Below, piece by piece: positions 1 to 64,000 of a stretch of DNA of 64,000 bases (position 1 is the first letter of the stretch; each line of letters begins with the position of its first letter). Both the position numbers and the translations under genes were made by a program. The DNA lies in assembly GCA_902619925.1 (NCBI GenBank), contig CACNFY010000001.1, forward strand, positions 62,001 through 126,000. The letters are read 5' to 3'. Source of the stretch: an uncultured Pelagibacteraceae bacterium. Its GTDB lineage: Bacteria; Pseudomonadota; Alphaproteobacteria; Pelagibacterales; Pelagibacteraceae. The notes beneath the pieces were generated by a model, which did not search any database, was not told the origin of the DNA, and saw nothing but the letters and a program-made list of their open reading frames with translations.

Positions 1-1388
1 CGATGATAATACCAATATTTGCGCAAGTTATGTATGATGAGTTAGATGCAGGCTTTATTGGGTCAGGTATTATATCCATTATTTTTGGAATGCTATTTTA
101 CTTGTCAAACCTGGATCATGATAAGAGGATTAACCTTCAACAAGCTTTTTTGCTTACATCATTATCTTGGCTAAGTATTGCTATATTTGGCTCTCTTCCA
201 TTTATATTTTCTGAATTAAATTTAAAAGTTGTTGATGCTTTTTTTGAAAGTATGTCAGGAATCACTACAACTGGGTCGACTATTATTGAGAATTTAAATG
301 AATCTCCAAAAAGTATACTTTTATGGAGAGCCATGCTCCAGTGGCTTGGAGGAATAGGTATTATTGTAATGGCCATTACTTTAATGCCTATAATGAATAT
401 TGGTGGTATGCAGCTATTTAAAATTTCATCTAGCGATACTAACGAAAAAATATTACCTAAAACTAAAGAGATTGCTATCAGATTGATGCTAATATATTTA
501 TCTCTGACCATAACTTGTATGGTTTTATATAAACTGTGCGGAATGAGTTTTTTCGATAGTATTACTCATTCAATGACCACAATTGCAACTGGCGGTTTTT
601 CAAATTATAACGAGTCAATCGGATATTTTAACAACGAGTTAATAGAAATAACTTCTATTATATTTATAATATCTGGAAGTATTCCTTTTATTATTTATTT
701 AAAATTTCTTAATGGTGACAGGAAAGTTTTTATTTCAGATATTCAAATAAGATCCTTTTTAAAAATTTTAATAATATCTACTTTTATACTGTTTTTTTAC
801 CTAGTCGTGAAAAATAAAAGTTTTACTGACATAAGCTTTCTTTCAGTCACTTTTAATGTAGTTTCAATTTTGACTGGTACAGGATATGTGACTGAAGATT
901 TTAGTATGTGGGGGAATTTTCCATTAATATTTTTTTTAATACTTATGTTCATAGGAGGTTGTGCTGGATCAACCTCATGTGGAGTTAAAATATTTAGAGT
1001 TCAAATTCTTTTTTATTTTTTTTCTAATCAAATAAGAAAAATAATTTACCCCCATGGTATATTTAAGCTTAAGTATGGTAAACAAAATATAAATGATAAA
1101 TTTATGTCATCAGTAATCGCATTTATATATTTGTACATTTTAATTTTTTTCATGGTAACTGCACTATTGTCAATTAATGGCTTAGATTTTGTAACATCCA
1201 TTTCTGCTGCAGCTACATCAATTTCCAATGTTGGTCCTGGTTTAGGTGAGTATATTGGGCCTAATGGAAATTTCTCACAGTTACCAAATATATCAAAATG
1301 GATTTTAAGTTTTACTATGATGCTGGGAAGATTAGAAATTTTCGCAATTCTAATTTTATTTTTACCTGCGTTCTGGAGAAAGTATTAA
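1..1388 (+). CDS. trkH: Trk-type potassium uptake membrane protein TrkH (5' end outside window)
   Basis: This is the pore subunit of a Trk K+ uptake system in the inner membrane. In the visible 461 residues (codons in frame from base 3) four pore-loop signatures occur in the expected order: TTTGST near 88, ATGGFS near 195, TGTGYVT near 291 and SNVGPG near 408. Each is followed by a hydrophobic helix, as in the fourfold TrkH repeat. Family members usually carry about 20-30 further N-terminal residues forming the first helix, so the ATG at base 3 is probably internal and the gene is cut by the window edge. The stop codon overlaps the next gene's start by one base (TAATG), which suggests co-transcription. 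Its TrkA partner is not visible here. Confidence 0.9.
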   Translation, partial: MIIPIFAQVMYDELDAGFIGSGIISIIFGMLFYLSNLDHDKRINLQQAFLLTSLSWLSIAIFGSLPFIFSELNLKVVDAFFESMSGITTTGSTIIENLNESPKSILLWRAMLQWLGGIGIIVMAITLMPIMNIGGMQLFKISSSDTNEKILPKTKEIAIRLMLIYLSLTITCMVLYKLCGMSFFDSITHSMTTIATGGFSNYNESIGYFNNELIEITSIIFIISGSIPFIIYLKFLNGDRKVFISDIQIRSFLKILIISTFILFFYLVVKNKSFTDISFLSVTFNVVSILTGTGYVTEDFSMWGNFPLIFFLILMFIGGCAGSTSCGVKIFRVQILFYFFSNQIRKIIYPHGIFKLKYGKQNINDKFMSSVIAFIYLYILIFFMVTALLSINGLDFVTSISAAATSISNVGPGLGEYIGPNGNFSQLPNISKWILSFTMMLGRLEIFAILILFLPAFWRKY

Positions 1389-2758
1389 TGTCTAAAAAAA
1401 ATAAATATGAGGGATTTTTTAAATATTACTATGATATTAGAATGCTTAAGATTTTACTCCTTGGAATTATTAGTGGCTTCCCTTGGGTAATTATAGGTAG
1501 CAGTTTATCACTTTGGTTAAAAGAGGAAGGATTAAGCAGATCGACCATTGGTTGGGCAGGATTAATATTTGCAGTTTATGCATTTAATTATCTCTGGGCA
1601 CCACTAATTGATAAGATAAGAATTCCATATTTATCTTTAAGGTTTGGACACAGGCGAAGCTGGATAATTCTAATGCAGTTAATAATATTAATTTGTCTTG
1701 TGCTGTGGAGCTTGATGGAACCAGTTGAAAATCTGTCTATTGTGATATTTGTAGGATTAATAATTGCAATTGCATCATCTACGCAAGATATAACAGTCGA
1801 TGCTTTTAGGATTGAACAGGTGGGAGAAAACGAAAATAAAGCCATGGCTGCAGGTGCTGCAATGGCGGTGGTTGGATGGTGGACTGGCTACAAGTTAGGT
1901 GGGGTAATTTCTTTATCTTCAGCTGAAATATTTCAAAATATGGGTATTAATAATTACTGGCAATTAACTTTTCTAATACTTTTTTTGTTAGTTGTTTTAA
2001 TGAATATTGGTCTTTTATTCGTTAACGAAGATAGAAATTTAAAAAGATTAGAATTACAAAAAAGAAATCAAGAAGCTCTAAAAAATAAAATTGGATCGAA
2101 TAATTTTTTTGCTGAAACTTTAGCATGGATATTGGAAACCTTAGGCGGACCTATTACAAGTTTTTTTAAAAAAAATGGTATTAAAATAGCATTAGGTATT
2201 TTAGGGTTTGTATTTCTATTTAAAATTGGTGAGGCATTTTTAGGGAGAATGTCTATAATTTTTTACAAAGAGGTAGGTTTTTCTAAGAGTGAAATAGCAA
2301 TCTATTCAAAAACATTAGGATGGATAACAACTGTCATATTTACTTTAATTGGCGGTATACTCGCAATGAGAGCTGGTACATTAAAAACAATGTTTATAGC
2401 TGGTATTTTAATGGCCTTAACGAATTTATTATTTGCCATTTTGTATTGGGTTGGAAAGTCAGAAATACTATTTGCATTCGCAGTTATTGCAGACGATTTA
2501 ACAGCTGCATTTGCAACTGTGGCTTTTGTGGCCTTTATATCTTTATTAGTTGATAGGACTTATACCGCCACTCAATATGCATTATTAGCCTCCATTGGTA
2601 CTGCAGGAAGAACGATGCTAGCCTCATCATCTGGAGCTCTAGTAGATTGGTTAAATGGGGATTGGGGAATTTTTTTTATAATTACATCATTAATGGTGCT
2701 CCCATCATTAATTTGTTTGTGGTATATTAGAAAAAAAGTTCAAATCAGTGAAAAATAA
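1388..2758 (+). CDS. ampG: AmpG-family MFS permease (muropeptide/sugar-peptide importer)
   Basis: A major-facilitator transporter of 456 residues, similar to AmpG, which brings anhydro-muropeptides from periplasm to cytoplasm during cell-wall recycling. It has about 12 hydrophobic segments. The first half carries the family-like stretches GFPWVIIGSSLSLWLKEEG and STQDITVDAFRIE. A charged cytoplasmic loop near residues 215-255 separates the halves. The ATG at 1388 was chosen because it overlaps the trkH stop by one base; an in-frame start 90 bases upstream would lie inside trkH. The following gene, an NlpC/P60 peptidase, starts 11 bases before this stop. That supports a muropeptide-recycling role rather than a generic sugar MFS, but substrate is inferred. 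Confidence 0.8.
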   Translation: MSKKNKYEGFFKYYYDIRMLKILLLGIISGFPWVIIGSSLSLWLKEEGLSRSTIGWAGLIFAVYAFNYLWAPLIDKIRIPYLSLRFGHRRSWIILMQLIILICLVLWSLMEPVENLSIVIFVGLIIAIASSTQDITVDAFRIEQVGENENKAMAAGAAMAVVGWWTGYKLGGVISLSSAEIFQNMGINNYWQLTFLILFLLVVLMNIGLLFVNEDRNLKRLELQKRNQEALKNKIGSNNFFAETLAWILETLGGPITSFFKKNGIKIALGILGFVFLFKIGEAFLGRMSIIFYKEVGFSKSEIAIYSKTLGWITTVIFTLIGGILAMRAGTLKTMFIAGILMALTNLLFAILYWVGKSEILFAFAVIADDLTAAFATVAFVAFISLLVDRTYTATQYALLASIGTAGRTMLASSSGALVDWLNGDWGIFFIITSLMVLPSLICLWYIRKKVQISEK

Positions 2759-3494
2759 TTTTTACTTAAATAAACCATTTATAAATATTTTTGAAAAGCC
2801 AAATAAATTCTCAAAAGTAAGCTCTCAAATTTTATATGGAGAAAAATTTAAAATAGTTTCAAAAAAGAAAAACTATTTAAAAATTAAAACAATGTATGAT
2901 AAATACATTGGTTATATTAAAAAAGATAAATATCCAAAAAATTTAGTATCTAATTATAAAGTTAAAGTTTTAAAAGCAAATATATTTAAAGAACCAAAAA
3001 TTACGAAAAAAACAAAAGAGTGCTTGCCCTTTTCAAGTGAGATAAATGTTAGTGATACAAAATCAAAATTTTTTAGATTTGATAAAAATAAATGGATCAA
3101 AAAAAGTGAAGTTGTGAAAATAAACTTTAAAATTAATAATTATTTAAAAATTTTTAATTTATTTAAAGATTGTAAATATCTATGGGGTGGAAAAACTTTT
3201 AGGGGTATTGACTGTTCTGCTTTAATCCAGATTTATTTCAAATTTAACAATAAATTTTACCCACGAGATACGATTGATCAAATTAAATTTAGGAGAGGAA
3301 GAAAAAATAACTATAAATTTAATACAGGTGATCTAATATATTGGAAGGGACATGTGGCTGTTTGCAAAAATAGTAAATATCTAATTCATGCTTATGGTCC
3401 TTTGAAAAAAGTTACCACTATGCCAATAGAAAAGACTATAAAAATAATAAAAAAAACAGCTGGTTTAAAAGTTAAGAAAGTTTTTTCTATTTAA
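2748..3494 (+). CDS. NlpC/P60 (C40) peptidase with SH3-like N-terminus
   Basis: A 248-residue cysteine peptidase. Residues about 10-125 resemble one or two bacterial SH3 domains. Residues 135-245 form the NlpC/P60 domain, with catalytic Cys156 in GIDCSALIQ, His202 in WKGHVAVC and a third polar residue at His214 in YLIHAYG. The layout matches dipeptidyl-peptidase VI/YkfC proteins, which cut gamma-D-Glu-diamino-acid bonds in wall peptides. No signal peptide is visible: the N-terminus is polar and lysine-rich, so the enzyme is probably cytoplasmic. Together with the overlapping ampG upstream this suggests import followed by peptide trimming. Its stop overlaps the convergent tyrA stop by 4 bases. 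Confidence 0.8.
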   Translation: MKNNFYLNKPFINIFEKPNKFSKVSSQILYGEKFKIVSKKKNYLKIKTMYDKYIGYIKKDKYPKNLVSNYKVKVLKANIFKEPKITKKTKECLPFSSEINVSDTKSKFFRFDKNKWIKKSEVVKINFKINNYLKIFNLFKDCKYLWGGKTFRGIDCSALIQIYFKFNNKFYPRDTIDQIKFRRGRKNNYKFNTGDLIYWKGHVAVCKNSKYLIHAYGPLKKVTTMPIEKTIKIIKKTAGLKVKKVFSI

Positions 3495-4372
3495 ATATTT
3501 CTCCCAAAATCTGGTTTAGAAACATCTTGCTTTGTTTCAATTATCTGTTTTCTAACTTTTTTTGAATTTACAAGTATACTTTTAAGTTGTTTGTCTTTTT
3601 TATTTTTAATATTTTTCTTAATCAAATTAAGGTTTTGAATAAATTTGTTTATAGTATTAATCATATTATCTTTATTACTAAAAAATATATCCCGCCACAT
3701 TACCTCATTAGATGCAGCCGTTCTAGAAAAGTCTCTAAGACCACCAGCACTATATTTGATAAGATTTCTTTTTTCTATTTTTTGAAAATCTTGGGCTGTT
3801 TTGATCAAATTATATGCGATTAAATGAGGTAGGTGGCTTGTTATTGCAAAAATTTTATCGTGCTCTTTTTCGTTCATTAAAATAACTTTAGATCCAAGTT
3901 TTTGCCAAAATTTCTTTACTAATTTGATCTTTTTTCTTTTTCCTTTGTTAATCAAAATACACCATTTATTATAAAATAAATTTTTATTTCCAAACTCAGG
4001 TCCGCTTACTTCTGATCCGGCAATAGGATGACTTAAAACTAAATTTTTATTTTTAGTAAATTTTATTAAGTTGCGTTTTGTAGATCCCACTTCAGTTATA
4101 ATTGAATTTTTAAAAAGTAATTTATTTAATTTTGAAAATATCGAATTGTATTCACTCATAGGAGTACAAATGATTATAAAATCTATATCCTCTATATCTT
4201 TATTTAAATTATTAATAAACTTTATTCCTCTACTAATTTTTTTTATTATTTTTATATTTTTTTTTGATTTTTCGTATACATAAATATTTTTTGATAATTT
4301 ATTTTTTATAGAGTTTTTTAGGATCGAAGATCCTATTAAACCACACCCAATTATTAAAATTTTTTTAAACAT
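3491..4372 (-). CDS. tyrA: Prephenate/arogenate dehydrogenase (tyrosine biosynthesis)
   Basis: An NAD(P)-dependent oxidative decarboxylase that converts prephenate or arogenate towards tyrosine. The 293-residue protein opens with a Rossmann fold (KKILIIGCGLIGSS) and carries the family stretches SHPIAGSEVSGPEFG and TSHLPHLIAYNL, the latter holding the catalytic-type His. I chose the ATG at 4372 because it sits just before the nucleotide-binding strand; an in-frame ATG 57 bases upstream would add a long extension lying inside hisC. The gene overlaps the hisC end by 8 bases, so the two are co-transcribed. This pairing just beside metX is a known alphaproteobacterial arrangement. Whether it prefers prephenate or arogenate (the cyclohexadienyl type) cannot be read from the sequence. 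Confidence 0.88.
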   Translation of the reverse strand: MFKKILIIGCGLIGSSILKNSIKNKLSKNIYVYEKSKKNIKIIKKISRGIKFINNLNKDIEDIDFIIICTPMSEYNSIFSKLNKLLFKNSIITEVGSTKRNLIKFTKNKNLVLSHPIAGSEVSGPEFGNKNLFYNKWCILINKGKRKKIKLVKKFWQKLGSKVILMNEKEHDKIFAITSHLPHLIAYNLIKTAQDFQKIEKRNLIKYSAGGLRDFSRTAASNEVMWRDIFFSNKDNMINTINKFIQNLNLIKKNIKNKKDKQLKSILVNSKKVRKQIIETKQDVSKPDFGRNI

Positions 4373-5456
4373 TTTTAAATATTTTTTTAACAGTGTTAAG
4401 AAATAATTTATTTTCTGTAGTATTTCCAATTGTTAATCTTAAATGATTATCAATTCCATAAGTTTTCATTTCTCTAAGTATAATTCCATTTTTTTCTAAT
4501 TTTTTTTCAAATTTTAACGCTGATAGTTTGCACTGATCAAAATTTAATAAAAGAAAATTTGCACTTATTTTATTTGTGTAAATATCAAATTCCTCTAATT
4601 TTTTTTTAATTTTTTTACTCCAGTATAAATTATGTTGAATTGACTTGTTGATAAATTTGTTGTCTTTTAATGCTTCAATTGCACACAATTGTGCAATTTC
4701 ATTGACATTAAAGGGTGGTTTAATAACGTTTAAAGCATCAATAATTTTTTTATTACCATAACCCCATCCAATTCTTAAAGCTGCTAATCCATGAATTTTT
4801 GAAAATGTCCTTAATATAAAAACATTTTTATAGTTTTTAAAAATTTTAAGCCCCGAGGCATATTTCTTATCTTTCATATACTCGAAATAGGCGTCATCAA
4901 TAACCAATAAAACATCCTTTCTTAATTTTCTTCTTAAATTAATTAACTCTTTTTTATAAAGGTATGTTCCAGTAGGATTATTAGGATTAGCTAAAAAAAC
5001 AATTTTAGTTTTTTTATTTACATTTCTAATAATATTATTTACAGAAATTTTATAATTTTTTTCTTTGGAAAATATAACCTTAGCGCCAGAAATTGATGAG
5101 TAAATTCTATACATTAAAAAACTATATTCTGGTACGATTACTTGATCACCTTTGTTTAAAATCAATTGACAAAGCATTTGGATAATTTCATCAGATCCAG
5201 ATCCACAAATCACTTTATTTGAATCACATTTAAATTTTATTGCGATTTGTTTCCTTAATAATTTTGAAGTATAATCTGGATATTTAGAGGTATTGATATC
5301 TTTTCTTAAAATAGCTTTCACTTTAGGGCTGGCGCCCAATGCGGATTCATTTGCAGATAATTTAACAATTTTACTTATTTTTTTTAAATTTGGTATTTCA
5401 TATTTTCCTGGCTTATAAGACTGAAATTTTAGGTTATTAAATTTGCTTAATTTCAT
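4365..5456 (-). CDS. hisC: Histidinol-phosphate / aromatic aminotransferase HisC
   Basis: A fold-type I PLP aminotransferase of 363 residues. It has LSANESALGASP near 33-44 for substrate binding, ANPNNPTGT near 156-164, a DDAY motif near 187-190 and the Schiff-base lysine Lys220 in RTFSKIHGLAALRIGWG. These fit HisC (imidazole-acetol phosphate to histidinol phosphate). Because it is followed by an overlapping tyrA, it may also transaminate prephenate or phenylpyruvate, as HisC paralogues in such pairs often do; that is inference. The gene is transcribed divergently from metX across a 186-base spacer that is very rich in A and T. I could not single out a convincing promoter for this side. Confidence 0.88.
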   Translation of the reverse strand: MKLSKFNNLKFQSYKPGKYEIPNLKKISKIVKLSANESALGASPKVKAILRKDINTSKYPDYTSKLLRKQIAIKFKCDSNKVICGSGSDEIIQMLCQLILNKGDQVIVPEYSFLMYRIYSSISGAKVIFSKEKNYKISVNNIIRNVNKKTKIVFLANPNNPTGTYLYKKELINLRRKLRKDVLLVIDDAYFEYMKDKKYASGLKIFKNYKNVFILRTFSKIHGLAALRIGWGYGNKKIIDALNVIKPPFNVNEIAQLCAIEALKDNKFINKSIQHNLYWSKKIKKKLEEFDIYTNKISANFLLLNFDQCKLSALKFEKKLEKNGIILREMKTYGIDNHLRLTIGNTTENKLFLNTVKKIFKNV

Positions 5457-5545
5457 ATGTATTCGTATTTTTGGTATTTATAATTAAATTATTAATTAAT
5501 TAAATTAAATAAGTAAATTATTTAAAAATTTGACATATAAAAACC

Positions 5546-5551
5546 TATAAT
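5546..5551 (+). promoter_or_regulatory. Probable -10 box of the metX transcript
   Basis: A perfect TATAAT lies here, so a transcript would start near 5558, at the 5' edge of the SAM-II aptamer. A TTGACA occurs at 5530-5535, but only 10 bases separate the two hexamers, too few for a standard sigma-70 promoter. The true -35 is therefore weak or absent. Confidence 0.5.
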
Positions 5552-5561
5552 GTAAACATTA

Positions 5562-5620
5562 TTTGCGCTGATTTAACTGAATTGCGAGCGCTATAAAAAA
5601 ACCGCTAAAAAAGTTTTTTT
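5562..5620 (+). promoter_or_regulatory. SAM-II riboswitch upstream of metX
   Basis: The leader fits the SAM-II (metA-type) S-adenosylmethionine riboswitch, which represses methionine genes when SAM is abundant. Stem P1 is GCGCT (5565-5569) with AGCGC (5587-5591), enclosing the conserved GATTTAA loop and ATTGC. The conserved 3' strand GCTAAAAAAG (5604-5613) can pair back to 5577-5585 to close the classical pseudoknot: C5577-G5613, T5578-A5612, T5582/T5583 with A5608/A5607, G5584-C5605 and C5585-G5604. A run of seven T follows at 5614-5620, and metX begins at 5643. The downstream gene makes O-acetylhomoserine, a usual SAM-II target. Confidence 0.9.
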
Positions 5621-5642
5621 CCTCACAATTCACAAAAAAATT

Positions 5643-6776
5643 ATGAATAATATAGAAAGTTTAAAAAAATATATAGTTACAGACATATTAAAACTGGATT
5701 GTGGAAAGGAAATTTCAAATTTTCCAATTGCCTATGAAACATACGGTAAGTTAAATAAAAAAAAAAATAATGCTATTTTAATTTTTCATGCATTAACGGG
5801 AGACCAATTTCCCTGTGGTAAAAATCCTATTACTAATAAAGAAGGTTGGTGGAATTATGCCCTTGGCCCAAATAAAGCTATAGATACAAATAAATTTTTT
5901 GTTATAAGTGCAAATGTAATCGGTGGATGCATGGGATCCTTTGGACCTTCAAGTATTGATCCCCTTACAAATAAACCTTATGGTTCTAATTTTCCTGTTA
6001 TCACAATTAATGATATGGTTAATGCACAAAATTTCTTATTGGATTATTTTAAGATAGAAAAACTATTCGCAGTAATAGGTGGTTCAATGGGCGGCATGCA
6101 AGTATTACAGTTTATTTCTAACTTTCCAAATAAAGCTGAGGTGGCTATTCCAATTGCGTGTACAGCAAGTCATTCCGCTCAAAACATTGCATTAAATGAA
6201 CTAGGTAGACAAGCAATTATGGCGGACAATGAGTGGAGTAATGGAAAATATTTAGAAAATGGAAAATCTCCATCAAAAGGTTTGTCAGTAGCTAGAATGG
6301 CAGCTCATATTACATACCTATCTAAAAAAGGATTACAAGAAAAATTTGGAAGGAAACTTCAGGAGAGAGATACTCTAAACTTTAGTTTTGATGCTGATTT
6401 TCAAATTGAAAGCTATTTAAGGTATCAAGGTTCAGTTTTTGTCGATAGGTTCGATGCAAACAGTTATTTATATATTACAAGAGCAATGGATTACTTCGAT
6501 TTAACAAAGCAATTCAATGGTAATCTTTCAGATGCTTTTAAGCACAGCAAAACTAAATTTTTTATAATTTCATTCACATCTGATTGGCTTTACCCAACTA
6601 ATGAAAATAGAGAAATAGTTATTGCTTTAAATGCTATTGGAGCAGATGTAGGATTTATTGAAATAACTTCTGATAAAGGGCATGACTCGTTTTTATTGGA
6701 TGTTCCTGATTTTCTAAGTGCTATAAAAAATTTTCTAAATAATTCGTATAAAAATATTAATGAAACAAGAATTTAA
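5643..6776 (+). CDS. metX: Homoserine O-acetyltransferase MetX
   Basis: Transfers acetyl from acetyl-CoA to homoserine, the committed step to methionine in this group. The protein is a 377-residue alpha/beta-hydrolase-fold acyltransferase. The nucleophile is Ser148 in the elbow GGSMGGMQ, the acid is probably in TSDWLYP and the base is His347 in DKGHDSF. The oxyanion-side stretch FHALTGDQF is present near 48-56. Length agrees with the MetX family. It is preceded by the SAM-II riboswitch, so repression by SAM is expected. The last 17 bases overlap metW, the usual alphaproteobacterial metXW pair. MetX and MetA-like succinyltransferases can exchange acyl donors, so acetyl specificity is inferred from the family. 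Confidence 0.95.
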   Translation: MNNIESLKKYIVTDILKLDCGKEISNFPIAYETYGKLNKKKNNAILIFHALTGDQFPCGKNPITNKEGWWNYALGPNKAIDTNKFFVISANVIGGCMGSFGPSSIDPLTNKPYGSNFPVITINDMVNAQNFLLDYFKIEKLFAVIGGSMGGMQVLQFISNFPNKAEVAIPIACTASHSAQNIALNELGRQAIMADNEWSNGKYLENGKSPSKGLSVARMAAHITYLSKKGLQEKFGRKLQERDTLNFSFDADFQIESYLRYQGSVFVDRFDANSYLYITRAMDYFDLTKQFNGNLSDAFKHSKTKFFIISFTSDWLYPTNENREIVIALNAIGADVGFIEITSDKGHDSFLLDVPDFLSAIKNFLNNSYKNINETRI

Positions 6777-7356
6777 AATTATCTCTTCTTTAATAGAAAA
6801 TAACTCAAAAATATTAGATGTGGGTTGTGGTAATGGAGAATTAATGAAATACATTTTAGATAATATTTCTAATAATATTAGAGGTTTAGAGATATCCAAA
6901 GATAATGTTCAATCCTGTATAGAAAAAGGTCTAACAGTTATAGAGGGTAACGCTGAGTTAGATCTAGGTCAGTTTCCAAATAAATCTTTTAGCTATGTAA
7001 TTTTAAGTCAAACACTTCAAGCATTCTTAAATCCAGAAAAGGTTTTGTATGAACTACTAAGAGTTGGAAAAAAGGCAATAGTAACTATTCCAAATTTTGG
7101 ACATTGGAAGGTAAGAATAGATTTACTATTTAAAGGAACAATGCCTGTAACTGAAAATTTACCTAATGAATGGTATAATACTCCTAACTTACATATGTGC
7201 ACAATTAAGGATTTTGTGAATTTTTGTAATAAAAGAGATTTAAAATTAACAAAATCGATTTCTTTAAGTGGAAAAGAAGTATCTTATATTACTAAAAAAA
7301 ATTTGAATTATAAGAACTTGTCTTCAGAGCTAGGTATATTTGAAATAGAAAATTAG
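6760..7356 (+). CDS. metW: Methionine biosynthesis protein MetW
   Basis: A 198-residue protein of the MetW family with a Rossmann-like SAM-methyltransferase fold: the glycine motif ILDVGCGNGEL near residues 18-28, an acidic strand end near 42, and the MetW-typical stretches IPNFGHWKVR and NEWYNTPNLH. In proteobacteria MetW is always found after MetX and is reported to be needed for full acetyltransferase activity; no methyl acceptor is established. It starts inside the end of metX (17-base overlap) and is followed after one base by gloB, so the three form one riboswitch-controlled transcript. The call is secure from motifs and position; the biochemical role is not. Confidence 0.93.
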   Translation: MKQEFKIISSLIENNSKILDVGCGNGELMKYILDNISNNIRGLEISKDNVQSCIEKGLTVIEGNAELDLGQFPNKSFSYVILSQTLQAFLNPEKVLYELLRVGKKAIVTIPNFGHWKVRIDLLFKGTMPVTENLPNEWYNTPNLHMCTIKDFVNFCNKRDLKLTKSISLSGKEVSYITKKNLNYKNLSSELGIFEIEN

Positions 7357-7357
7357 T

Positions 7358-8077
7358 ATGAAAGTATTAACAATCAATTGTCTCTCCGATAATTTTTCTT
7401 ATATCGTTATTAATGAAAAAAATAATAATGCATGTGTTATTGATCCAAGTGAAGCACCTCCAATAATTGATATTATAAAAAAAAAGAAAATTAACTTAAA
7501 ATATATTCTGAATACACACCACCATAATGACCACGTAGGTGGGAATTTAGAATTAAAAAAAAAATTTAATTGTAATATTTTTGGATTTATTGGTGATAAA
7601 GAAAACATTCCAGGAATAGATACTTTCTTAAATGATAAAGAATTGTATGAAAATGACGATTTTGAATTTACAACATACCACACACCTGGACATACTTTAG
7701 GTCATGTAATATTTCATTTTCACAAAAACAATTTTTTATTCACTGGTGATACACTTTTTTCTTTAGGTTGCGGTAGAATTTTTGAGGGATCACATAATCA
7801 AATGTTCAGTTCTCTTAAGATAATAAAAAAATTTTCTAAAGATACTATGATCTATTTTGGCCATGAGTATACGAAAAACAATTCTAACTTTTGCCTAATT
7901 AATGATCCTAATAATATTCAATTAAAAAATAAAATTATAAAAATCAATCAACTTCTTAATGTTGGACAACCAACCACCCCAACAAGTTTAGAGGATGAAT
8001 TGCAATCAAATATTTTTTTAAAAACGGAAAAATTCGAAACTTTTAAAAAATTGAGAGATTTAAAGGATAATTTCTAG
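7358..8077 (+). CDS. gloB: Hydroxyacylglutathione hydrolase (glyoxalase II)
   Basis: Hydrolyses S-lactoylglutathione to D-lactate and glutathione, the second step of methylglyoxal detoxification, in the cytoplasm. The 239-residue metallo-beta-lactamase-fold protein carries the binuclear metal motif THHHNDH (53-59), then HTPGHT, FTGDTLF with the bridging Asp, and FGHEYT with a late metal-binding His. Lengths of about 240-255 are usual for GloB. It lies one base after metW and therefore probably shares the metX transcript. That link is not functionally obvious and may simply reflect genome compaction. Confidence 0.92.
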   Translation: MKVLTINCLSDNFSYIVINEKNNNACVIDPSEAPPIIDIIKKKKINLKYILNTHHHNDHVGGNLELKKKFNCNIFGFIGDKENIPGIDTFLNDKELYENDDFEFTTYHTPGHTLGHVIFHFHKNNFLFTGDTLFSLGCGRIFEGSHNQMFSSLKIIKKFSKDTMIYFGHEYTKNNSNFCLINDPNNIQLKNKIIKINQLLNVGQPTTPTSLEDELQSNIFLKTEKFETFKKLRDLKDNF

Positions 8078-8087
8078 GTTATTCAAC

Positions 8088-8115
8088 TTGACTACAAGTT
8101 AACGAGGATTATATT
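8088..8115 (+). promoter_or_regulatory. Sigma-70-like promoter for rplU-rpmA-obgE
   Basis: TTGACT at 8088-8093 and TATATT at 8110-8115 are separated by 16 bases, a close match to the sigma-70 consensus. Transcription would begin near 8122, about 19 bases before the rplU ATG at 8141. This placement also rules out the in-frame TTG at 8114 as a translation start, because it would fall within the -10 box. Confidence 0.6.
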
Positions 8116-8140
8116 GCCAATTATAAAATTAAATAAAACA

Positions 8141-8545
8141 ATGACTTTTGCAGTGATACAAACAGGTGGAAAACAATATAAGGTTAAGGCTGGAGAAATA
8201 TTAAAAATTGAGAGAATTGAAAACTTAAAAGACGAAAAAACAATTCTTTTTAATAATATTCTTGCGTATGGTGATGATAAGAATATTGAATTAGGAAGTC
8301 CTGTTATAGAGGGAGCAAAAGTTGAGGCTAATCTTGTAAAAAATTCCAAAAATAAGACAGTATTAATATTTAAAAAAAGAAGAAGACAAAACTCTAGAAG
8401 GAAAAACGGACATAGACAACTGTACTCAATGATAAGAATAATGAAAATTTTTTCAAAAGATGGTAAATTATTTTCCGAAGCTAATAAAATGACTTCGAAT
8501 AACGAAAGAAATAAAGATCAAAAAAAAGAGATTGGAAATAAGTAA
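8141..8545 (+). CDS. rplU: 50S ribosomal protein L21
   Basis: A large-subunit protein of 134 residues that binds 23S rRNA. The N-terminus MTFAVIQTGGKQYKV is the hallmark of L21, and the core ends with the KKRRRQNSRRKNGHRQ and IRIMKIF segments. The ATG at 8141 was chosen because it aligns with the family start; an in-frame TTG 27 bases upstream lies in the predicted promoter. Canonical bacterial L21 is close to 103 residues, so the last 30 or so, rich in Asn, Lys and Glu, form an extra charged tail. The gene leads the conserved rplU-rpmA-obgE cluster and lies 8 bases before rpmA. Confidence 0.96.
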   Translation: MTFAVIQTGGKQYKVKAGEILKIERIENLKDEKTILFNNILAYGDDKNIELGSPVIEGAKVEANLVKNSKNKTVLIFKKRRRQNSRRKNGHRQLYSMIRIMKIFSKDGKLFSEANKMTSNNERNKDQKKEIGNK

Positions 8546-8553
8546 GGTAAGTT

Positions 8554-8808
8554 ATGGCTACAAAAAAAGCAGGTGGATCGTCTAGAAACGGAAGAGATAG
8601 CGCCGGTAGAAGATTAGGAGTAAAAAAATATGGTGGCCAAATTGTACTTCCAGGTAATATCATCATTCGACAAAGAGGAACAAAAATTTTTCCTGGTGAG
8701 AATGTAAAAATGGGAAAAGACCACTCTATATTTTCTGTGGTTAAAGGTACTGTTGTTTTTAAGAAAAAAAAATCTGACAGAACATTTGTTTCAGTAAAAC
8801 CCAATTAA
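8554..8808 (+). CDS. rpmA: 50S ribosomal protein L27
   Basis: An 84-residue large-subunit protein whose flexible N-terminus reaches the peptidyl-transferase centre. The family signature [16 protein letters not shown] is intact, with [21 protein letters not shown] and [14 protein letters not shown] following in order. Its length is normal. There is no N-terminal extension like the cleaved one seen in Firmicutes. It lies between rplU and obgE with short spacers (8 and 21 bases) and should be transcribed from the promoter ahead of rplU. Confidence 0.97.
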
Positions 8809-8829
8809 TCTAAATAATAAAATCGTCGT

Positions 8830-9813
8830 ATGAAATTTCTAGACCAAGTTAAAATTTATATTAAAGCTGGAAACGGTGGATCTGGTTCACCTAGTTTCAG
8901 GCGTGAAAAATTTATTGAATTTGGTGGTCCAGATGGAGGTGATGGAGGTAAAGGTGGTTCAATAATTTTAATCTCGGAAAGAAATTTAAATACTTTAATA
9001 GATTATAGGTACCAACAACATTTTAAAGCGAAGAGAGGTGAAGATGGAAAAGGAAAAAACCAAACGGGACGGAGTGGAGAAGATTTGTATCTTAAAGTAC
9101 CCGTCGGAACACAGGTTTTTGAGGAGGATAATAAAACATTAATATACGACTTTAAAACTGAAAATGATAAATATGTCGCCGCTATTGGTGGTAAAGGTGG
9201 ATTCGGTAATACTAGGTTTAAATCATCTACCAATAGAGCACCAAGAAAATTTACCAAAGGTAAGATGGGAGAAGATTTCTGGATATATCTTCAACTTAAA
9301 ACAATCGCAGATATAGGGATAATAGGATTACCTAACGCTGGTAAATCAAGTTTACTTGCTTCCATAACTAGCGCAAAGCCTAAAATAGCAAATTATAAAT
9401 TCACTACAATAAATCCAAACCTCGGAGTAGCAAAATATGATGATAAAGAAGTTACAATCGCAGACATTCCTGGTTTAATTGAGAATGCTCATAGCGGAGT
9501 AGGTTTAGGAATTAAATTTTTAAAACATATAGAAAGATGTAAAACTCTCCTTCATTTAATAGATATTAATGAGATTGATCTTGAAAAATCTTATAAGCAA
9601 GTTAGAAAAGAGCTTGGTAAATATAGTAAGAAATTGCTCGATAAAGAGGAAATCATTGTTTTTAACAAAGTAGATCTTCTTGAAGAAGATGAAATAAATG
9701 AGAAGAAAAAAAAATTTACAACCAAATTAAAAAAAGATATTTTGGTAATATCTACATTAAATAAAAAATTGATATCAAAATTTAAATCTAAAATTATTAA
9801 ATATGTATCTTAA
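8830..9813 (+). CDS. obgE: Obg-family GTPase (ObgE/CgtA)
   Basis: An essential GTPase that acts in 50S subunit assembly and stress signalling. Residues 1-158 form the glycine-rich Obg fold (GGPDGGDGGKGG near 32-43). The G domain follows, with G1 GLPNAGKS (166-173), G3 DIPG (212-215) and G4 NKVD (279-282). At 327 residues it is the short form and lacks the C-terminal OCT domain found in Gram-positive Obg. Its end overlaps the proB start by 11 bases. The Obg-ProB-ProA order is typical of alphaproteobacteria. Confidence 0.95.
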   Translation: MKFLDQVKIYIKAGNGGSGSPSFRREKFIEFGGPDGGDGGKGGSIILISERNLNTLIDYRYQQHFKAKRGEDGKGKNQTGRSGEDLYLKVPVGTQVFEEDNKTLIYDFKTENDKYVAAIGGKGGFGNTRFKSSTNRAPRKFTKGKMGEDFWIYLQLKTIADIGIIGLPNAGKSSLLASITSAKPKIANYKFTTINPNLGVAKYDDKEVTIADIPGLIENAHSGVGLGIKFLKHIERCKTLLHLIDINEIDLEKSYKQVRKELGKYSKKLLDKEEIIVFNKVDLLEEDEINEKKKKFTTKLKKDILVISTLNKKLISKFKSKIIKYVS

Positions 9814-10909
9814 AAACTCCAAAACAATTGTAATTAAATTGGGATCGGCTCTATTAGTAAGTGAAAAACAAATTTTTAGACAAAACTGGTTAGAAAATTT
9901 TGCCAAAGATGTAAAGGAGCTTTTAAATAAGAAAAAGAATATAATTATTGTGAGTTCTGGTGCTATTGCTTTAGGGTGTAAAAAATTAAATTTAAATAAA
10001 AAAAATATTAAATTAGACAAAAGTCAAGCTGTAGCATCTATAGGACAAATTGAATTAATCAATGTTTTTAAAAAAATTTTTAGTAAGAATAATATTAATA
10101 TTTCACAAATATTATTAACATTGGAAGATACAGAGCAAAGAAGAAGAGCAATAAATGCGAAAAGAACATTTGATAATTTATTTAAACTTGGTTATGTGCC
10201 GATAGTTAATGAAAATGACAGTATAGCTACTTCTGAAATTAAGTATGGTGATAATGATAGATTAGCTTCAAGAGTTGCACAAATTTCTAGTGCCGATTGT
10301 CTTATTTTATTATCAGACGTAGATGGATTATATTCTAAAGATCCAAAAATTTTTAAAACTGCAAAATTAATAAATGAAATAAAAAGCATCAATAATGATG
10401 TAGAAAAATACGCAACTAGAAATTCTGGAAAATACGGAACTGGTGGAATGAAAACTAAACTAGAGGCAGCAAAAATTTGTCAAAATTCAGGATGTGTAAT
10501 GGCAATAGCTAATGGTTTTAAAAAACGACCTTTAAAAAACATTGATAAAAAATATAATTGTACATGGTTTTTACCAAAAATTTCAAAATTACATGCGAGG
10601 AAAAAATGGATAGTGAGTTCTATATCACCGAAAGGGAATCTTATTATTGATGATGGAGCTGTATCGGCACTAAAGAAAGGTAAAAGTTTATTGGCAGCTG
10701 GAATTAAAAAAGTCAGCGGAGAATTTTATAAAGGAGATCATGTAAAAATTTTGGATAAAAATTTAAAAGAATTTGCAAGAGGTTTAAGTTCTTTCAGCGC
10801 GGAGGAAATTAGAAAAATTCAAGGAGAACATTCAAATAAAATTAAAGATATTTTAGGATATATATCAAAATCAGAGGTAGTACATAAAGATGATATGGTA
10901 GAGGTATAA
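9803..10909 (+). CDS. proB: Glutamate 5-kinase ProB
   Basis: Phosphorylates glutamate to gamma-glutamyl phosphate, the first step of proline synthesis, and is normally feedback-inhibited by proline. The 368-residue protein has the amino-acid-kinase domain (IVIKLGSALL near 9-18, IIVSSGAIALG, VNENDSIAT, GDNDRLASRVA and GTGGMKTKLEAA) and then a C-terminal PUA domain from about 275 (KGNLIIDDGAVSALKKGKSL). The PUA domain makes it the full-length bacterial type. It begins inside the end of obgE and is one base from proA, so the pair is translationally coupled. Confidence 0.95.
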   Translation: MYLKNSKTIVIKLGSALLVSEKQIFRQNWLENFAKDVKELLNKKKNIIIVSSGAIALGCKKLNLNKKNIKLDKSQAVASIGQIELINVFKKIFSKNNINISQILLTLEDTEQRRRAINAKRTFDNLFKLGYVPIVNENDSIATSEIKYGDNDRLASRVAQISSADCLILLSDVDGLYSKDPKIFKTAKLINEIKSINNDVEKYATRNSGKYGTGGMKTKLEAAKICQNSGCVMAIANGFKKRPLKNIDKKYNCTWFLPKISKLHARKKWIVSSISPKGNLIIDDGAVSALKKGKSLLAAGIKKVSGEFYKGDHVKILDKNLKEFARGLSSFSAEEIRKIQGEHSNKIKDILGYISKSEVVHKDDMVEV

Positions 10910-10910
10910 A

Positions 10911-12158
10911 ATGAAAAATTTAATTAAAATGGGTATTAAAGCTAAATCTGCATCAAGCGAAACGGTGAGTGAAAAAATTAAAAATAAAATACTATTGAAT
11001 TTTTTAAAATTAATTAGAACCAATAAAAAAAAAATTCTAATTGAAAATAAAAAAGATGTATCAAGAGCTATAAGACAAAATTTAAAAGAAAATATGATTA
11101 AAAGGCTTGAGCTTAACGAAAAAAAAATAAAAAATATTGAGAGTTCGATTAAAAATATTATAAAAATTAAAGATCCTACTAATAAAATTTTGAAAAAATG
11201 GCTAGCACCAAGTGGATTAAATATAAGTCAGGTAACAATCCCAATTGGAGTAATAGGCATAATTTATGAAAGTAGACCAAATGTTACAGCTGATGTATCG
11301 TGTTTATGTTTTAAATCTGGAAATAGCGTTATTTTAAGAGGTGGTTCTGAGGCATATAATAGTAACAAAATTTTATCTAAATTATTTAGAAAATCTTTAA
11401 AATCTTTTAAAGTTAACGAAAACTTTGTTCAATTTATAAATATTAAAGATAGAAAAGTTGTTAAATTTATCTTATCCAAAATGAATAAATATATAGATGT
11501 TTTAATACCTAGAGGAGGAAAAGGATTAGTAAAAACAGTTCAAAAATTCTCAAATATACCAATCATTGGACATTTAGAAGGAGTCTGCCATACATTTATT
11601 GACAAAAATGCAAATTTAAAAATGGCACAAGAAATTGTTTTAAATGCAAAAATGAGAAACACGAGTATTTGTGGAGCAACTGAAACGTTGCTGATTCATG
11701 AAAAAGTTTTGAGAAAATATATCAATCCAATTTTATCTGTTTTAGAAAAAGAAAATTGTGAAATTTACGCTGATAAAAAAGCAAGAAAATTCTATAAAGG
11801 GAAAACATTTATAGCTAATGAAAATGATTGGTCTAAAGAATATTTGACCTCAAAAATATCAGTGAAAACTGTAAAAAATGTTTCAGATGCAGTCAGACAC
11901 ATAAATAAATATGGTACGATGCATACAGATGCTATTGTCACTAAAGACAATAATGCTGCAAAGTATTTTTTAAGAAATGTTAAAAGTTCAATTGCAATTC
12001 AAAATTCTTCTACACAATTTGCTGATGGAGGAGAATTTGGCTTTGGAGGAGAAGTTGGTATATCAACAAATAAGCTTCCCCCTAGAGGTCCAGTAGGTTT
12101 AAATCAATTGGTAACTTACAAATATGAAGTAAGAGGCAAAGGACAGATTAGAAAATAA
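10911..12158 (+). CDS. proA: Gamma-glutamyl phosphate reductase ProA
   Basis: The NADPH-dependent reductase converting gamma-glutamyl phosphate to glutamate semialdehyde, second step to proline. This 415-residue aldehyde-dehydrogenase-fold protein contains YESRPNVTADVSCLCFKSG near 119-137, LIPRGGKGLV near 198-207, the catalytic Cys254 in NTSICGATETLL, and the C-terminal signature FADGGEFGFGGEVGIST. Length and motifs are those of ProA. It starts one base after the proB stop and ends one base before the TTG start of nadD, indicating a tightly packed operon. Confidence 0.96.
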   Translation: MKNLIKMGIKAKSASSETVSEKIKNKILLNFLKLIRTNKKKILIENKKDVSRAIRQNLKENMIKRLELNEKKIKNIESSIKNIIKIKDPTNKILKKWLAPSGLNISQVTIPIGVIGIIYESRPNVTADVSCLCFKSGNSVILRGGSEAYNSNKILSKLFRKSLKSFKVNENFVQFINIKDRKVVKFILSKMNKYIDVLIPRGGKGLVKTVQKFSNIPIIGHLEGVCHTFIDKNANLKMAQEIVLNAKMRNTSICGATETLLIHEKVLRKYINPILSVLEKENCEIYADKKARKFYKGKTFIANENDWSKEYLTSKISVKTVKNVSDAVRHINKYGTMHTDAIVTKDNNAAKYFLRNVKSSIAIQNSSTQFADGGEFGFGGEVGISTNKLPPRGPVGLNQLVTYKYEVRGKGQIRK

Positions 12159-12159
12159 T

Positions 12160-12687
12160 TTGAATAAAACTAATACAAATAAACTTGGTATATTAGGAGG
12201 TTCGTTTGATCCACCGCACTTAGGTCATTTAAAGATAACCTTAGAGTCAAAAAAAAGATTTAAATTAAATAAAGTTATTTGGGCGATTACTAAAAAAAAT
12301 CCTTTCAAAAAAAAAAGTGCTTTAAATTTAAGTAGTAGAATAGCTCTTTCAAAAAAACTTATAAATAAATATTCTTTTATCAAAATACAACATTTTGAAA
12401 GTAAAATTAAATCGAATAGAACAATAAATTTGATTAATTATTTAAAAAAAAAAAATAAAAATACATCTTTATATTTAATAATGGGAGCTGACAACCTGAT
12501 AAGTTTTCATAAATGGCTCAAATGGAAGCAAATATCTGAAAAATGTCAAATAATAGTTTTTGATCGAATGGGTTTTAAATCAAGTTCTCTGAAATCTGTC
12601 ACATATAAAAAATTAGGTAAAAATAGATTAAAATTTGTTAAATTTGATAAAGTCAATATTTCATCTTCAAAATTAAGAAATATTTGA
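12160..12687 (+). CDS. nadD: Nicotinate-nucleotide adenylyltransferase NadD (TTG start)
   Basis: Transfers AMP from ATP to nicotinate mononucleotide in NAD synthesis. The 175-residue protein has the nucleotidyltransferase motif GGSFDPPHLGH near residues 12-22, the MGADNLISFHKW segment, and a C-terminal SSSKLRNI in place of the usual S-x-T/S-x-x-R. The start must be the TTG at 12160: it is the only initiator between the proA stop and the GGSFDP strand, and no ATG is available. The usual length is about 190-215, so this is a compact version. It overlaps or abuts both neighbours, fitting the alphaproteobacterial obgE-proBA-nadD-rsfS order. Confidence 0.9.
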   Translation: MNKTNTNKLGILGGSFDPPHLGHLKITLESKKRFKLNKVIWAITKKNPFKKKSALNLSSRIALSKKLINKYSFIKIQHFESKIKSNRTINLINYLKKKNKNTSLYLIMGADNLISFHKWLKWKQISEKCQIIVFDRMGFKSSSLKSVTYKKLGKNRLKFVKFDKVNISSSKLRNI

Positions 12688-12704
12688 TATGGTTGAAAAA
12701 ATTA

Positions 12705-13055
12705 ATGGCAAAATTTTCTGAGTTAAAAGATATAATAGTTACTACCTTAGACAATAACAAAGCTTCAAATATCATTACAATAGATTTAAAGGGGAAATCC
12801 ACAATAGCTGACTTTATGATAATTGCGAGTGGTACTTCTTCAAGACATATTCAATCTTTATCCGAACAAGTACTTGAAGAATTAAAACGTCAAGGCATTA
12901 AAGACTCAAAAATAGAAGGAAGAGACAGTAACGATTGGAAATTGGTCGATGGAATCGATTTAATTATTCATATTTTTAATCCTGAAAAAAGAAAATTTTA
13001 CGAACTAGAAAAAATATGGTCAGAATTGATACCTAAAGAAAAGGTAATTGTATGA
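12705..13055 (+). CDS. rsfS: Ribosomal silencing factor RsfS
   Basis: Binds L14 on the 50S subunit and blocks subunit joining when nutrients are short. The 116-residue protein has the DUF143/RsfS features: LDNNKASNIITIDLKGKS, ADFMIIASGTSSRHI, EGRDSNDWKLVDG and the C-terminal FYELEKIWSE. I chose ATG 12705 over an in-frame TTG at 12684 because it gives the normal family N-terminus. The stop overlaps the ctpA start as ATGA. In many alphaproteobacteria rlmH lies between rsfS and ctpA; here it is absent. Confidence 0.92.
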   Translation: MAKFSELKDIIVTTLDNNKASNIITIDLKGKSTIADFMIIASGTSSRHIQSLSEQVLEELKRQGIKDSKIEGRDSNDWKLVDGIDLIIHIFNPEKRKFYELEKIWSELIPKEKVIV

Positions 13056-14182
13056 AGAATATTTTATTAATTTTAACCTTAATAATTTTTAATACTGTTT
13101 TTATCAAGTATTCTCATTCAGATATTTATGATAAAATTGATACCTTTAGTGAAGTATTAGATAAAATTAACAAAGATTACGTAGAGGAAATAAATCAAAA
13201 CGATGCAATGGACGCAGCTATTAATGGTGTTTTGCAGTCACTAGATCCATATTCAGCATATATGTCTCCAGAGGCTTTTAAAAGTATGGCAACTGAGACT
13301 AGTGGAGAATTTGGAGGTTTAGGAATTGAGGTTAGTATGGAGGCTGGAGTAGTAAAAGTAATATCTCCTCTTGATAATTCGCCAGCTTACAGAGTTGGTG
13401 TCAAAGCTGGAGACTACATAATTAAAATAAATGACACCCAAGTTCAAGGAAAGTCATTATCTGAGGCTGTAGAACTTATGAGAGGTCCAGTTGGTTCTGA
13501 TATAGAAATTACAGTAAGACGAATAGGTTTAAAAAAATCTTTAAAATTTACTATTACAAGAGAAATAATTGAAGTGACGTCAGTAAAAAGTGAGATTAAA
13601 GACGAAAATGTAGGATACATTAGGCTTACATCTTTCAATGAGAACAGCGGAGATCAAATTAAAAAGAAAATAAATGAGTTTAAAAGAGACAAAAATATTA
13701 AACACTATATTTTAGATTTAAGAAACAATCCTGGTGGTTTGCTTTCTCAGGCTATTAAAATTTCGGATTATTTTCTTGAAAATGGTGAAATTGTTTCAAC
13801 AAAAAGTAGGAAGAGCATAGAAAATAGAAAATGGTTTGCTAAAGCGGGAGATATTTTAAACGGAAGCACAATGATTGTATTAATAAATTATGGTTCAGCA
13901 TCAGCTTCAGAAATAGTTGCAGGCGCATTAAAGGATCACAAAAGAGCTATTTTAATTGGTGAAAGATCATATGGGAAAGGTTCTGTTCAATCTATAATTC
14001 CTTTGAAAAATAATGGTGCAATAAGACTCACTGTCTCAAAATACTATTTGCCATCTGGAGACTCTATTTCAGAAGTAGGAGTTGTTCCGGATTTTGAAGT
14101 GGAAGAAGAAACTGAAGAATTTAGAATAAATACTGAAACAGATAACCAGCTAAAGTTTGCATTAAAACTTTTAAATAGTTAA
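13052..14182 (+). CDS. ctpA: S41 C-terminal processing peptidase (CtpA/Prc family)
   Basis: A secreted serine protease that trims or degrades envelope proteins. The 376-residue protein opens with a signal peptide (hydrophobic residues 4-18, cut near 23). A PDZ domain covers about 85-160 (GGLGIEVSME, VKAGDYIIKIND, LMRGPVGSD). The S41 catalytic core carries RNNPGGLL near 224-231, Ser284 in GSASASE and Lys309 in ERSYGKGSVQ, 25 residues apart as in Prc. All catalytic elements are intact. It begins within the rsfS stop and is followed directly by rppH. Confidence 0.93.
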   Translation: MKNILLILTLIIFNTVFIKYSHSDIYDKIDTFSEVLDKINKDYVEEINQNDAMDAAINGVLQSLDPYSAYMSPEAFKSMATETSGEFGGLGIEVSMEAGVVKVISPLDNSPAYRVGVKAGDYIIKINDTQVQGKSLSEAVELMRGPVGSDIEITVRRIGLKKSLKFTITREIIEVTSVKSEIKDENVGYIRLTSFNENSGDQIKKKINEFKRDKNIKHYILDLRNNPGGLLSQAIKISDYFLENGEIVSTKSRKSIENRKWFAKAGDILNGSTMIVLINYGSASASEIVAGALKDHKRAILIGERSYGKGSVQSIIPLKNNGAIRLTVSKYYLPSGDSISEVGVVPDFEVEEETEEFRINTETDNQLKFALKLLNS

Positions 14183-14656
14183 ATGAAATCTAAATTTCAA
14201 AATCTTCCTCTACGAAGTGGTGTGGGGATTGTAGTTCTCAATAAATACAATCAAATTTTTGTAGCAAAAAGAATTGATAATCCTAAAAATTTTTGGCAAA
14301 TGCCGCAAGGAGGTGTAGATGAAGGAGAAAATTACTTTGAAGCGGCTTTAAGAGAACTTAAAGAAGAAACTAGCATTGAAAATGTTTCATTATTAAAGGA
14401 GTTAGATGGATATATTTCATATGAATTGCCTGACTATCTCTTAGGAATTATATGGAAAGGTAAATATAAAGGCCAAAACCAAAAATGGTATATAATGAGA
14501 TTCAATGGTAACGACAAAGAAATAAACATAAAAACAAAAAAGCCAGAGTTTTTTGAGTGGAAGTGGATAGACATAAAGGATCTAACTAATGTAGTAGTCC
14601 ATTTTAAGCTAGAGGTTTATAAAAAAATCCAAGAGGAATTAAGAAAAATTATTTAA
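14183..14656 (+). CDS. rppH: RNA pyrophosphohydrolase RppH (Nudix)
   Basis: Removes pyrophosphate from 5'-triphosphorylated mRNAs and so opens them to RNase E decay. The 157-residue Nudix protein has FWQMPQGGVDEGE followed by ALRELKEETSIE, a Nudix box with the usual metal-binding glutamates; the glycine normally near its end is Ser here. RppH-type features include RSGVGIVVLNKYNQIF at the N-terminus and the late FEWKWIDI. Its ATG follows the ctpA stop without a spacer. Its end overlaps the convergent atpC stop by 4 bases, leaving no room for a terminator. Assignment as RppH rather than a diadenosine polyphosphatase follows family convention. Confidence 0.9.
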   Translation: MKSKFQNLPLRSGVGIVVLNKYNQIFVAKRIDNPKNFWQMPQGGVDEGENYFEAALRELKEETSIENVSLLKELDGYISYELPDYLLGIIWKGKYKGQNQKWYIMRFNGNDKEINIKTKKPEFFEWKWIDIKDLTNVVVHFKLEVYKKIQEELRKII

Positions 14657-15044
14657 TTAATTGATTTTAATATTTCCACTTTTTGTGAAATTAAAAATCT
14701 AGCTTGATCATTTAACTCTGTATACTCTAACTCATTTTCAGCTTTTTTAAGATTTTCACTTAATAAAGATTTATCAATATTTTTTAAATCCATTATTATG
14801 CTAGTTAATATTGACAGAGAGTTATTCTTAAATTCTAATATTCCATCCTCTACATAAAAATTTTCCTCTCCAGTTTTAGTTAACACTTTGATTATACCTG
14901 GTTTTAAAAAGGAAATTATTGATATGTGATCTTTTAAAATTCCCATTTCTCCCTCGTAAGCAGGCACCACAGCCTCAATTATACCTTCGTTAACATAAAA
15001 AGAACTCTCTGGATTGACAATTTCTATTTTAAACTCTTCACTCA

Positions 15045-15045
<1 letters not shown>
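14653..15045 (-). CDS. atpC: F1 ATP synthase epsilon subunit
   Basis: The central-stalk subunit that rotates with gamma and can inhibit hydrolysis. At 130 residues it has the N-terminal beta-barrel with VNPESSFY, VVPAYEGEMGILKDH (the typical P-x-x-x-G-x-x-G-I-x-x-x-H region) and FYVEDGILEF. A short C-terminal helical pair rich in Leu, Glu and Lys follows. Its start overlaps the atpD stop by one base. It is the last gene of the 33-kb minus-strand run, and its stop overlaps that of convergent rppH. Confidence 0.94.
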
Positions 15046-17352
<2,307 letters not shown>

Positions 17353-17354
17353 AA

Positions 17355-18887
17355 TTATTTCATACTAGATTTTAAATTTGTGATTAAATCAGAAAGCTTT
17401 TTCTCGTTTTCGTCGTCGAGTTTGCCAGAACTTCTTATAGACTCTAATATTTCAGAATTTTCTGATTTACATTTTTCAAGAATTTTATTCTCAAATTCTG
17501 CAATATCCTTTAGTTCAACATCATCCAAGAACCCTTTAACTCCGCAGAAAATTGATATTACCTGTTCTTCTACTGTCATTGGAGAATATTGTTTTTGTTT
17601 TAAGAGCTCAGTTAGTTTTGAACCTCTGTTTAACAATTGTTGCGTTGATGCATCTAAATCAGATCCAAATTGTGCAAAAGCTGCCATTTCTCTATATTGT
17701 GCTAATTCTAATTTAATTGATCCAGCAACTTTTTTCATTGCTTTTGTTTGCGCCGCTGACCCTACACGAGAAACAGATAAACCAACGTTAATAGCAGGTC
17801 TAATTCCCTGATTGAATATTTCAGTTCCTAAAAAAATTTGACCATCTGTAATAGAAATAACGTTGGTAGGTATATATGCAGATACATCTCCTGCTTGGGT
17901 TTCTATAATTGGTAGTGCTGTTAAAGAACCTCCGCCACTTTCATCATTAAGTTTTGCTGCTCTTTCTAATAATCTACTATGTAAATAAAAAACATCACCA
18001 GGGTATGCTTCTCTTCCTGGAGGTCTTCTTAGCAGTAATGACATTTGTCTGTAAGCAACTGCCTGCTTAGATAAATCGTCATAAATTATCAAGGCATGCA
18101 TACCATTGTCTCTAAAATATTCACCCATTGTACATCCAGTATAAGGCGCTAAAAACTGTAAAGGTGCAGAGTCTGAAGCAGTTGCTGATACGATTGTTGT
18201 ATATTCCATTGCACCAGCATCCTCTAAAGTTTTAACAATCTGTGCAACTGTTGACCTTTTCTGTCCCACAGCTACATAAATACAATAAAGTTTTTTACTC
18301 TCATCATCTGACTGATTTATTTTTTTCTGATTGATTATAGTATCAATTGCTACAGCTGTTTTTCCTGTTTGCCTATCACCAATTATAAGCTCCCTCTGTC
18401 CTCTGCCTACTGGTATTAAACTATCAATTGCTTTTAATCCTGTTTGCATAGGTTCACTTACAGATTTTCTTGGAATAATACCAGGAGCTTTTACCTCAAC
18501 TCTATTTCTCTTAAGAGATTTATCCAGTGGACTCTTTCCATCTATAGGATTTCCCAATGCATCAACAACTCTACCTAATAATTCTTTACCAACTGGTACA
18601 TCGACGATTGCTCCAGTTCTTTTTACAGTGTCTCCTTCTTTAATAGCTCTATCGTCTCCAAATATTACAACACCGACATTATCACTCTCCAAGTTTAAAG
18701 CCATTCCCTTCGAACTATCAGAAAATTCTACCATTTCACCAGCTTGAACATTATCTAATCCATATATACGTGCAATCCCATCACCAACCGAGAGTACTTG
18801 CCCTACCTCTGAAACTTCAGCTTTATCTCCTGTTTTTCTAATTTGCTCTTTTAATATTTTTGTTACTTCTGAAGGATTAATTTCCAT
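17355..18887 (-). CDS. atpA: F1 ATP synthase alpha subunit
   Basis: The non-catalytic nucleotide-binding subunit, 510 residues. Walker A is [13 protein letters not shown] near 170-182 and the alpha-specific signature [17 protein letters not shown] is present, with [16 protein letters not shown] and [20 protein letters not shown]. The N-terminal [19 protein letters not shown] is typical. Length is normal. It begins right at the atpH stop. As in other alphaproteobacteria the F1 cluster is separate from the F0 genes, which are not in this window. Confidence 0.98.
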
Positions 18888-19442
18888 TTATGCCTCTATC
18901 ATTTTGTTTTCAATTTGTTGTAATTTATTTTTAATCGAAGTATCAATCATAATACTTCCAACTTGTACAATAAGACCACCGAGTAAACTGGGATCATATT
19001 TAAATTTTAATTTAAGGTTAGAACCAAAATTTTCTTTTAAGCTATTTTTAATGTTATCTAATTCGGAGGTCGATAACTCTTTTGCTGCTGTTAATTTTGC
19101 TATAATTTCACCTCTTTTTGAGGAACAAATAGTTAAAAAATCTCTCAAAATTTTTTCTAAAAAAAATAATCGTCTCTTCGATATTAAAAATTTTAGAAAC
19201 TTAATTAATGTATTGTTTAATTTATATCTTTCACAAATTGCTGATATTGCATTTATCTGTTCAGACTGAGTATTTCTAGGATCTTTAATTAAATTTACAA
19301 ATTCCGTGCTTTTGATAATTAATTTTAAAATTGCGGTCGCTTCTTTCTCTACTTGATCAATTGATTTTTCCTCTTCAACAAGTTCATATAATGCTTGAGA
19401 ATAACTATTATTAACAGATAATGAGGGGGAGATTTCAGTCAA
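18888..19442 (-). CDS. atpH: F1 ATP synthase delta subunit (TTG start)
   Basis: The stator protein joining F1 to the b subunits, 184 residues. It shows an N-terminal helical domain (SYSQALYELVEEE), the central FLKFLISKRRLFFLEKIL segment and a C-terminal part with the conserved DPSLLGGLIVQVGS near 154-167. The start is the TTG at 19442, preceded by AAGGA eight bases upstream; no ATG lies between it and an in-frame stop. The 94-base spacer to priA has only a short GACA-GATT-TGTC inverted pair and no promoter I trust. Confidence 0.92.
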   Translation of the reverse strand: MTEISPSLSVNNSYSQALYELVEEEKSIDQVEKEATAILKLIIKSTEFVNLIKDPRNTQSEQINAISAICERYKLNNTLIKFLKFLISKRRLFFLEKILRDFLTICSSKRGEIIAKLTAAKELSTSELDNIKNSLKENFGSNLKLKFKYDPSLLGGLIVQVGSIMIDTSIKNKLQQIENKMIEA

Positions 19443-19536
19443 CTTAATATTCCTTAATGATAAAATTGTGTTTAAATAACATAAGTATTTTAAGGCTTCA
19501 AGCGACAGATTTGTCTAAATTCAATTTAAAAATGTA

Positions 19537-21492
19537 TTAATTGAAGGTAATTGGATCAACATCAACAGTTAATTTTACTCCAGGTTGAATCTGGAAATTT
19601 TTAAGTAATTTTGACAATTTTTTTTGCAAATTTATTGATTTTGGAGATCTTAATAAAATTCTATACCTATATTTTTTTTTTATTCTAAATATTGGTGCCT
19701 CAACAGGTCCCAAAACTCTAATTTTAATATTTTTAACCAAAAAATTTTTAATATCTACCGACTGCAAATATAATTTTTTTGAGTCATGAGAAGTTAGTAT
19801 TAAACTAATAAATCTTTCAAATGGTGGAAGATTAAATTTCTTTCTAATTTTAATTTCGTTTTCAAGAAAAATAAATGGATCATCATTAGTTAAGGTATTT
19901 ATGGTTTTGGATTTCAAATCGTAAGTTTGAAAATAAACAGTTGCTGGTTTTCCTTCCCGACCCGCTCTACCAGATAATTGATGATATAATTGAAGATTTT
20001 TTTCTGAAGCTCTTAAATCATGTCCATATGAAGATAAATCAATATCCAAAATCACAATACAATTTAGATTTGGAAAATGAAAACCTTTTGAAATAAGTTG
20101 AGTGCCAACTAATATATTAATTTTATTATTTATAATTTTTTCTAATAATAGACTTGAGGATTTCTTGCTCATAGTATCACTTGAGAATATTTGTGTCTTA
20201 TAATTTGGGAACAAATTATTGACTTCTTCGTTTATTTTTTCAACTCCAGGACCACTAAAAATTAATTCACATTTTTTATCTTTTGAACAACTTCTTTCAA
20301 GACTAGATGTAAAACCACAATAATGACAGTGTAATTTATCTTTTCTTTTATGATAGACTAAGTTTATAGAACAATTTAAACATGAAAATACTTTTAAACA
20401 ATTCTTACACATAACATGTGGCGAATATCCCCTTCTATTAATAAAAAATAAAACCTGATCTCCTTTTTTAAGATGGTTTAAAACTTTTTCTTGCGTCAAT
20501 GGACTAATAAAATTTTTTTTGGGGGGTTTGTGCTCTCTAAGATTAATTATTTCGTGTTTTGGTAAACTTGCATTTTTATATCTTTTTATCAATCTCGAAT
20601 AAGAATATTTGTTATTTTTGATATTTTGGAATGTTTCAACAGAGGGAACAGCACTGATTAAATTGATTGGAATATTTTCGAATTTTGCTCTAGCTATAGC
20701 CATATCTCTAGCATTATAAATTACTCCTTCATCTTGTTTAAAAGATTGGTCATGTTCCTCGTCCACTACAATTTCACCTAGGTTTTTAAATGGTAAAAAT
20801 AATGACGAGCGAGCACCTATTACTACTTTTATTTTTCCATTTGCTAACCCACTCCATATAATTTTTTTATTTTTTTTTGAAATTCCTGAATGCCAGATAG
20901 CTGGATTAAATCCAAAAAATTCTACGAATTTTTTTTCAAATTCAAAAGTAAGACCAATTTCGGGAAGCAAAATCAATGCTTGTAAACCCTTTTTAACTTT
21001 CTCCATAACTGAATTAAAATAAACTAAAGTTTTTCCGGAACCAGTAGTTCCTTGAAGCAAATGAACTCTAAAACCAGGAGTTTTACTTTCCATTTTTTTT
21101 ATAGCATCCATTTGTTCTTGAGAAAATTTAAAATCTTTTGGAATTTTGTTATTTAAATAATGATCATAAATTTTTTTGTCAAATTCTTCTATTGCTTCAT
21201 TACTGAGTAGATGTAATTTTAGAGACATTCCAAGCGGAATCATATTGTATTCAGAAAACCATTCTAAAAATTTCAGCATTTTTACATTTAATTTAGGTGT
21301 ATTTATTTCTTCTAATATATTTTTAATTCGAAATATTTTTTTAGTATCTTCCTCAAACTTATGCCAAATTAATCCTGTAATTTGAGCTTTGCCAAAAGGA
21401 ACTTTGACATACTGACCAATATCTAGTTTTTTTTTACTATTATATGTAAAAGGATACCCAAAAATATTTGGTAATAAAACAGGATATTTCAT
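19537..21492 (-). CDS. priA: Primosomal protein N' (PriA replication-restart helicase)
   Basis: A 3'-5' superfamily-2 helicase that reloads the replisome at collapsed forks. The 651-residue protein has the N-terminal DNA-binding region (VKVPFGKAQITGLIW), Walker A GTTGSGKT, box VVDEEHDQSFKQ, SRLIKRYKNASLP, and late helicase motifs GTQLISKGFHFP and QLSGRAGREGKP. Two zinc-knuckle groups appear as CKNCLKVFSCLNC and CHYCG...C. The DEAH box reads DEEH as in other PriA proteins. Total length is somewhat short against about 730 residues. Position just upstream of atpH is a common alphaproteobacterial neighbourhood. Confidence 0.94.
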   Translation of the reverse strand: MKYPVLLPNIFGYPFTYNSKKKLDIGQYVKVPFGKAQITGLIWHKFEEDTKKIFRIKNILEEINTPKLNVKMLKFLEWFSEYNMIPLGMSLKLHLLSNEAIEEFDKKIYDHYLNNKIPKDFKFSQEQMDAIKKMESKTPGFRVHLLQGTTGSGKTLVYFNSVMEKVKKGLQALILLPEIGLTFEFEKKFVEFFGFNPAIWHSGISKKNKKIIWSGLANGKIKVVIGARSSLFLPFKNLGEIVVDEEHDQSFKQDEGVIYNARDMAIARAKFENIPINLISAVPSVETFQNIKNNKYSYSRLIKRYKNASLPKHEIINLREHKPPKKNFISPLTQEKVLNHLKKGDQVLFFINRRGYSPHVMCKNCLKVFSCLNCSINLVYHKRKDKLHCHYCGFTSSLERSCSKDKKCELIFSGPGVEKINEEVNNLFPNYKTQIFSSDTMSKKSSSLLLEKIINNKINILVGTQLISKGFHFPNLNCIVILDIDLSSYGHDLRASEKNLQLYHQLSGRAGREGKPATVYFQTYDLKSKTINTLTNDDPFIFLENEIKIRKKFNLPPFERFISLILTSHDSKKLYLQSVDIKNFLVKNIKIRVLGPVEAPIFRIKKKYRYRILLRSPKSINLQKKLSKLLKNFQIQPGVKLTVDVDPITFN

Positions 21493-21510
21493 AATTAGAT
21501 ATTTTATATA

Positions 21511-22911
21511 TTACGAATGAATCTGTCTTTTATCTACCGACAAAGCTGCCTCTTTTATAGCCTCTGAAAAAGTTGGATGAGCATGGCAAGTTCTTGCTAT
21601 ATCCTCTGAGCTAGCACCAAATTCCATAGCTACTGACATTTCAGCTATCATTTCTCCGGCATGTGGTCCTATTATATGAACACCCAAAACTTTATCTGTT
21701 TTATAATCTGCCAGAATTTTTACGAAACCCTCTGGTTGGTCTATAGCCTTCGCTCTTGAATTGGCCATAAAAGGAAATTTTCCAACTTTGTAATTAATAT
21801 TATTTTTTTTTAATTCTTCCTCATTTTTTCCAACATAAGCTACTTCTGGTGATGTATAAATTACCCCAGGTATCAAATCATAATTTACATGTCCTGCTTG
21901 ACCTGCAATTAATTCGGCAACTGCAATCCCTTCTTCCTCAGCTTTATGTGCTAACATAGGACCATTTATAACGTCACCAATAGCATAAATATTTTTTACA
22001 TTTGTTTGAAATTTATTGTTTACTTTTATTCTACCTTTTTCATCACAAGCAATTCTAACTTTATCTAAATTTAGACTCTCAGTGTATGGTTTTCTACCTA
22101 CTGATACTAGTACCACATCACCATTGAATACGTTCTTATTATTTTGAACATCATTTGTCTCAATAGTCACGCCGTTTTCTGTTTTTAATACTTTTTTAAC
22201 CTCTGTATTTAAATGAAAATTTATTTTTTGTTTTTTTAAAATCCTCATAAATTCATTCGATATCTCTTTATCTAACCCTGGTGTTATATGATCAAGATAT
22301 TCTATTACATGTACCTCTGATCCAAGTCTTGACCAAACTGATCCCATTTCTAGTCCAATATAACCACCTCCTATTATTATCATTTTTTTTGGTACTTCAG
22401 ACATACTTAATGCTCCAGTTGAGGATAAAATTTTTTTTTCATCAAACTTTACTCCAGGTAATTCTGCAGCTTCAGATCCAGTGCCAATTATAATATTTTT
22501 ACTCTCAATAGTTTTTGTTTGATTATCTTTGGTTCTGATTAAGACTTTGTTGTCTCCTAATAGACTTCCTTTACCTTTGATGTAATTTACTTTATTTTTT
22601 TTAAGCAAAAACTCTACTCCTTTTGTTAAAATGGTAACTGCTTTGTCTTTATTTTTCATCATTTTTGGAAGATTTAACTTTATATCACCAGTTTCAATTC
22701 CAATTTTTGAGAAATTTTGGGCTTTATGAAAATACTCAGATAAATTTAATAAACTTTTTGAGGGTATACACCCAATATTTAAACAAGTTCCGCCAAGCGT
22801 TTCTCTAGACTCTATACATGCAGTTTTCAATCCAAGCTGTGAGGCTCTTATGGCACATACATATCCAGCAGGTCCACCACCAATCACAGTTACATCAAAC
22901 TTTTCTGACAT
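21511..22911 (-). CDS. lpdA: Dihydrolipoyl dehydrogenase (E3)
   Basis: The FAD enzyme that reoxidises dihydrolipoyl groups with NAD+ in 2-oxoacid dehydrogenase complexes. The 466 residues show the FAD motif VTVIGGGPAGYVCAIRA, the redox-active pair Cys43/Cys48 in GGTCLNIGCIPSK, an NAD motif IIIGGGYIGLEMGSVW, the FAD-side YAIGDVINGPMLAHKA and the C-terminal HAHPTFSEA with catalytic His. It directly follows sucB (adjacent codons), so it is most likely the E3 of the 2-oxoglutarate dehydrogenase complex, possibly shared with pyruvate dehydrogenase. Confidence 0.96.
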   Translation of the reverse strand: MSEKFDVTVIGGGPAGYVCAIRASQLGLKTACIESRETLGGTCLNIGCIPSKSLLNLSEYFHKAQNFSKIGIETGDIKLNLPKMMKNKDKAVTILTKGVEFLLKKNKVNYIKGKGSLLGDNKVLIRTKDNQTKTIESKNIIIGTGSEAAELPGVKFDEKKILSSTGALSMSEVPKKMIIIGGGYIGLEMGSVWSRLGSEVHVIEYLDHITPGLDKEISNEFMRILKKQKINFHLNTEVKKVLKTENGVTIETNDVQNNKNVFNGDVVLVSVGRKPYTESLNLDKVRIACDEKGRIKVNNKFQTNVKNIYAIGDVINGPMLAHKAEEEGIAVAELIAGQAGHVNYDLIPGVIYTSPEVAYVGKNEEELKKNNINYKVGKFPFMANSRAKAIDQPEGFVKILADYKTDKVLGVHIIGPHAGEMIAEMSVAMEFGASSEDIARTCHAHPTFSEAIKEAALSVDKRQIHS

Positions 22912-24237
22912 TTAATTATCTAAAAATAGTTTTTCAGGTTCCTCTAAATTTTCCTTAATTTCTTTTAAAAACGACACCGCTTCTTTACCATCGATAATTC
23001 TGTGATCATATGACAATGCTAAATACATAACTGGTCTAATTTTAATTTCACCATTCAATACAATTGCTCTCTCTACAATATTGTGCATACCTAATACACC
23101 TGATTGCGGTGGGTTTATAATAGGAGTTGATAACATTGAACCATAAACACCTCCGTTACTTATTGTAAACGTCCCACCTTGTAAATCTTCTATTGATAAA
23201 CTTCCTTTATCTGCTTTATCTGACAAGATTTTAATATTTTTTTCTATATCAGCAAATGACATTTCATCTGCATTTTTCAATACAGGCACAACTAATCCTT
23301 TCTCAGTTCCAACAGCAAAACTAATATTATAATAATTTTTATAAATTATGTCATTGTTCTCAACCTCGGCATTTATTGCTGGATACAATTTTAAACTTTT
23401 TATTGATGCTTTAACGAAAAAGGACATAAATCCTAACTTAATATTAAATTTATTCTTAAACTCATCTTGGTTTTCTTTTCTAAAATTAATAACCTTTGAC
23501 ATGTCAACCTCATTAAAAGTTGTTAGCATAGCTGCTGTCTCTTGAGCAGACTTAAGTCGTTTAGCAATAGTTTGTCTCAATCTAGACATTTGAATTCTCT
23601 CTTCAGGTCCATATTTAATTTTTCTATGATTTGGTTGAGGGGTTTTGCTCATCAAATTCAACAGATCACCTTTTAAAATTGCTCCATGTTTTCCTGATCC
23701 TTTTATTCCCTCAAGTTTAAGATTTTTTTCTGTAACTATTTTTCTAACAGCTGGTGATAGATTATTATTAATTAGATTTGATTTGCCATTTGAGACTTCA
23801 TTTATTAAAATAAGTGGTTCCTCTTTATTTTTTTCTTCGTCGAAAATTTTGTTTTCCCCATTATTATCTTCATCAATTAATTTTACTACAGTTTCATTTT
23901 GTTTTTTTTCATTTACGGTTTTTTCTGCTTCGTCGATTATTTTTTCTGTAATTGGAGGTATTTTTTCATTTATATTTTTTTTTATAACAGGTTTGGTTTG
24001 ACCACTCGACACAACGCCTAGTACAGATCCGACCTCTACATTTTCACCATCTTTTGAGTTAATTTTTGAAATTATTCCACTCACAGGAGAAGGTACCTCC
24101 AAGTTAACTTTATCAGTCTCTAACTCAACTACTGGCTCATCTGCTGTAACTTCTTCACCCTCTTTCTTTAACCAGCGCGCAACTGTAGCTTCAGTAACAC
24201 TTTCTCCAAGAACAGGTACTAATATATCATCACTCAT
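22912..24237 (-). CDS. sucB: Dihydrolipoyl succinyltransferase (E2 of 2-oxoglutarate dehydrogenase)
   Basis: Transfers succinyl from lipoate to CoA and forms the core of the complex. Domains in order in 441 residues are: one lipoyl domain with Lys43 in [14 protein letters not shown]; a Glu/Lys/Asn-rich linker of about 70 residues; an E3-binding domain ([14 protein letters not shown]); and the catalytic domain with His412 in SYDHRIIDG and the downstream family end. The [12 protein letters not shown] start is characteristic of succinyl rather than acetyl transferases. It sits between sucA and lpdA with no spacer on either side. Confidence 0.96.
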
Positions 24238-27084
24238 TTATTCAAATACTTTTCTAATAATTTCTTCTTGTTGGCTTATATGTCTTTTCGCATACCCGGT
24301 TGCAGGTGAAGCAGCTGGGTCTCTTCCAATATAAGAAATTTTATTATTATTAGCTCCAATATAATCTAAAGTCCATTGTATATAATCTCTTACTGAACTC
24401 CAAGCTCCCATATTTTTTGGTTCCTCCTGACACCAAAAAAAGGATGCATTTTTGCGGTAATTTTTAATCTCCTTAACCAAAGATTTAACTGGAAAAGGAT
24501 AAAGTTGCTCTACTCTTATTAAAACTATATCATTTCTTTGTATAGTTTCTCTTACTTTAAGTAGGTCAAAATAAATTTTACCTGAACATATAATCACTTT
24601 TTTTATATCTGAGTCTTTTTTTAAGTTAATAAATTTATCTTTATCAAAATATGAATGATCTTTAAGCACTCTGTGGAAAGATTTATTTTTACTAAAATCT
24701 TCCAAATTAGAAATACACAATTTATTTCTTAATAGTGACTTCGGTGTCATTATTATTAGAGGTTTTCGAAAATCTCTATGTATTTGTCTTCTCAACACAT
24801 GAAAGTAATTTGCCGGAGTCGTACAATTAACAATTTGTAAATTTTCTTGTCCACTTAACTGAAGGAATCTTTCAAGTCTTGCTGATGAATGTTCTGGGCC
24901 CTGACCTTCATAGCCATGAGGTAACAACATAACTAAACCAGAAGCTCTATTCCATTTCCTTTCACCAGACGCAATAAATTGATCAATAACTACCTGAGCA
25001 CCATTTGCAAAATCTCCAAATTGAGCCTCCCAAATTGTTAACGTTTCGGGCTCAACTAAACTATATCCATACTCAAAACCTAAAACAGCCAGCTCTGACA
25101 AAAAACTATCGACTATTTCAAAGTTTTTCTGTTTATTTGAGATATTGTTTAGTGGAATGTATCTAGAATTATCTTCCTGATTTCTTAATACTGAGTGCCG
25201 TTGACTAAATGTGCCTCTACCTGAATCTTGTCCAACTAGTCGAACTGGAAAACCCTCTTTTAATAAAGTTCCAAATGCTAGCGCTTCTGCTGTTGACCAG
25301 TCAATATTCTTTTCTTCTAAAATTGATTTATGTCTATTTTCAAATATTCTCTTAATTGTCTTATGAATTTTCAAATTCTCTTGTAAAGAATGAATTTTTT
25401 TTGAAATTTCAATTAGTTCATTCTTTTGAACTCCCGTGTTGCCTATTTTATCTTTTCCTTTTTGAGGTCTATACCTTGACCAAGTTCCCTCAAACCAATC
25501 AATTTTTGGGTGGTGATCTTTTGCAGATTTAAATTGATTCTCTAAAAGATCATTAAACTCTTTTTTTTCAGACTTAAATTCTTCTTCAGTTATAGAATTT
25601 TCTTTAATAAGTTTTTTTGAATAAATATTTAATGTAGTTGGATGAGATTTAATTTTTTTATACATTAATGGTTGAGTGAATGTTGGCTCGTCACCCTCAT
25701 TATGACCAAATCTTCTGTAGCATATTAAATCAATAACAACATCTTTTTTAAATCTTTGTCTAAATTCTATTGCAATTTTTGCACAATGGACAACTGCCTC
25801 TGGATCATCTCCATTACAATGTAAAATCGGAGCTTCAACTATTTTACCAAGATCAGATGGGTATGGGCTTGATCTTGCAAACCTAGGGCTAGTGGTAAAA
25901 CCAATTTGATTATTTACTATTATATGAATGGTTCCTCCAGTATTGTGACCTTTCAAACCAGACATAGCAAAACACTCTGCTACAACTCCTTGACCTGCAA
26001 AAGCTGCATCTCCGTGTATCAATATCGGTATTACCTCTTTTCTCTCTTTATCTTTATGAAAAAATTGTTTTGCTCTGACTTGCCCCAAAACTACAGGATT
26101 TACAGCCTCCAAATGTGACGGGTTATCTGTAAGACTTACATGCACTGAATTACCATCAAATTCTCTATTTGAAGATGCACCCAAATGATATTTAACATCA
26201 CCTGCTGACTCCTCACTTTTAGCATCTAATTCTCCTACAAATTCATTAAATATTTTTTTATAAGATTTTTGCAAAACATTTGCTAAAACATTAAGCCGTC
26301 CCCTATGTGGCATTCCTATCTTTATCTCCTTAGCTCCAAGTTGACCACCCCTTTTTATTATTTGCTCCAAAGCTGGAATTAGTGCTTCTCCACCATCAAG
26401 TCCAAATCGTTTTGTTCCAATAAATTTTTTTGCTAAATATTTTTCAAAGCCTTCCGCTTTTATTATTGTTTTTAAAATTGCTTTTTTTCCTTTATTTGTA
26501 AAATGAATTTGATTTTCATTTTTTTCCATTCTCTCTCTGAACCATATTTTTTCAACAGGATCAGATATATGCATATACTCAGCTCCAATAGTTGCACAAT
26601 AAACTCTACGAAGCTTAAACATTATATCTTTGATTGTTGAATAACTGGTATCCAAGTAAGAACTTAAATAGATTTTTCTTTCGTAGTCTTCCTTTTTAAA
26701 ACCATGATCAGATGGATGTAATTCATGCAAATATTCTCGCTTCATCATTCCAAGTGGGTCAAGATTGGCAATTAAGTGTCCCCTAATTCTATAAGATCTA
26801 ATTAATGCTATAGCTTTTATAGAATCAATTTTTTGTTGCTCCAATGTACTTGAATTATCATCTCTAGTATTTTCAACTAGATTTTTTCTAATCCATGATG
26901 GACCTTCAATTTCTTTAATAATAGACTTAACATCTTCATTTAAATCTGAAAAATAGTCTCTCCAACTTTCTGGAAGTGATGGATCCTCCTTTACATATCT
27001 TAAATACATTTGCTCTATAAAAGAGCTATTAGTTTTAGATAAGAAAGACGTTTTTTTTAAATTTAGATTTTTTTCTGCACTCAT
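24238..27084 (-). CDS. sucA: 2-oxoglutarate dehydrogenase E1 component
   Basis: The thiamine-diphosphate decarboxylase of the TCA cycle, 948 residues. The N-terminus has the E2-binding motif SFIEQMYLRYVKEDPSLPESW. The TPP domain carries MPHRGRLNVLANV, HLGASSNR, GDAAFAGQG and IVNNQIGFTT. The transketolase-like half carries VGQDSGRGTFSQRHSV, LLPHGYEGQGPEHSSARLER, and the end RDPAASPATGYAKRH. Length is normal. A 35-base spacer separates it from sucD, the widest inside this TCA block, but no convincing promoter was seen there. Confidence 0.97.
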   Translation of the reverse strand: MSAEKNLNLKKTSFLSKTNSSFIEQMYLRYVKEDPSLPESWRDYFSDLNEDVKSIIKEIEGPSWIRKNLVENTRDDNSSTLEQQKIDSIKAIALIRSYRIRGHLIANLDPLGMMKREYLHELHPSDHGFKKEDYERKIYLSSYLDTSYSTIKDIMFKLRRVYCATIGAEYMHISDPVEKIWFRERMEKNENQIHFTNKGKKAILKTIIKAEGFEKYLAKKFIGTKRFGLDGGEALIPALEQIIKRGGQLGAKEIKIGMPHRGRLNVLANVLQKSYKKIFNEFVGELDAKSEESAGDVKYHLGASSNREFDGNSVHVSLTDNPSHLEAVNPVVLGQVRAKQFFHKDKERKEVIPILIHGDAAFAGQGVVAECFAMSGLKGHNTGGTIHIIVNNQIGFTTSPRFARSSPYPSDLGKIVEAPILHCNGDDPEAVVHCAKIAIEFRQRFKKDVVIDLICYRRFGHNEGDEPTFTQPLMYKKIKSHPTTLNIYSKKLIKENSITEEEFKSEKKEFNDLLENQFKSAKDHHPKIDWFEGTWSRYRPQKGKDKIGNTGVQKNELIEISKKIHSLQENLKIHKTIKRIFENRHKSILEEKNIDWSTAEALAFGTLLKEGFPVRLVGQDSGRGTFSQRHSVLRNQEDNSRYIPLNNISNKQKNFEIVDSFLSELAVLGFEYGYSLVEPETLTIWEAQFGDFANGAQVVIDQFIASGERKWNRASGLVMLLPHGYEGQGPEHSSARLERFLQLSGQENLQIVNCTTPANYFHVLRRQIHRDFRKPLIIMTPKSLLRNKLCISNLEDFSKNKSFHRVLKDHSYFDKDKFINLKKDSDIKKVIICSGKIYFDLLKVRETIQRNDIVLIRVEQLYPFPVKSLVKEIKNYRKNASFFWCQEEPKNMGAWSSVRDYIQWTLDYIGANNNKISYIGRDPAASPATGYAKRHISQQEEIIRKVFE

Positions 27085-27119
27085 TAAATTATTATAATTA
27101 TAGTGTGAGAATTAAATAT

Positions 27120-27995
27120 TTAAAGTGACAATTTGTTAATAAGAGTTTTTCCTATATCTGCTGGAGATTTAGCCATAGAAATGCCTGCATTCTCCATTGT
27201 CTTAATCTTTTCTGCTGCACCACCTTTACCGCCAGAAATTATAGCCCCTGCATGTCCCATTCTTCTGCCAGGTGGTGCTGTTATTCCTGCAATAAAACCT
27301 ACCATTGGTTTTTTTATTTTGTGATTTTTGATAAATTCAGATGCTTCTTCCTCAGAAGATCCTCCAATTTCACCTATTATCACAATAGACTCTGTCGCTG
27401 GATCATTTAGAAAAAGTTCTAGGCAGTCAATGAAATCTGTCCCATTAATTGGGTCTCCCCCAATACCTATACATGTAGATTGACCCAACCCTATTTTAGA
27501 AGTTTGATCCACTGCTTCATAAGTTAATGTTCCAGATCTTGACACGATACCTACTGATCCTTTTTTATGAATATTTCCAGGCATGATTCCAATTTTACAC
27601 TCTTCTGGTGTAATAATCCCTGGGCAGTTTGGACCTATCAATCTTGATTTAGATTTTGAGAGATATTTTTTTACTTTTAACATGTCTAAAACTGGTATGC
27701 CTTCTGTAATACAGACTATGAGTTCGATAGATGCATTAATAGCCTCAATTATTGCATCTGCTGCAAATTTTGCGGGGACATAAATCATTGTGGCATTTGC
27801 TTCTGTTTCTTTGACAGCTTCATTTACAGAATTGAAAACCGGTTTGCCAAGGTGGATTTGGCCACCTTTTCTTGGAGTGACTCCGCCAACTAAATTTGTC
27901 CCATATTTAAGAGCTTGTTCCGAGTGGAATGTACCATGTGAACCAGTGAAACCTTGGCATATAAGTTTAGTATTTTTATTAATTAAAATAGACAT
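27120..27995 (-). CDS. sucD: Succinyl-CoA synthetase alpha subunit
   Basis: Carries the phosphohistidine and CoA site of succinyl-CoA synthetase. In 291 residues it shows [29 protein letters not shown], the [20 protein letters not shown] segment, [13 protein letters not shown] and the phosphorylated histidine in [11 protein letters not shown]. The start overlaps the sucC stop by one base, as usual for this stoichiometric pair. It lies within mdh-sucCD-sucAB-lpdA, the standard alphaproteobacterial TCA order. Confidence 0.97.
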
Positions 27996-29155
27996 TATTT
28001 TATAACATTAACAATTTTTTCTGCAGCATCTGATAAATCTGAAGCCGTAATTATTTTTAAATTAGAACCTTTTAGTATTTTATTACCTTCTTCAACATTT
28101 GTACCTGCCAATCTTACTACAATTGGTAAGTCTATTTTAATCTCTTTTGCAGCATCTACTACTCCTGCTGCAAGAATATCACATCTCATTATGCCACCAA
28201 AAATATTTATTAATATACCTTTCACATTTTTATCAGATAAGATTATTTTTAATGCAGAAGATACTTTTTCTTTTGTTGCTCCACCACCAACATCTAAAAA
28301 GTTTGCGGGAGTTTGACCATACAATTTAATTATATCCATTGTAGCCATTGCCAAACCAGCACCATTAACCATACATCCTATGTTACCGTCTAACTTAATA
28401 TAAGATAAACCGTGTTTACTCGCTTCTATTTCTTTTGGATCTTCCTCTTTTAAATCTCTTAATTCTAAATGATCTGGATGTCGGAATAATGCATTATCAT
28501 CTAATATTACTTTTGCATCCAAACAAATAATATTATTTTCTTTAGTTAATATTAAAGGATTTATCTCAACTAAACTTGCGTCTTTATGTTTAAACATTTT
28601 GAATATGCATTTGATTAAATTTATACCTTGATCTTTTGCATCGTACTCTAAATTAAAAACCTTTATTACCTTTTCGCATTCAGATTCGGATATCTCATCT
28701 TTATAATCGATTTTAGTTGTAATTATTTTTTCAGGTGATTTTATTGCTGTTTCCTCAATATCCATTCCACCCTGCATACTTGATATAAATGCAATTTTTG
28801 AACTCTTTCTATCTACCAAACATGATAAGTAAAATTCTTTATCTACGTTTGATGCTTCCTCTACGTATAATCTCTCTACTTTTCTGCCTTTAGGCCCTGT
28901 TTGATGAGTAATTAATGTTTTACCCAAAAGTTGATTAGCTGCTTGTTTTAATTCATTAATGTTATTAGCTATGGTAATTCCACCTGCTTTTCCTCTTCCA
29001 CCTGCATGTATTTGTGCTTTTAAAACATACTTTTCGGTTTTGAGATTTTTTGATTTTTGTATAATTTCATCTACGGTAAATCCGTAAACACCATTTGGTA
29101 CAGGTACACCAAATTCTTTTAAAAGTTTTTTTGCTTGATGTTCATGAATATTCAT
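27995..29155 (-). CDS. sucC: Succinyl-CoA synthetase beta subunit
   Basis: The nucleotide-binding subunit, 386 residues, an ATP-grasp protein. It starts [20 protein letters not shown] and contains [23 protein letters not shown] and the CoA-ligase region with [29 protein letters not shown] and [17 protein letters not shown]. Nucleotide preference (ATP or GTP) cannot be told reliably by eye. Its start overlaps the mdh stop and its stop overlaps sucD, each by one base. Confidence 0.97.
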
Positions 29156-30120
29156 TAATTATTTAGATCTGGATCAATTTTGATAGCAGCTTGCCAAAGT
29201 TTTTTCACGGCTTCTACTGATTTTTGAAATTCCGCTTTCTCATTATCTCTTAAATTTATTTCTTCAATTTTTTCAACACCTTTTTTTCCGATGATCACAG
29301 GAACTCCAGCATAAATATCTTTAACACCGTACTCTCCATTAATATAAACTGCACATGGTAATAGTTTTTTTTCATCATTCAGATAACTTGTAGCCATTTC
29401 TACACCAGATGCCGCTGGTGCATAGTATGCTGATCCTTTTTCTAAGTATTTTACTATTTCTGCGCCTCCATCTCGAGTTCTTTGATTTATACTCTCAATT
29501 TTTTCGTTAGTTATTTTTCCTTCATCAACTAACTCTAAAAGTTTTTTTCCGTCAATTTTTGTAAAACCAGGTAATGGAACCATTGTGTCCCCATGACCTC
29601 CCATTACCAGCGCTTCTATTTTTTTTACGGGGACATTAAATTCTTCTGATAAAAACAATTTATATCTCGAAGAATCTAATATTCCTGCCATTCCGACAAC
29701 TTTATTTTTAGGTAAATTAGAATACTTTTGTAATGCCATTACCATTACATCCAATGGATTTGTTATACAAATTACAAATGCTTCTGGACAATTTTTTCTT
29801 ATACCATCAGCTACCTTTTTCATTATTTTTAAATTAATTCCAAGTAAATCATCTCTGCTCATTCCTGGTTTTCTTGGCACTCCTGCGGTAATGATTATCA
29901 CATCAGAATTTTTAATATCCTTATAATCATCTGTGCCTGACAGCTTTACATTAAAGCCGTCTACAGAAGATGATTGTGCTATATCTAATGCTTTTCCTTT
30001 AGCAACTCCTGCTGCAACATCAAATAATACTATTTCTGAAGCAACCTCTTTCAATCCAAGTAAATGAGCTAAAGTTCCGCCTATTTGACCTGCACCAATT
30101 AATGATATTTTTCTATTCAT
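29155..30120 (-). CDS. mdh: Malate dehydrogenase (LDH-like type)
   Basis: Oxidises malate to oxaloacetate with NAD+. The 321-residue protein has the Rossmann motif [17 protein letters not shown], an acidic strand end at VLFDV that selects [18 protein letters not shown] with substrate arginines, ITNPLDVM, and catalytic His in [12 protein letters not shown]. These place it with the LDH-like malate dehydrogenases usual in alphaproteobacteria rather than the E. coli type. It is two bases from mmsA upstream and overlaps sucC downstream. Confidence 0.96.
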
Positions 30121-30122
30121 TA

Positions 30123-31616
30123 CTATTTCATTGTCGGCATTATAAATTCAGGATTAGTTCTAATGCCTGACGGCCATCTTGAAGTTATTGTTTTAAGTTT
30201 AGTATAAAATCTTACTCCTTCAGGACCATGCATGTGCTGGTCACCAAAAAGAGATCTTTTCCATCCCCCGAAACTATGAAAAGCCATAGGTACCGGTATT
30301 GGAATATTAATACCTACCATTCCAACCTTTATCTTGCTTGAAAATGTTCTAGCTGCATCACCGTCTCTGGTAAAAATACTTACCCCATTTCCATATTCGT
30401 GGTCATTTACTAATTCTGTGGCCTCTTGAAAATCTTTAGCTCTTATTACTGATAGCACTGGACCAAAAATTTCCTCTTTATAAATTCTCATATTTTTTTT
30501 TACATGATCGAACAAACAACCACCTATAAAAAATCCATTTTCATAACCTTGAAGTTTTAAATTTCTTCCATCTACTAAAAGTTTTGCGCCCTCTTTTACA
30601 CCTATATCAACGTATCCTCTTACCTTTTCTAAATGTTCTTTTGTAATCAAGGGGCCCATTTCTGAATTTTTATCCATTCCAGGACCTACCTTTAAAACTT
30701 CAACTTTTTTTGAAAGTTTATGTACCAATTGATCGCCAATGTCACCAACTGCTACTGCAACAGACTGTGCCATACATCTCTCTCCGGCAGAACCATAAGC
30801 TGCTCCCATTAAACCATTAACAGCTTGATCTAAGTCACAATCTGGCATTACTACACAGTGATTTTTAGCTCCTCCCAATGCTTGTACTCTTTTCTCATTA
30901 CGAGCAGCATTTTCGTAAATATATTTAGCTATTGGTGTTGAGCCAACAAAGCTAACAGCTTGAATATCTTTATTTTCTAAAATCGCATCAACGACTTCTT
31001 TATCTCCATTTACAACATTAAGCACCCCATCAGGTAATCCTGCTTCTGATAGTAATTCAGCTAACTTAAATGAGCAAGAGGGATCCTTTTCAGAAGGTTT
31101 AAGTATAAATGAATTTCCACATGCAATTGCCATAGGAAACATCCACATAGGAACCATTGCAGGAAAATTAAATGGAGTTATTCCTGCACATACTCCTAAT
31201 GGCTGTCTTATAGACCAACTGTCAACTTCAGATCCAACATTTTCTGTAAACTCTCCTTTTAACATTTGAGGTATTCCACAAGCAAATTCAACAACTTCTA
31301 GTCCTCTAGTTAGCGATCCCTTGGCATCTTCATAAACTTTACCGTGTTCAGAGACAATTAATTTTGCAATCTCTTCAGAATTTCTTTCAATTAATTCTTT
31401 AAATTTGAACATTACTCTAGCTCTTTGTAAAGGCGGTTTTACTGACCAACTTTCAAAAGCTTTTTTCGCTATGTTAACTGAATTATTAAGATCCTCTTTA
31501 GAACCTAATATAACTTCAGATTCTTGTTCACCAGTCGCTGGATTAAAAACTTTTCCTTTTCTATTTGAATTACCCTTGTATGACTTACCATTTACAAAGT
31601 GCTGTATTAAGTTCAT
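30123..31616 (-). CDS. mmsA: CoA-acylating methylmalonate/malonate-semialdehyde dehydrogenase
   Basis: Converts methylmalonate semialdehyde to propionyl-CoA, or malonate semialdehyde to acetyl-CoA, using NAD+ and CoA. The 497-residue aldehyde dehydrogenase shows the subgroup signature [10 protein letters not shown] at the start, [20 protein letters not shown], the nucleophile in [11 protein letters not shown] near residue 280, and the C-terminal [20 protein letters not shown]. These are MmsA/IolA hallmarks. Its position between sdhB and mdh, close to the DMSP genes, is notable: it could drain C3 semialdehydes from valine, beta-alanine or acrylate metabolism into the TCA cycle. That link is inference. 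Confidence 0.9.
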
Positions 31617-31639
31617 GAGGAAATTATTTAATTAAGTAA

Positions 31640-32413
31640 TTAGCTTGTTGCAAGCATTTTTTTTATAGATGCTATAGCTTTTGCTGGATTTAATCCTTTT
31701 GGACAAGCATTTGTACAATTCATTATGGTGTGACATCTATAAAGCTTAAGTTCATCTGCTACTTTTTTTAATCTCTCTTTTCTATCCTCGTCCCGTGAAT
31801 CTATTATCCATCTATAAGCTTGTAGCAATACTGCAGGACCTAAATATTTATCACCATTCCACCAGTAGCTTGGACATGAGGTAGAACAACACGCACACAT
31901 AATACATTCGTATAATCCATCCAGTTTCGCTCTATCCTCTTTAGATTGTATATTTTCTTTATCAGACTCTTTACTTGTATTTTTTAACCAAGGTTCAACA
32001 GACTCATATTGCTTGTATAAAGTGCTTAAATCCCCAATTAGATCTTTTAAAACTTTAAGATGTGGTAAAGGATAAATATTTATATCTCCTTTTATTTCAG
32101 AATGTGGTTTGGTGCATGCCAAGCCATTTTTTCCATCCATGTTCATTGCACAAGACCCACACACGCCATGTGCACATGATCTCCTGTAAGCTATAGAAGG
32201 ATCTATTTCGTTCTTAATTTTATTTAGTAAATCTAATACCTTTGAGGGGCAATTATCCATATCAACTTCATATGTATCTATCCGAGGGTTTTCTCCTGTC
32301 GATGGGTCCCATCTATATATATTAACCTTACGTAAATTTTTTGAGCCTGTTTTATCCTTATAATATTTGCCTTTTTGTATCTTGGAATTTTGAGGCAAAC
32401 TTATTTGGACCAT
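31640..32413 (-). CDS. sdhB: Succinate dehydrogenase iron-sulfur subunit
   Basis: Passes electrons from SdhA to quinone through three Fe-S clusters. The 257-residue sequence has all of them: the 2Fe-2S motif [15 protein letters not shown], the 4Fe-4S motif [16 protein letters not shown], and the 3Fe-4S region with [17 protein letters not shown]. Length is normal. Its start overlaps the sdhA stop by one base. The gene order sdhC-sdhD-sdhA-sdhB is standard in this group. Confidence 0.97.
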
Positions 32414-34188
32414 TAATATACTCTTTCTTGAGGTGGAAAATACTGGACGTCGTTTGTTAATGTTGACCTATGAACTGGTCTATAATCTATTTTAGTTTTA
32501 GTTCCATCACACCAAGATAATGTATGCTGCATATATTTACTATCATCTCTTTTAGGATAATCTTCTCTGGCATGTGCGCCTCTACTTTCTTTCCTATGAT
32601 ATGCTGAGTCCATTGTTGTAATTGCTTGTCTAATCAAGTTGTCAAACTCTAGTGTCTCAACTAAATCAGTATTGAATATTAATGATTTATCTTTAACAGA
32701 CAAATCATCCATTCCTTCATAAGGTTTTCTAATTTCTTTAATACCCTCTTTAAGAGTTTTATCTGTTCTGAATACTGCACATTTTGATTGCATAGTTTTT
32801 TGCATAGACAATCTTAATTCAGCTGTACTATTTGAACCACTTGAATTTCTGAGTTTATCAAATCTTTCAAGACATCTATCTGTCTCTGATTGAGAAATTT
32901 CTTCGTGGGGCGATCCTGGTTTTACAAGCTCAGCTGCCCTTTTTGCTGCAGCTCTTCCAAAAACCACAAGATCAATCAATGAGTTTGATCCAAGTCTATT
33001 TGCTCCATGCACTGATACGCACGCTGCTTCTCCTATCGCCATAAGACCTGGCACAGTTTTTTCAGAACCATTAAGTGTTAATACTTCTGCTTTATAATTG
33101 GTAGGAATTCCTCCCATATTATAATGAACAGTAGGAACCACTGGAATTGGTTCCTTCGTTACGTCTACATTTGCAAATAGTCTAGAAGACTCTGAGATAC
33201 CTGGTAATCTTTCTTCAATTACATTTGGATCTAAATGATCCAAGTGTAAATGAACATGATCCTTTTCTTTCCCCACACCTCTACCTTCATTAATTTCTAC
33301 TGCAATAGATCGGCTAACAACATCTCTTGAGGCTAAATCTTTAGCTTTTGGAGCATATCTCTCCATAAATCTTTCACCCTTTGAATTTACTAAGTATCCT
33401 CCTTCACCTCTTACACCCTCAGATATTAACGTACCATGTCCATATATTCCTGTTGGGTGAAACTGAACAAACTCCATATCTTGCAATGGAAGACCCGCTC
33501 TTAAGACCATCGCGTTTCCATCTCCTGTACAAGTATGAGCAGAAGTTGCTGAATAATAAACTTTTCCATAACCACCAGTTGCTATAATTGTTATATGTGA
33601 TCTGAATCTATGTATTGTTCCATCATTTAAATTCCAAGCTATTAAACCTTTACATTCCCCATCTTTCATTAATAAATCAAGTGCAAAATATTCGATAAAA
33701 AATTCAGTATTATGTTTTAGTGCCTGGCCATAAAGCGTATGTAAAATAGCATGTCCAGTTCTGTCAGCTGCCGCACAAGTTCTTTGTACAGTACCATTTC
33801 CATAATTTTTTGTCATACCACCGAATGGTCGTTGATAAATTTTTCCATCCTCTGTCCTACTAAATGGAACACCATATTTTTCCAATTCTAAAACAGCTCT
33901 TGGTGCCTCTTTACAAAGATATTCTATGCAATCTTGATCTCCCAACCAATCTGCGCCCTTGACCGTATCATACATGTGCCACCTCCAGTCATCTTCTCCC
34001 ATATTTCCCAATGCAGCAGATATTCCTCCTTGCGCAGCAGATGTATGACTTCTTGTTGGAAAAACTTTTGATACACATGCTGTTTTTAATCCAGCCTCAC
34101 TTAGACCAACAGCTGCTCTTAAGCCCGAGCCACCTGCTCCAAGAACCACTACATCATATTCATGATCAATAATTTTGTATGAACTCAT
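32413..34188 (-). CDS. sdhA: Succinate dehydrogenase flavoprotein subunit
   Basis: Oxidises succinate at a covalently bound FAD. The 591-residue protein shows [17 protein letters not shown], the FAD-linked histidine in [11 protein letters not shown], the substrate stretch [38 protein letters not shown] and the late [11 protein letters not shown] region. It is full length and intact. It overlaps the sdhD stop by 4 bases and the sdhB start by one. It serves both the TCA cycle and respiratory complex II. Confidence 0.98.
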
Positions 34189-34514
34189 AAATTTAAATTA
34201 TAAATAATAATAAGCGTTAATAAAGGAATTAGTATAGCAAATAAATACAATATTTTGTTTGCGACATTTTTAATTTTCTGGTTTCCCATATAATCCTCAA
34301 AAATTTCACTTATTGTTAGAGCTGAAAAGAAATAAGAGACAACAAATAGTAGTGATATCAGGATTTTAGTTGGCTGACTTGTAAAAATATCAACAACTTC
34401 AGCAAATGTCTTGTCATAAATTCCTGCTAATATAAAGGTAAACCAAATCATTAATGGGATTAAAATTAATGATGAAACTTTTATAAAAAGCCATTTTTTT
34501 GTTGAACTAACCAT
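34185..34514 (-). CDS. sdhD: Succinate dehydrogenase membrane anchor subunit SdhD
   Basis: A 109-residue hydrophobic anchor with three membrane helices, near residues 14-33, 50-66 and 85-105. The motif [14 protein letters not shown] matches the SdhD region H-x-x-x-G-x-x-x-I-x-D-Y, although the usual heme-side His position is replaced here ([11 protein letters not shown]). Identification rests mainly on its place between sdhC and sdhA and on its size. Divergent sequence is common for this subunit. Confidence 0.85.
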
Positions 34515-34898
34515 TTAAATTATAATCCTTCCTATCAAGTAAAATAATACAGTAAAAATTAATGAAAAAATTATAACTAAAGAACCTGTTAAATTTGCAG
34601 TTTTTAATTCAAAGCCGTAACCCATGTCCCAAAAAAGGTGTCTTATCTCACTGAGAGAGTGAAATGTAAAAGACCAAATTGTTGCAATTACAAAAAATTT
34701 ACCAAAAAATGAATTAAAGAAATTGAAAATAATCTCATAATTTTTCTCACCTAACAATAACGATCCAAGCCAAAAAAAAATTAAAGTTAGAATAACAATA
34801 TTAATTACTCCGGTAATTCTATGTCCAATGGAAACTAGTGATGAGATATGCCAATTATAAATCTGAATATGTGGAGATAAAGGATTTTTATTTTCCAT
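34515..34898 (-). CDS. sdhC: Succinate dehydrogenase cytochrome b556 subunit SdhC
   Basis: The larger membrane anchor of complex II, 127 residues, with three membrane helices (about 26-48, 64-84 and 104-125). It carries the family motifs PLSPHIQIYNWHISSLVSIGH with the quinone-site Ser and Arg (SIGHRITG) and HSLSEIRHLFWDMGYG with the axial heme histidine. Its first 11 bases overlap the end of asd, showing read-through from upstream genes. Length agrees with alphaproteobacterial SdhC. Confidence 0.93.
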   Translation of the reverse strand: MENKNPLSPHIQIYNWHISSLVSIGHRITGVINIVILTLIFFWLGSLLLGEKNYEIIFNFFNSFFGKFFVIATIWSFTFHSLSEIRHLFWDMGYGFELKTANLTGSLVIIFSLIFTVLFYLIGRIII

Positions 34899-35898
34899 AA
34901 AAATTATTTTCTATTAAAGTTTCAGCTATTTCAACTGCATTTAAGGCAGCACCTTTTAATAAATTATCTGATACTATCCACATATTAATAGAATTTTCCT
35001 GAGAAGAGTCTTGACGTATTCTAGATATAAAAGTCTCAAATTTATTTTCGGCTTCAACAGGCGTAATATATCCTCCATCTTTATGTTCATCAACGACTAT
35101 ACATCCAGGTGATGATGATAAAACTTTTTTAATCTCTTCGACATTAGGTTTTTTATGAAATTCTATATTTATGCTTATAGAATGCGATACCAATACAGGA
35201 ATTCTAACACATGTCGAGGTAACATTAATTTTTTTATCTAAAATTTTTTTTATCTCATCATGATTTTTTTGCTCCTCTTTAGTGCTACCATTTTCTAGAA
35301 AGCTATCGATGTGTGGAATTGCATTAAATGCAATTTGTTTTGTGAAATTTTTTGATTGAACATGTTTATTTTCTAAAATTTCTTTAGTTTGTGACAAAAG
35401 CTCATCCATTCCAGCTTTTCCTGCTCCAGATACAGATTGGTAAGTCGATACGACTATTCTTTTCACATTGTACAAATCATGTAAGGGTTTTAGCGCTACA
35501 ACAATAGGTATAACTGAGCAATTAGCGTTAGCAATAATATTTTTATTTTTAAATTTTGGTAACTCTTCTGAATTAACTTCTGGCACAATTAAAGGAATAT
35601 CTGAATCTTTTCTAAAGAATTTTGAGTTATCTATCACTATTGTTTTATTTGCTGCTATTGGAGCCCATTTCTCTGCAACAGCACTTCCGGCCGCAAAAAA
35701 AGCTATCTTTACTTTTGAAAAATCAAATTTTTCCAAATCCTCGACTATATATTCTTTACCTAAAAAATTTACCTTTTTTCCTGAGCTTTTTGATGAGGCT
35801 ACTAAGAAAGCCTCCGTTACAGAAAAATTTTTTTTTTCAAGTACCTCAATTAATTTTCTTCCAACATTACCAGTTGCTCCGACTATTGCTATATTCAT
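34888..35898 (-). CDS. asd: Aspartate-semialdehyde dehydrogenase
   Basis: Reduces aspartyl phosphate to aspartate semialdehyde for Lys, Met, Thr and cell-wall diaminopimelate. The 336-residue protein has the NADPH motif IAIVGATGNVGRKL, the catalytic Cys127 in NANCSVIPI, SVSGAGKAGMDEL and STCVRIPVLVSHS with a substrate Arg. In many alphaproteobacteria asd follows leuB directly; here the four DMSP genes separate them. Its end overlaps the sdhC start by 11 bases. Confidence 0.95.
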   Translation of the reverse strand: MNIAIVGATGNVGRKLIEVLEKKNFSVTEAFLVASSKSSGKKVNFLGKEYIVEDLEKFDFSKVKIAFFAAGSAVAEKWAPIAANKTIVIDNSKFFRKDSDIPLIVPEVNSEELPKFKNKNIIANANCSVIPIVVALKPLHDLYNVKRIVVSTYQSVSGAGKAGMDELLSQTKEILENKHVQSKNFTKQIAFNAIPHIDSFLENGSTKEEQKNHDEIKKILDKKINVTSTCVRIPVLVSHSISINIEFHKKPNVEEIKKVLSSSPGCIVVDEHKDGGYITPVEAENKFETFISRIRQDSSQENSINMWIVSDNLLKGAALNAVEIAETLIENNFYGK

Positions 35899-35916
35899 GA
35901 TGATTTAAAATTTATA

Positions 35917-37029
35917 CTAAATGAAAGGTAAATCACAGAGTTTTCCTGTGCAATCTTTTCCATTTATATTAATTTTGACTTCTTGGGAGTCTTTAAAATA
36001 TGGTTTATTAATCATTGCTATTCCAATAACTTGCTTAAAAGATGGATTATATGTTCCAGATCTTAATTCACCAATCAAATTTTTTGTATTATCATACATG
36101 TTGATCGAACTATTAACTGCGATGTGATTAGCATCAATTTTTACTCCCATTAATTTTCTTTTAATTCCATCGGCCTTAACTTTTTTTAATTCATCTTTCC
36201 CTAAAAATTCAACATCGGTATCTAGATTTACATATTTGTCAAACCCACACTCTAAGGGATTATCACCAATGTCGATATCGTTACCATATGATAATAAAGA
36301 ACTTTCAATTCTTTCGATTAAATTCGGACAACCAGGTTTTAAATTAAATTCATCTCCCTCTTCAAATAATTTATCATATAATGCTAGTCCCGCCTTTTCA
36401 TGTTCCATATATACCTCGAAACCACCTTGTTTAGACCATCCAGATCTTGCAATTAAGTGTTTTGCACCACCGAATTCAAAATAATCAAAACCAAAAAATT
36501 TTAACTCTCCAATCTTTGGTCCTAATACTTTTTTCATTAAGTCAAAAGATTTCGGTCCCTGAACAGAAAAAATATCAACCTTTGCCTCAAATACATTCAC
36601 ATCATAACCTTTTCCTATGGCTAGACCTTTTGCGAACAATTCTAGATCCGAGTCCGATAAAGAAATCCACCATCTATCCTCTGCTAATTTGAGAATTACT
36701 GGGTCGCTTATTAATTTTGCATTATTGTCAATTATAGGAGCATAATAACACCTACCTACTTTAGCTTTTGAAAGATCTCTACATGTAATAAGCTGAACTA
36801 GTCTAGCTGAATCTTTTCCATTAATTTCAGTTTGTCTTTGCACTGAGACATCCCAAACTTGAACATGATTTTTTAAATGATGATATGCCTCCTCTAGTGA
36901 GTCCTCAAATTTTGTGGGTAAAAGCATGTGATTGTAAACTGTATATGCAGTAACACCTTGTTTCTCAATTCTTGAGGTGTAAGGTGTTCCTCTCAATCTC
37001 CTTGATTTTGATACAAAATAATTTTTCAT
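35917..37029 (-). CDS. dmdA: Dimethylsulfoniopropionate (DMSP) demethylase DmdA
   Basis: Moves a methyl group from DMSP to tetrahydrofolate, giving methylmercaptopropionate (MMPA). The 370-residue protein belongs to the GcvT/aminomethyltransferase fold: [33 protein letters not shown] near residues 57-76, [28 protein letters not shown] and the C-terminal barrel. It differs from GcvT at the N-terminus and in the GRCYYAPI segment. Sequence alone would leave DmdA versus another GcvT relative slightly open. The neighbours, an acyl-CoA ligase and a long acyl-CoA dehydrogenase matching DmdB and DmdC, decide it. The start overlaps the hydrolase stop (ATGA). Confidence 0.88.
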
Positions 37030-37802
37030 TTATTTATAAATTCCAAAACTGATTTTCTCATTTCAAAAGCTTTTTCAAATATAATCATATGACCACAGTT
37101 ATTTATAACTTTTACTTTAGAATTTTTTATTGTCTCAGCCATTTTATTTCCAATTTTTAGAGGAACCATTTTGTCCAAATCTCCAAATATACATAGAGTA
37201 GGACAAATAATTTTTTCTAAAGATTCTTTACCGGCTTTATAATTGTTACAAGCATTTAAGTCCACATACAAAATTTCTCTAATTTCTCTAGTGGAATTAA
37301 TTATTTTTTTTACAGGGTTGCCTCCTATAAAAGCCTTTGAACCCTCATAACCCCACTTCATCATTAATAAAATTGCTTTTTCGTCTCCAGCGTAGGCTAG
37401 GTCTAAAAGATCTTGGTTTACTGGTAATTTATATGAACCAGCAACTAAAATTAGCTTTTCTGTTAAATCTGGATAACGTGACGCAAAATCAATTCCTACA
37501 AGACAACCTTGGGAGTGACCTACAAAGTTAATTTTATTTAATTTTAAAATTTTTATCAAATTACTAACCCAATCTGATATTTTTTCGATTGTTTCGATAG
37601 CAGGGCCATCTGAATTTCCATGTCCTGGCAAATCTACGGATAAAACATTATATCCATTCGTAATATAAAATTGCTCGTGTAAAGACCAAACGATGTGACT
37701 AAGTCCACTACCATGCATTAGCAATATTGAAGATTTGCTGGGATCTATATCTCTGCCACCAGTTGAGATGAAAACATCCTTATCATTGATGTTTATATTC
37801 AG
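37026..37802 (-). CDS. Alpha/beta hydrolase of the DMSP cluster (probable CTG start)
   Basis: A 258-residue alpha/beta hydrolase of unknown substrate. It has the oxyanion-side HGSGLSH, nucleophile elbow GHSQGCLVG, acid in FGDLDKMVP and base in [10 protein letters not shown], so the triad is complete. The start is unusual. No ATG precedes the first core strand; the CTG at 37802 overlaps the dmdB TGA (CTGA) and lies 5 bases after AAGGAG, giving [16 protein letters not shown] as the first strand. A TTG at 37724 would delete that strand and its turn. The gene is locked between dmdB and dmdA by 4-base overlaps, so a role in DMSP/MMPA metabolism is likely, for example a thioesterase or hydrolase step. 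This is inference. Confidence 0.8.
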
Positions 37803-39427
37803 CTTAACTCCTTAGCCTTTTTTCTTAGTTCAAACTTTTGGATTTTTCCTGTAGATGTTTTTGGTAATTCACAAAATTCAATTTTTTTTGGTACTTTAAA
37901 ACTGGCTAAAGTTTCCTTACAAAAATCTATTAGCTCTTTTTCTGAAGTAGATTTATCTTTTACAGCCTCAATAAATGCACACGGTACTTCACCCCATTTT
38001 TCGTCTGGTTTAGCAACTACAGCTGCAATTGATACTGAAGGGTGTTTTGCTAAAGTATTTTCTATTTCGATTGAAGAAATATTTTCACCGCCAGATATAA
38101 TAATGTCTTTAGATCTGTCTTGAATTTTTATATAGCCATCAGGGTGCATTACCGCCAAATCTCCTGAATGAAACCATCCATCTTTCATGGCTTTATCAGT
38201 TGCATCTTTGTCCTTGTAATATCCTTTCATGACTACATTTCCTTTGATCATTATCTCACCCATCGTTTTTCCATCTCTTGGAACTGGTTTCATTGACTCT
38301 GGATCTATCACCGAGACCCCCTCGGTATTGGGATATCTGACACCTTGTCTAGCTTTAATCTCATTAACTTTATCTTCATCAAGTGAGTTCCAATCGTCAT
38401 TCCACGCACATTGGGTAATATGACCATATGTTTCAGTTAAGCCATATACATGCATAACTTCAAAACCTAGGCTTTTCATTTTTTTAAAAATTATACTTGG
38501 TGGAGGAGCACCTGCAGTAAGAACATATACTTTATGTTTTAACTCTTTTCTGTCACTTTCAGAGGCACCTGTAATCATATTAAGTACAATTGGAGCCCCT
38601 CCAAAGTGAGTTACTTTATAAGTTTCAATCAATTCAAAAATTTTTTTTATATCTATATTTCTTAAACAAATCGTTTTTCCATTCAACATTGGAACAGTCC
38701 AAGGATAACACCATCCATTACAATGAAACATTGGCACAACACAAAGAAATACTAATCTATTTGGCATGTTCCATGCAACAGCACTTCCTGTTGCCATTAA
38801 ATATGATCCTCTATGATGATAAACAACACCTTTTGGATTACCAGTTGTTCCTGAAGTATAACTTAATGAAATTGCCTGCCATTCATCGTCTGGTCTTTTC
38901 CATACATAGTCTATATCACCAGTTTTTAAAAATTCCTCATATTCTAAATCTCCAATTTTACCGAGCTTTGACTGATCAGCATACTTATCAAAAATATCAA
39001 TTATTTTGATCTCTTTTTTAATATTAGATAAAGCTTTTTTTACAACTTCATGAAACTGTCTATCTACAATTAATACCTTGGCATCACTATGTTCCAAAAT
39101 ATAACTTACTGTTTTAGAGTCTAATCTAATATTAATTGTATTAAGAACAGCACCTGTCATAGGCACCGAATAATGTGCTTCAAATATTTCTGGAGTATTA
39201 CATGCCATGACGGATACTGTATCTCCTTTAGTAATTCCAATTTTTTCAAGAGCGCTCGCAAATTGAGTACATCTTTTGTAAATATCAATCCAAGTATATT
39301 TTCTATCTTCATAAACTAGTGCTTCATAATTTGGATAAATGTCTTTTGCTCTCTCTAAAAATGTTAAAGGTGTCAAAGGAACAAAATTTGCAGCATTTTT
39401 GTCCAAATTTTTTTCAAAACTACTCAT
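37799..39427 (-). CDS. dmdB: Methylmercaptopropionate-CoA ligase DmdB
   Basis: An acyl-CoA synthetase (ANL superfamily) that would activate MMPA with ATP and CoA. In 542 residues the markers are the P-loop SLSYTSGTTGNPKGVVYHHRG region, the HVYGLTETYGH loop, GWFHSGDLA, the hinge region IQDRSKDIIISGGENISS and the C-terminal catalytic Lys in KTSTGKIQKF. Medium-chain or other short acyl ligases look alike. The DmdB call rests on its position between a DmdC-type dehydrogenase and dmdA, the known DMSP-demethylation order in SAR11. The gene begins one base after dmdC. Confidence 0.85.
   Translation of the reverse strand: MSSFEKNLDKNAANFVPLTPLTFLERAKDIYPNYEALVYEDRKYTWIDIYKRCTQFASALEKIGITKGDTVSVMACNTPEIFEAHYSVPMTGAVLNTINIRLDSKTVSYILEHSDAKVLIVDRQFHEVVKKALSNIKKEIKIIDIFDKYADQSKLGKIGDLEYEEFLKTGDIDYVWKRPDDEWQAISLSYTSGTTGNPKGVVYHHRGSYLMATGSAVAWNMPNRLVFLCVVPMFHCNGWCYPWTVPMLNGKTICLRNIDIKKIFELIETYKVTHFGGAPIVLNMITGASESDRKELKHKVYVLTAGAPPPSIIFKKMKSLGFEVMHVYGLTETYGHITQCAWNDDWNSLDEDKVNEIKARQGVRYPNTEGVSVIDPESMKPVPRDGKTMGEIMIKGNVVMKGYYKDKDATDKAMKDGWFHSGDLAVMHPDGYIKIQDRSKDIIISGGENISSIEIENTLAKHPSVSIAAVVAKPDEKWGEVPCAFIEAVKDKSTSEKELIDFCKETLASFKVPKKIEFCELPKTSTGKIQKFELRKKAKELS
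37808..37813 (-). promoter_or_regulatory. Ribosome binding site deciding the CTG start of the hydrolase
   Basis: The minus strand reads AAGGAG here, inside the last codons of dmdB. It sits 5 bases before the CTG at 37802-37800, which is an ideal distance. Strong Shine-Dalgarno matches are rare among neighbouring genes, so this one supports CTG as the initiator. Confidence 0.55.
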
Positions 39428-39428
39428 T

Positions 39429-41195
39429 TTAATTGAATTTAAAATCCATTATATATCTACTTCCACTCATGGCAGATATGCAATGTGTGTCAATTCTTGG
39501 TAATACCCTTTGAAAAAAAAAGCGAGCGGTTTGTATTTTATCCTCATAAAATTCTTTATTATTATCATAATCATTGAAACTTACCTCTAGAACCTTAATC
39601 CAAGAGTGACCTACTGCAATAAGACCTAACACTTTTAAATAGTCATTACATGCTGCGTTTGCATCATCCTTAGAGTTTTCAATTTTATCTTTTACCCATG
39701 TGGTAAAAGAAATTAATTTATCTAAGTATAAATTTAAGTCCTTAATAAATGGTGTAAGCTTTTCGTTATTATTTTCTAAGTCTTTTTTAATCATTTTTAT
39801 ATATCTGTCGATAATATCTCCATTTTTGTTAACTAATTTTCTAAATACCAAATCAATTGCTTGAACAGAGTTAGTGCCTTCATAAATTGGTGTAATTCTG
39901 TTGTCTCTGTATAATTGTTCTATACCTTGGTCTTTGGTATATCCATATCCGCCAAATATTTGCATTGCCTCGCTTGTAATTTCAGACCCCATATCTGTAA
40001 ACAAAGCTTTGACGACAGGTGTCATCAAAGATACATAATCTGCAGCCTCTTGCTTAACTTTCTCGACATTATGGTTCAGACTAACTTCTGTTTGCTGTGA
40101 TAACCAAAAACATAGTGCTCTCTCACCCTCTATAATTGACTTCATATTTAAAAGAGATCTTCTTATGTCTGCATGCTCAATTATAAAATCTGCAGAACCA
40201 TTAGATGAATTATTTTTGTTACTTTTACCTTGTTTCCTTTCTTTAGAATAAATTAATGAGTTTTGATAAGCGATTTCAGATATACCAAGTCCCTGAATTC
40301 CAACAACAATTCTCTCCAAGTTCATCATTGTAAACATAGAATTTAATCCCTTATTTTTTGGACCTATCATATAACCTGTAGCCTCATCAAAATTTAATAC
40401 ACATGTAGCTGACCCTTTTATACCCATTTTGCTTTCTATAGATCCAGTACTAATTCCATTTCTTGGACCTAAAGATCCATCCTCGTTAACTACAAATTTA
40501 GGTACCAGAAAAAGGCTTATACCTCTTGTTCCTGACGGAGAGTCGGATGACCTAGCAATAACTAGGTGAATAATATTTTCTGTTAAATCATGATCACCAG
40601 AAGTGATAAAAATTTTTTGGCCAGTTAGCTTATAAGTTCCATCGCTTTGTTCTACAGCTTTTGTTTTTAGTAAACCTAAATCTGTACCACAGACTGGCTC
40701 TGTTAAACACATTGTACCACTCCATTTACCCTCAACCATTTTTGGTAAATACTTATCTTTAACATCATCTGTTGCATGATGATTTATGCAATTGTATGCG
40801 CCAATACTTAACTCACTATATAATTTAAATGACAATGATGCCGAAGAAAGCATTTCATCGAAAAATGCGCTTACAGTTTTTGGCATGCCTTGACCACCAT
40901 ATTTTGGATCACAGGATAATGAGGTCCATCCATCCTCTATATATTTTTTATATGCCTCTTTATATCCTGGTGGTGTTCTCACGACACCATTTTCTAAAAC
41001 TGCCGGTTGCTCATCACCAACTTTTGCTAAAGGCAAAATGAGATTTTGATTAATTTTTGCAGCCTCCTCTAAAATATTTTTTACAAGATCTGGCGTTACG
41101 TCTTTATATTTATCTAACTCGTTATAAAATTTATTGTTTCTTAGTTTCTCATACAGAAACATCATGTCATCTAATGGTGCTGTATATGTTGTCAT
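39429..41195 (-). CDS. dmdC: Methylmercaptopropionyl-CoA dehydrogenase DmdC
   Basis: A flavin acyl-CoA dehydrogenase that would form methylthioacryloyl-CoA. At 588 residues it is the long subfamily with an extra C-terminal domain, as DmdC is; ordinary acyl-CoA dehydrogenases are near 380. Motifs are MCLTEPVCGTDLGLLKTKA for FAD/substrate, FITSGDHDLTENIIHLVIAR, FGGYGYTKDQGIEQLYRD and the catalytic Glu in ITPIYEGTNSVQA. Context (dmdB and dmdA downstream) gives the name. It opens the DMSP cassette 27 bases after leuB. Confidence 0.85.
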   Translation of the reverse strand: MTTYTAPLDDMMFLYEKLRNNKFYNELDKYKDVTPDLVKNILEEAAKINQNLILPLAKVGDEQPAVLENGVVRTPPGYKEAYKKYIEDGWTSLSCDPKYGGQGMPKTVSAFFDEMLSSASLSFKLYSELSIGAYNCINHHATDDVKDKYLPKMVEGKWSGTMCLTEPVCGTDLGLLKTKAVEQSDGTYKLTGQKIFITSGDHDLTENIIHLVIARSSDSPSGTRGISLFLVPKFVVNEDGSLGPRNGISTGSIESKMGIKGSATCVLNFDEATGYMIGPKNKGLNSMFTMMNLERIVVGIQGLGISEIAYQNSLIYSKERKQGKSNKNNSSNGSADFIIEHADIRRSLLNMKSIIEGERALCFWLSQQTEVSLNHNVEKVKQEAADYVSLMTPVVKALFTDMGSEITSEAMQIFGGYGYTKDQGIEQLYRDNRITPIYEGTNSVQAIDLVFRKLVNKNGDIIDRYIKMIKKDLENNNEKLTPFIKDLNLYLDKLISFTTWVKDKIENSKDDANAACNDYLKVLGLIAVGHSWIKVLEVSFNDYDNNKEFYEDKIQTARFFFQRVLPRIDTHCISAMSGSRYIMDFKFN

Positions 41196-41222
41196 ATATT
41201 ACCTTAAAATAATTTAAAAATG

Positions 41223-42332
41223 CTACTTTTGCAAATATGCAATAACCGCATCACCCATCACTTTTGTAGAAACTTCCTTATTACCCTTAGACAAAATGTC
41301 TTTTGTTCTTAGTCCGTCATTTAAGACTTTTTGAACCGCATTTTCTAGCTCTTTAGCTTCTTTATCTAAATTTAATGAGTATTTCAAAGCCATTGCAAAA
41401 CTTAAAATTGTTGCAATAGGATTAGCTAAACCTTTACCAGCGATATCAGGGGCTGAACCATGGACAGGTTCATACATTGATCTCATATTTCCGTCCTTGT
41501 CCTTTGCTCCTAGTGATGCTGAAGGTAGCAATCCTAATGAACCCGTTAACATAGCTGCTTCATCAGAGAGGATATCTCCAAAAAGATTATCAGTAACTAT
41601 GACATCAAATTGCTTAGGGTTTCTTAAAAGCTGCATTGCACAATTATCTGCAAGCATGTGCTCCAGTTGTACATCTTTAAAATCTTTATTATGCAATGTT
41701 TGTATTTCCTCTTTCCAGAGTTGTCCTGCTTCCATAACATTAGATTTTTCACATGAGGTAACTTTATTATTTCTTTTCTTTGCTAAATCAAAAGCAATCC
41801 TACCAACTCTTTCTATTTCTTTTGTTGTGTAGGTATGTGTGTTAATTCCTTTTCTTTCTCCGTTGTTAATTGGTTTTATGCCTCTAGGCTCACCGAAATA
41901 AATTCCTCCTGTTAACTCTCTAACAATCATGATATCTAATCCAGAAACTATTTCGGGCTTAAGACTGGATGCGTCAACAAGTTGCTTAAAGCATATCGCA
42001 GGTCTCAAATTTGCAAATAACTTTAATTCTTTTCGAAGTTTTAAAAGTGCTCTTTCTGGTTTTTTTGAAAATTCTAAATTATCCCATTTAGGACCACCCA
42101 CCGCTCCTAAAACAACTGCTTGACTTTCTAATGCTTTATAAAATACTTCATCAGTAATTGGGGTCCCGTGTTTATCATAGGCAGCTCCACCAACTAAATC
42201 TTCATCTATTTCAAAATCAAGTGATCTATTATGATTTAGCCATTCTATTATTTTTCTAACTTCTGCAATTACCTCTGGTCCGATGCCATCTCCTGGTAAT
42301 AAAAGGATTTTTCTTTTTTTTACTTTAATCAT
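41223..42332 (-). CDS. leuB: 3-isopropylmalate dehydrogenase LeuB
   Basis: Oxidatively decarboxylates 3-isopropylmalate in leucine synthesis. The 369-residue protein has [13 protein letters not shown], the substrate-binding arginines in [29 protein letters not shown], and the metal-binding [21 protein letters not shown] took the ATG at 42332 ([16 protein letters not shown]) because it starts just before the nucleotide fold; a start 48 bases upstream would overlap leuD more deeply. The chosen start overlaps the leuD end by 8 bases. Confidence 0.95.
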
Positions 42333-42930
42333 TAAAAATCCAGGGTCTTTCAGATTTAATCTTATTTTCAAAAGACTCAATTTTAGATTTATGATTTAAA
42401 GATAAAGCAATATCGTCATAGCCTTCTATAAGACATTCTTTTTTAAAATCATCTATTTCAAATTTAATTTCGTTATTTCCAAACGTTATTTTTTGCTCAA
42501 TCAAATCAATTGAAATTTCCTCTTTACGATTTGAATATTCTGCCAATTCTTTAATTTTTTCCTCTGATATTGTGATTGGCAATATTCCATTTTTAAAGCA
42601 ATTATTATAAAAAATATCTGCATAGCTTGAACTTATTACACAAGTTATTCCAAAATCTAGCAACGCCCAAGGCGCGTGCTCCCTAGATGACCCACAACCA
42701 AAGTTCTTTCCTGCTATTAAAATTTTTGAATTTTTATAAGGTTCATTATTCAATATAAAATCTTCTATTTCTTTTCCATTATGGTCGTATCGCATTTCAA
42801 AAAATAAGCTTTTTCCTAACCCAGTTCTTTTTATAGTTTTTAAAAATTGTTTTGGGATAATCATATCTGTATCAATATTTACTATTGGAAGATAAGCAGG
42901 AATACTTTTTAAATTTTTAAATTTTTTCAT
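42325..42930 (-). CDS. leuD: 3-isopropylmalate dehydratase small subunit LeuD
   Basis: The swivel-domain subunit of isopropylmalate isomerase, 201 residues. Characteristic segments are [36 protein letters not shown] with substrate-binding Ser-Arg, and [19 protein letters not shown]. Length matches the 200-residue bacterial LeuD. Its start overlaps the leuC stop by one base, so the two subunits are coupled, and leuB follows with an 8-base overlap. Confidence 0.96.
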
Positions 42931-44333
42931 TAATTTGTATATTTTCTTACATCGTCCAAATTACCGGAGACAGCCGCTGCAGCTGCCATAGCAGGACTTA
43001 CTAAATGGGTTCTTCCACCTCTACCTTGACGGCCCTCAAAATTTCTATTTGATGTGGACGCACATCTTTCCTCTGGTTTTAATTTATCTGCGTTCATCGC
43101 CAAACACATTGAACAACCAGGCTCTCTCCATTCAAAGCCCGATTTAATAAATATTTTATCTAATCCTTCTTGTTCTGCTTGTTCTTTTACTAATCCTGAG
43201 CCTGGAACCACCATCGCATTTACATGGTCTGCTATTTTTTTGTCTTTTAAAATTTTTGCAGCCTCTCTTAAGTCTTCAATACGTCCATTTGTACAACTAC
43301 CTATAAATACTTTATCTATTTTAATATCTCTAACGTTGATATCTGGTTTTAGCCCCATATATCTTAAAGATCTCTCAATTGAACTTTTCTTATCCGGGTC
43401 GGATATATTTTCAGGATTTGGGACCTTACCATCTATTGGAACCACATCTTGAGGAGATGTACCCCATGTAACCATTGGTTTTATATCTTTTCCATCTAAG
43501 TTCACTTCCTTGTCAAAAATAGCATCGTTATCTGAATGAAGTTTGCTCCAGTGATCTAATGCTTTATCCCAGTTTTCATTTTTAGGAGATAATGGTCTAC
43601 CATGTAAATATTTGAATGTTTTTTCATCTGGTTTAATTAATCCAGCTCTTGCCCCACCTTCAATAGTCATATTACAAATTGTCATTCTTTGCTCAACACT
43701 TAAAGAAGAGACTAAATCTCCAGCGTATTCAATAACATAACCTGTGCCACCAGCAGTCCCGATTTTTCCAATTATTTGCAAAATTACATCTTTAGATGTT
43801 ACCCCGATTGATAACTTACCATTTACATTTATTCTTAAGTTTTTTGACTTTTTTTGAACTAAAGTTTGAGTTGCTAACACATGTTCAACTTCAGAAGTTC
43901 CAATTCCAAAGGCTAAGGCTCCAAATGCTCCATGTGTAGCTGTATGACTATCTCCACAAACTATTACGGTTCCGGGTTGAGTAAAGCCTTGCTCAGGACC
44001 TATAATATGAACAATTCCTTGTCTTTTATCGTTCATTCCAAACAATTTTATTCCAAATTCTTTACAATTTTTTTCTAATGTTTCGACTTGAATTTTTGAG
44101 TCCTCATCTTCAATCCCTTTTGATCTATCAGTAGTAGGTACATTATGATCAGCAACTGCTAAAGTTAAACTCGGTTGTCTAACTTTTCTATTTGATGTTC
44201 TTAAGCCTTCAAAAGCTTGAGGACTTGTCACCTCATGAACTAAATGTCTATCAACAAAAAGCAGAGATGTGCCATCATCTTGTTGATGAACTAAGTGCTG
44301 ATTCCAAATTTTATCGTATAAAGTTTCAGGCAT
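42930..44333 (-). CDS. leuC: 3-isopropylmalate dehydratase large subunit LeuC
   Basis: The aconitase-fold subunit that isomerises isopropylmalate with a 4Fe-4S cluster, 467 residues. Cluster cysteines lie in [13 protein letters not shown] and [10 protein letters not shown]. Also present are the N-terminal [38 protein letters not shown] (quoted in part: [13 protein letters not shown]) and the ending [19 protein letters not shown]. It is full length. It lies just after rplS (9-base spacer), so the leucine genes may be read together with the ribosomal-protein operon upstream. Confidence 0.97.
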
Positions 44334-44342
44334 TAGAAAAAA

Positions 44343-44876
44343 TTATTTTTTTTCTGAAGATCCTTCTTCTTTTTTAACAACTTCCTCTTTTTTTGGATCT
44401 TCTTTGTTTTCAGATTTTTTTGTTGACTCCTCTTTACTATCTTCTGTGACTTGGCTTTCAGTTTGAATAGGTTCTTGAGTATTTTCTAACTTTGTTTCTA
44501 CCTCAATTCCAATATTTTTTCTTATCTTCTCAGCGATACGAGCTGACTTTCCAGTTCTATCTCTTAAATAATAAAGTTTGGCTCTTCTTACCTGACCGGA
44601 TCTAATAACTTTAATAGAGTCAACAATTGGACTATAAAGAGCAAATGTTCTTTCAACGCCTTCACCAAAAGATATTTTTCTGACTGTAAATGATGAATTA
44701 ATGTCTCTATTCTTTTTCGCTATACAAACACCTTCAAAGTACTGAATTCTATCTCTTTTACCCTCAGTTATTTTTACACCAACTTTGATAATGTCTCCTG
44801 GAAAAAAATTAGGCAATTTTTTTTCAGCAGATATTTTAGCAACATTAGCTTTGTTTATCTCATCAATTGATTTCAT
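44343..44876 (-). CDS. rplS: 50S ribosomal protein L19 with charged C-terminal tail
   Basis: A large-subunit protein at the 30S-50S interface. The L19 core is clear: [56 protein letters not shown] and [15 protein letters not shown]. The chosen ATG at 44876 gives 177 residues; a TTG five codons upstream is an alternative. Usual L19 is near 115-130 residues, so the last 50 or so are extra: a low-complexity Glu/Lys/Ser tail. It follows trmD as in the conserved rpsP-rimM-trmD-rplS operon. Confidence 0.94.
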
Positions 44877-44892
44877 TATTAAGTTTTTCAAG

Positions 44893-45582
44893 TTAGTTTT
44901 TTTTATTATATTTTTGCCATAAATCTGGTCTTCGGACGCGTGTTATAGCCTCAGATTGAGATAAACGCCAGTGTTTAATTTTAGCATGATCTCCTGATAA
45001 AAGTACATTTGGGACTTCTTTTTCCTCCCAAATTTGAGGTTTTGTATACTGGGGATACTCTAAAAGACCATTTTCAAAACTTTCATCTTTTATTGAATTT
45101 TCATTACCAAGAATTCCAGGTAACAATCTCAGTATTGCGTCGACGAAGACAAATGCTGCTGTCTCCCCGCCTGATAAAATGAAATCACCTAAGCTATATT
45201 CTTGAATATTCCTTGTTTCAACAACTCTTTGGTCTATACCTTCGAAACGACCACAAATTATATTTATTGATTTCTCCAAAGAAAGTCGTTTAGCAATATT
45301 TTGATTAAAAATTTTTCCTCTAGGTGTTAAAAAAATTACCTTTTCACCCTTTTTAACATTTTTATCTATCGCATTAGCTACTACATCTGGCTTCATTAGC
45401 ATTCCAGAGCCTCCACCATATGGAGTATCATCAACTGTAGTATGTTTATCAGTAGCATATTTTCTAATATCTACTTTTTCTAAATTCCAAATATTTTTTT
45501 CCATGGCCTTACGAAATAATCCTTCGTTTAAAGGGCCTGGAAACATGTCTGGATACAAAGTAAATATTCTTGCAGTAAACAT
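44893..45582 (-). CDS. trmD: tRNA (guanine-N1)-methyltransferase TrmD
   Basis: Methylates G37 next to the anticodon and prevents +1 frameshifting. The 229-residue SPOUT protein has [52 protein letters not shown] and the trefoil-knot SAM site [16 protein letters not shown]. Length is typical. It starts two bases after the rpsP stop; the rimM gene that normally stands between rpsP and trmD is not there. Confidence 0.96.
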
Positions 45583-45584
45583 TT

Positions 45585-46067
45585 TTATTTTTTCTCTTCC
45601 TTAGGAGCTTCCGTTTTTTTTTCTTCCTTAGGAGCTTCCGCTTTTTTCTCTTCCTTAGGAGCTTCTTCCTTTTTCTCTTCCTTAGGAGCTTCCGCTTTTT
45701 TTTCTTCTTTAGGAGCTTCTGATGTTTTACCCCCGTCTTTTGATGTCTCCGATTTATCTTCTTTTTTTCTATCTTTCTTTGGCACAGCTTTTTGAGGATT
45801 GTTTCCTTTTTGCGGCATAGGCATTATTTGATTTTCACCTAAGATCCTAGCTACTCTTGTTGTTGGTTGAGCACCTTGTCCTAGCCAGTATTTGATTCTC
45901 TCTGCCTCTAGACCAACACGTTCCTTTTTATCCTTTGGTATTAGAGGATTAAAGAATCCAAGTTTCTCAATAAATCTTCCGTCTCTAGAAAATCTACTAT
46001 CTGCAACAACTATTTTGTATACGGGACGTTTTTTTGTACCTCCCATCGATAATCTAAGTTTTAACAT
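45585..46067 (-). CDS. rpsP: 30S ribosomal protein S16 with repetitive C-terminal tail
   Basis: A small-subunit assembly protein. The S16 core occupies the first 80 or so of 160 residues: [40 protein letters not shown] and the segment [14 protein letters not shown]. The rest is a lysine/glutamate-rich tail ending in five copies of a nine-residue unit, xEAPKEEKK. Typical S16 has about 80-110 residues, so the tail doubles the protein. It is 11 bases from ffh and two from trmD. Confidence 0.95.
45588..45722 (-). repeat. Five tandem 27-base units at the 3' end of rpsP
   Basis: The repeat encodes five successive copies of a nine-residue unit EAPKEEKK with a variable first residue (S, A, E, A, T). 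The DNA units are nearly identical (core on the plus strand TTAGGAGCTTC), so unit number may vary between strains by slippage. It stays in frame throughout and ends directly at the stop codon. Confidence 0.85.
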
Positions 46068-46078
46068 TTTTCTCCTTT

Positions 46079-47437
46079 TTATTTAAGTTGGTTAAAAAGT
46101 TCTGGTGGCAATCCCTTGTCCGCCATTCCTTTCATGTTTCCTTTTGACATCTTTTTCATCATTTCAGACATCATTTTAAATTGTTTTAACAATTTATTGA
46201 TAGTGGCTATGTCGGTTCCAGAACCATTAGCAATTCTTTTTTTTCTTGAGCCATCAATTATTTTCGGATTTTCTCTTTCTCTTTTGGTCATCGATAAAAT
46301 AACAGCTTCATTTTGAGTAATAATTTTTTCATCTACACCAGCTTGATTCATTTGAGATTTAATTTTAGAGACCCCTGGTAAAAAAGACATTACACCTTCA
46401 ATACCACCCATTTTTTTCATTTGTCTTAGTTGACTTAAGTAGTCATCAAGAGAAAACTGTCCTTTCTTTAATTTTTCCTCAGCTTTTTTTAATTTTTCCT
46501 CATCTAGATCTTCAGCAGCTTTTTCTACAAGAGATACAATATCTCCCATACCTAATATTCTATTTGCAACTCTATCAGGATGAAAAACTTCTAGATTATC
46601 TATTTTTTCTCCTACACCTAAGAATTTTACTGGTACATTTGCTACGTGTTTCATGCTTAAAGCAGCACCTCCACGACCGTCACCATCTGATCTAGTAAGG
46701 ACTATCCCTGAAACATCTACTGTATTTTTAAATTCTTTTGCAACATTCGCAGCCACTTGACCCGTGAGTGAGTCTGCTACAAGCATTACCTCATTTGGTT
46801 TAATAATATTTTCTATTTCTTTAATTTCACTCATCATTTGAAGATCAATTTGAGTTCTACCAGCAGTGTCAAACAATAAGACCTCAGATCCGTTTAAGCT
46901 AGCTGCACTTAGTGCCCTTCTACAAATATCAGCAGGTAATTGGCCCTCTATAATTGGTAAAGTTATAATATTATTTTGGTCACCCAGTAGTTTTAATTGC
47001 TGTTGTGCAGCAGGACGATAAACGTCCAAACTTACCATCATAACTTTTTTTTTATTATTCTTCTCTATATATTTAGCTATTTTCGCAGTAGTGGTTGTTT
47101 TTCCTGAACCCTGTAATCCAACCATCATTATTGGAACAGGTGGGACTGAATTTAGGTTAATTTCTGTATTTTTTGTTCCTAGTAAGTTTACAAGCTCGTC
47201 ATAGACAACCTTTACAACCATATCCCCTGGAGAAGTGGATCTTATAATTTCTTGACCTATTGCTTTAGGTTTTATTTTTTCGATAAAATCTTTAACAACC
47301 TCTAAAGATACATCCGCTTCTAGCAATGCTAGCCGTATGCCTTTTAATCCCTCATCTACTTGATTTTCATCAAGAGATGGAACTTTTTTTAAAGATGAAA
47401 AAACTTCATCAAATTTATTTGTCAAATTTTCAAACAT
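46079..47437 (-). CDS. ffh: Signal recognition particle protein Ffh
   Basis: The GTPase that carries nascent membrane proteins to FtsY, 452 residues. N domain, then G domain with [59 protein letters not shown] and [16 protein letters not shown]. The M domain from about 300 has the RNA-binding [12 protein letters not shown] and a methionine-rich end ([17 protein letters not shown]). Its 157-base upstream spacer holds the structured leader and a divergent promoter shared with dapF. It leads the ffh-rpsP-trmD-rplS run. Confidence 0.97.
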
Positions 47438-47458
47438 ATTTCACTCCAGCAGTTAAAG

Positions 47459-47534
47459 CATCAGTGGGCGAATATCGCTGACTGATGTCGATCTCTTTGT
47501 AAACAAAGACACCGCAAATAGCTGTTTTTTGCGG
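47459..47534 (-). promoter_or_regulatory. Structured leader upstream of ffh: three consecutive hairpins
   Basis: Three perfect stems lie in 76 bases. Stem A is CATCAGT/ACTGATG (47459-47465 with 47481-47487), enclosing an inner GCGA/TCGC (47468-47471 with 47475-47478). Stem B is TCTTTG/CAAAGA (47494-47499 with 47504-47509), with a four-base loop. Stem C is CCGCAAA/TTTGCGG (47512-47518 with 47528-47534). With the minus-strand promoter just beyond, a transcript towards ffh would begin near stem C and carry all three before the ffh ATG at 47437. G and C are much richer here than in flanking spacers. No known RNA family was recognised; the SRP RNA loop motif is absent. Confidence 0.6.
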
Positions 47535-47546
47535 AAACGTTGGTAA

Positions 47547-47572
47547 AGTATAATAGAGGTTCAAAAAGTCAA
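47547..47572. promoter_or_regulatory. Overlapping divergent promoter elements for ffh and dapF
   Basis: On the plus strand TATAAT at 47549-47554 is a good -10 box for dapF (start 47595, leader about 34 bases). On the minus strand TATACT (47547-47552) overlaps it, with TTGACT at 47567-47572 only 14 bases away. The -10 calls are reasonable; both -35 boxes are weak or mis-spaced. Confidence 0.45.
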
Positions 47573-47594
47573 TAAATAAGTTAAGTATAAATAT

Positions 47595-48419
47595 ATGAAT
47601 TTTAAAGCTTATAAAATGGATGGATTGGGTAATGATTTTGTGATTATCGACAACAGAACTGGAGAGATTAAGCTTTCTGGTGACCAAATAATTAAAATTT
47701 GTAATCGGTCATTTATAGGCTGTGATCAACTTATTATCATGAACCACTCAGAAGAGTCCGATGCTGATCTAATATTTTATAATTCAGATGGAAGTGAGTC
47801 TGGAGCTTGTGGAAACGGTACAAGGTGTGTTGCTTATTTAATATCTGAAGAAAACAACAAAAAAGAAATAATTTTAAAAACAAAATCAGGAGTTTTGAAT
47901 TCTAAAATTTTGGGCAAAAATTTAGTTGAAACAGTTATTGGAATAGCAAAAACTGGATGGAAAGATATACCTATTAGTCAGAAAATGGATACAAAAAATT
48001 TAAATTTAAAAATCGCGGATAAAAATAAAAATGAATACTTTGGTGGTACGGCTGTAAATGTGGGTAATCCTCATGCTATTTTCTTTGTTGATAAATTAGA
48101 AAATTTTAATTTAGAAAATATTGGGCCAAATTTAGAAATAAATGAATTATTTCCAGATAGATGTAATATTACACTTGCTGAAATTAAGAATAGCAAAAAA
48201 ATATTTGTTAAGGTCTGGGAAAGGGGAGCAGGATTAACTAAGGCTTGCGGATCGGCTGCATGTGCTACTGCTTTTGCTGGTAAAATAAACGGTCTAACTG
48301 GAAATGAGGTAGATATAGAATTTGAATTGGGGAATTTATCTATTTCTATAAATAAAAATAATTCTATAAAAATGAAAGGTGCCGTATCTAATATTAAATC
48401 AATTGAAATAAATTTATAA
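47595..48419 (+). CDS. dapF: Diaminopimelate epimerase DapF
   Basis: Interconverts LL- and meso-diaminopimelate for lysine and peptidoglycan. The 274-residue protein has both catalytic cysteines: Cys72 in ESGACGNGTRC and Cys218 in TKACGSAACAT. KMDGLGNDFVIID at the N-terminus and the NVGNPHAIFFVD segment are further signatures. It is divergent from ffh and overlaps the ftsY start by one base (TAATG). Confidence 0.96.
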   Translation: MNFKAYKMDGLGNDFVIIDNRTGEIKLSGDQIIKICNRSFIGCDQLIIMNHSEESDADLIFYNSDGSESGACGNGTRCVAYLISEENNKKEIILKTKSGVLNSKILGKNLVETVIGIAKTGWKDIPISQKMDTKNLNLKIADKNKNEYFGGTAVNVGNPHAIFFVDKLENFNLENIGPNLEINELFPDRCNITLAEIKNSKKIFVKVWERGAGLTKACGSAACATAFAGKINGLTGNEVDIEFELGNLSISINKNNSIKMKGAVSNIKSIEINL

Positions 48420-49336
48420 TGGGAATATTTGAAAAGTTTAAATTAGGTTTTAAAAAAAGTGCTAATAAAATCTCCGAAGGGTTTAGAGAAATTGTTGTTA
48501 AAAAGGAAATCGATGATAAAAAACTCGATGAAATAGAAGAATTTTTAATTAGTTCAGATGTTGGAGTTGAAGCATCAGCTAAGATTAAAACAATTATATC
48601 AGAGAGAAAAATTGATCCCAATTTAGATACAATTAATGAGATAAATAAAATATTAAAAGAATTTATAATAAATTTGATGCTTCCTTTAGAGAAGAAGAAT
48701 TTTTTTAATAGATCAAATTTAAATGATATAATTTTAATCTCAGGTGTGAATGGTGCAGGAAAAACAACAACTATTGGAAAAATTGGAAAAATATTAAAGG
48801 ATAATGATAATAAAGTAGCTTTTGCTGCATGTGATACATTCAGGGCTGCTGCTATAGAGCAGCTTGAGGAATGGTCAAAAAGAATTGGTGTAGAAATTAT
48901 TAAATCCTCTCCTGGCTCTGATCCTGCCTCGGTTGCTTACAAAGCTGCTGAGCAAGCTAAATCAAAAAATGTTAATAAAACATTATTAGATACAGCTGGA
49001 CGGCTTCAAAATAAAAAAAACTTAATGGAAGAATATAAAAAAATTGCAAATGTAACAAAAAAAATTATTTCAGACTCTCCTCATGAAGTAATATTAGTTT
49101 TAGACGCAACCTCAGGTCAGAATATAATTAATCAAGTTGATGAGTTTAATAAAATAATCCCAATAACTGGAATAATAATGACAAAACTAGATGGAACAGC
49201 AAAAGGCGGAATTTTAATTGCACTAGCTCAAAAATTTAAATTACCAATAATTGCGCTTGGACTGGGAGAGAAAATAGATGATTTACAAATTTTTGATTCT
49301 AGTAAATTTGCCGATGCTTTTTTAAAAGTTAGTTAA
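48419..49336 (+). CDS. ftsY: Signal recognition particle receptor FtsY
   Basis: The membrane-associated SRP receptor GTPase, 305 residues, consisting of the NG domain with almost no acidic A region. Motifs are SGVNGAGKTTTIGKIGKI, ACDTFRAAAIEQLEEW, LDTAGRLQNKKNLMEE, TKLDGTAKGG and LGLGEKIDDLQIFDSSKFADA. The short N-terminus is typical of alphaproteobacterial FtsY. It is coupled to dapF and converges on a secreted-protein gene with an 8-base overlap. Its partner ffh lies just across the divergent promoter. Confidence 0.96.
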   Translation: MGIFEKFKLGFKKSANKISEGFREIVVKKEIDDKKLDEIEEFLISSDVGVEASAKIKTIISERKIDPNLDTINEINKILKEFIINLMLPLEKKNFFNRSNLNDIILISGVNGAGKTTTIGKIGKILKDNDNKVAFAACDTFRAAAIEQLEEWSKRIGVEIIKSSPGSDPASVAYKAAEQAKSKNVNKTLLDTAGRLQNKKNLMEEYKKIANVTKKIISDSPHEVILVLDATSGQNIINQVDEFNKIIPITGIIMTKLDGTAKGGILIALAQKFKLPIIALGLGEKIDDLQIFDSSKFADAFLKVS

Positions 49337-49889
49337 ATAGGTAACTTGAAACTAATGGTTTATAAAAATAACAATTATAATTTTCTTTAATATTTTTATA
49401 CCCACAGTTCTTTGCAAAAGTTGAAATTATGAAATCTATTTGGTTTTTATCTTCACGAAGACTTAGCTTTCTTTTATTAATATTAAACTCGAAGTTTTTC
49501 TTAAATTGCTTTTTTGCATTTATCATCACAAGAGTATTATTGTCTTGTAACAAATAATATGCAAAGTCCTCGGGGAATACTGGATAAGTATTATAATTAG
49601 TTATTTTTTTTGCTTCTTTGGGGAACCATTCATAAGAAATCAGGGGCAGGTCTTCTTTTGTTTTATGTATATAAATATAAAGATCTTGAGGATAATCTTT
49701 TAAGTAATTTTCCCTTTCACCTCTTGCTATAACAGATTTATTTCTAGACTTAAAATATAATGTAAATTCATTATTATGAGATTTCATTGTCCCTACATTA
49801 AATAATTTATCAAAATTTTCATAGGATATCTCTGCTGATAAATTAATATTTATAAAAAAAATAAAAATAGATATTAATAAATATTTCAT
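49329..49889 (-). CDS. Secreted protein of unknown function
   Basis: I do not recognise this 186-residue protein. The first 18 residues form a clear signal peptide (hydrophobic Leu/Ile/Phe core ending LSA-E). The mature part is polar and lysine-rich with many Tyr and Phe, contains YPVFPEDFAYYLLQ in the middle, and has two cysteines near the end (NCGYKNIKENYNCYF) that could form a disulfide. No catalytic motif or repeat is visible. It probably resides in the periplasm. It lies downstream of a membrane-anchored alpha/beta hydrolase on the same strand, about 50 bases away. Confidence 0.7.
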   Translation of the reverse strand: MKYLLISIFIFFININLSAEISYENFDKLFNVGTMKSHNNEFTLYFKSRNKSVIARGERENYLKDYPQDLYIYIHKTKEDLPLISYEWFPKEAKKITNYNTYPVFPEDFAYYLLQDNNTLVMINAKKQFKKNFEFNINKRKLSLREDKNQIDFIISTFAKNCGYKNIKENYNCYFYKPLVSSYLFN

Positions 49890-49938
49890 TATTGAAATAT
49901 TAAATAAAAGTTAGTTTCTTATTTGACTAGAATGTGGC

Positions 49939-50748
49939 CTAATTTAAACGTTCAATAAAATTTTTTATACTGGAAATGAGTTCAGAGTTATAATCCATCA
50001 TGTGGTCATCTACCTCATTAAAATATTTATATTTTGGGTCATTAGATTTATTGAACATTTCTTTTCCCATTTCAAAAGGTACAATCGTATCTTTATTTCC
50101 ATGCAAAATAAGAATTGGTATGTTAATCTTATTTAATTTATTTTCTGATTCATATGTATCCTTTAAAAGAATTTTAACTGGCAAATAAGGATAATATTTT
50201 TTTGCAAGCTTTATCATTGATGTAAAAGGGGACTCCAAAATTATTCCAGCAAAATTATTTTTTGATGCTAAATCTACCGCTACAGCGGTACCTAGCGACT
50301 CCCCATATAGAATAATGTTTTTATCTTCTACTCCATTTTCATTTAACCATTTTTTTGCAGCATCAGAGTCTTTATATATTCCTTTTTCGCTTGGTTTACC
50401 CTGATTGCCACTAAAACCGCGATAGGCAACTATAAGGTAATTTATATCTAATTTTGCTAATTCATTAAGTTTGTAAACTCTGTTATCTAATCTTCCTGCG
50501 TTACCATGGAAAAACAAAATAGTTTTGTAACTTTTGTTTTTATTATAATACCAAGAAATTAATTGAGTATCCGATTCTACGAAGATTTTTTCAATCTTGT
50601 GATTTAAATTTGTTTCATCTAAATAATTATTTTCAGAAGGATGGTATAACAACTTTCTTTGGTAAAAATATATAAACATTACTAAAATCAAATATGCAAT
50701 AAATAGAAATATTAATACATTTAGTAAGTTCATTTTATATTTTTTCAT
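49939..50748 (-). CDS. Membrane-anchored alpha/beta hydrolase (Bem46/ABHD13-like)
   Basis: A 269-residue serine hydrolase with an N-terminal membrane helix (about residues 8-28, LLNVLIFLFIAYLILVMFIY), followed by the family's short QRKLLYHPS. The fold shows FFHGNAGRLDNR, nucleophile elbow LYGESLGTAVA, acid in HGNKDTIVPF and a His near the end (DDHMMDYN). Substrate is unknown; relatives are esterases or thioesterases. An ATG at 50733 is an equally possible start and would avoid the 14-base overlap with the EamA gene. It is probably co-transcribed with that gene. Confidence 0.82.
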   Translation of the reverse strand: MKKYKMNLLNVLIFLFIAYLILVMFIYFYQRKLLYHPSENNYLDETNLNHKIEKIFVESDTQLISWYYNKNKSYKTILFFHGNAGRLDNRVYKLNELAKLDINYLIVAYRGFSGNQGKPSEKGIYKDSDAAKKWLNENGVEDKNIILYGESLGTAVAVDLASKNNFAGIILESPFTSMIKLAKKYYPYLPVKILLKDTYESENKLNKINIPILILHGNKDTIVPFEMGKEMFNKSNDPKYKYFNEVDDHMMDYNSELISSIKNFIERLN

Positions 50749-51643
50749 TTTTTATTTTTTTTTTAACTAAATATATTCCTAAAAATACCATTAAGGTTGA
50801 TAAATAATGATAAGCCTCTAATTTTTCATTAAATAAAATAATACCGTAGAAAGCACCATAGACTGTAAATAAATATAGTGTAAATCCAGTTGTGGTGGCA
50901 CCAAGATATTTTTGTGTATATGTATAAAGACTAAAGGCAATTATCCCTGGAGAGATTGCAGCAAAGAAAGTCCACATATAAAAATAATTATTAAAAATTG
51001 TTGCTTGTATTAGTATCTGCTCAGAAATATAAAAAGGTAGCAAGCTCAATGCTCCACATAAAGATATAATTGTGAAACGTTCAAAAACAGATAATTTTGA
51101 CTTCCAATAAAAAAGATAAACTGAATACAAAGCCCAACCTATCGCAGCTCCTAACATCCATAGATCACCTTTAGTAAATTTTAGTGATAAAAGCAAATTT
51201 ATATCTGCTTTAATTATTATTAATAAAACTCCCGTTAAACATAAAACTAACCCTATAAATTTTAGAATAGTAAACTTCTCTTTAAAAAGAAAATAAGAAA
51301 TTAAAATTATAAATATTGGCGATGAGGTATATATTATTCCCATATTTATAATAGTTGTAGTTTGGCCAGCAAGAAAAGGGAATGCTCCACATATACCGCA
51401 ACCCATTGCTCCTAAAAAGAAAAGTTTTTTAAATTCTGTTTTAACAATTTTTTTTTTTTTAATTAATTTTTCGTAATTAAAAAGAAATAAAATTATAAAG
51501 ACTATTGTCCATCTCCAAAATGCAAGAGAAATAGGTGGCACAAATTCTACTCCACCTCGAGCCACAATTAAATTACTGGCCATGAATACAGGTTGAATAA
51601 ATAATAATAAGTAAGGTATTAAAATTGAATTATTTTTTTTCAA
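50735..51643 (-). CDS. EamA/DMT-superfamily transporter
   Basis: A 302-residue membrane protein with ten predicted helices arranged as two EamA repeats, near residues 8-145 and 160-295. Recognisable family features are SLAFWRWTIVFIILF in the first repeat, INMGIIYTSSPIFI, LGAAIGWALYSVYLFYW at the start of the second and GFTLYLFTVYGAFYG near the end. Such proteins are usually exporters or exchangers of metabolites or amino acids; the substrate cannot be read here. A 58-residue membrane ORF ends 12 bases upstream. Confidence 0.85.
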   Translation of the reverse strand: MKKNNSILIPYLLLFIQPVFMASNLIVARGGVEFVPPISLAFWRWTIVFIILFLFNYEKLIKKKKIVKTEFKKLFFLGAMGCGICGAFPFLAGQTTTIINMGIIYTSSPIFIILISYFLFKEKFTILKFIGLVLCLTGVLLIIIKADINLLLSLKFTKGDLWMLGAAIGWALYSVYLFYWKSKLSVFERFTIISLCGALSLLPFYISEQILIQATIFNNYFYMWTFFAAISPGIIAFSLYTYTQKYLGATTTGFTLYLFTVYGAFYGIILFNEKLEAYHYLSTLMVFLGIYLVKKKIKNEKI

Positions 51644-51655
51644 TTTATGTCTGAT

Positions 51656-51832
51656 TTATTTTTTATCAAAGAAAGCTTCGTAAACCATCATAATAATGGC
51701 TATACCCATTAAAATATAAACTGGTAAAACATCGAGAAAAGATATCATCATTGACCTAGTAAGAGTTGTAGCTAATCCTATTAGAAAAAATAATGCAAAA
51801 GATAGACCTACAAGTGTTGTAATCTTATTCAT
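51656..51832 (-). CDS. Small two-helix membrane protein, 58 residues, function unknown
   Basis: An ORF from ATG 51832 to TAA 51656. The protein starts MNKITTLVGLSFALFFLIGL and has two membrane helices, about 6-22 and 36-52, joined by a short loop (TTLTRSMMISFLDVLP), with charged ends (EAFFDKK). The ATG overlaps the amidase stop by 8 bases and the next gene begins 12 bases after the stop, the spacing of a real operon member. The hydrophobic pattern and absence of stops in this AT-rich DNA support coding. No family was recognised; a transporter accessory subunit is only a guess. Confidence 0.62.
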   Translation of the reverse strand: MNKITTLVGLSFALFFLIGLATTLTRSMMISFLDVLPVYILMGIAIIMMVYEAFFDKK

Positions 51833-53162
51833 TGTGTTCCTTACTTTTTTGTTCTAGCCACCTAGCAACTCCAAGAAACCTATGATCATCATACTTATCA
51901 CCGATTAATTGAACTCCTAAAGGTAAATTATTTTCTCCTTGAAGTAAAGGTAGAGATATAGCTGGTGTGTGCATATAGGACCATACTCGATTAAAATCTG
52001 CACTACCTGTACTTTTTAATCCCTTATCCGCTACCCCAGTACTGCAAGGACTTATTACACCATGATAATCTTCGAAAACCTCTTTGTAAGATTCATAGCT
52101 TCTTTTCATAAAATCTACTGCATCTAAATATTCTTTTGCTGTATGTTTCATACCTTTAGATATTGCTGTTTGCATTTCTTTAGACAGTTTGTTTTTTGAT
52201 TTTTTATAATACATTTGAAAATTGTTTGCTAAATCGGATTCGTGAATAACTCTATGGTATTTATCAATATCTTTAAAATAGGATGGAGTATCAAACACTT
52301 CTATGTTCTTTTTAAAAGATTTTATAAAATATTCAAATGACTCTCTTGATTTTTTATCAATTTTTTTCCAACTATCTGTTTTATAAAAAATAAATTTTGG
52401 TTCAAAAAGCGGTCCTTTTAAACATTCCTCTAACATAAATTCAGATGAATAATGTATTGTAGCTTCATCATATTGATCTTTTTTTATTAGAATTTTTGCA
52501 AGTAGAGCAACATCTTCTACTGTTTTGCCAAAAACTCCAATATGATCTAAATTATATGAGGTTCTCAAAACTCCATTTCTAGAAATTAATCCATAACTTG
52601 GTTTGTATCCAACTACACCACAATAAGAGGCTGGCCTTATTACTGAACCTCCAGTTTGAGATCCAATCGACAACGGTGCCATATGCGTTGCTATAACTGC
52701 TGCAGATCCACTAGATGACCCACCTGGAGTTCTAGAATAATCGTGGGGATTTCTAGTTGCAGGTGGAGCAAGAAATGCCAATTCAGATGTAGCAGTTTTC
52801 CCCATTATAATAGCTCCAGCTGATTTTAATATATCAACAATTTCAGCATTCTGAGATTGTGTTTTACCTTTTCGTAAAACAGTTCCACATTCAGTAGGCA
52901 TATCATAAGTACCTATAATATCCTTTAATGCTACTGGAATTCCATGTAATGGACCCATAGGCTTACCAGATTTACGATGTTTGTCAGCTTCATCCGCTTT
53001 TTCTAAAAGAAGTTTTTTATCAAAGTGAACCCAGGCTTTAACATCTTTTTCAAATTTTTTAATTTGATCAATATAATTTGTACAAAGTTCTGTAGATGTT
53101 AATTCAGACTTTCTTATTTTTTCAGCTAACTGATGAACAGGTAATGAAAAAAGATTTGACAT
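51825..53162 (-). CDS. Amidase-signature family hydrolase (GatA-like)
   Basis: A 445-residue amidase with a complete Ser-cisSer-Lys triad: Lys in GIPVALKDIIG, cis-Ser in GGSSSGSAAVIA and the nucleophile in SIGSQTGGSVIRPAS. It is closer to stand-alone amidases than to GatA because no gatB or gatC is adjacent and the C-terminal part is divergent. It probably hydrolyses a small amide in the cytoplasm. It follows the TRAP permease genes by 8 bases, so the imported compound or a derivative might be its substrate; that is inference. Confidence 0.85.
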   Translation of the reverse strand: MSNLFSLPVHQLAEKIRKSELTSTELCTNYIDQIKKFEKDVKAWVHFDKKLLLEKADEADKHRKSGKPMGPLHGIPVALKDIIGTYDMPTECGTVLRKGKTQSQNAEIVDILKSAGAIIMGKTATSELAFLAPPATRNPHDYSRTPGGSSSGSAAVIATHMAPLSIGSQTGGSVIRPASYCGVVGYKPSYGLISRNGVLRTSYNLDHIGVFGKTVEDVALLAKILIKKDQYDEATIHYSSEFMLEECLKGPLFEPKFIFYKTDSWKKIDKKSRESFEYFIKSFKKNIEVFDTPSYFKDIDKYHRVIHESDLANNFQMYYKKSKNKLSKEMQTAISKGMKHTAKEYLDAVDFMKRSYESYKEVFEDYHGVISPCSTGVADKGLKSTGSADFNRVWSYMHTPAISLPLLQGENNLPLGVQLIGDKYDDHRFLGVARWLEQKSKEHNE

Positions 53163-53170
53163 TTAAAATT

Positions 53171-54544
53171 TTAATCAGCAAATAAAGTATCTGGTAACCA
53201 TAGTGCAATACCTGGGAATATATACATTAAGACCATAGCTAAAATTACAATGCCTAAAAAAGGCATGATACCTCTAAATATTTGCATTAGTTCAACATTC
53301 CTACTTTGGACTCCTTTCAAATAATAGGCTGACATTGCCATAGGTGGAGTTAAAAAAGAAGTTTGTAAATTTAAAGCAATTAGCATTGCAAAAAAATAAG
53401 GGTTTACTCCAAAAAACTCAACAAGAGGTAAGAATATTGGAACAAAAATAATTAAAATTTCAGTCCACTCAAGGGGCCAACCCAGTAAAAATATTATTAT
53501 TTGCGTAATTACTAGAAATTGCCATGGTTGAATATCCATTGATTTGAAGAACGTTTCAAAAACTTCATGTCCTCCAAGGTATGAAAATACTGATGCGAAG
53601 GTCCATGAACCCACAAATAACCACATAATCATTGCACTTGTTTTTGCTGTAAGAAATACAGACTCTTTAAAGTTTTTCCATTTTAAAGATTTATAGAAAT
53701 ATGAAAGCACTAAAGCTCCAAAAGCACCGACTGCTGCAGCCTCGGCTGGAGTTGCAAGTCCTGCTAAAATTGTACCAAGTACTAAAATTATTAAAGAAAA
53801 TAATGGAACAAAAGATACTAATACCTCTTTCAATATCTCTGATCTCGGTGGTATTTCCTCTGCTGCTGGTTTAGGTGCTAAAGATGGATTAAAATACGCT
53901 CTTATTATTACATAGAGAATATACAATCCAGCCAACATTAAACCTGGAAATATCGCAGCTGCAAAAAGTCTTAAGGGCGAAAGCTGAGCTATAACAGCAT
54001 AAACAATTAACATAATACTCGGTGGGATTAGTATTCCTAAGCAACCTCCAGAGCAAATTACACCTGATGCAAATTTTTTATCATATCCAGCCCTTATCAT
54101 TGCCGGCCAAGCTAGAAGTCCCATTAAAGTTACAACAGCACCGATAATTCCTGTTGCTGTTGAAAATAGTGCACAAGTTACAAGTGCTGCAACAGCCATT
54201 GATGCTGGTAGTCGATGAGATGCTAATCTAATCGCAAAAAATAATTTTGCTACAATTCCTGCTCTTTCTACTAGATAGCCCATAAAAAGAAATAAGGGGA
54301 CTGCAGTTAAAACGGTATTATCCATTATCGTATAGGTATTTTGAACTAATAAAGAAAATATCCGATTATCGAGTAAATGATCCATTCTACTTGGATCAAA
54401 GTAAGCATAATAACCAAATCCAACTCCCATCGCTAATAAAGTGAATGCGATTGGGAAACCTAATAAAACAGCAAAAAGAAATAAACTCATCATTAAAATT
54501 GCTATCTCAGGATTTGAAAGTTCAAATAACATCGGCTTTGTCAT
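53171..54544 (-). CDS. TRAP transporter large permease (DctM type)
   Basis: The large membrane subunit of a tripartite ATP-independent periplasmic transporter, 457 residues with about 12 helices. Typical segments are LFLFMGYLVERAGI near 85-98, GCLGILIPPSIMLIVYA with the conserved proline loop, LATPAEAAAVGAFGAL and LQTSFLTPPMAMSAYYLKG. It moves substrate delivered by the DctP protein using an ion gradient. It overlaps dctQ by 23 bases (11 if the ATG at 54532 is used). Name and substrate class come from the neighbours. Confidence 0.93.
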   Translation of the reverse strand: MTKPMLFELSNPEIAILMMSLFLFAVLLGFPIAFTLLAMGVGFGYYAYFDPSRMDHLLDNRIFSLLVQNTYTIMDNTVLTAVPLFLFMGYLVERAGIVAKLFFAIRLASHRLPASMAVAALVTCALFSTATGIIGAVVTLMGLLAWPAMIRAGYDKKFASGVICSGGCLGILIPPSIMLIVYAVIAQLSPLRLFAAAIFPGLMLAGLYILYVIIRAYFNPSLAPKPAAEEIPPRSEILKEVLVSFVPLFSLIILVLGTILAGLATPAEAAAVGAFGALVLSYFYKSLKWKNFKESVFLTAKTSAMIMWLFVGSWTFASVFSYLGGHEVFETFFKSMDIQPWQFLVITQIIIFLLGWPLEWTEILIIFVPIFLPLVEFFGVNPYFFAMLIALNLQTSFLTPPMAMSAYYLKGVQSRNVELMQIFRGIMPFLGIVILAMVLMYIFPGIALWLPDTLFAD

Positions 54545-55109
54545 CCTTTTGTGAGGTTCTCATTAATACCTTTTCTGTTTCTTCAGCGTCTGCTGATAGT
54601 CTTTCTGGCCAGTGACCTGTTTTAATACATATAATTGCTCTAAACACTTCACTAATACCCTGAATTGCTAATAAGAGTCCAGATAAGGGTATTATAGACT
54701 TTGCCATATAAATTTGTATTTGTGCCGGACTATTCCAGCTAGTTTCTTTTATTTTCCAAGCGAGTGCTGCGTATTCATATCCATAAAATACTAAAGCTAA
54801 AATACCTGGAAAGAAAAAAATAAAATATAAAACTAAATCAATCCAACCTTGAACTCTTGTTGGGAATAGTCTGTAGATGACATCCCCTCTTACATGTGCT
54901 TCTGTAGATAAGGTATATGCTCCTGCCATCATAAAAATAGCTCCATACATCTGTAAACTAAAATCAAAGTTCCATAATGTGGGACTATTAAAAGCATATG
55001 CCATAATTACTTCATAACACGTGCCTCCCATTAAAATTACAATGCACCAAGAGAAAGCTTTTCCCATTGAAGCACTAAGGGTATCTGCAAATTTTATGAA
55101 AGATCTCAT
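54522..55109 (-). CDS. TRAP transporter small permease (DctQ type)
   Basis: A 195-residue four-helix membrane protein. Helices are near 18-38, 55-72, 90-110 and 135-155, with the DctQ motif YTLSTEAHVRGDVIYRLFP near 64-82. The C-terminal 35 residues are charged and cytoplasmic. It lies after a transcription terminator that separates it from the binding protein gene, and overlaps dctM. Confidence 0.9.
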   Translation of the reverse strand: MRSFIKFADTLSASMGKAFSWCIVILMGGTCYEVIMAYAFNSPTLWNFDFSLQMYGAIFMMAGAYTLSTEAHVRGDVIYRLFPTRVQGWIDLVLYFIFFFPGILALVFYGYEYAALAWKIKETSWNSPAQIQIYMAKSIIPLSGLLLAIQGISEVFRAIICIKTGHWPERLSADAEETEKVLMRTSQKDDKADVI

Positions 55110-55147
55110 TGTTTTACTCTATGATAAATACAGTTAGTTTAGCAAAC

Positions 55148-55173
55148 AAAAAAAAGGGGGCCTTTGGCCCCCT
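55148..55173 (-). terminator. Rho-independent terminator/attenuator between dctP and dctQ
   Basis: A perfect GC-rich hairpin AGGGGGCC-(3)-GGCCCCCT at 55155-55173 is followed, in the minus-strand direction, by a run of T (A tract 55148-55155 on the plus strand). It lies 21 bases after the dctP stop. Partial termination would give more binding protein than membrane subunits. Confidence 0.85.
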
Positions 55174-55194
55174 CAATTTAATTAAGATTTAACT

Positions 55195-56340
55195 TTATAT
55201 TTTAACTTTCCCTAACGGTCCGAACTCATTTTCATAAGCTAATCTGTAATTTGGCTGATTCATCAGCAAGTATTTCATTACTCTCTTAGCGTATGCTTTT
55301 TGAGAATCTACGACTTTTTTGAAGAAAGCATCTTTCTTCGTGAAATCGCCGATAACTTTATCCCAACCTTTTAATTGTTGAGCTAAAATCTCATCAGACG
55401 TTTGGTAAACGTTAACTTTATGTTCATTCATTAATTTAGATAAATCAGCTGAATATCTAACTAATGCTTTGAAATAGTTATCTGTGTTTGCAGCATAAGC
55501 AGCATTTTTTAATATTGCTTGATTTGCTGGTGACAGACTGTTGAAAGATTTGTTGTTAATCGGTATTTCAAACATCTCTTGTGATTGGTGGAAGCTTCCT
55601 AAGTGATAATGCTTAGAAACATCTTGCATACCAAACTGAGAGTCTGAAGTTGGGTTGTTAAACTCAGCTGCTTCAATCAATCCAGTTTTCATTGCTGGTT
55701 GAATTTCACCACCTGGTAACTGTCTTACGACCATTCCCATTGCTGTAAGAACGTTAGTAGCAAGACCAACTGTTCTGTACTTCATACCTTTAACATCAGA
55801 TACTTTAGTTACATTTTTCTTAAACCAACCAAATGGTTGTGCTGGCATCGGCATATGGAATACACCAGTGTAATCAAAGCCTACTTTTTTAATAGTCTCT
55901 TCATACAATGCTCTTCCTCCACCATATTCCATCCATCCCATTACCTCTTGAGATGACATTCCGTATGACGGACCAGTTCCGAATAAAGATGCAGCTGGAT
56001 TTTTACCATACCAGTATGCAGTTACCCAGTGACCCATATCAACAGCACCCGAGCTAACAGCTTGACCAATTTCACTGGTCTTTACAACTGCTCCAACAGG
56101 TTGTAGATCAATTTTTAAAGATCCTCCAGACATGTCGCTAACCATTTTGCAATAGTCGCCTGCCATTTCGAAAAATATGTTAGCTCCACTTGGCCATGCT
56201 GCTTGCATTTTCAAGGTTTGAGCTGCACCTAAATTTACGTAAGGCATTGCAACTGCTGCTACACCGGCTGCTGCTGCTGTCTTGAAGAATTTTCGTCTTG
56301 AAGGTGTTTTTCCCCTCAAAGATTTTTTAGATTTAATCAT
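55195..56340 (-). CDS. TRAP transporter substrate-binding protein with Tat signal (TakP-like)
   Basis: The periplasmic receptor of the TRAP system, 381 residues. The N-terminus has a twin-arginine signal, PSRRKFFKTAAAAG near 13-26, with cleavage near GAA-QTL at about 40. Tat export suggests folding before export. The mature part resembles the TakP branch that binds 2-oxo or 2-hydroxy acids (MGHWVTAYWYGKNPAASLF, GGGRALYEE, AEFNNPTSDSQFGM). A Shine-Dalgarno AGGAG precedes the ATG. The neighbouring oxidases of hydroxy acids agree with such a substrate, for example lactate or pyruvate; the exact ligand is inferred. Confidence 0.88.
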   Translation of the reverse strand: MIKSKKSLRGKTPSRRKFFKTAAAAGVAAVAMPYVNLGAAQTLKMQAAWPSGANIFFEMAGDYCKMVSDMSGGSLKIDLQPVGAVVKTSEIGQAVSSGAVDMGHWVTAYWYGKNPAASLFGTGPSYGMSSQEVMGWMEYGGGRALYEETIKKVGFDYTGVFHMPMPAQPFGWFKKNVTKVSDVKGMKYRTVGLATNVLTAMGMVVRQLPGGEIQPAMKTGLIEAAEFNNPTSDSQFGMQDVSKHYHLGSFHQSQEMFEIPINNKSFNSLSPANQAILKNAAYAANTDNYFKALVRYSADLSKLMNEHKVNVYQTSDEILAQQLKGWDKVIGDFTKKDAFFKKVVDSQKAYAKRVMKYLLMNQPNYRLAYENEFGPLGKVKI

Positions 56341-56353
56341 TCTTCTCTCCTCT

Positions 56354-56405
56354 TAGTTAATTAACTATGCAATTAAAGCATAAAAGGATTGAAGAGTCCT
56401 ATGCT
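56354..56405 (-). promoter_or_regulatory. Palindromic elements in the leader of the TRAP binding-protein gene
   Basis: TAGTTAATTAACTA at 56354-56367 is a perfect 14-base palindrome 14 bases upstream of the dctP ATG. A second inverted pair, AGCATA (56377-56382) and TATGCT (56400-56405), lies just beyond. Either could be a repressor site or an RNA hairpin. AT-rich DNA makes chance palindromes fairly common. Confidence 0.35.
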
Positions 56406-56459
56406 AAATAGACTTATTACAAATTATTTACAACCTTGAGTGGTAATTATTAACATCTA

Positions 56460-57413
56460 TTAGTTAACTTTATTCTTACAGCCACCTGTATCAAAAAATT
56501 CTGTAAGATTATCAATGGCTAGATTAGCCATTGCAGTCCTAGTTTCTTTTGTGGCACTACCAAGATGCGGTAATATAAATGCACTTTTGTGCTTCATGTA
56601 CCCGGGATTTAAGTTTGGCTCTCCTTTATATACGTCAAGACCAACTGCATATACTTTTCTTCTATCTAGTGCATCTATCAAAGCTACGTCATCAACAATG
56701 TCTCCTCTAGCTACGTTGGTTACTACTGCTCCTTTGGGCAATTTTTCTAATGCATCTTTATTTATTAAATTAACAGTCTCTTTAGAGGCTGGACAACACA
56801 CAGATAATACATCCGATACAGACAATAAACTTTCTAAGGTTTCGTGATAAGTTGCTCCTTGCTCTTTATCACCACTAAGCTTGGATCTGTTGTGGTAGTG
56901 GATAATCATACCTAATGATCTAGCTACGTGAGCAATTTTTTGACCTATTCTACCCATGCCCAAAATTCCTAGTCGTGCTCCAGTTAATTGTTTGCCAATA
57001 AGATAATCAGCAGACCATTTCCAGTTCGACTCTCTTGCACCCTCAATACCTTCAGAAGCTCTCCTGCACGCACCCAAAATTAATAAGATACCAATTTCTG
57101 CAGTAGCATCTGTTAAGACTTCTGGCGTATTAGTTACTGCAATATTTCTTTTTTTTGCTGCTTCGAGATCAATATTTCCAAAACCAACTGCAAAGTTAGA
57201 CAAAATTTTTACGCTATCTGGTAATTTATTTATTGTTTCCTCATCTAATTTGTCTGTTAATGCAGATAAAATTCCATCACATCCTTGGCTAAGCTCTATT
57301 AGTTTATCTTGGGAATATAATTCGTCATTTAAATTAAGATTCACGTCATATAAATTTTTAAGCTTATCCTCATTTGATCTTAACAACCTTCTAGTGACAA
57401 GTATTTTTTTCAT
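56460..57413 (-). CDS. D-isomer 2-hydroxyacid dehydrogenase (glyoxylate/hydroxypyruvate reductase type)
   Basis: An NAD(P)-dependent enzyme interconverting 2-oxo acids and D-2-hydroxy acids, 317 residues. It has the dinucleotide motif LGILGMGRIGQKIAHVAR near 150-167, then HYHNRSK, a strand end that tolerates NADPH, catalytic Arg in NVARGDIVDD, Glu in KGEPNLNP and His in LPHLGSATKETR. Glyoxylate, hydroxypyruvate or another short oxo acid is plausible. It lies between a D-2-hydroxyacid oxidase gene (2 bases away) and the TRAP genes. Confidence 0.88.
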   Translation of the reverse strand: MKKILVTRRLLRSNEDKLKNLYDVNLNLNDELYSQDKLIELSQGCDGILSALTDKLDEETINKLPDSVKILSNFAVGFGNIDLEAAKKRNIAVTNTPEVLTDATAEIGILLILGACRRASEGIEGARESNWKWSADYLIGKQLTGARLGILGMGRIGQKIAHVARSLGMIIHYHNRSKLSGDKEQGATYHETLESLLSVSDVLSVCCPASKETVNLINKDALEKLPKGAVVTNVARGDIVDDVALIDALDRRKVYAVGLDVYKGEPNLNPGYMKHKSAFILPHLGSATKETRTAMANLAIDNLTEFFDTGGCKNKVN

Positions 57414-57415
57414 AA

Positions 57416-58792
57416 TTAATTTAGATCAAAAATTTTACCAGGATTCATTATATTGTTAGGATCGATACTTCTTTTGATCGTTTTCATCAATGGTATGTTA
57501 TCTGGATGCTCTTTCAAAAGATAGCTTTTTTTGTGCAAACCAACTCCATGTTCACCAGTTATCGTTCCTTTTAATTCTAAAGTTTTATCTATTAGTTTAT
57601 TACTAAATTCTCTGATTTTTTTATAAATTTCTTTGTCATTAGGGTCATATGGAAATAATACATGAAAGTTCCCATCTCCCAAGTGGCCAACCATAGGTGC
57701 TCTTAAACCAATTTTATTTACTTCCACTTCGGCAAATTTTACACATTCTGTTATCCTTGAAATTGGAACACATACATCAGTAGAATATACTCTGCCATTA
57801 TTTACTAAAGCTTTAACAGAATAATACACATCCCATCTAGCTTGCCATAATTTATTTCTCTCCTCTAAATCGGCAGCCCATTTAAATTTACTTCCTTTAT
57901 TATTATTTGAAAGCTCCTCTACAACTTTTATAGATTCTTTATTAGAAATTTCTGAGCCATGAAACTCAAAAAATAATGTTGGTTCTACATTTACATCTTG
58001 CAATTTTGAATAATTAATACTTATATCCATTTGATCTTTGTTCAGCATTTCTATTCTTGCAATTGGAATACCGTATTGGATGGTTTCTTGTGCAGTTTTG
58101 ACTGCATCTTCTAATGTTGGAAAATGACAAACAGCACTCATTATACTCTCTGGTATTGGTGATAATCTTAATTGAACTTCTGTTATAACTCCTAAAGTTC
58201 CCTCTGATCCTATAAATAAATTTGTTAAATTATAACCTGCCGATGTTTTCTTTGTTCTGCCACCGGTATTTATAATATCACCGTTAGGTAAAACAACAGT
58301 TAGACCAGTAATTACTGTTCGCATTGTACCATATTTAACTGCCATAGTTCCCGATGCAGAAGTTGCAGCCATACCACCAATTGCTGCATTAGCACCTGGA
58401 TCTATTGGAAAAAATACTCCATCCTCTCTTAAATGTTCATTTAATTGTTCTCTAGTAACATTTGCCTGTACTCTGCAATCAAAATCTTCGACATTCACAC
58501 TTAATATTTTATTCATTTTTTCTAAGGATATGGTTATTCCTTCCTCAATTCCAACAACGTTTCCTTCTAATGATGTTCCTGTTCCAAAAGGCACTAAAGG
58601 AATCTTTCTTTCGTTACACAATTTTAAAATGGTTGAAACTTCTTCATTAGTCTCTGGAAAAATGACTGCTTGAGATGGAACTGGATCGTAAGTATCTTCA
58701 CCGCGAGAATAATTAAACCTTGTTGAAGTCGAAGTAGAAAATCTATCTTTAAATATACTTTTAAGTTCGGTTTCTATAGATGCAATACTCAT
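57416..58792 (-). CDS. FAD-linked oxidase, D-lactate/glycolate dehydrogenase type
   Basis: A 458-residue flavoenzyme of the PCMH-FAD/GlcD family that oxidises D-2-hydroxy acids and feeds electrons to the respiratory chain. FAD-binding segments are VPFGTGTSLEGNVVG near 70-84 and DPGANAAIGGMAATSASGT near 131-149, with TSAGYNLTNLFIGSEGTLG further on. The C-terminal domain has GHLGDGNFHVLFPYD and GEHGVGLHKKSYL. D-lactate, glycolate and D-2-hydroxyglutarate enzymes all look alike, so the substrate stays open. No separate glcE or glcF is adjacent, which favours the single-subunit D-lactate type. Confidence 0.85.
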   Translation of the reverse strand: MSIASIETELKSIFKDRFSTSTSTRFNYSRGEDTYDPVPSQAVIFPETNEEVSTILKLCNERKIPLVPFGTGTSLEGNVVGIEEGITISLEKMNKILSVNVEDFDCRVQANVTREQLNEHLREDGVFFPIDPGANAAIGGMAATSASGTMAVKYGTMRTVITGLTVVLPNGDIINTGGRTKKTSAGYNLTNLFIGSEGTLGVITEVQLRLSPIPESIMSAVCHFPTLEDAVKTAQETIQYGIPIARIEMLNKDQMDISINYSKLQDVNVEPTLFFEFHGSEISNKESIKVVEELSNNNKGSKFKWAADLEERNKLWQARWDVYYSVKALVNNGRVYSTDVCVPISRITECVKFAEVEVNKIGLRAPMVGHLGDGNFHVLFPYDPNDKEIYKKIREFSNKLIDKTLELKGTITGEHGVGLHKKSYLLKEHPDNIPLMKTIKRSIDPNNIMNPGKIFDLN

Positions 58793-58827
58793 AAATTTAA
58801 AGAACTTAACTTATAAGAAAAATTTAA

Positions 58828-59997
58828 CTAACCCAACATTTTTTTGATATTATCTAAAGCTTTAGATATATCATCTCTTGAGGCCGCAAAGCTAAATCTG
58901 ACGTAATCATTGCAAGTTTTTCCGAATGCTGTCCCGGGAACAATTGCAACTCCAGCTTCATGCATTGCTCTTTTGCAAAACTCAGAACCATTCATTCCAG
59001 TATCAATAACTTTTGGAAATGCATAAAAAGCTCCACCTGGTAAACTACACTCAACACCCGGCAAACTATTTAAACCCTCATGAATTAACTTTCTTCTCTG
59101 AGTAAATTTTTCCATCATTTCATGAATTGAGTCATCTGGGCCATCAAGTGCTGCTATACCGGCATATTGAGCTGCAGCATTAACACAGGAAACACTATTA
59201 ATTAGTAATTTGTTTACATGCTCAACTAAATGTTCTGGCCAAAAACTCCATCCAAGCCTCCATCCAGTCATTGAGTAGGCCTTACTCCAGCCTTCAAGCA
59301 CTATTAGTCTATCTCTTAACTCTGGATAATTAAAAAATGTTGGCATTTCTTTATTATCAAAGATTTGTCTACTATAAATTTCGTCACTAAGAATTGTAAC
59401 ATTTGGATGTTTTTTTAGTCCTTCAGCGAGCTTATCAATTTCAGGTTTTTCTACGAAACTGCCTGTTGGATTATTTGGGTTTATCAAAATCAATAATCTT
59501 GTTTTATCTGTAATCAGAGATAAAATTTTATCTGCGCTAAATTTTAAATCTTTATCTTCTGTAAGATCGTAAGGAACAGCCTTTGCTCCTGAATAATTAA
59601 TCATAGATTCATAGATCGGAAACGCAGGTGTTGGATGTATTATCTCTGCGCCTGGTTCACCAAAACACATTATCGCATAATACATAGTTGGTTTTCCGCC
59701 TGGCATTATAAGTATTCTATTCGCATCCACATCTGCATTGTAAAGCTGTTTTAACTTTCTAGAAACCGCTTCACGGCATTCTGGAATACCGTTAGACATT
59801 ACGTAACCGTGGTGTCCGTCATCTAGTGCTTTCTTTGCAGCATCAACGACATGTTTTGGGGTTTTAAAGTCAGGTTGACCCAAACCTAAATGTATCATTG
59901 GTTTACCTTGAGCTTCTAATTTTTTTGCTTCAGCTAATACTGTAAAAGCACTTTCTGTACCCAATCTGTTTAGTGCACTTGCTAATTCTATACTCAC
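58828..59997 (-). CDS. Class I/II pyridoxal-phosphate aminotransferase
   Basis: A 389-residue fold-type I aminotransferase near the aspartate/aromatic aminotransferase group. Motifs are HLGLGQPDFKTPKHV near 36-50, HGYVMSNGIPECREAV, the segment INPNNPTGSFVEKPE, LSDEIYSRQ and the PLP lysine in EGWSKAYSMTGWRLGWS. The end has VAIVPGTAFGKTCNDYVRFSFA with the carboxylate-binding Arg. Amino-acid preference cannot be assigned. Placed among 2-hydroxyacid oxidases, it could aminate the 2-oxo acids they form, such as glyoxylate or pyruvate; this is inference. Confidence 0.87.
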   Translation of the reverse strand: MSIELASALNRLGTESAFTVLAEAKKLEAQGKPMIHLGLGQPDFKTPKHVVDAAKKALDDGHHGYVMSNGIPECREAVSRKLKQLYNADVDANRILIMPGGKPTMYYAIMCFGEPGAEIIHPTPAFPIYESMINYSGAKAVPYDLTEDKDLKFSADKILSLITDKTRLLILINPNNPTGSFVEKPEIDKLAEGLKKHPNVTILSDEIYSRQIFDNKEMPTFFNYPELRDRLIVLEGWSKAYSMTGWRLGWSFWPEHLVEHVNKLLINSVSCVNAAAQYAGIAALDGPDDSIHEMMEKFTQRRKLIHEGLNSLPGVECSLPGGAFYAFPKVIDTGMNGSEFCKRAMHEAGVAIVPGTAFGKTCNDYVRFSFAASRDDISKALDNIKKMLG

Positions 59998-59999
59998 TT

Positions 60000-61151
60000 T
60001 TACCTCCTAAAAATTAATCTTGAATAATCTAGATCTTTTAAATTTTTGCATCCCATCAATATCATATTTCTCTCAATTTCGTTATGCATATTTTGAAGCA
60101 GTTTTTCTACACCTTTTTGACCACCAGCACTAAGACTAAAGAGAAATGCTTTACCAAAGCTACAAGCTTTTGCTCCTGCTGCTAAGGCTTTTAAAACGTG
60201 AGTACCTCTTCTAATTCCCCCATCAAGTATGACATCAATCTTGTGGCCAACAGTGTCTGAAATCAATTTAATTTGGTCAAATGGTGATCTTGAACCGTTT
60301 AATTGTCTCCCCCCATGATTTGAAACCATAATTGCAGTGCAACCAATATCAACAGCTCTTTTTGCATCTTCAACACTCATAATTCCTTTAATCGCAAATG
60401 GCTTTGACCATCTCTTAATTACATATTCTGCATCTTTCCATTCCATTCCAGGGTCATATTGCTCATTTATATACTCAATTACAGATTTAGCTATATTTGT
60501 GCCTTTATCTGTTTTATTTTTTACATTTGATAATTCAAACTTTTTATTTGTAAGATAATCAAATACCCATTTAGGTTTAGCTGCAAAACTCATTAAACTT
60601 TTAAAATTAAATTTAGGCGGAGTTGTGAATCCCGTACGGTGATCTCTTTCACGATTCCCAGCTACTATTGTATCAACTGTTAAACAAAGACCATCAAAAT
60701 TTGCTCTTTTACATCTGTCAACTAAATCATCGGTTATAGATTGGTCCTTATGAATGTATAATTGAAAAAGTTTAGGACCACTTGATATGTTTGATATCTC
60801 TTCGATTGAAGTGTTTGCCATTGTAGACATACTATAAAAAGTATCAAATTTTTCAGCAGCTCTTGCTGAAGCTTTATCACCATCAGGATGATATAGTCGC
60901 TGCATTGCTGCTGGTGATAAAAAAATTGGCATACTAATTTTTTTTCCAAAAATTTCAGTTGACAGATCTGGTTTTCCAACATTCGCCAATACTTTTGGTA
61001 TTAAATCACAATCATTAAATGATTCTGTATTTCTTCTTAAAGTTTCCTCGTCATCAGATCCACCATCTATATAATGAAAGATTGGAGAAGGTAATTTTTT
61101 TTTTGCTAATTGTCTAAAGTCATCAAAATTTAAACAATCATTAATATTCAT
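60000..61151 (-). CDS. FMN-dependent L-2-hydroxyacid oxidase/dehydrogenase, copy 1 (LldD/GOX family)
   Basis: A 383-residue TIM-barrel flavoenzyme oxidising L-lactate, glycolate or a related L-2-hydroxy acid. Family marks are PSPIFHYIDGGSDDEETLRRN near 22-42 (shown to 20 residues: PSPIFHYIDGGSDDEETLRR), LSPAAMQRLYHPDG, LTVDTIVAGNRERDHRTGF, the catalytic histidine in VSNHGGRQLNGSRSPFD and the FMN phosphate site LDGGIRRGTHVLKALAAGA. It is two bases from its close paralogue upstream. The two share most motifs and the same opening (MN.NDC.NF.DFR.LAK), so they came from a tandem duplication. Confidence 0.9.
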   Translation of the reverse strand: MNINDCLNFDDFRQLAKKKLPSPIFHYIDGGSDDEETLRRNTESFNDCDLIPKVLANVGKPDLSTEIFGKKISMPIFLSPAAMQRLYHPDGDKASARAAEKFDTFYSMSTMANTSIEEISNISSGPKLFQLYIHKDQSITDDLVDRCKRANFDGLCLTVDTIVAGNRERDHRTGFTTPPKFNFKSLMSFAAKPKWVFDYLTNKKFELSNVKNKTDKGTNIAKSVIEYINEQYDPGMEWKDAEYVIKRWSKPFAIKGIMSVEDAKRAVDIGCTAIMVSNHGGRQLNGSRSPFDQIKLISDTVGHKIDVILDGGIRRGTHVLKALAAGAKACSFGKAFLFSLSAGGQKGVEKLLQNMHNEIERNMILMGCKNLKDLDYSRLIFRR

Positions 61152-61153
61152 GA

Positions 61154-62302
61154 CTATCTAAATCTTAAATTTTTTCTACTTAGGTCGCTTATTTTTGTAC
61201 AACCCATTAGTTTCATGTCCCGTTCTAGCTCGTTTTTATATTGATTAAGTGCTCGTTCTACACCAGCTTGTCCAGCTGCTGCAAGAGCGTATAAATATAA
61301 TCTTCCACCTGCACAAGCTTTGGCCCCTAAAGATAATGCTTTAAGCATGTGAGTTCCTCTTTGGAAACCACCTTCACATATTACGTCTAATTTATCCCCA
61401 ACAGCGTCTACAATTTCTGCAATTTGATCAAATGGCGATCTTGATCCATCTAATTGTCTCCCTCCATGGTTTGAAACCATTATACCTGTACAGCCAATAT
61501 CTACTGCTCTTTTTGCATCTTCAACACTCATCACTCCTTTTAAAGCAAAGTGACCTCCCCATTGAGAACATAATTTCTCGGCGTCATTCCAATTCATAGA
61601 TTGATCTAACATAGTAGAAAAGTAATTTCCTATTGATGTATTAGTATTAGTTCCCTCGTCAAGGTGATCTTGAATATGGGGTAATTCAAATTTTCCTTTT
61701 GTTAAATAATTTATCCCCCACATTGGTTTTGTAGCAAAGCTAAATAAACTTGCTAGGGTTAATTTTGGAGGAGACGTAAAACCTGTTCTTAAATCTCTTT
61801 CTCTGTTCCCTCCAGTGATTGTGTCAACGGTCAAAGCCATAACATCAAATTTTGCTGCTTTAGCTCTCTCTAGACAAGAGTCATTTAAACCTCTGTCTTT
61901 ATGAAAATAAAATTGAAACATTTTTGGAGTATCAATTAAAGAGGATATTTCCTCAACACTGACTGTGGCTAAAGCTGAAACTCCAAACATGGTATTAAAT
62001 TTTTGAGCTGCCTTACCTACGGCTCTCTCTCCATCATAATGAAAAAGTCTTTGTAATGCTGTAGGAGAACAATAAAAAGGTAGATCAAGTTTTTTTCCAA
62101 AAATAGTAGTAGATAAATCTACACTTTCCACACCTCTTAACACGTTAGGTACTAAATCTACATCGTTAAATGCTGATGTGTTTCTACTATAGGTTATCTC
62201 ATCGTCAGCGGCACCATCTATGTAATGGAAAATCGGTGACGGCAATCTTCTCTTAGCTAATTTTCTAAAATCCGCAAAATTATGACAATCATTTAAATTC
62301 AT
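61154..62302 (-). CDS. FMN-dependent L-2-hydroxyacid oxidase/dehydrogenase, copy 2 (LldD/GOX family)
   Basis: The 382-residue tandem paralogue of the gene just downstream. It carries LPSPIFHYIDGAADDE, CSPTALQRLFHYDGER, LTVDTITGGNRERDLRTGF, catalytic His in VSNHGGRQLDGSRSPFD and EGGFQRGTHMLKALSLGA. It differs from copy 1 in the active-site-facing segments (for example SALATVSVEEIS against STMANTSIEEIS, and CEGGFQRG against LDGGIRRG), which suggests a different substrate. It is the first gene of the 2-hydroxyacid block; the upstream spacer to the PagL-like gene is only 9 bases. Confidence 0.9.
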   Translation of the reverse strand: MNLNDCHNFADFRKLAKRRLPSPIFHYIDGAADDEITYSRNTSAFNDVDLVPNVLRGVESVDLSTTIFGKKLDLPFYCSPTALQRLFHYDGERAVGKAAQKFNTMFGVSALATVSVEEISSLIDTPKMFQFYFHKDRGLNDSCLERAKAAKFDVMALTVDTITGGNRERDLRTGFTSPPKLTLASLFSFATKPMWGINYLTKGKFELPHIQDHLDEGTNTNTSIGNYFSTMLDQSMNWNDAEKLCSQWGGHFALKGVMSVEDAKRAVDIGCTGIMVSNHGGRQLDGSRSPFDQIAEIVDAVGDKLDVICEGGFQRGTHMLKALSLGAKACAGGRLYLYALAAAGQAGVERALNQYKNELERDMKLMGCTKISDLSRKNLRFR

Positions 62303-62311
62303 AAGTAAATG

Positions 62312-62821
62312 TTAAAACCTTTTAAAAAAATTAAACATATAACTATTTGCCCCAGGGTTTTTATCCCCTAAACTTGCATTAGATAAATGATTATACGAAA
62401 AACCTAATTCTGTATTTTGAAGTAAGTCAATTGATAACTGTAATTCACTCTTAAATTCAATTATATGTCCTAAATCTTTTCCGTCTCCTTCTCCATATAA
62501 ACCAGGTGTAAAACTTGGTATTATGTTAAGTGCACCAATTTTATATTGAGCTTGGACTCCTGTATATGCATATTTAGCATTATCCGCTGTCATCATAAAA
62601 CCTGTGATTGGAGATAATACTCCTAAAAAACTGTCTCTGTATAAATTTTCATTTTGATGTTGTATCCCAAACAAAGTAGATCTGGCACCATCATCACTAA
62701 AATCAAATGTTCCAGAATAGAAATTCCATTGATGTTCTTTTTCAAATGCCATATTTTCTTCTGCCTTTAATGGCAAAAAAATGAAATAGATCAAAAAAGT
62801 TATTTTTAAAAATTTAAACAT
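62312..62821 (-). CDS. PagL-like outer-membrane protein (lipid A deacylase family), atypical active site
   Basis: A 169-residue protein with a signal peptide (residues 1-20, cut after LKA) and an alternating beta-barrel pattern ending in aromatic FNFFKRF, as outer-membrane barrels do. Near the end it has NHLSNASLGDKNPG, matching the PagL motif with catalytic His145 and Ser147. PagL enzymes remove the 3-O acyl chain from lipid A. The third catalytic residue, a Glu 14 positions after the His, is Asn159 here (NPGANSY). Activity is therefore uncertain. It overlaps ccmH by 8 bases. Confidence 0.78.
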   Translation of the reverse strand: MFKFLKITFLIYFIFLPLKAEENMAFEKEHQWNFYSGTFDFSDDGARSTLFGIQHQNENLYRDSFLGVLSPITGFMMTADNAKYAYTGVQAQYKIGALNIIPSFTPGLYGEGDGKDLGHIIEFKSELQLSIDLLQNTELGFSYNHLSNASLGDKNPGANSYMFNFFKRF

Positions 62822-63200
62822 TATTTTTTTTATCTAACTTTATAATTGCTTTTCTAAATATTAATAGACCTCCAAAAATAAACAAAATCAATGGTAAAAG
62901 CCAAAGAAGAATTGTATTTTTATTAAGTTGAGGGTCATACATAATCCAATCCCCATATTTAGTTTTTAAATAATTATATATATCTTCATCACTGTAGTCG
63001 TCTTCAATTTTATTATTTATTAATTCTTTCACACTTAAGGCAAAATCTGATTGAGAGTCATAAACAGATTGTCCTTGACAAATTAAGCATCTTAAACTTT
63101 TTGATAGCGTATCAATTCTCTCAATTTTGTCACTCGCATAAAGTATCCCTGAGGGATAGAATATTAAAAAAATAATTATGAATTTTAATATTATTTTCAT
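62814..63200 (-). CDS. ccmH: Cytochrome c maturation protein CcmH (CycL type)
   Basis: A thioredox-type factor that keeps the apocytochrome CXXCH motif reduced for heme attachment. The 128-residue protein has a signal peptide (to about 22), the redox pair Cys38/Cys41 in LRCLICQGQSVYDSQSDFA, YLKTKYGDWIMYDP near 88-101 and a C-terminal membrane helix near 98-117. The family motif is normally RCxxCQNQ; here Gly replaces Asn. The gene overlaps ccmG by 4 bases. CcmI is not next to it. Confidence 0.93.
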   Translation of the reverse strand: MKIILKFIIIFLIFYPSGILYASDKIERIDTLSKSLRCLICQGQSVYDSQSDFALSVKELINNKIEDDYSDEDIYNYLKTKYGDWIMYDPQLNKNTILLWLLPLILFIFGGLLIFRKAIIKLDKKNNV

Positions 63201-63730
63201 AGCTTAATTAAAGATATAATTTTTTTAAATTTAACATTATCAATCGGTCCAATATATTTTTTAATTATTTTTTTATCGAAATTGTTTATTAGGTAAGTTT
63301 CAGGAACGCCATACGCACCAATGTCTATAGAGATCAAGCCTTTGTCATCTATTAAAATTATGTCAAAGGGATTGCCAAATTCTTTTATAAATGATTTTGC
63401 GTTATCTTTATTGTCTTTATAATTAAGTCCAATAATTGTAACATTTTGGATTTTAGAGAGCTCCATTAAGAATTCGTGCTCGTCTCTACATGGTAAACAC
63501 CATGATGCCCAAATATTTAGTACTGTAATCTTTTTTTTTTTATCAATTAAACTTGTAAAATCTATTATATTACCTGAAAATAATTCTTTAGTTTTAAAAC
63601 TTTCTATGTTCTTAATTTTAATTTCTTCATTTGTATAAATATTTTTTTTATTTAGGCTGATAAAAAAAATAAAAAAAATAAAAATAATTACTATAGTTGT
63701 TATAAGAAAGTTTATATTTTTTTGTGTCAT
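63197..63730 (-). CDS. ccmG: Thiol:disulfide interchange protein CcmG/DsbE
   Basis: A membrane-tethered thioredoxin-fold protein that passes electrons to CcmH and apocytochrome c. The 177 residues begin with one membrane anchor (about 8-26). The active site is Cys78/Cys81 in NIWASWCLPCRDEHEFL, and the cis-proline loop is in GAYGVPETYLI. Length is usual. Its start overlaps the ccmF stop and its end overlaps the ccmH start, each by 4 bases, so ccmFGH are translationally coupled. Confidence 0.94.
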   Translation of the reverse strand: MTQKNINFLITTIVIIFIFFIFFISLNKKNIYTNEEIKIKNIESFKTKELFSGNIIDFTSLIDKKKKITVLNIWASWCLPCRDEHEFLMELSKIQNVTIIGLNYKDNKDNAKSFIKEFGNPFDIILIDDKGLISIDIGAYGVPETYLINNFDKKIIKKYIGPIDNVKFKKIISLIKL

Positions 63731-64000
63731 TTTTTAATTATTGCAAGTATTCCACCAAAGGTCAGAGCTAAAATTGATATCCATATCCAAATCATGAAAG
63801 GTTTGTATTGATATCTTACATTAAAAATTTCATCCTCTTTTAATAAAGTAAAAACTATAAAATTATCATTAAATAAAGTAGTTTTAATATCTGCTTCACT
63901 AGTAGACACAACAGGTTGGTTATAAATTCTAATCTCAGGAATAAAATTTAAAGACTTCTTTCCAGACTCAATAATTTTAAAATTTCCTTTTAATAATTTA
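63727..64000 (-). CDS. ccmF: Cytochrome c-type biogenesis protein CcmF (C-terminal part)
   Basis: Only the last 90 residues are in the window; the gene continues beyond base 64000. The fragment reads through a periplasmic part with IPEIRIYNQPVVSTSEADIK, matching the CcmF stretch P-E-K-R-x-Y...T-E-A, and a final membrane helix PFMIWIWISILALTFGGIL with the W-I-W pattern of the family. CcmF is the heme lyase subunit of system I cytochrome c maturation. Identification rests on these motifs plus the ccmG and ccmH neighbours. Confidence 0.88.
   Translation of the reverse strand, partial: KLLKGNFKIIESGKKSLNFIPEIRIYNQPVVSTSEADIKTTLFNDNFIVFTLLKEDEIFNVRYQYKPFMIWIWISILALTFGGILAIIKK

Follow-up and report, generated by a model that had tools for sequence, protein, structure and literature searches.

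A DMSP demethylation cluster between leuB and asd in a Pelagibacteraceae genus, with conserved promoter-like elements predicted at both of its borders

SAR11 bacteria, which are unable to use sulfate, belong to the chief consumers of DMSP, so how expression of their demethylation genes is turned on matters for the marine sulfur cycle. In the 64,000-nt stretch of an uncultured Pelagibacteraceae genome that we analyzed (the window), four such genes lie between leuB and asd inside a closely packed run of housekeeping genes, which raises the question whether they are transcribed as passengers of that run. An earlier note on this DNA had proposed so, suggesting constitutive expression without a promoter of their own. 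Our preferred explanation, which we consider probable, is instead that a DMSP cluster was inserted once and is bracketed by two predicted sigma-70-type promoters, each embedded in the final codons of the gene in front.

All genes of the locus are on the minus strand, in the order leuB (left flank, 41223..42332), dmdC (39429..41195; 588 aa), dmdB (37799..39427; 542 aa), an alpha/beta hydrolase gene (abh; 37026 to about 37802), dmdA (35917..37029; 370 aa) and asd (right flank, 34888..35898), as the earlier note had described. The successive gaps are 27, 1, −4, −4, and 18 nt; the hydrolase gene has a probable CTG start that overlaps the dmdB stop codon (CTGA). DmdA passed the NCBIfam DMSP demethylase model (NF009133: 516 bits; cut-off 410), carries the Pfam domains GCV_T and GCV_T_C, and matched the solved structure 3tfh, which we take to be DmdA of HTCC1062, with 560 bits (next chain: 115 bits); it thus has the GCV_T fold and is nearer to the solved SAR11 enzyme than to GcvT. 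LeuB and Asd each passed their own NCBIfam model. DmdB scored below the 3-(methylthio)propionyl-CoA ligase equivalog (NF005426: 347 bits; cut-off 822) and passed general acyl-CoA synthetase subfamilies only (NF006020: 867, cut-off 677; NF004837: 483, cut-off 476), and we name it by position, by orthology and by the HTCC1062 cluster as a putative MMPA-CoA ligase. DmdC, an acyl-CoA dehydrogenase about 590 aa long that carries the Pfam domain Acyl-CoA_dh_C, matched solved chains of 591–603 aa with 507–560 bits and reached no NCBIfam cut-off; its predicted role as MMPA-CoA dehydrogenase follows from position and orthology. The four genes make up the SAR11 DMSP demethylation cluster: dmdA, dmdB and dmdC for the steps that follow, and a hydrolase that is not always present. 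We saw no regulator gene in the leuB-asd interval, in agreement with the earlier note, and a search of the whole window against Rfam at gathering score returned the ffh sRNA (47450–47502) as the sole match and no riboswitch.

This arrangement is already known from Ca. Pelagibacter ubique HTCC1062. In the parts of the two HTCC1062 papers available to us, the same four functions are adjacent as dmdA-mhpC-fadD-mmgC (Fig. 1 legend, PMC3160333), SAR11_0246 is dmdA (PMC3160333) and SAR11_0254 is trmD (PMC5069961, Table 1). The HTCC1062 locus tags fit the window gene for gene (dmdA, abh, dmdB, dmdC, leuB, leuD, leuC, rplS, trmD), with no essential difference in gene content, and another genome (G066, L148) has the same gene order. 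The dmdA-acuI pair of Ruegeria pomeroyi likewise has the DMSP demethylase as the first enzyme, but in the window dmdA is the last of four genes and is followed by asd, not acuI. The available text on the HTCC1062 cluster contains no mention of elements at its borders, and a literature search joining dmdA, leuB and SAR11 found nothing.

Comparison across relatives supports the interruption that the earlier note had described, with leuB-asd as the ancestral pair. The leuB-asd gap was 4551–5337 nt in all 44 measurable genomes of the 49 from the window's genus, whereas it was 12–20 nt in the rest of the family (12 of 15 genomes, the other 3 being unmeasurable) and 17–33 nt in 38 of 53 sister-family genomes (the remainder unmeasurable); outside the genus, the gap was therefore 12–33 nt in 50/50 measurable relatives, and none of the measured genomes without dmd genes separated leuB from asd. 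The cassette is thus a genus-level insertion, most simply explained by one event in the common ancestor of that genus. An exception of a different kind is genus g5, in two genomes of which no asd lies behind leuB. The claim that leuB and asd are commonly paired in alphaproteobacteria was fair without being general: among 75 genomes of the class with both genes, 32 had them in that order within 400 nt and 6 more within 544–2853 nt, while they were on different contigs in 27 and far apart or on opposite strands in 10. We also examined 80 outside loci, the top-ranking ones among at least 555 relatives, all of them from Pelagibacteraceae, Pelagibacterales or Pelagibacter records. Order and strand were kept in 68/68 loci reaching both flanks and, as far as the sequence goes, in the other 12, each of which misses one flank gene, so that synteny of the cassette is far above chance; the hydrolase was present in 34 of the 80, making it an optional member. 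A DmdA match of at least 60% identity was absent from 7 of 36 genus genomes besides the window's and partial in one more, but we claim no losses of dmdA, since the stated genome completeness alone predicts about 8 absences by chance.

The first predicted promoter, P1, lies at the leuB end before dmdC. It consists of a −35-like TTGCAA within the end of leuB (41229..41234, minus strand) and of a −10-like TATTTT (41206..41211, minus strand) that follows after 17 nt, between leuB and dmdC. In a sample of 22 lineages (DmdC less than 92% alike), whose counts are not independent events because the lineages are related, the last 14 codons of leuB ranked first of 302 windows in synonymous constraint, and the ends of leuD, leuC, dmdC, dmdB, and asd showed ordinary constraint. 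TTGCAA was found at the leuB end in 21 of the 22 lineages, the remaining one lacking it, and was followed exactly 17 nt on by TAnnnT in 20 of those 21, with another lineage displaced by one base. This spacing is constant while the leuB stop codon and the gap length (26–34 nt) shift. For comparison, the best comparable frame in coding alignments of seven genes reached 12/22 among 25,293 placements, and leuB ends of relatives without a cassette at this site had TTGCAA in 1/18, in a different frame. Upstream of dmdC, TTGCAA-N17-TAnnnT occurred in 80/82 loci, and the looser TTGNNA-N16..18-TANNNT, sought within 70 nt, in 87/88, as against 0/85 at leuD, 0/81 at leuB, 0/93 at dmdB, 0/45 at abh, 0/99 at dmdA, and 4/79 at leuC; the P1 and P2 patterns were written after the alignment had been inspected. 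The −10 of P1 is not unique, because TAnnnT recurs at a spacing of 12 (17/21 lineages), and the copy in the window is weak (TATTTT), although it still meets the P1 pattern. From the end of the −10-like hexamer to the dmdC ATG the distance is 6 nt in 12 of 21 lineages and 10–16 nt in the other 9, including the window; judged from these distances, the dmdC message is predicted to be leaderless in about half of the lineages. A transcript begun at P1 would cover dmdC-dmdB-(abh)-dmdA and have little or no leader. A GCG codon upstream of TTGCAA is also conserved, an observation for which a promoter gives no explanation. A further conserved string, ATTATTYTAAG, seen in the 26-nt gaps, was dropped as a stand-alone signal because its 15 matches in the window do not exceed the 17.7 expected.

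The second predicted promoter, P2, is at the dmdA end before asd, with a −35-like CTGTGA within the end of dmdA (35933..35938, minus strand; TTGYGA in most relatives) and a −10-like TATAAA immediately behind the stop codon of dmdA (35911..35916, minus strand). The last 14 codons of dmdA again ranked first in synonymous constraint (1/231 windows; 22 lineages). TTGYGA-N16-TATAA occurred upstream of asd in 90/99 loci, and a pattern also allowing TATAAN matched asd in 88/95 cassette loci, compared to 0/14 relatives without a cassette. The strict pattern (TTGNNA-N16..18-TANNNT) matched asd in only 11/95 loci, so that recognizing P2 required admitting TATAAN. Three of the 22 lineages miss the P2 pattern, the window among them, its −35 being weak and without TTG. 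P2 would re-start transcription for asd and the sdh genes, and the cassette would then be partly uncoupled from the leucine operon despite the gapless housekeeping run. We lean, somewhat more cautiously, toward a cassette in a minimal genome that is insulated on both sides by codon-embedded promoters under genus-wide synonymous selection, with dmdC leaderless in about half of the lineages.

A search with the E. coli consensus (at least 9/12 to TTGACA/TATAAT) detected no minus-strand site at the leuB-dmdC or dmdA-asd junction and fewer sites in the region than in shuffled sequence (52 versus 63.1, sd 6.7). By this measure, the earlier statement that no strong promoter is present at 41196–41222 holds; however, the conserved promoter-like P1 lies partly in that gap and partly in the end of leuB, which speaks against a cassette without its own promoter. 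In the window's genome, TTGNNN-N16..18-TANNNT was enriched before divergent genes (27/98; shuffled mean 11.1, sd 3.5); tight junctions showed no enrichment (18/256; shuffled 19.1, sd 3.9), nor did divergent genes for a near-consensus TATAA pattern (1/98; shuffled 1.3). A two-block EM model trained on 86 divergent upstream regions of the same genome converged on TTTTCA/AATAAA with scattered spacers (likelihood 64.9, versus 18–27 in six shuffles); having no clear −35/−10 motif, it was not used for scoring P1 and P2. A literature search returned no SAR11 transcript start-site map among the matches listed.

Could the cassette simply be read through, with no promoter of its own and constant transcription from the ribosomal-protein/leu run? 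The 18 genes running from ffh to mdh are nowhere more than 27 nt apart, and the junction lacks an E. coli-like promoter; but the same-strand run says little on expression, because the whole neighborhood is equally packed. In the part of PMC5069961 available to us, protein levels of HTCC1062 DmdA, DmdB, and DmdC were constant across samples under sulfur limitation, which is compatible with the proposed constitutive expression, but the contrast was 100 nM versus 1 μM DMSP with no zero-DMSP condition. The same proteomics also tells against read-through, since the protein level of trmD, upstream in the same run, dropped to 0.15 in the stationary phase of the control (PMC5069961, Table 1), unlike the constant levels of the Dmd proteins. 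Together with the top-ranked constraint at the leuB and dmdA ends, where spaced −35/−10-like motifs occur that are missing from the tested junctions inside the run, this makes read-through alone unlikely in our judgment. Constant basal expression of the dmd genes is plausible.

The conserved blocks might have another role, for example as a regulator's binding site, in RNA processing, in translation, or as recombination sites that remained at the two borders. Such a reading could draw on the GCG codon upstream of TTGCAA (kept in 82% of the 22 lineages, with GCG being 8% of leuB alanine codons), on TTGCA-TATT-TGCAA in the window, read as an inverted repeat, and on TGCG in both borders. We give it a slimmer chance still, because the consensus RNA structure at the leuB-dmdC junction is weak (−1.83 kcal/mol in 15 of 22 lineages, with no pair changed on both sides) and the spacings of 16 and 17 nt fit a −35/−10 pair, a pattern for which the window's genome shows enrichment upstream of divergent genes. 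That the blocks are alike through shared descent alone, with no function, or through an accident of alignment, is suggested by the relatedness of the lineages and by patterns picked after inspection, but is very improbable: the rest of leuB (302 windows) and of dmdA (231), with the same ancestry, is never equally constrained, and the spacing holds while stop codons and gap lengths move. If the two predicted promoters are real, the dmd genes are more than passengers of the leucine operon, and the question of constant versus induced expression is reduced, genus-wide, to two short fragments. A minimal genome with scarce intergenic space would then have accommodated an insertion by placing promoters in codons, so that the genes downstream are not cut off.

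A sister genus carries a dmd cluster at another site. In genome G105 (L125), dmdC, dmdB, abh, and dmdA are in the window's order (identity to the window: DmdA, 57%; DmdC, 68%) but lie between tRNA-Pro and an NDUFS4 gene, and the cluster is enlarged: a FadB-like gene precedes it, and dmdB is separated from abh by OsmC-like and crotonase genes. The window's own genome has a FadB-like protein (C2:99914–102133) and a crotonase (C2:137426–138169) as well. In a DmdA tree, the two sister-genus proteins group together (100/99); the tree is compatible with a place outside as well as among the proteins of the window's genus, and with one origin and relocation as well as with separate transfers. According to the part of PMC5069961 available to us, the SAR11 enzyme releasing methanethiol was still unidentified in 2016. 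The crotonase co-occurs with dmdA, but we rejected it as the MTA-CoA hydratase because, in our own reading of an alignment, Q and G stand where human enoyl-CoA hydratase has two presumed catalytic glutamates. FadB has no occurrence in the main text of PMC8437039. The enlarged cluster thus points to the FadB-like protein as a candidate SAR11 MTA-CoA hydratase and offers testable candidates for the methanethiol-releasing enzyme.

The source genome of the window (1.10 Mb in 30 contigs, ~89% completeness), whose close relatives are Pelagibacteraceae, carries on the minus strand the order ffh, rpsP, trmD, rplS, leuC, leuD, leuB, dmdC, dmdB, abh, dmdA, asd, sdhC, sdhD, sdhA, sdhB, mmsA and mdh, with gaps of at most 27 nt throughout (ffh, rpsP, trmD, rplS, sdh, mmsA and mdh were named from their translations). 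DmdA scored above the cut-off of its curated model. Among curated models, the dmdB product passed only general acyl-CoA synthetase ones; dmdC encodes an acyl-CoA dehydrogenase that no curated name matches. These two gene names therefore follow from position and the cluster of strain HTCC1062. The optional hydrolase gene abh probably starts at a CTG (37800-37802, minus strand) that overlaps the dmdB stop as CTGA; the homologous position holds TTG in 29 and CTG in 13 of 42 loci. In HTCC1062, a figure legend shows dmdA (SAR11_0246), mhpC, fadD and mmgC side by side (PMC3160333), and SAR11_0254 is given as trmD (PMC5069961); in the window, dmdA through trmD are nine genes that match tags 0246-0254 gene for gene. 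Both the cassette and its position between leuB and asd, as described in the earlier note, are real, genus-wide and already known. Among the best 80 of at least 555 relatives compared outside the window, the order leuB-dmdC-dmdB-(abh)-dmdA-asd was kept in 68/68 loci reaching both flanks.

Measuring leuB-to-asd distance over 117 genomes of the order revealed 4551-5337 nt in the 44 measurable of 49 genomes of the window's genus (in four others leuB was missing or on another contig than asd, and one lacked both), versus 12-33 nt where measured in the rest of the order (12-20 nt in 12/15 other family genomes; 17-33 nt in 38/53 sister-family genomes), bearing out the claim that the cassette interrupts a gene pair. 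In another family genome, G078, leuB and asd adjoin at a contig end, and in two genus g5 genomes leuB is not followed by asd. That the pair is common in alphaproteobacteria was correct in part: leuB and asd lie ≤400 nt apart in 32 of 75 class genomes having both. Based on this comparison across genus, family, sister family and class, the adjacency appears old and the cassette is, judged by gene order, the newcomer. In the complete g5 genomes G061 and G064 (loci L127 and L128), sdhC directly follows leuB, and asd gave no match at the threshold used; a 26% match lies some 5 kb further on in L127. Separately, identity to the window's asd (34888-35898) splits the loci, at ~63-67% or 82-97%, in a way that leuB identity (~82-99%) does not follow, a pattern that recombinational replacement of asd in certain lineages might produce.

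We compared the cassette junctions in 22 lineages <92% alike in DmdC. The last 14 codons of leuB ranked first of 302 windows for synonymous constraint, which was ordinary at control gene ends (n = 5). A leucine codon there is TTG in 22/22 lineages, compared to 13% TTG among leuB leucine codons, and the next codon, for glutamine, is CAA in all 21 lineages having glutamine. TAnnnT occurs 17 nt after TTGCAA in 20/21 lineages (also at spacing 12 in 17/21), and this spacing is held despite a leuB stop that lies 9, 12 or 15 nt downstream of the TTGCAA start and gap lengths of 26-34 nt. The pattern TTGNNA-N16..18-TANNNT, defined post hoc as were all our promoter patterns and counted in related lineages, occurs within 70 nt upstream of dmdC in 87/88 loci, in 4/79 before leuC, and in none before leuD, leuB, dmdB, abh or dmdA. 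The window's own hexamer at this putative promoter, P1, is poor (TATTTT). An alanine codon upstream of TTGCAA (~41249-41251, minus strand) is GCG in 82% of the 22 lineages, against 8% GCG usage among leuB alanine codons; the promoter reading gives no account of it.

The last 14 codons of dmdA likewise ranked first, of 231 windows, and the block TTTGYGATTTACC...CATTTAG|TATAA reads through the stop codon. Within 70 nt before asd, the same pattern was found in 11/95 loci; with TATAAN allowed, it was found in 88/95 cassette loci versus 0/14 relatives without the cassette there. The window's own hexamer at this second putative promoter, P2, is also poor (CTGTGA). A looser pattern was enriched before divergent genes of the window's genome, not at its tight junctions, and a blind promoter model failed. 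Sinorhizobium meliloti provides an alphaproteobacterial precedent for a TTG core serving with a weak -10 (PMC3616915). Junction comparison reveals, at the level of sequence, border elements that a consensus scan misses; as candidate promoters, they are the part worth testing. P1 would yield a separate transcript for dmdC-dmdB-(abh)-dmdA, and asd and the sdh genes that follow the insertion would be driven by P2; some read-through from leu may still occur. The view that the cassette is promoterless and constitutive was half wrong: conserved putative promoter elements at the borders speak against the former, and constant expression fits the constant abundance of DmdA, DmdB and DmdC described for HTCC1062 under sulfur limitation (PMC5069961). 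That constancy is consistent with a weak constant promoter; since DMSP was present in both treatments, induction by DMSP lies outside that experiment's reach.

Close DmdA proteins were found in only two of 15 other family genomes, both at another place. In G105, of a sister genus, seven genes (FadB-like, dmdC, dmdB, OsmC-like, crotonase, abh and dmdA; L125, G105:C3:128000-146000, 8424-17263, minus strand) occupy precisely the interval from tRNA-Pro(TGG) to an NDUFS4 gene, two flanks that are 6-9 nt apart in 6/6 fetched dmd-less genomes of that genus. In G124, of genus g9, a lone dmdA precedes the same NDUFS4 gene (L126, G124:C6, 5517-6623, minus strand), and dmdC gave no match at the threshold used. 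The pathway runs from DMSP through MMPA and MMPA-CoA to MTA-CoA (PMC5069961), and the window's genome encodes two candidates for MTA-CoA hydration. A crotonase (C2:137426-138169; L173, 7400-8173) has orthologues of 52-57% identity in 14/14 genus genomes tested and G124, compared with identities of ≤33% in 12 genomes elsewhere in the family and 32-35% in two sister-family genomes; by alignment it misses both catalytic glutamates. A FadB-like protein (C2:99914-102133; L200) retains both when aligned with 6ium; it is present in 13/14 genus genomes tested and G105, and in 0/13 other family and 0/2 sister-family genomes. We therefore favor the FadB-like protein as the better candidate in SAR11. It is disfavored as the sole solution because G124 and another relative, G071, gave no match at the threshold used. 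Across the window's genome and its genus, several genus genomes also encode further DmdA-like paralogues of 37-48% identity, besides GcvT-type proteins.
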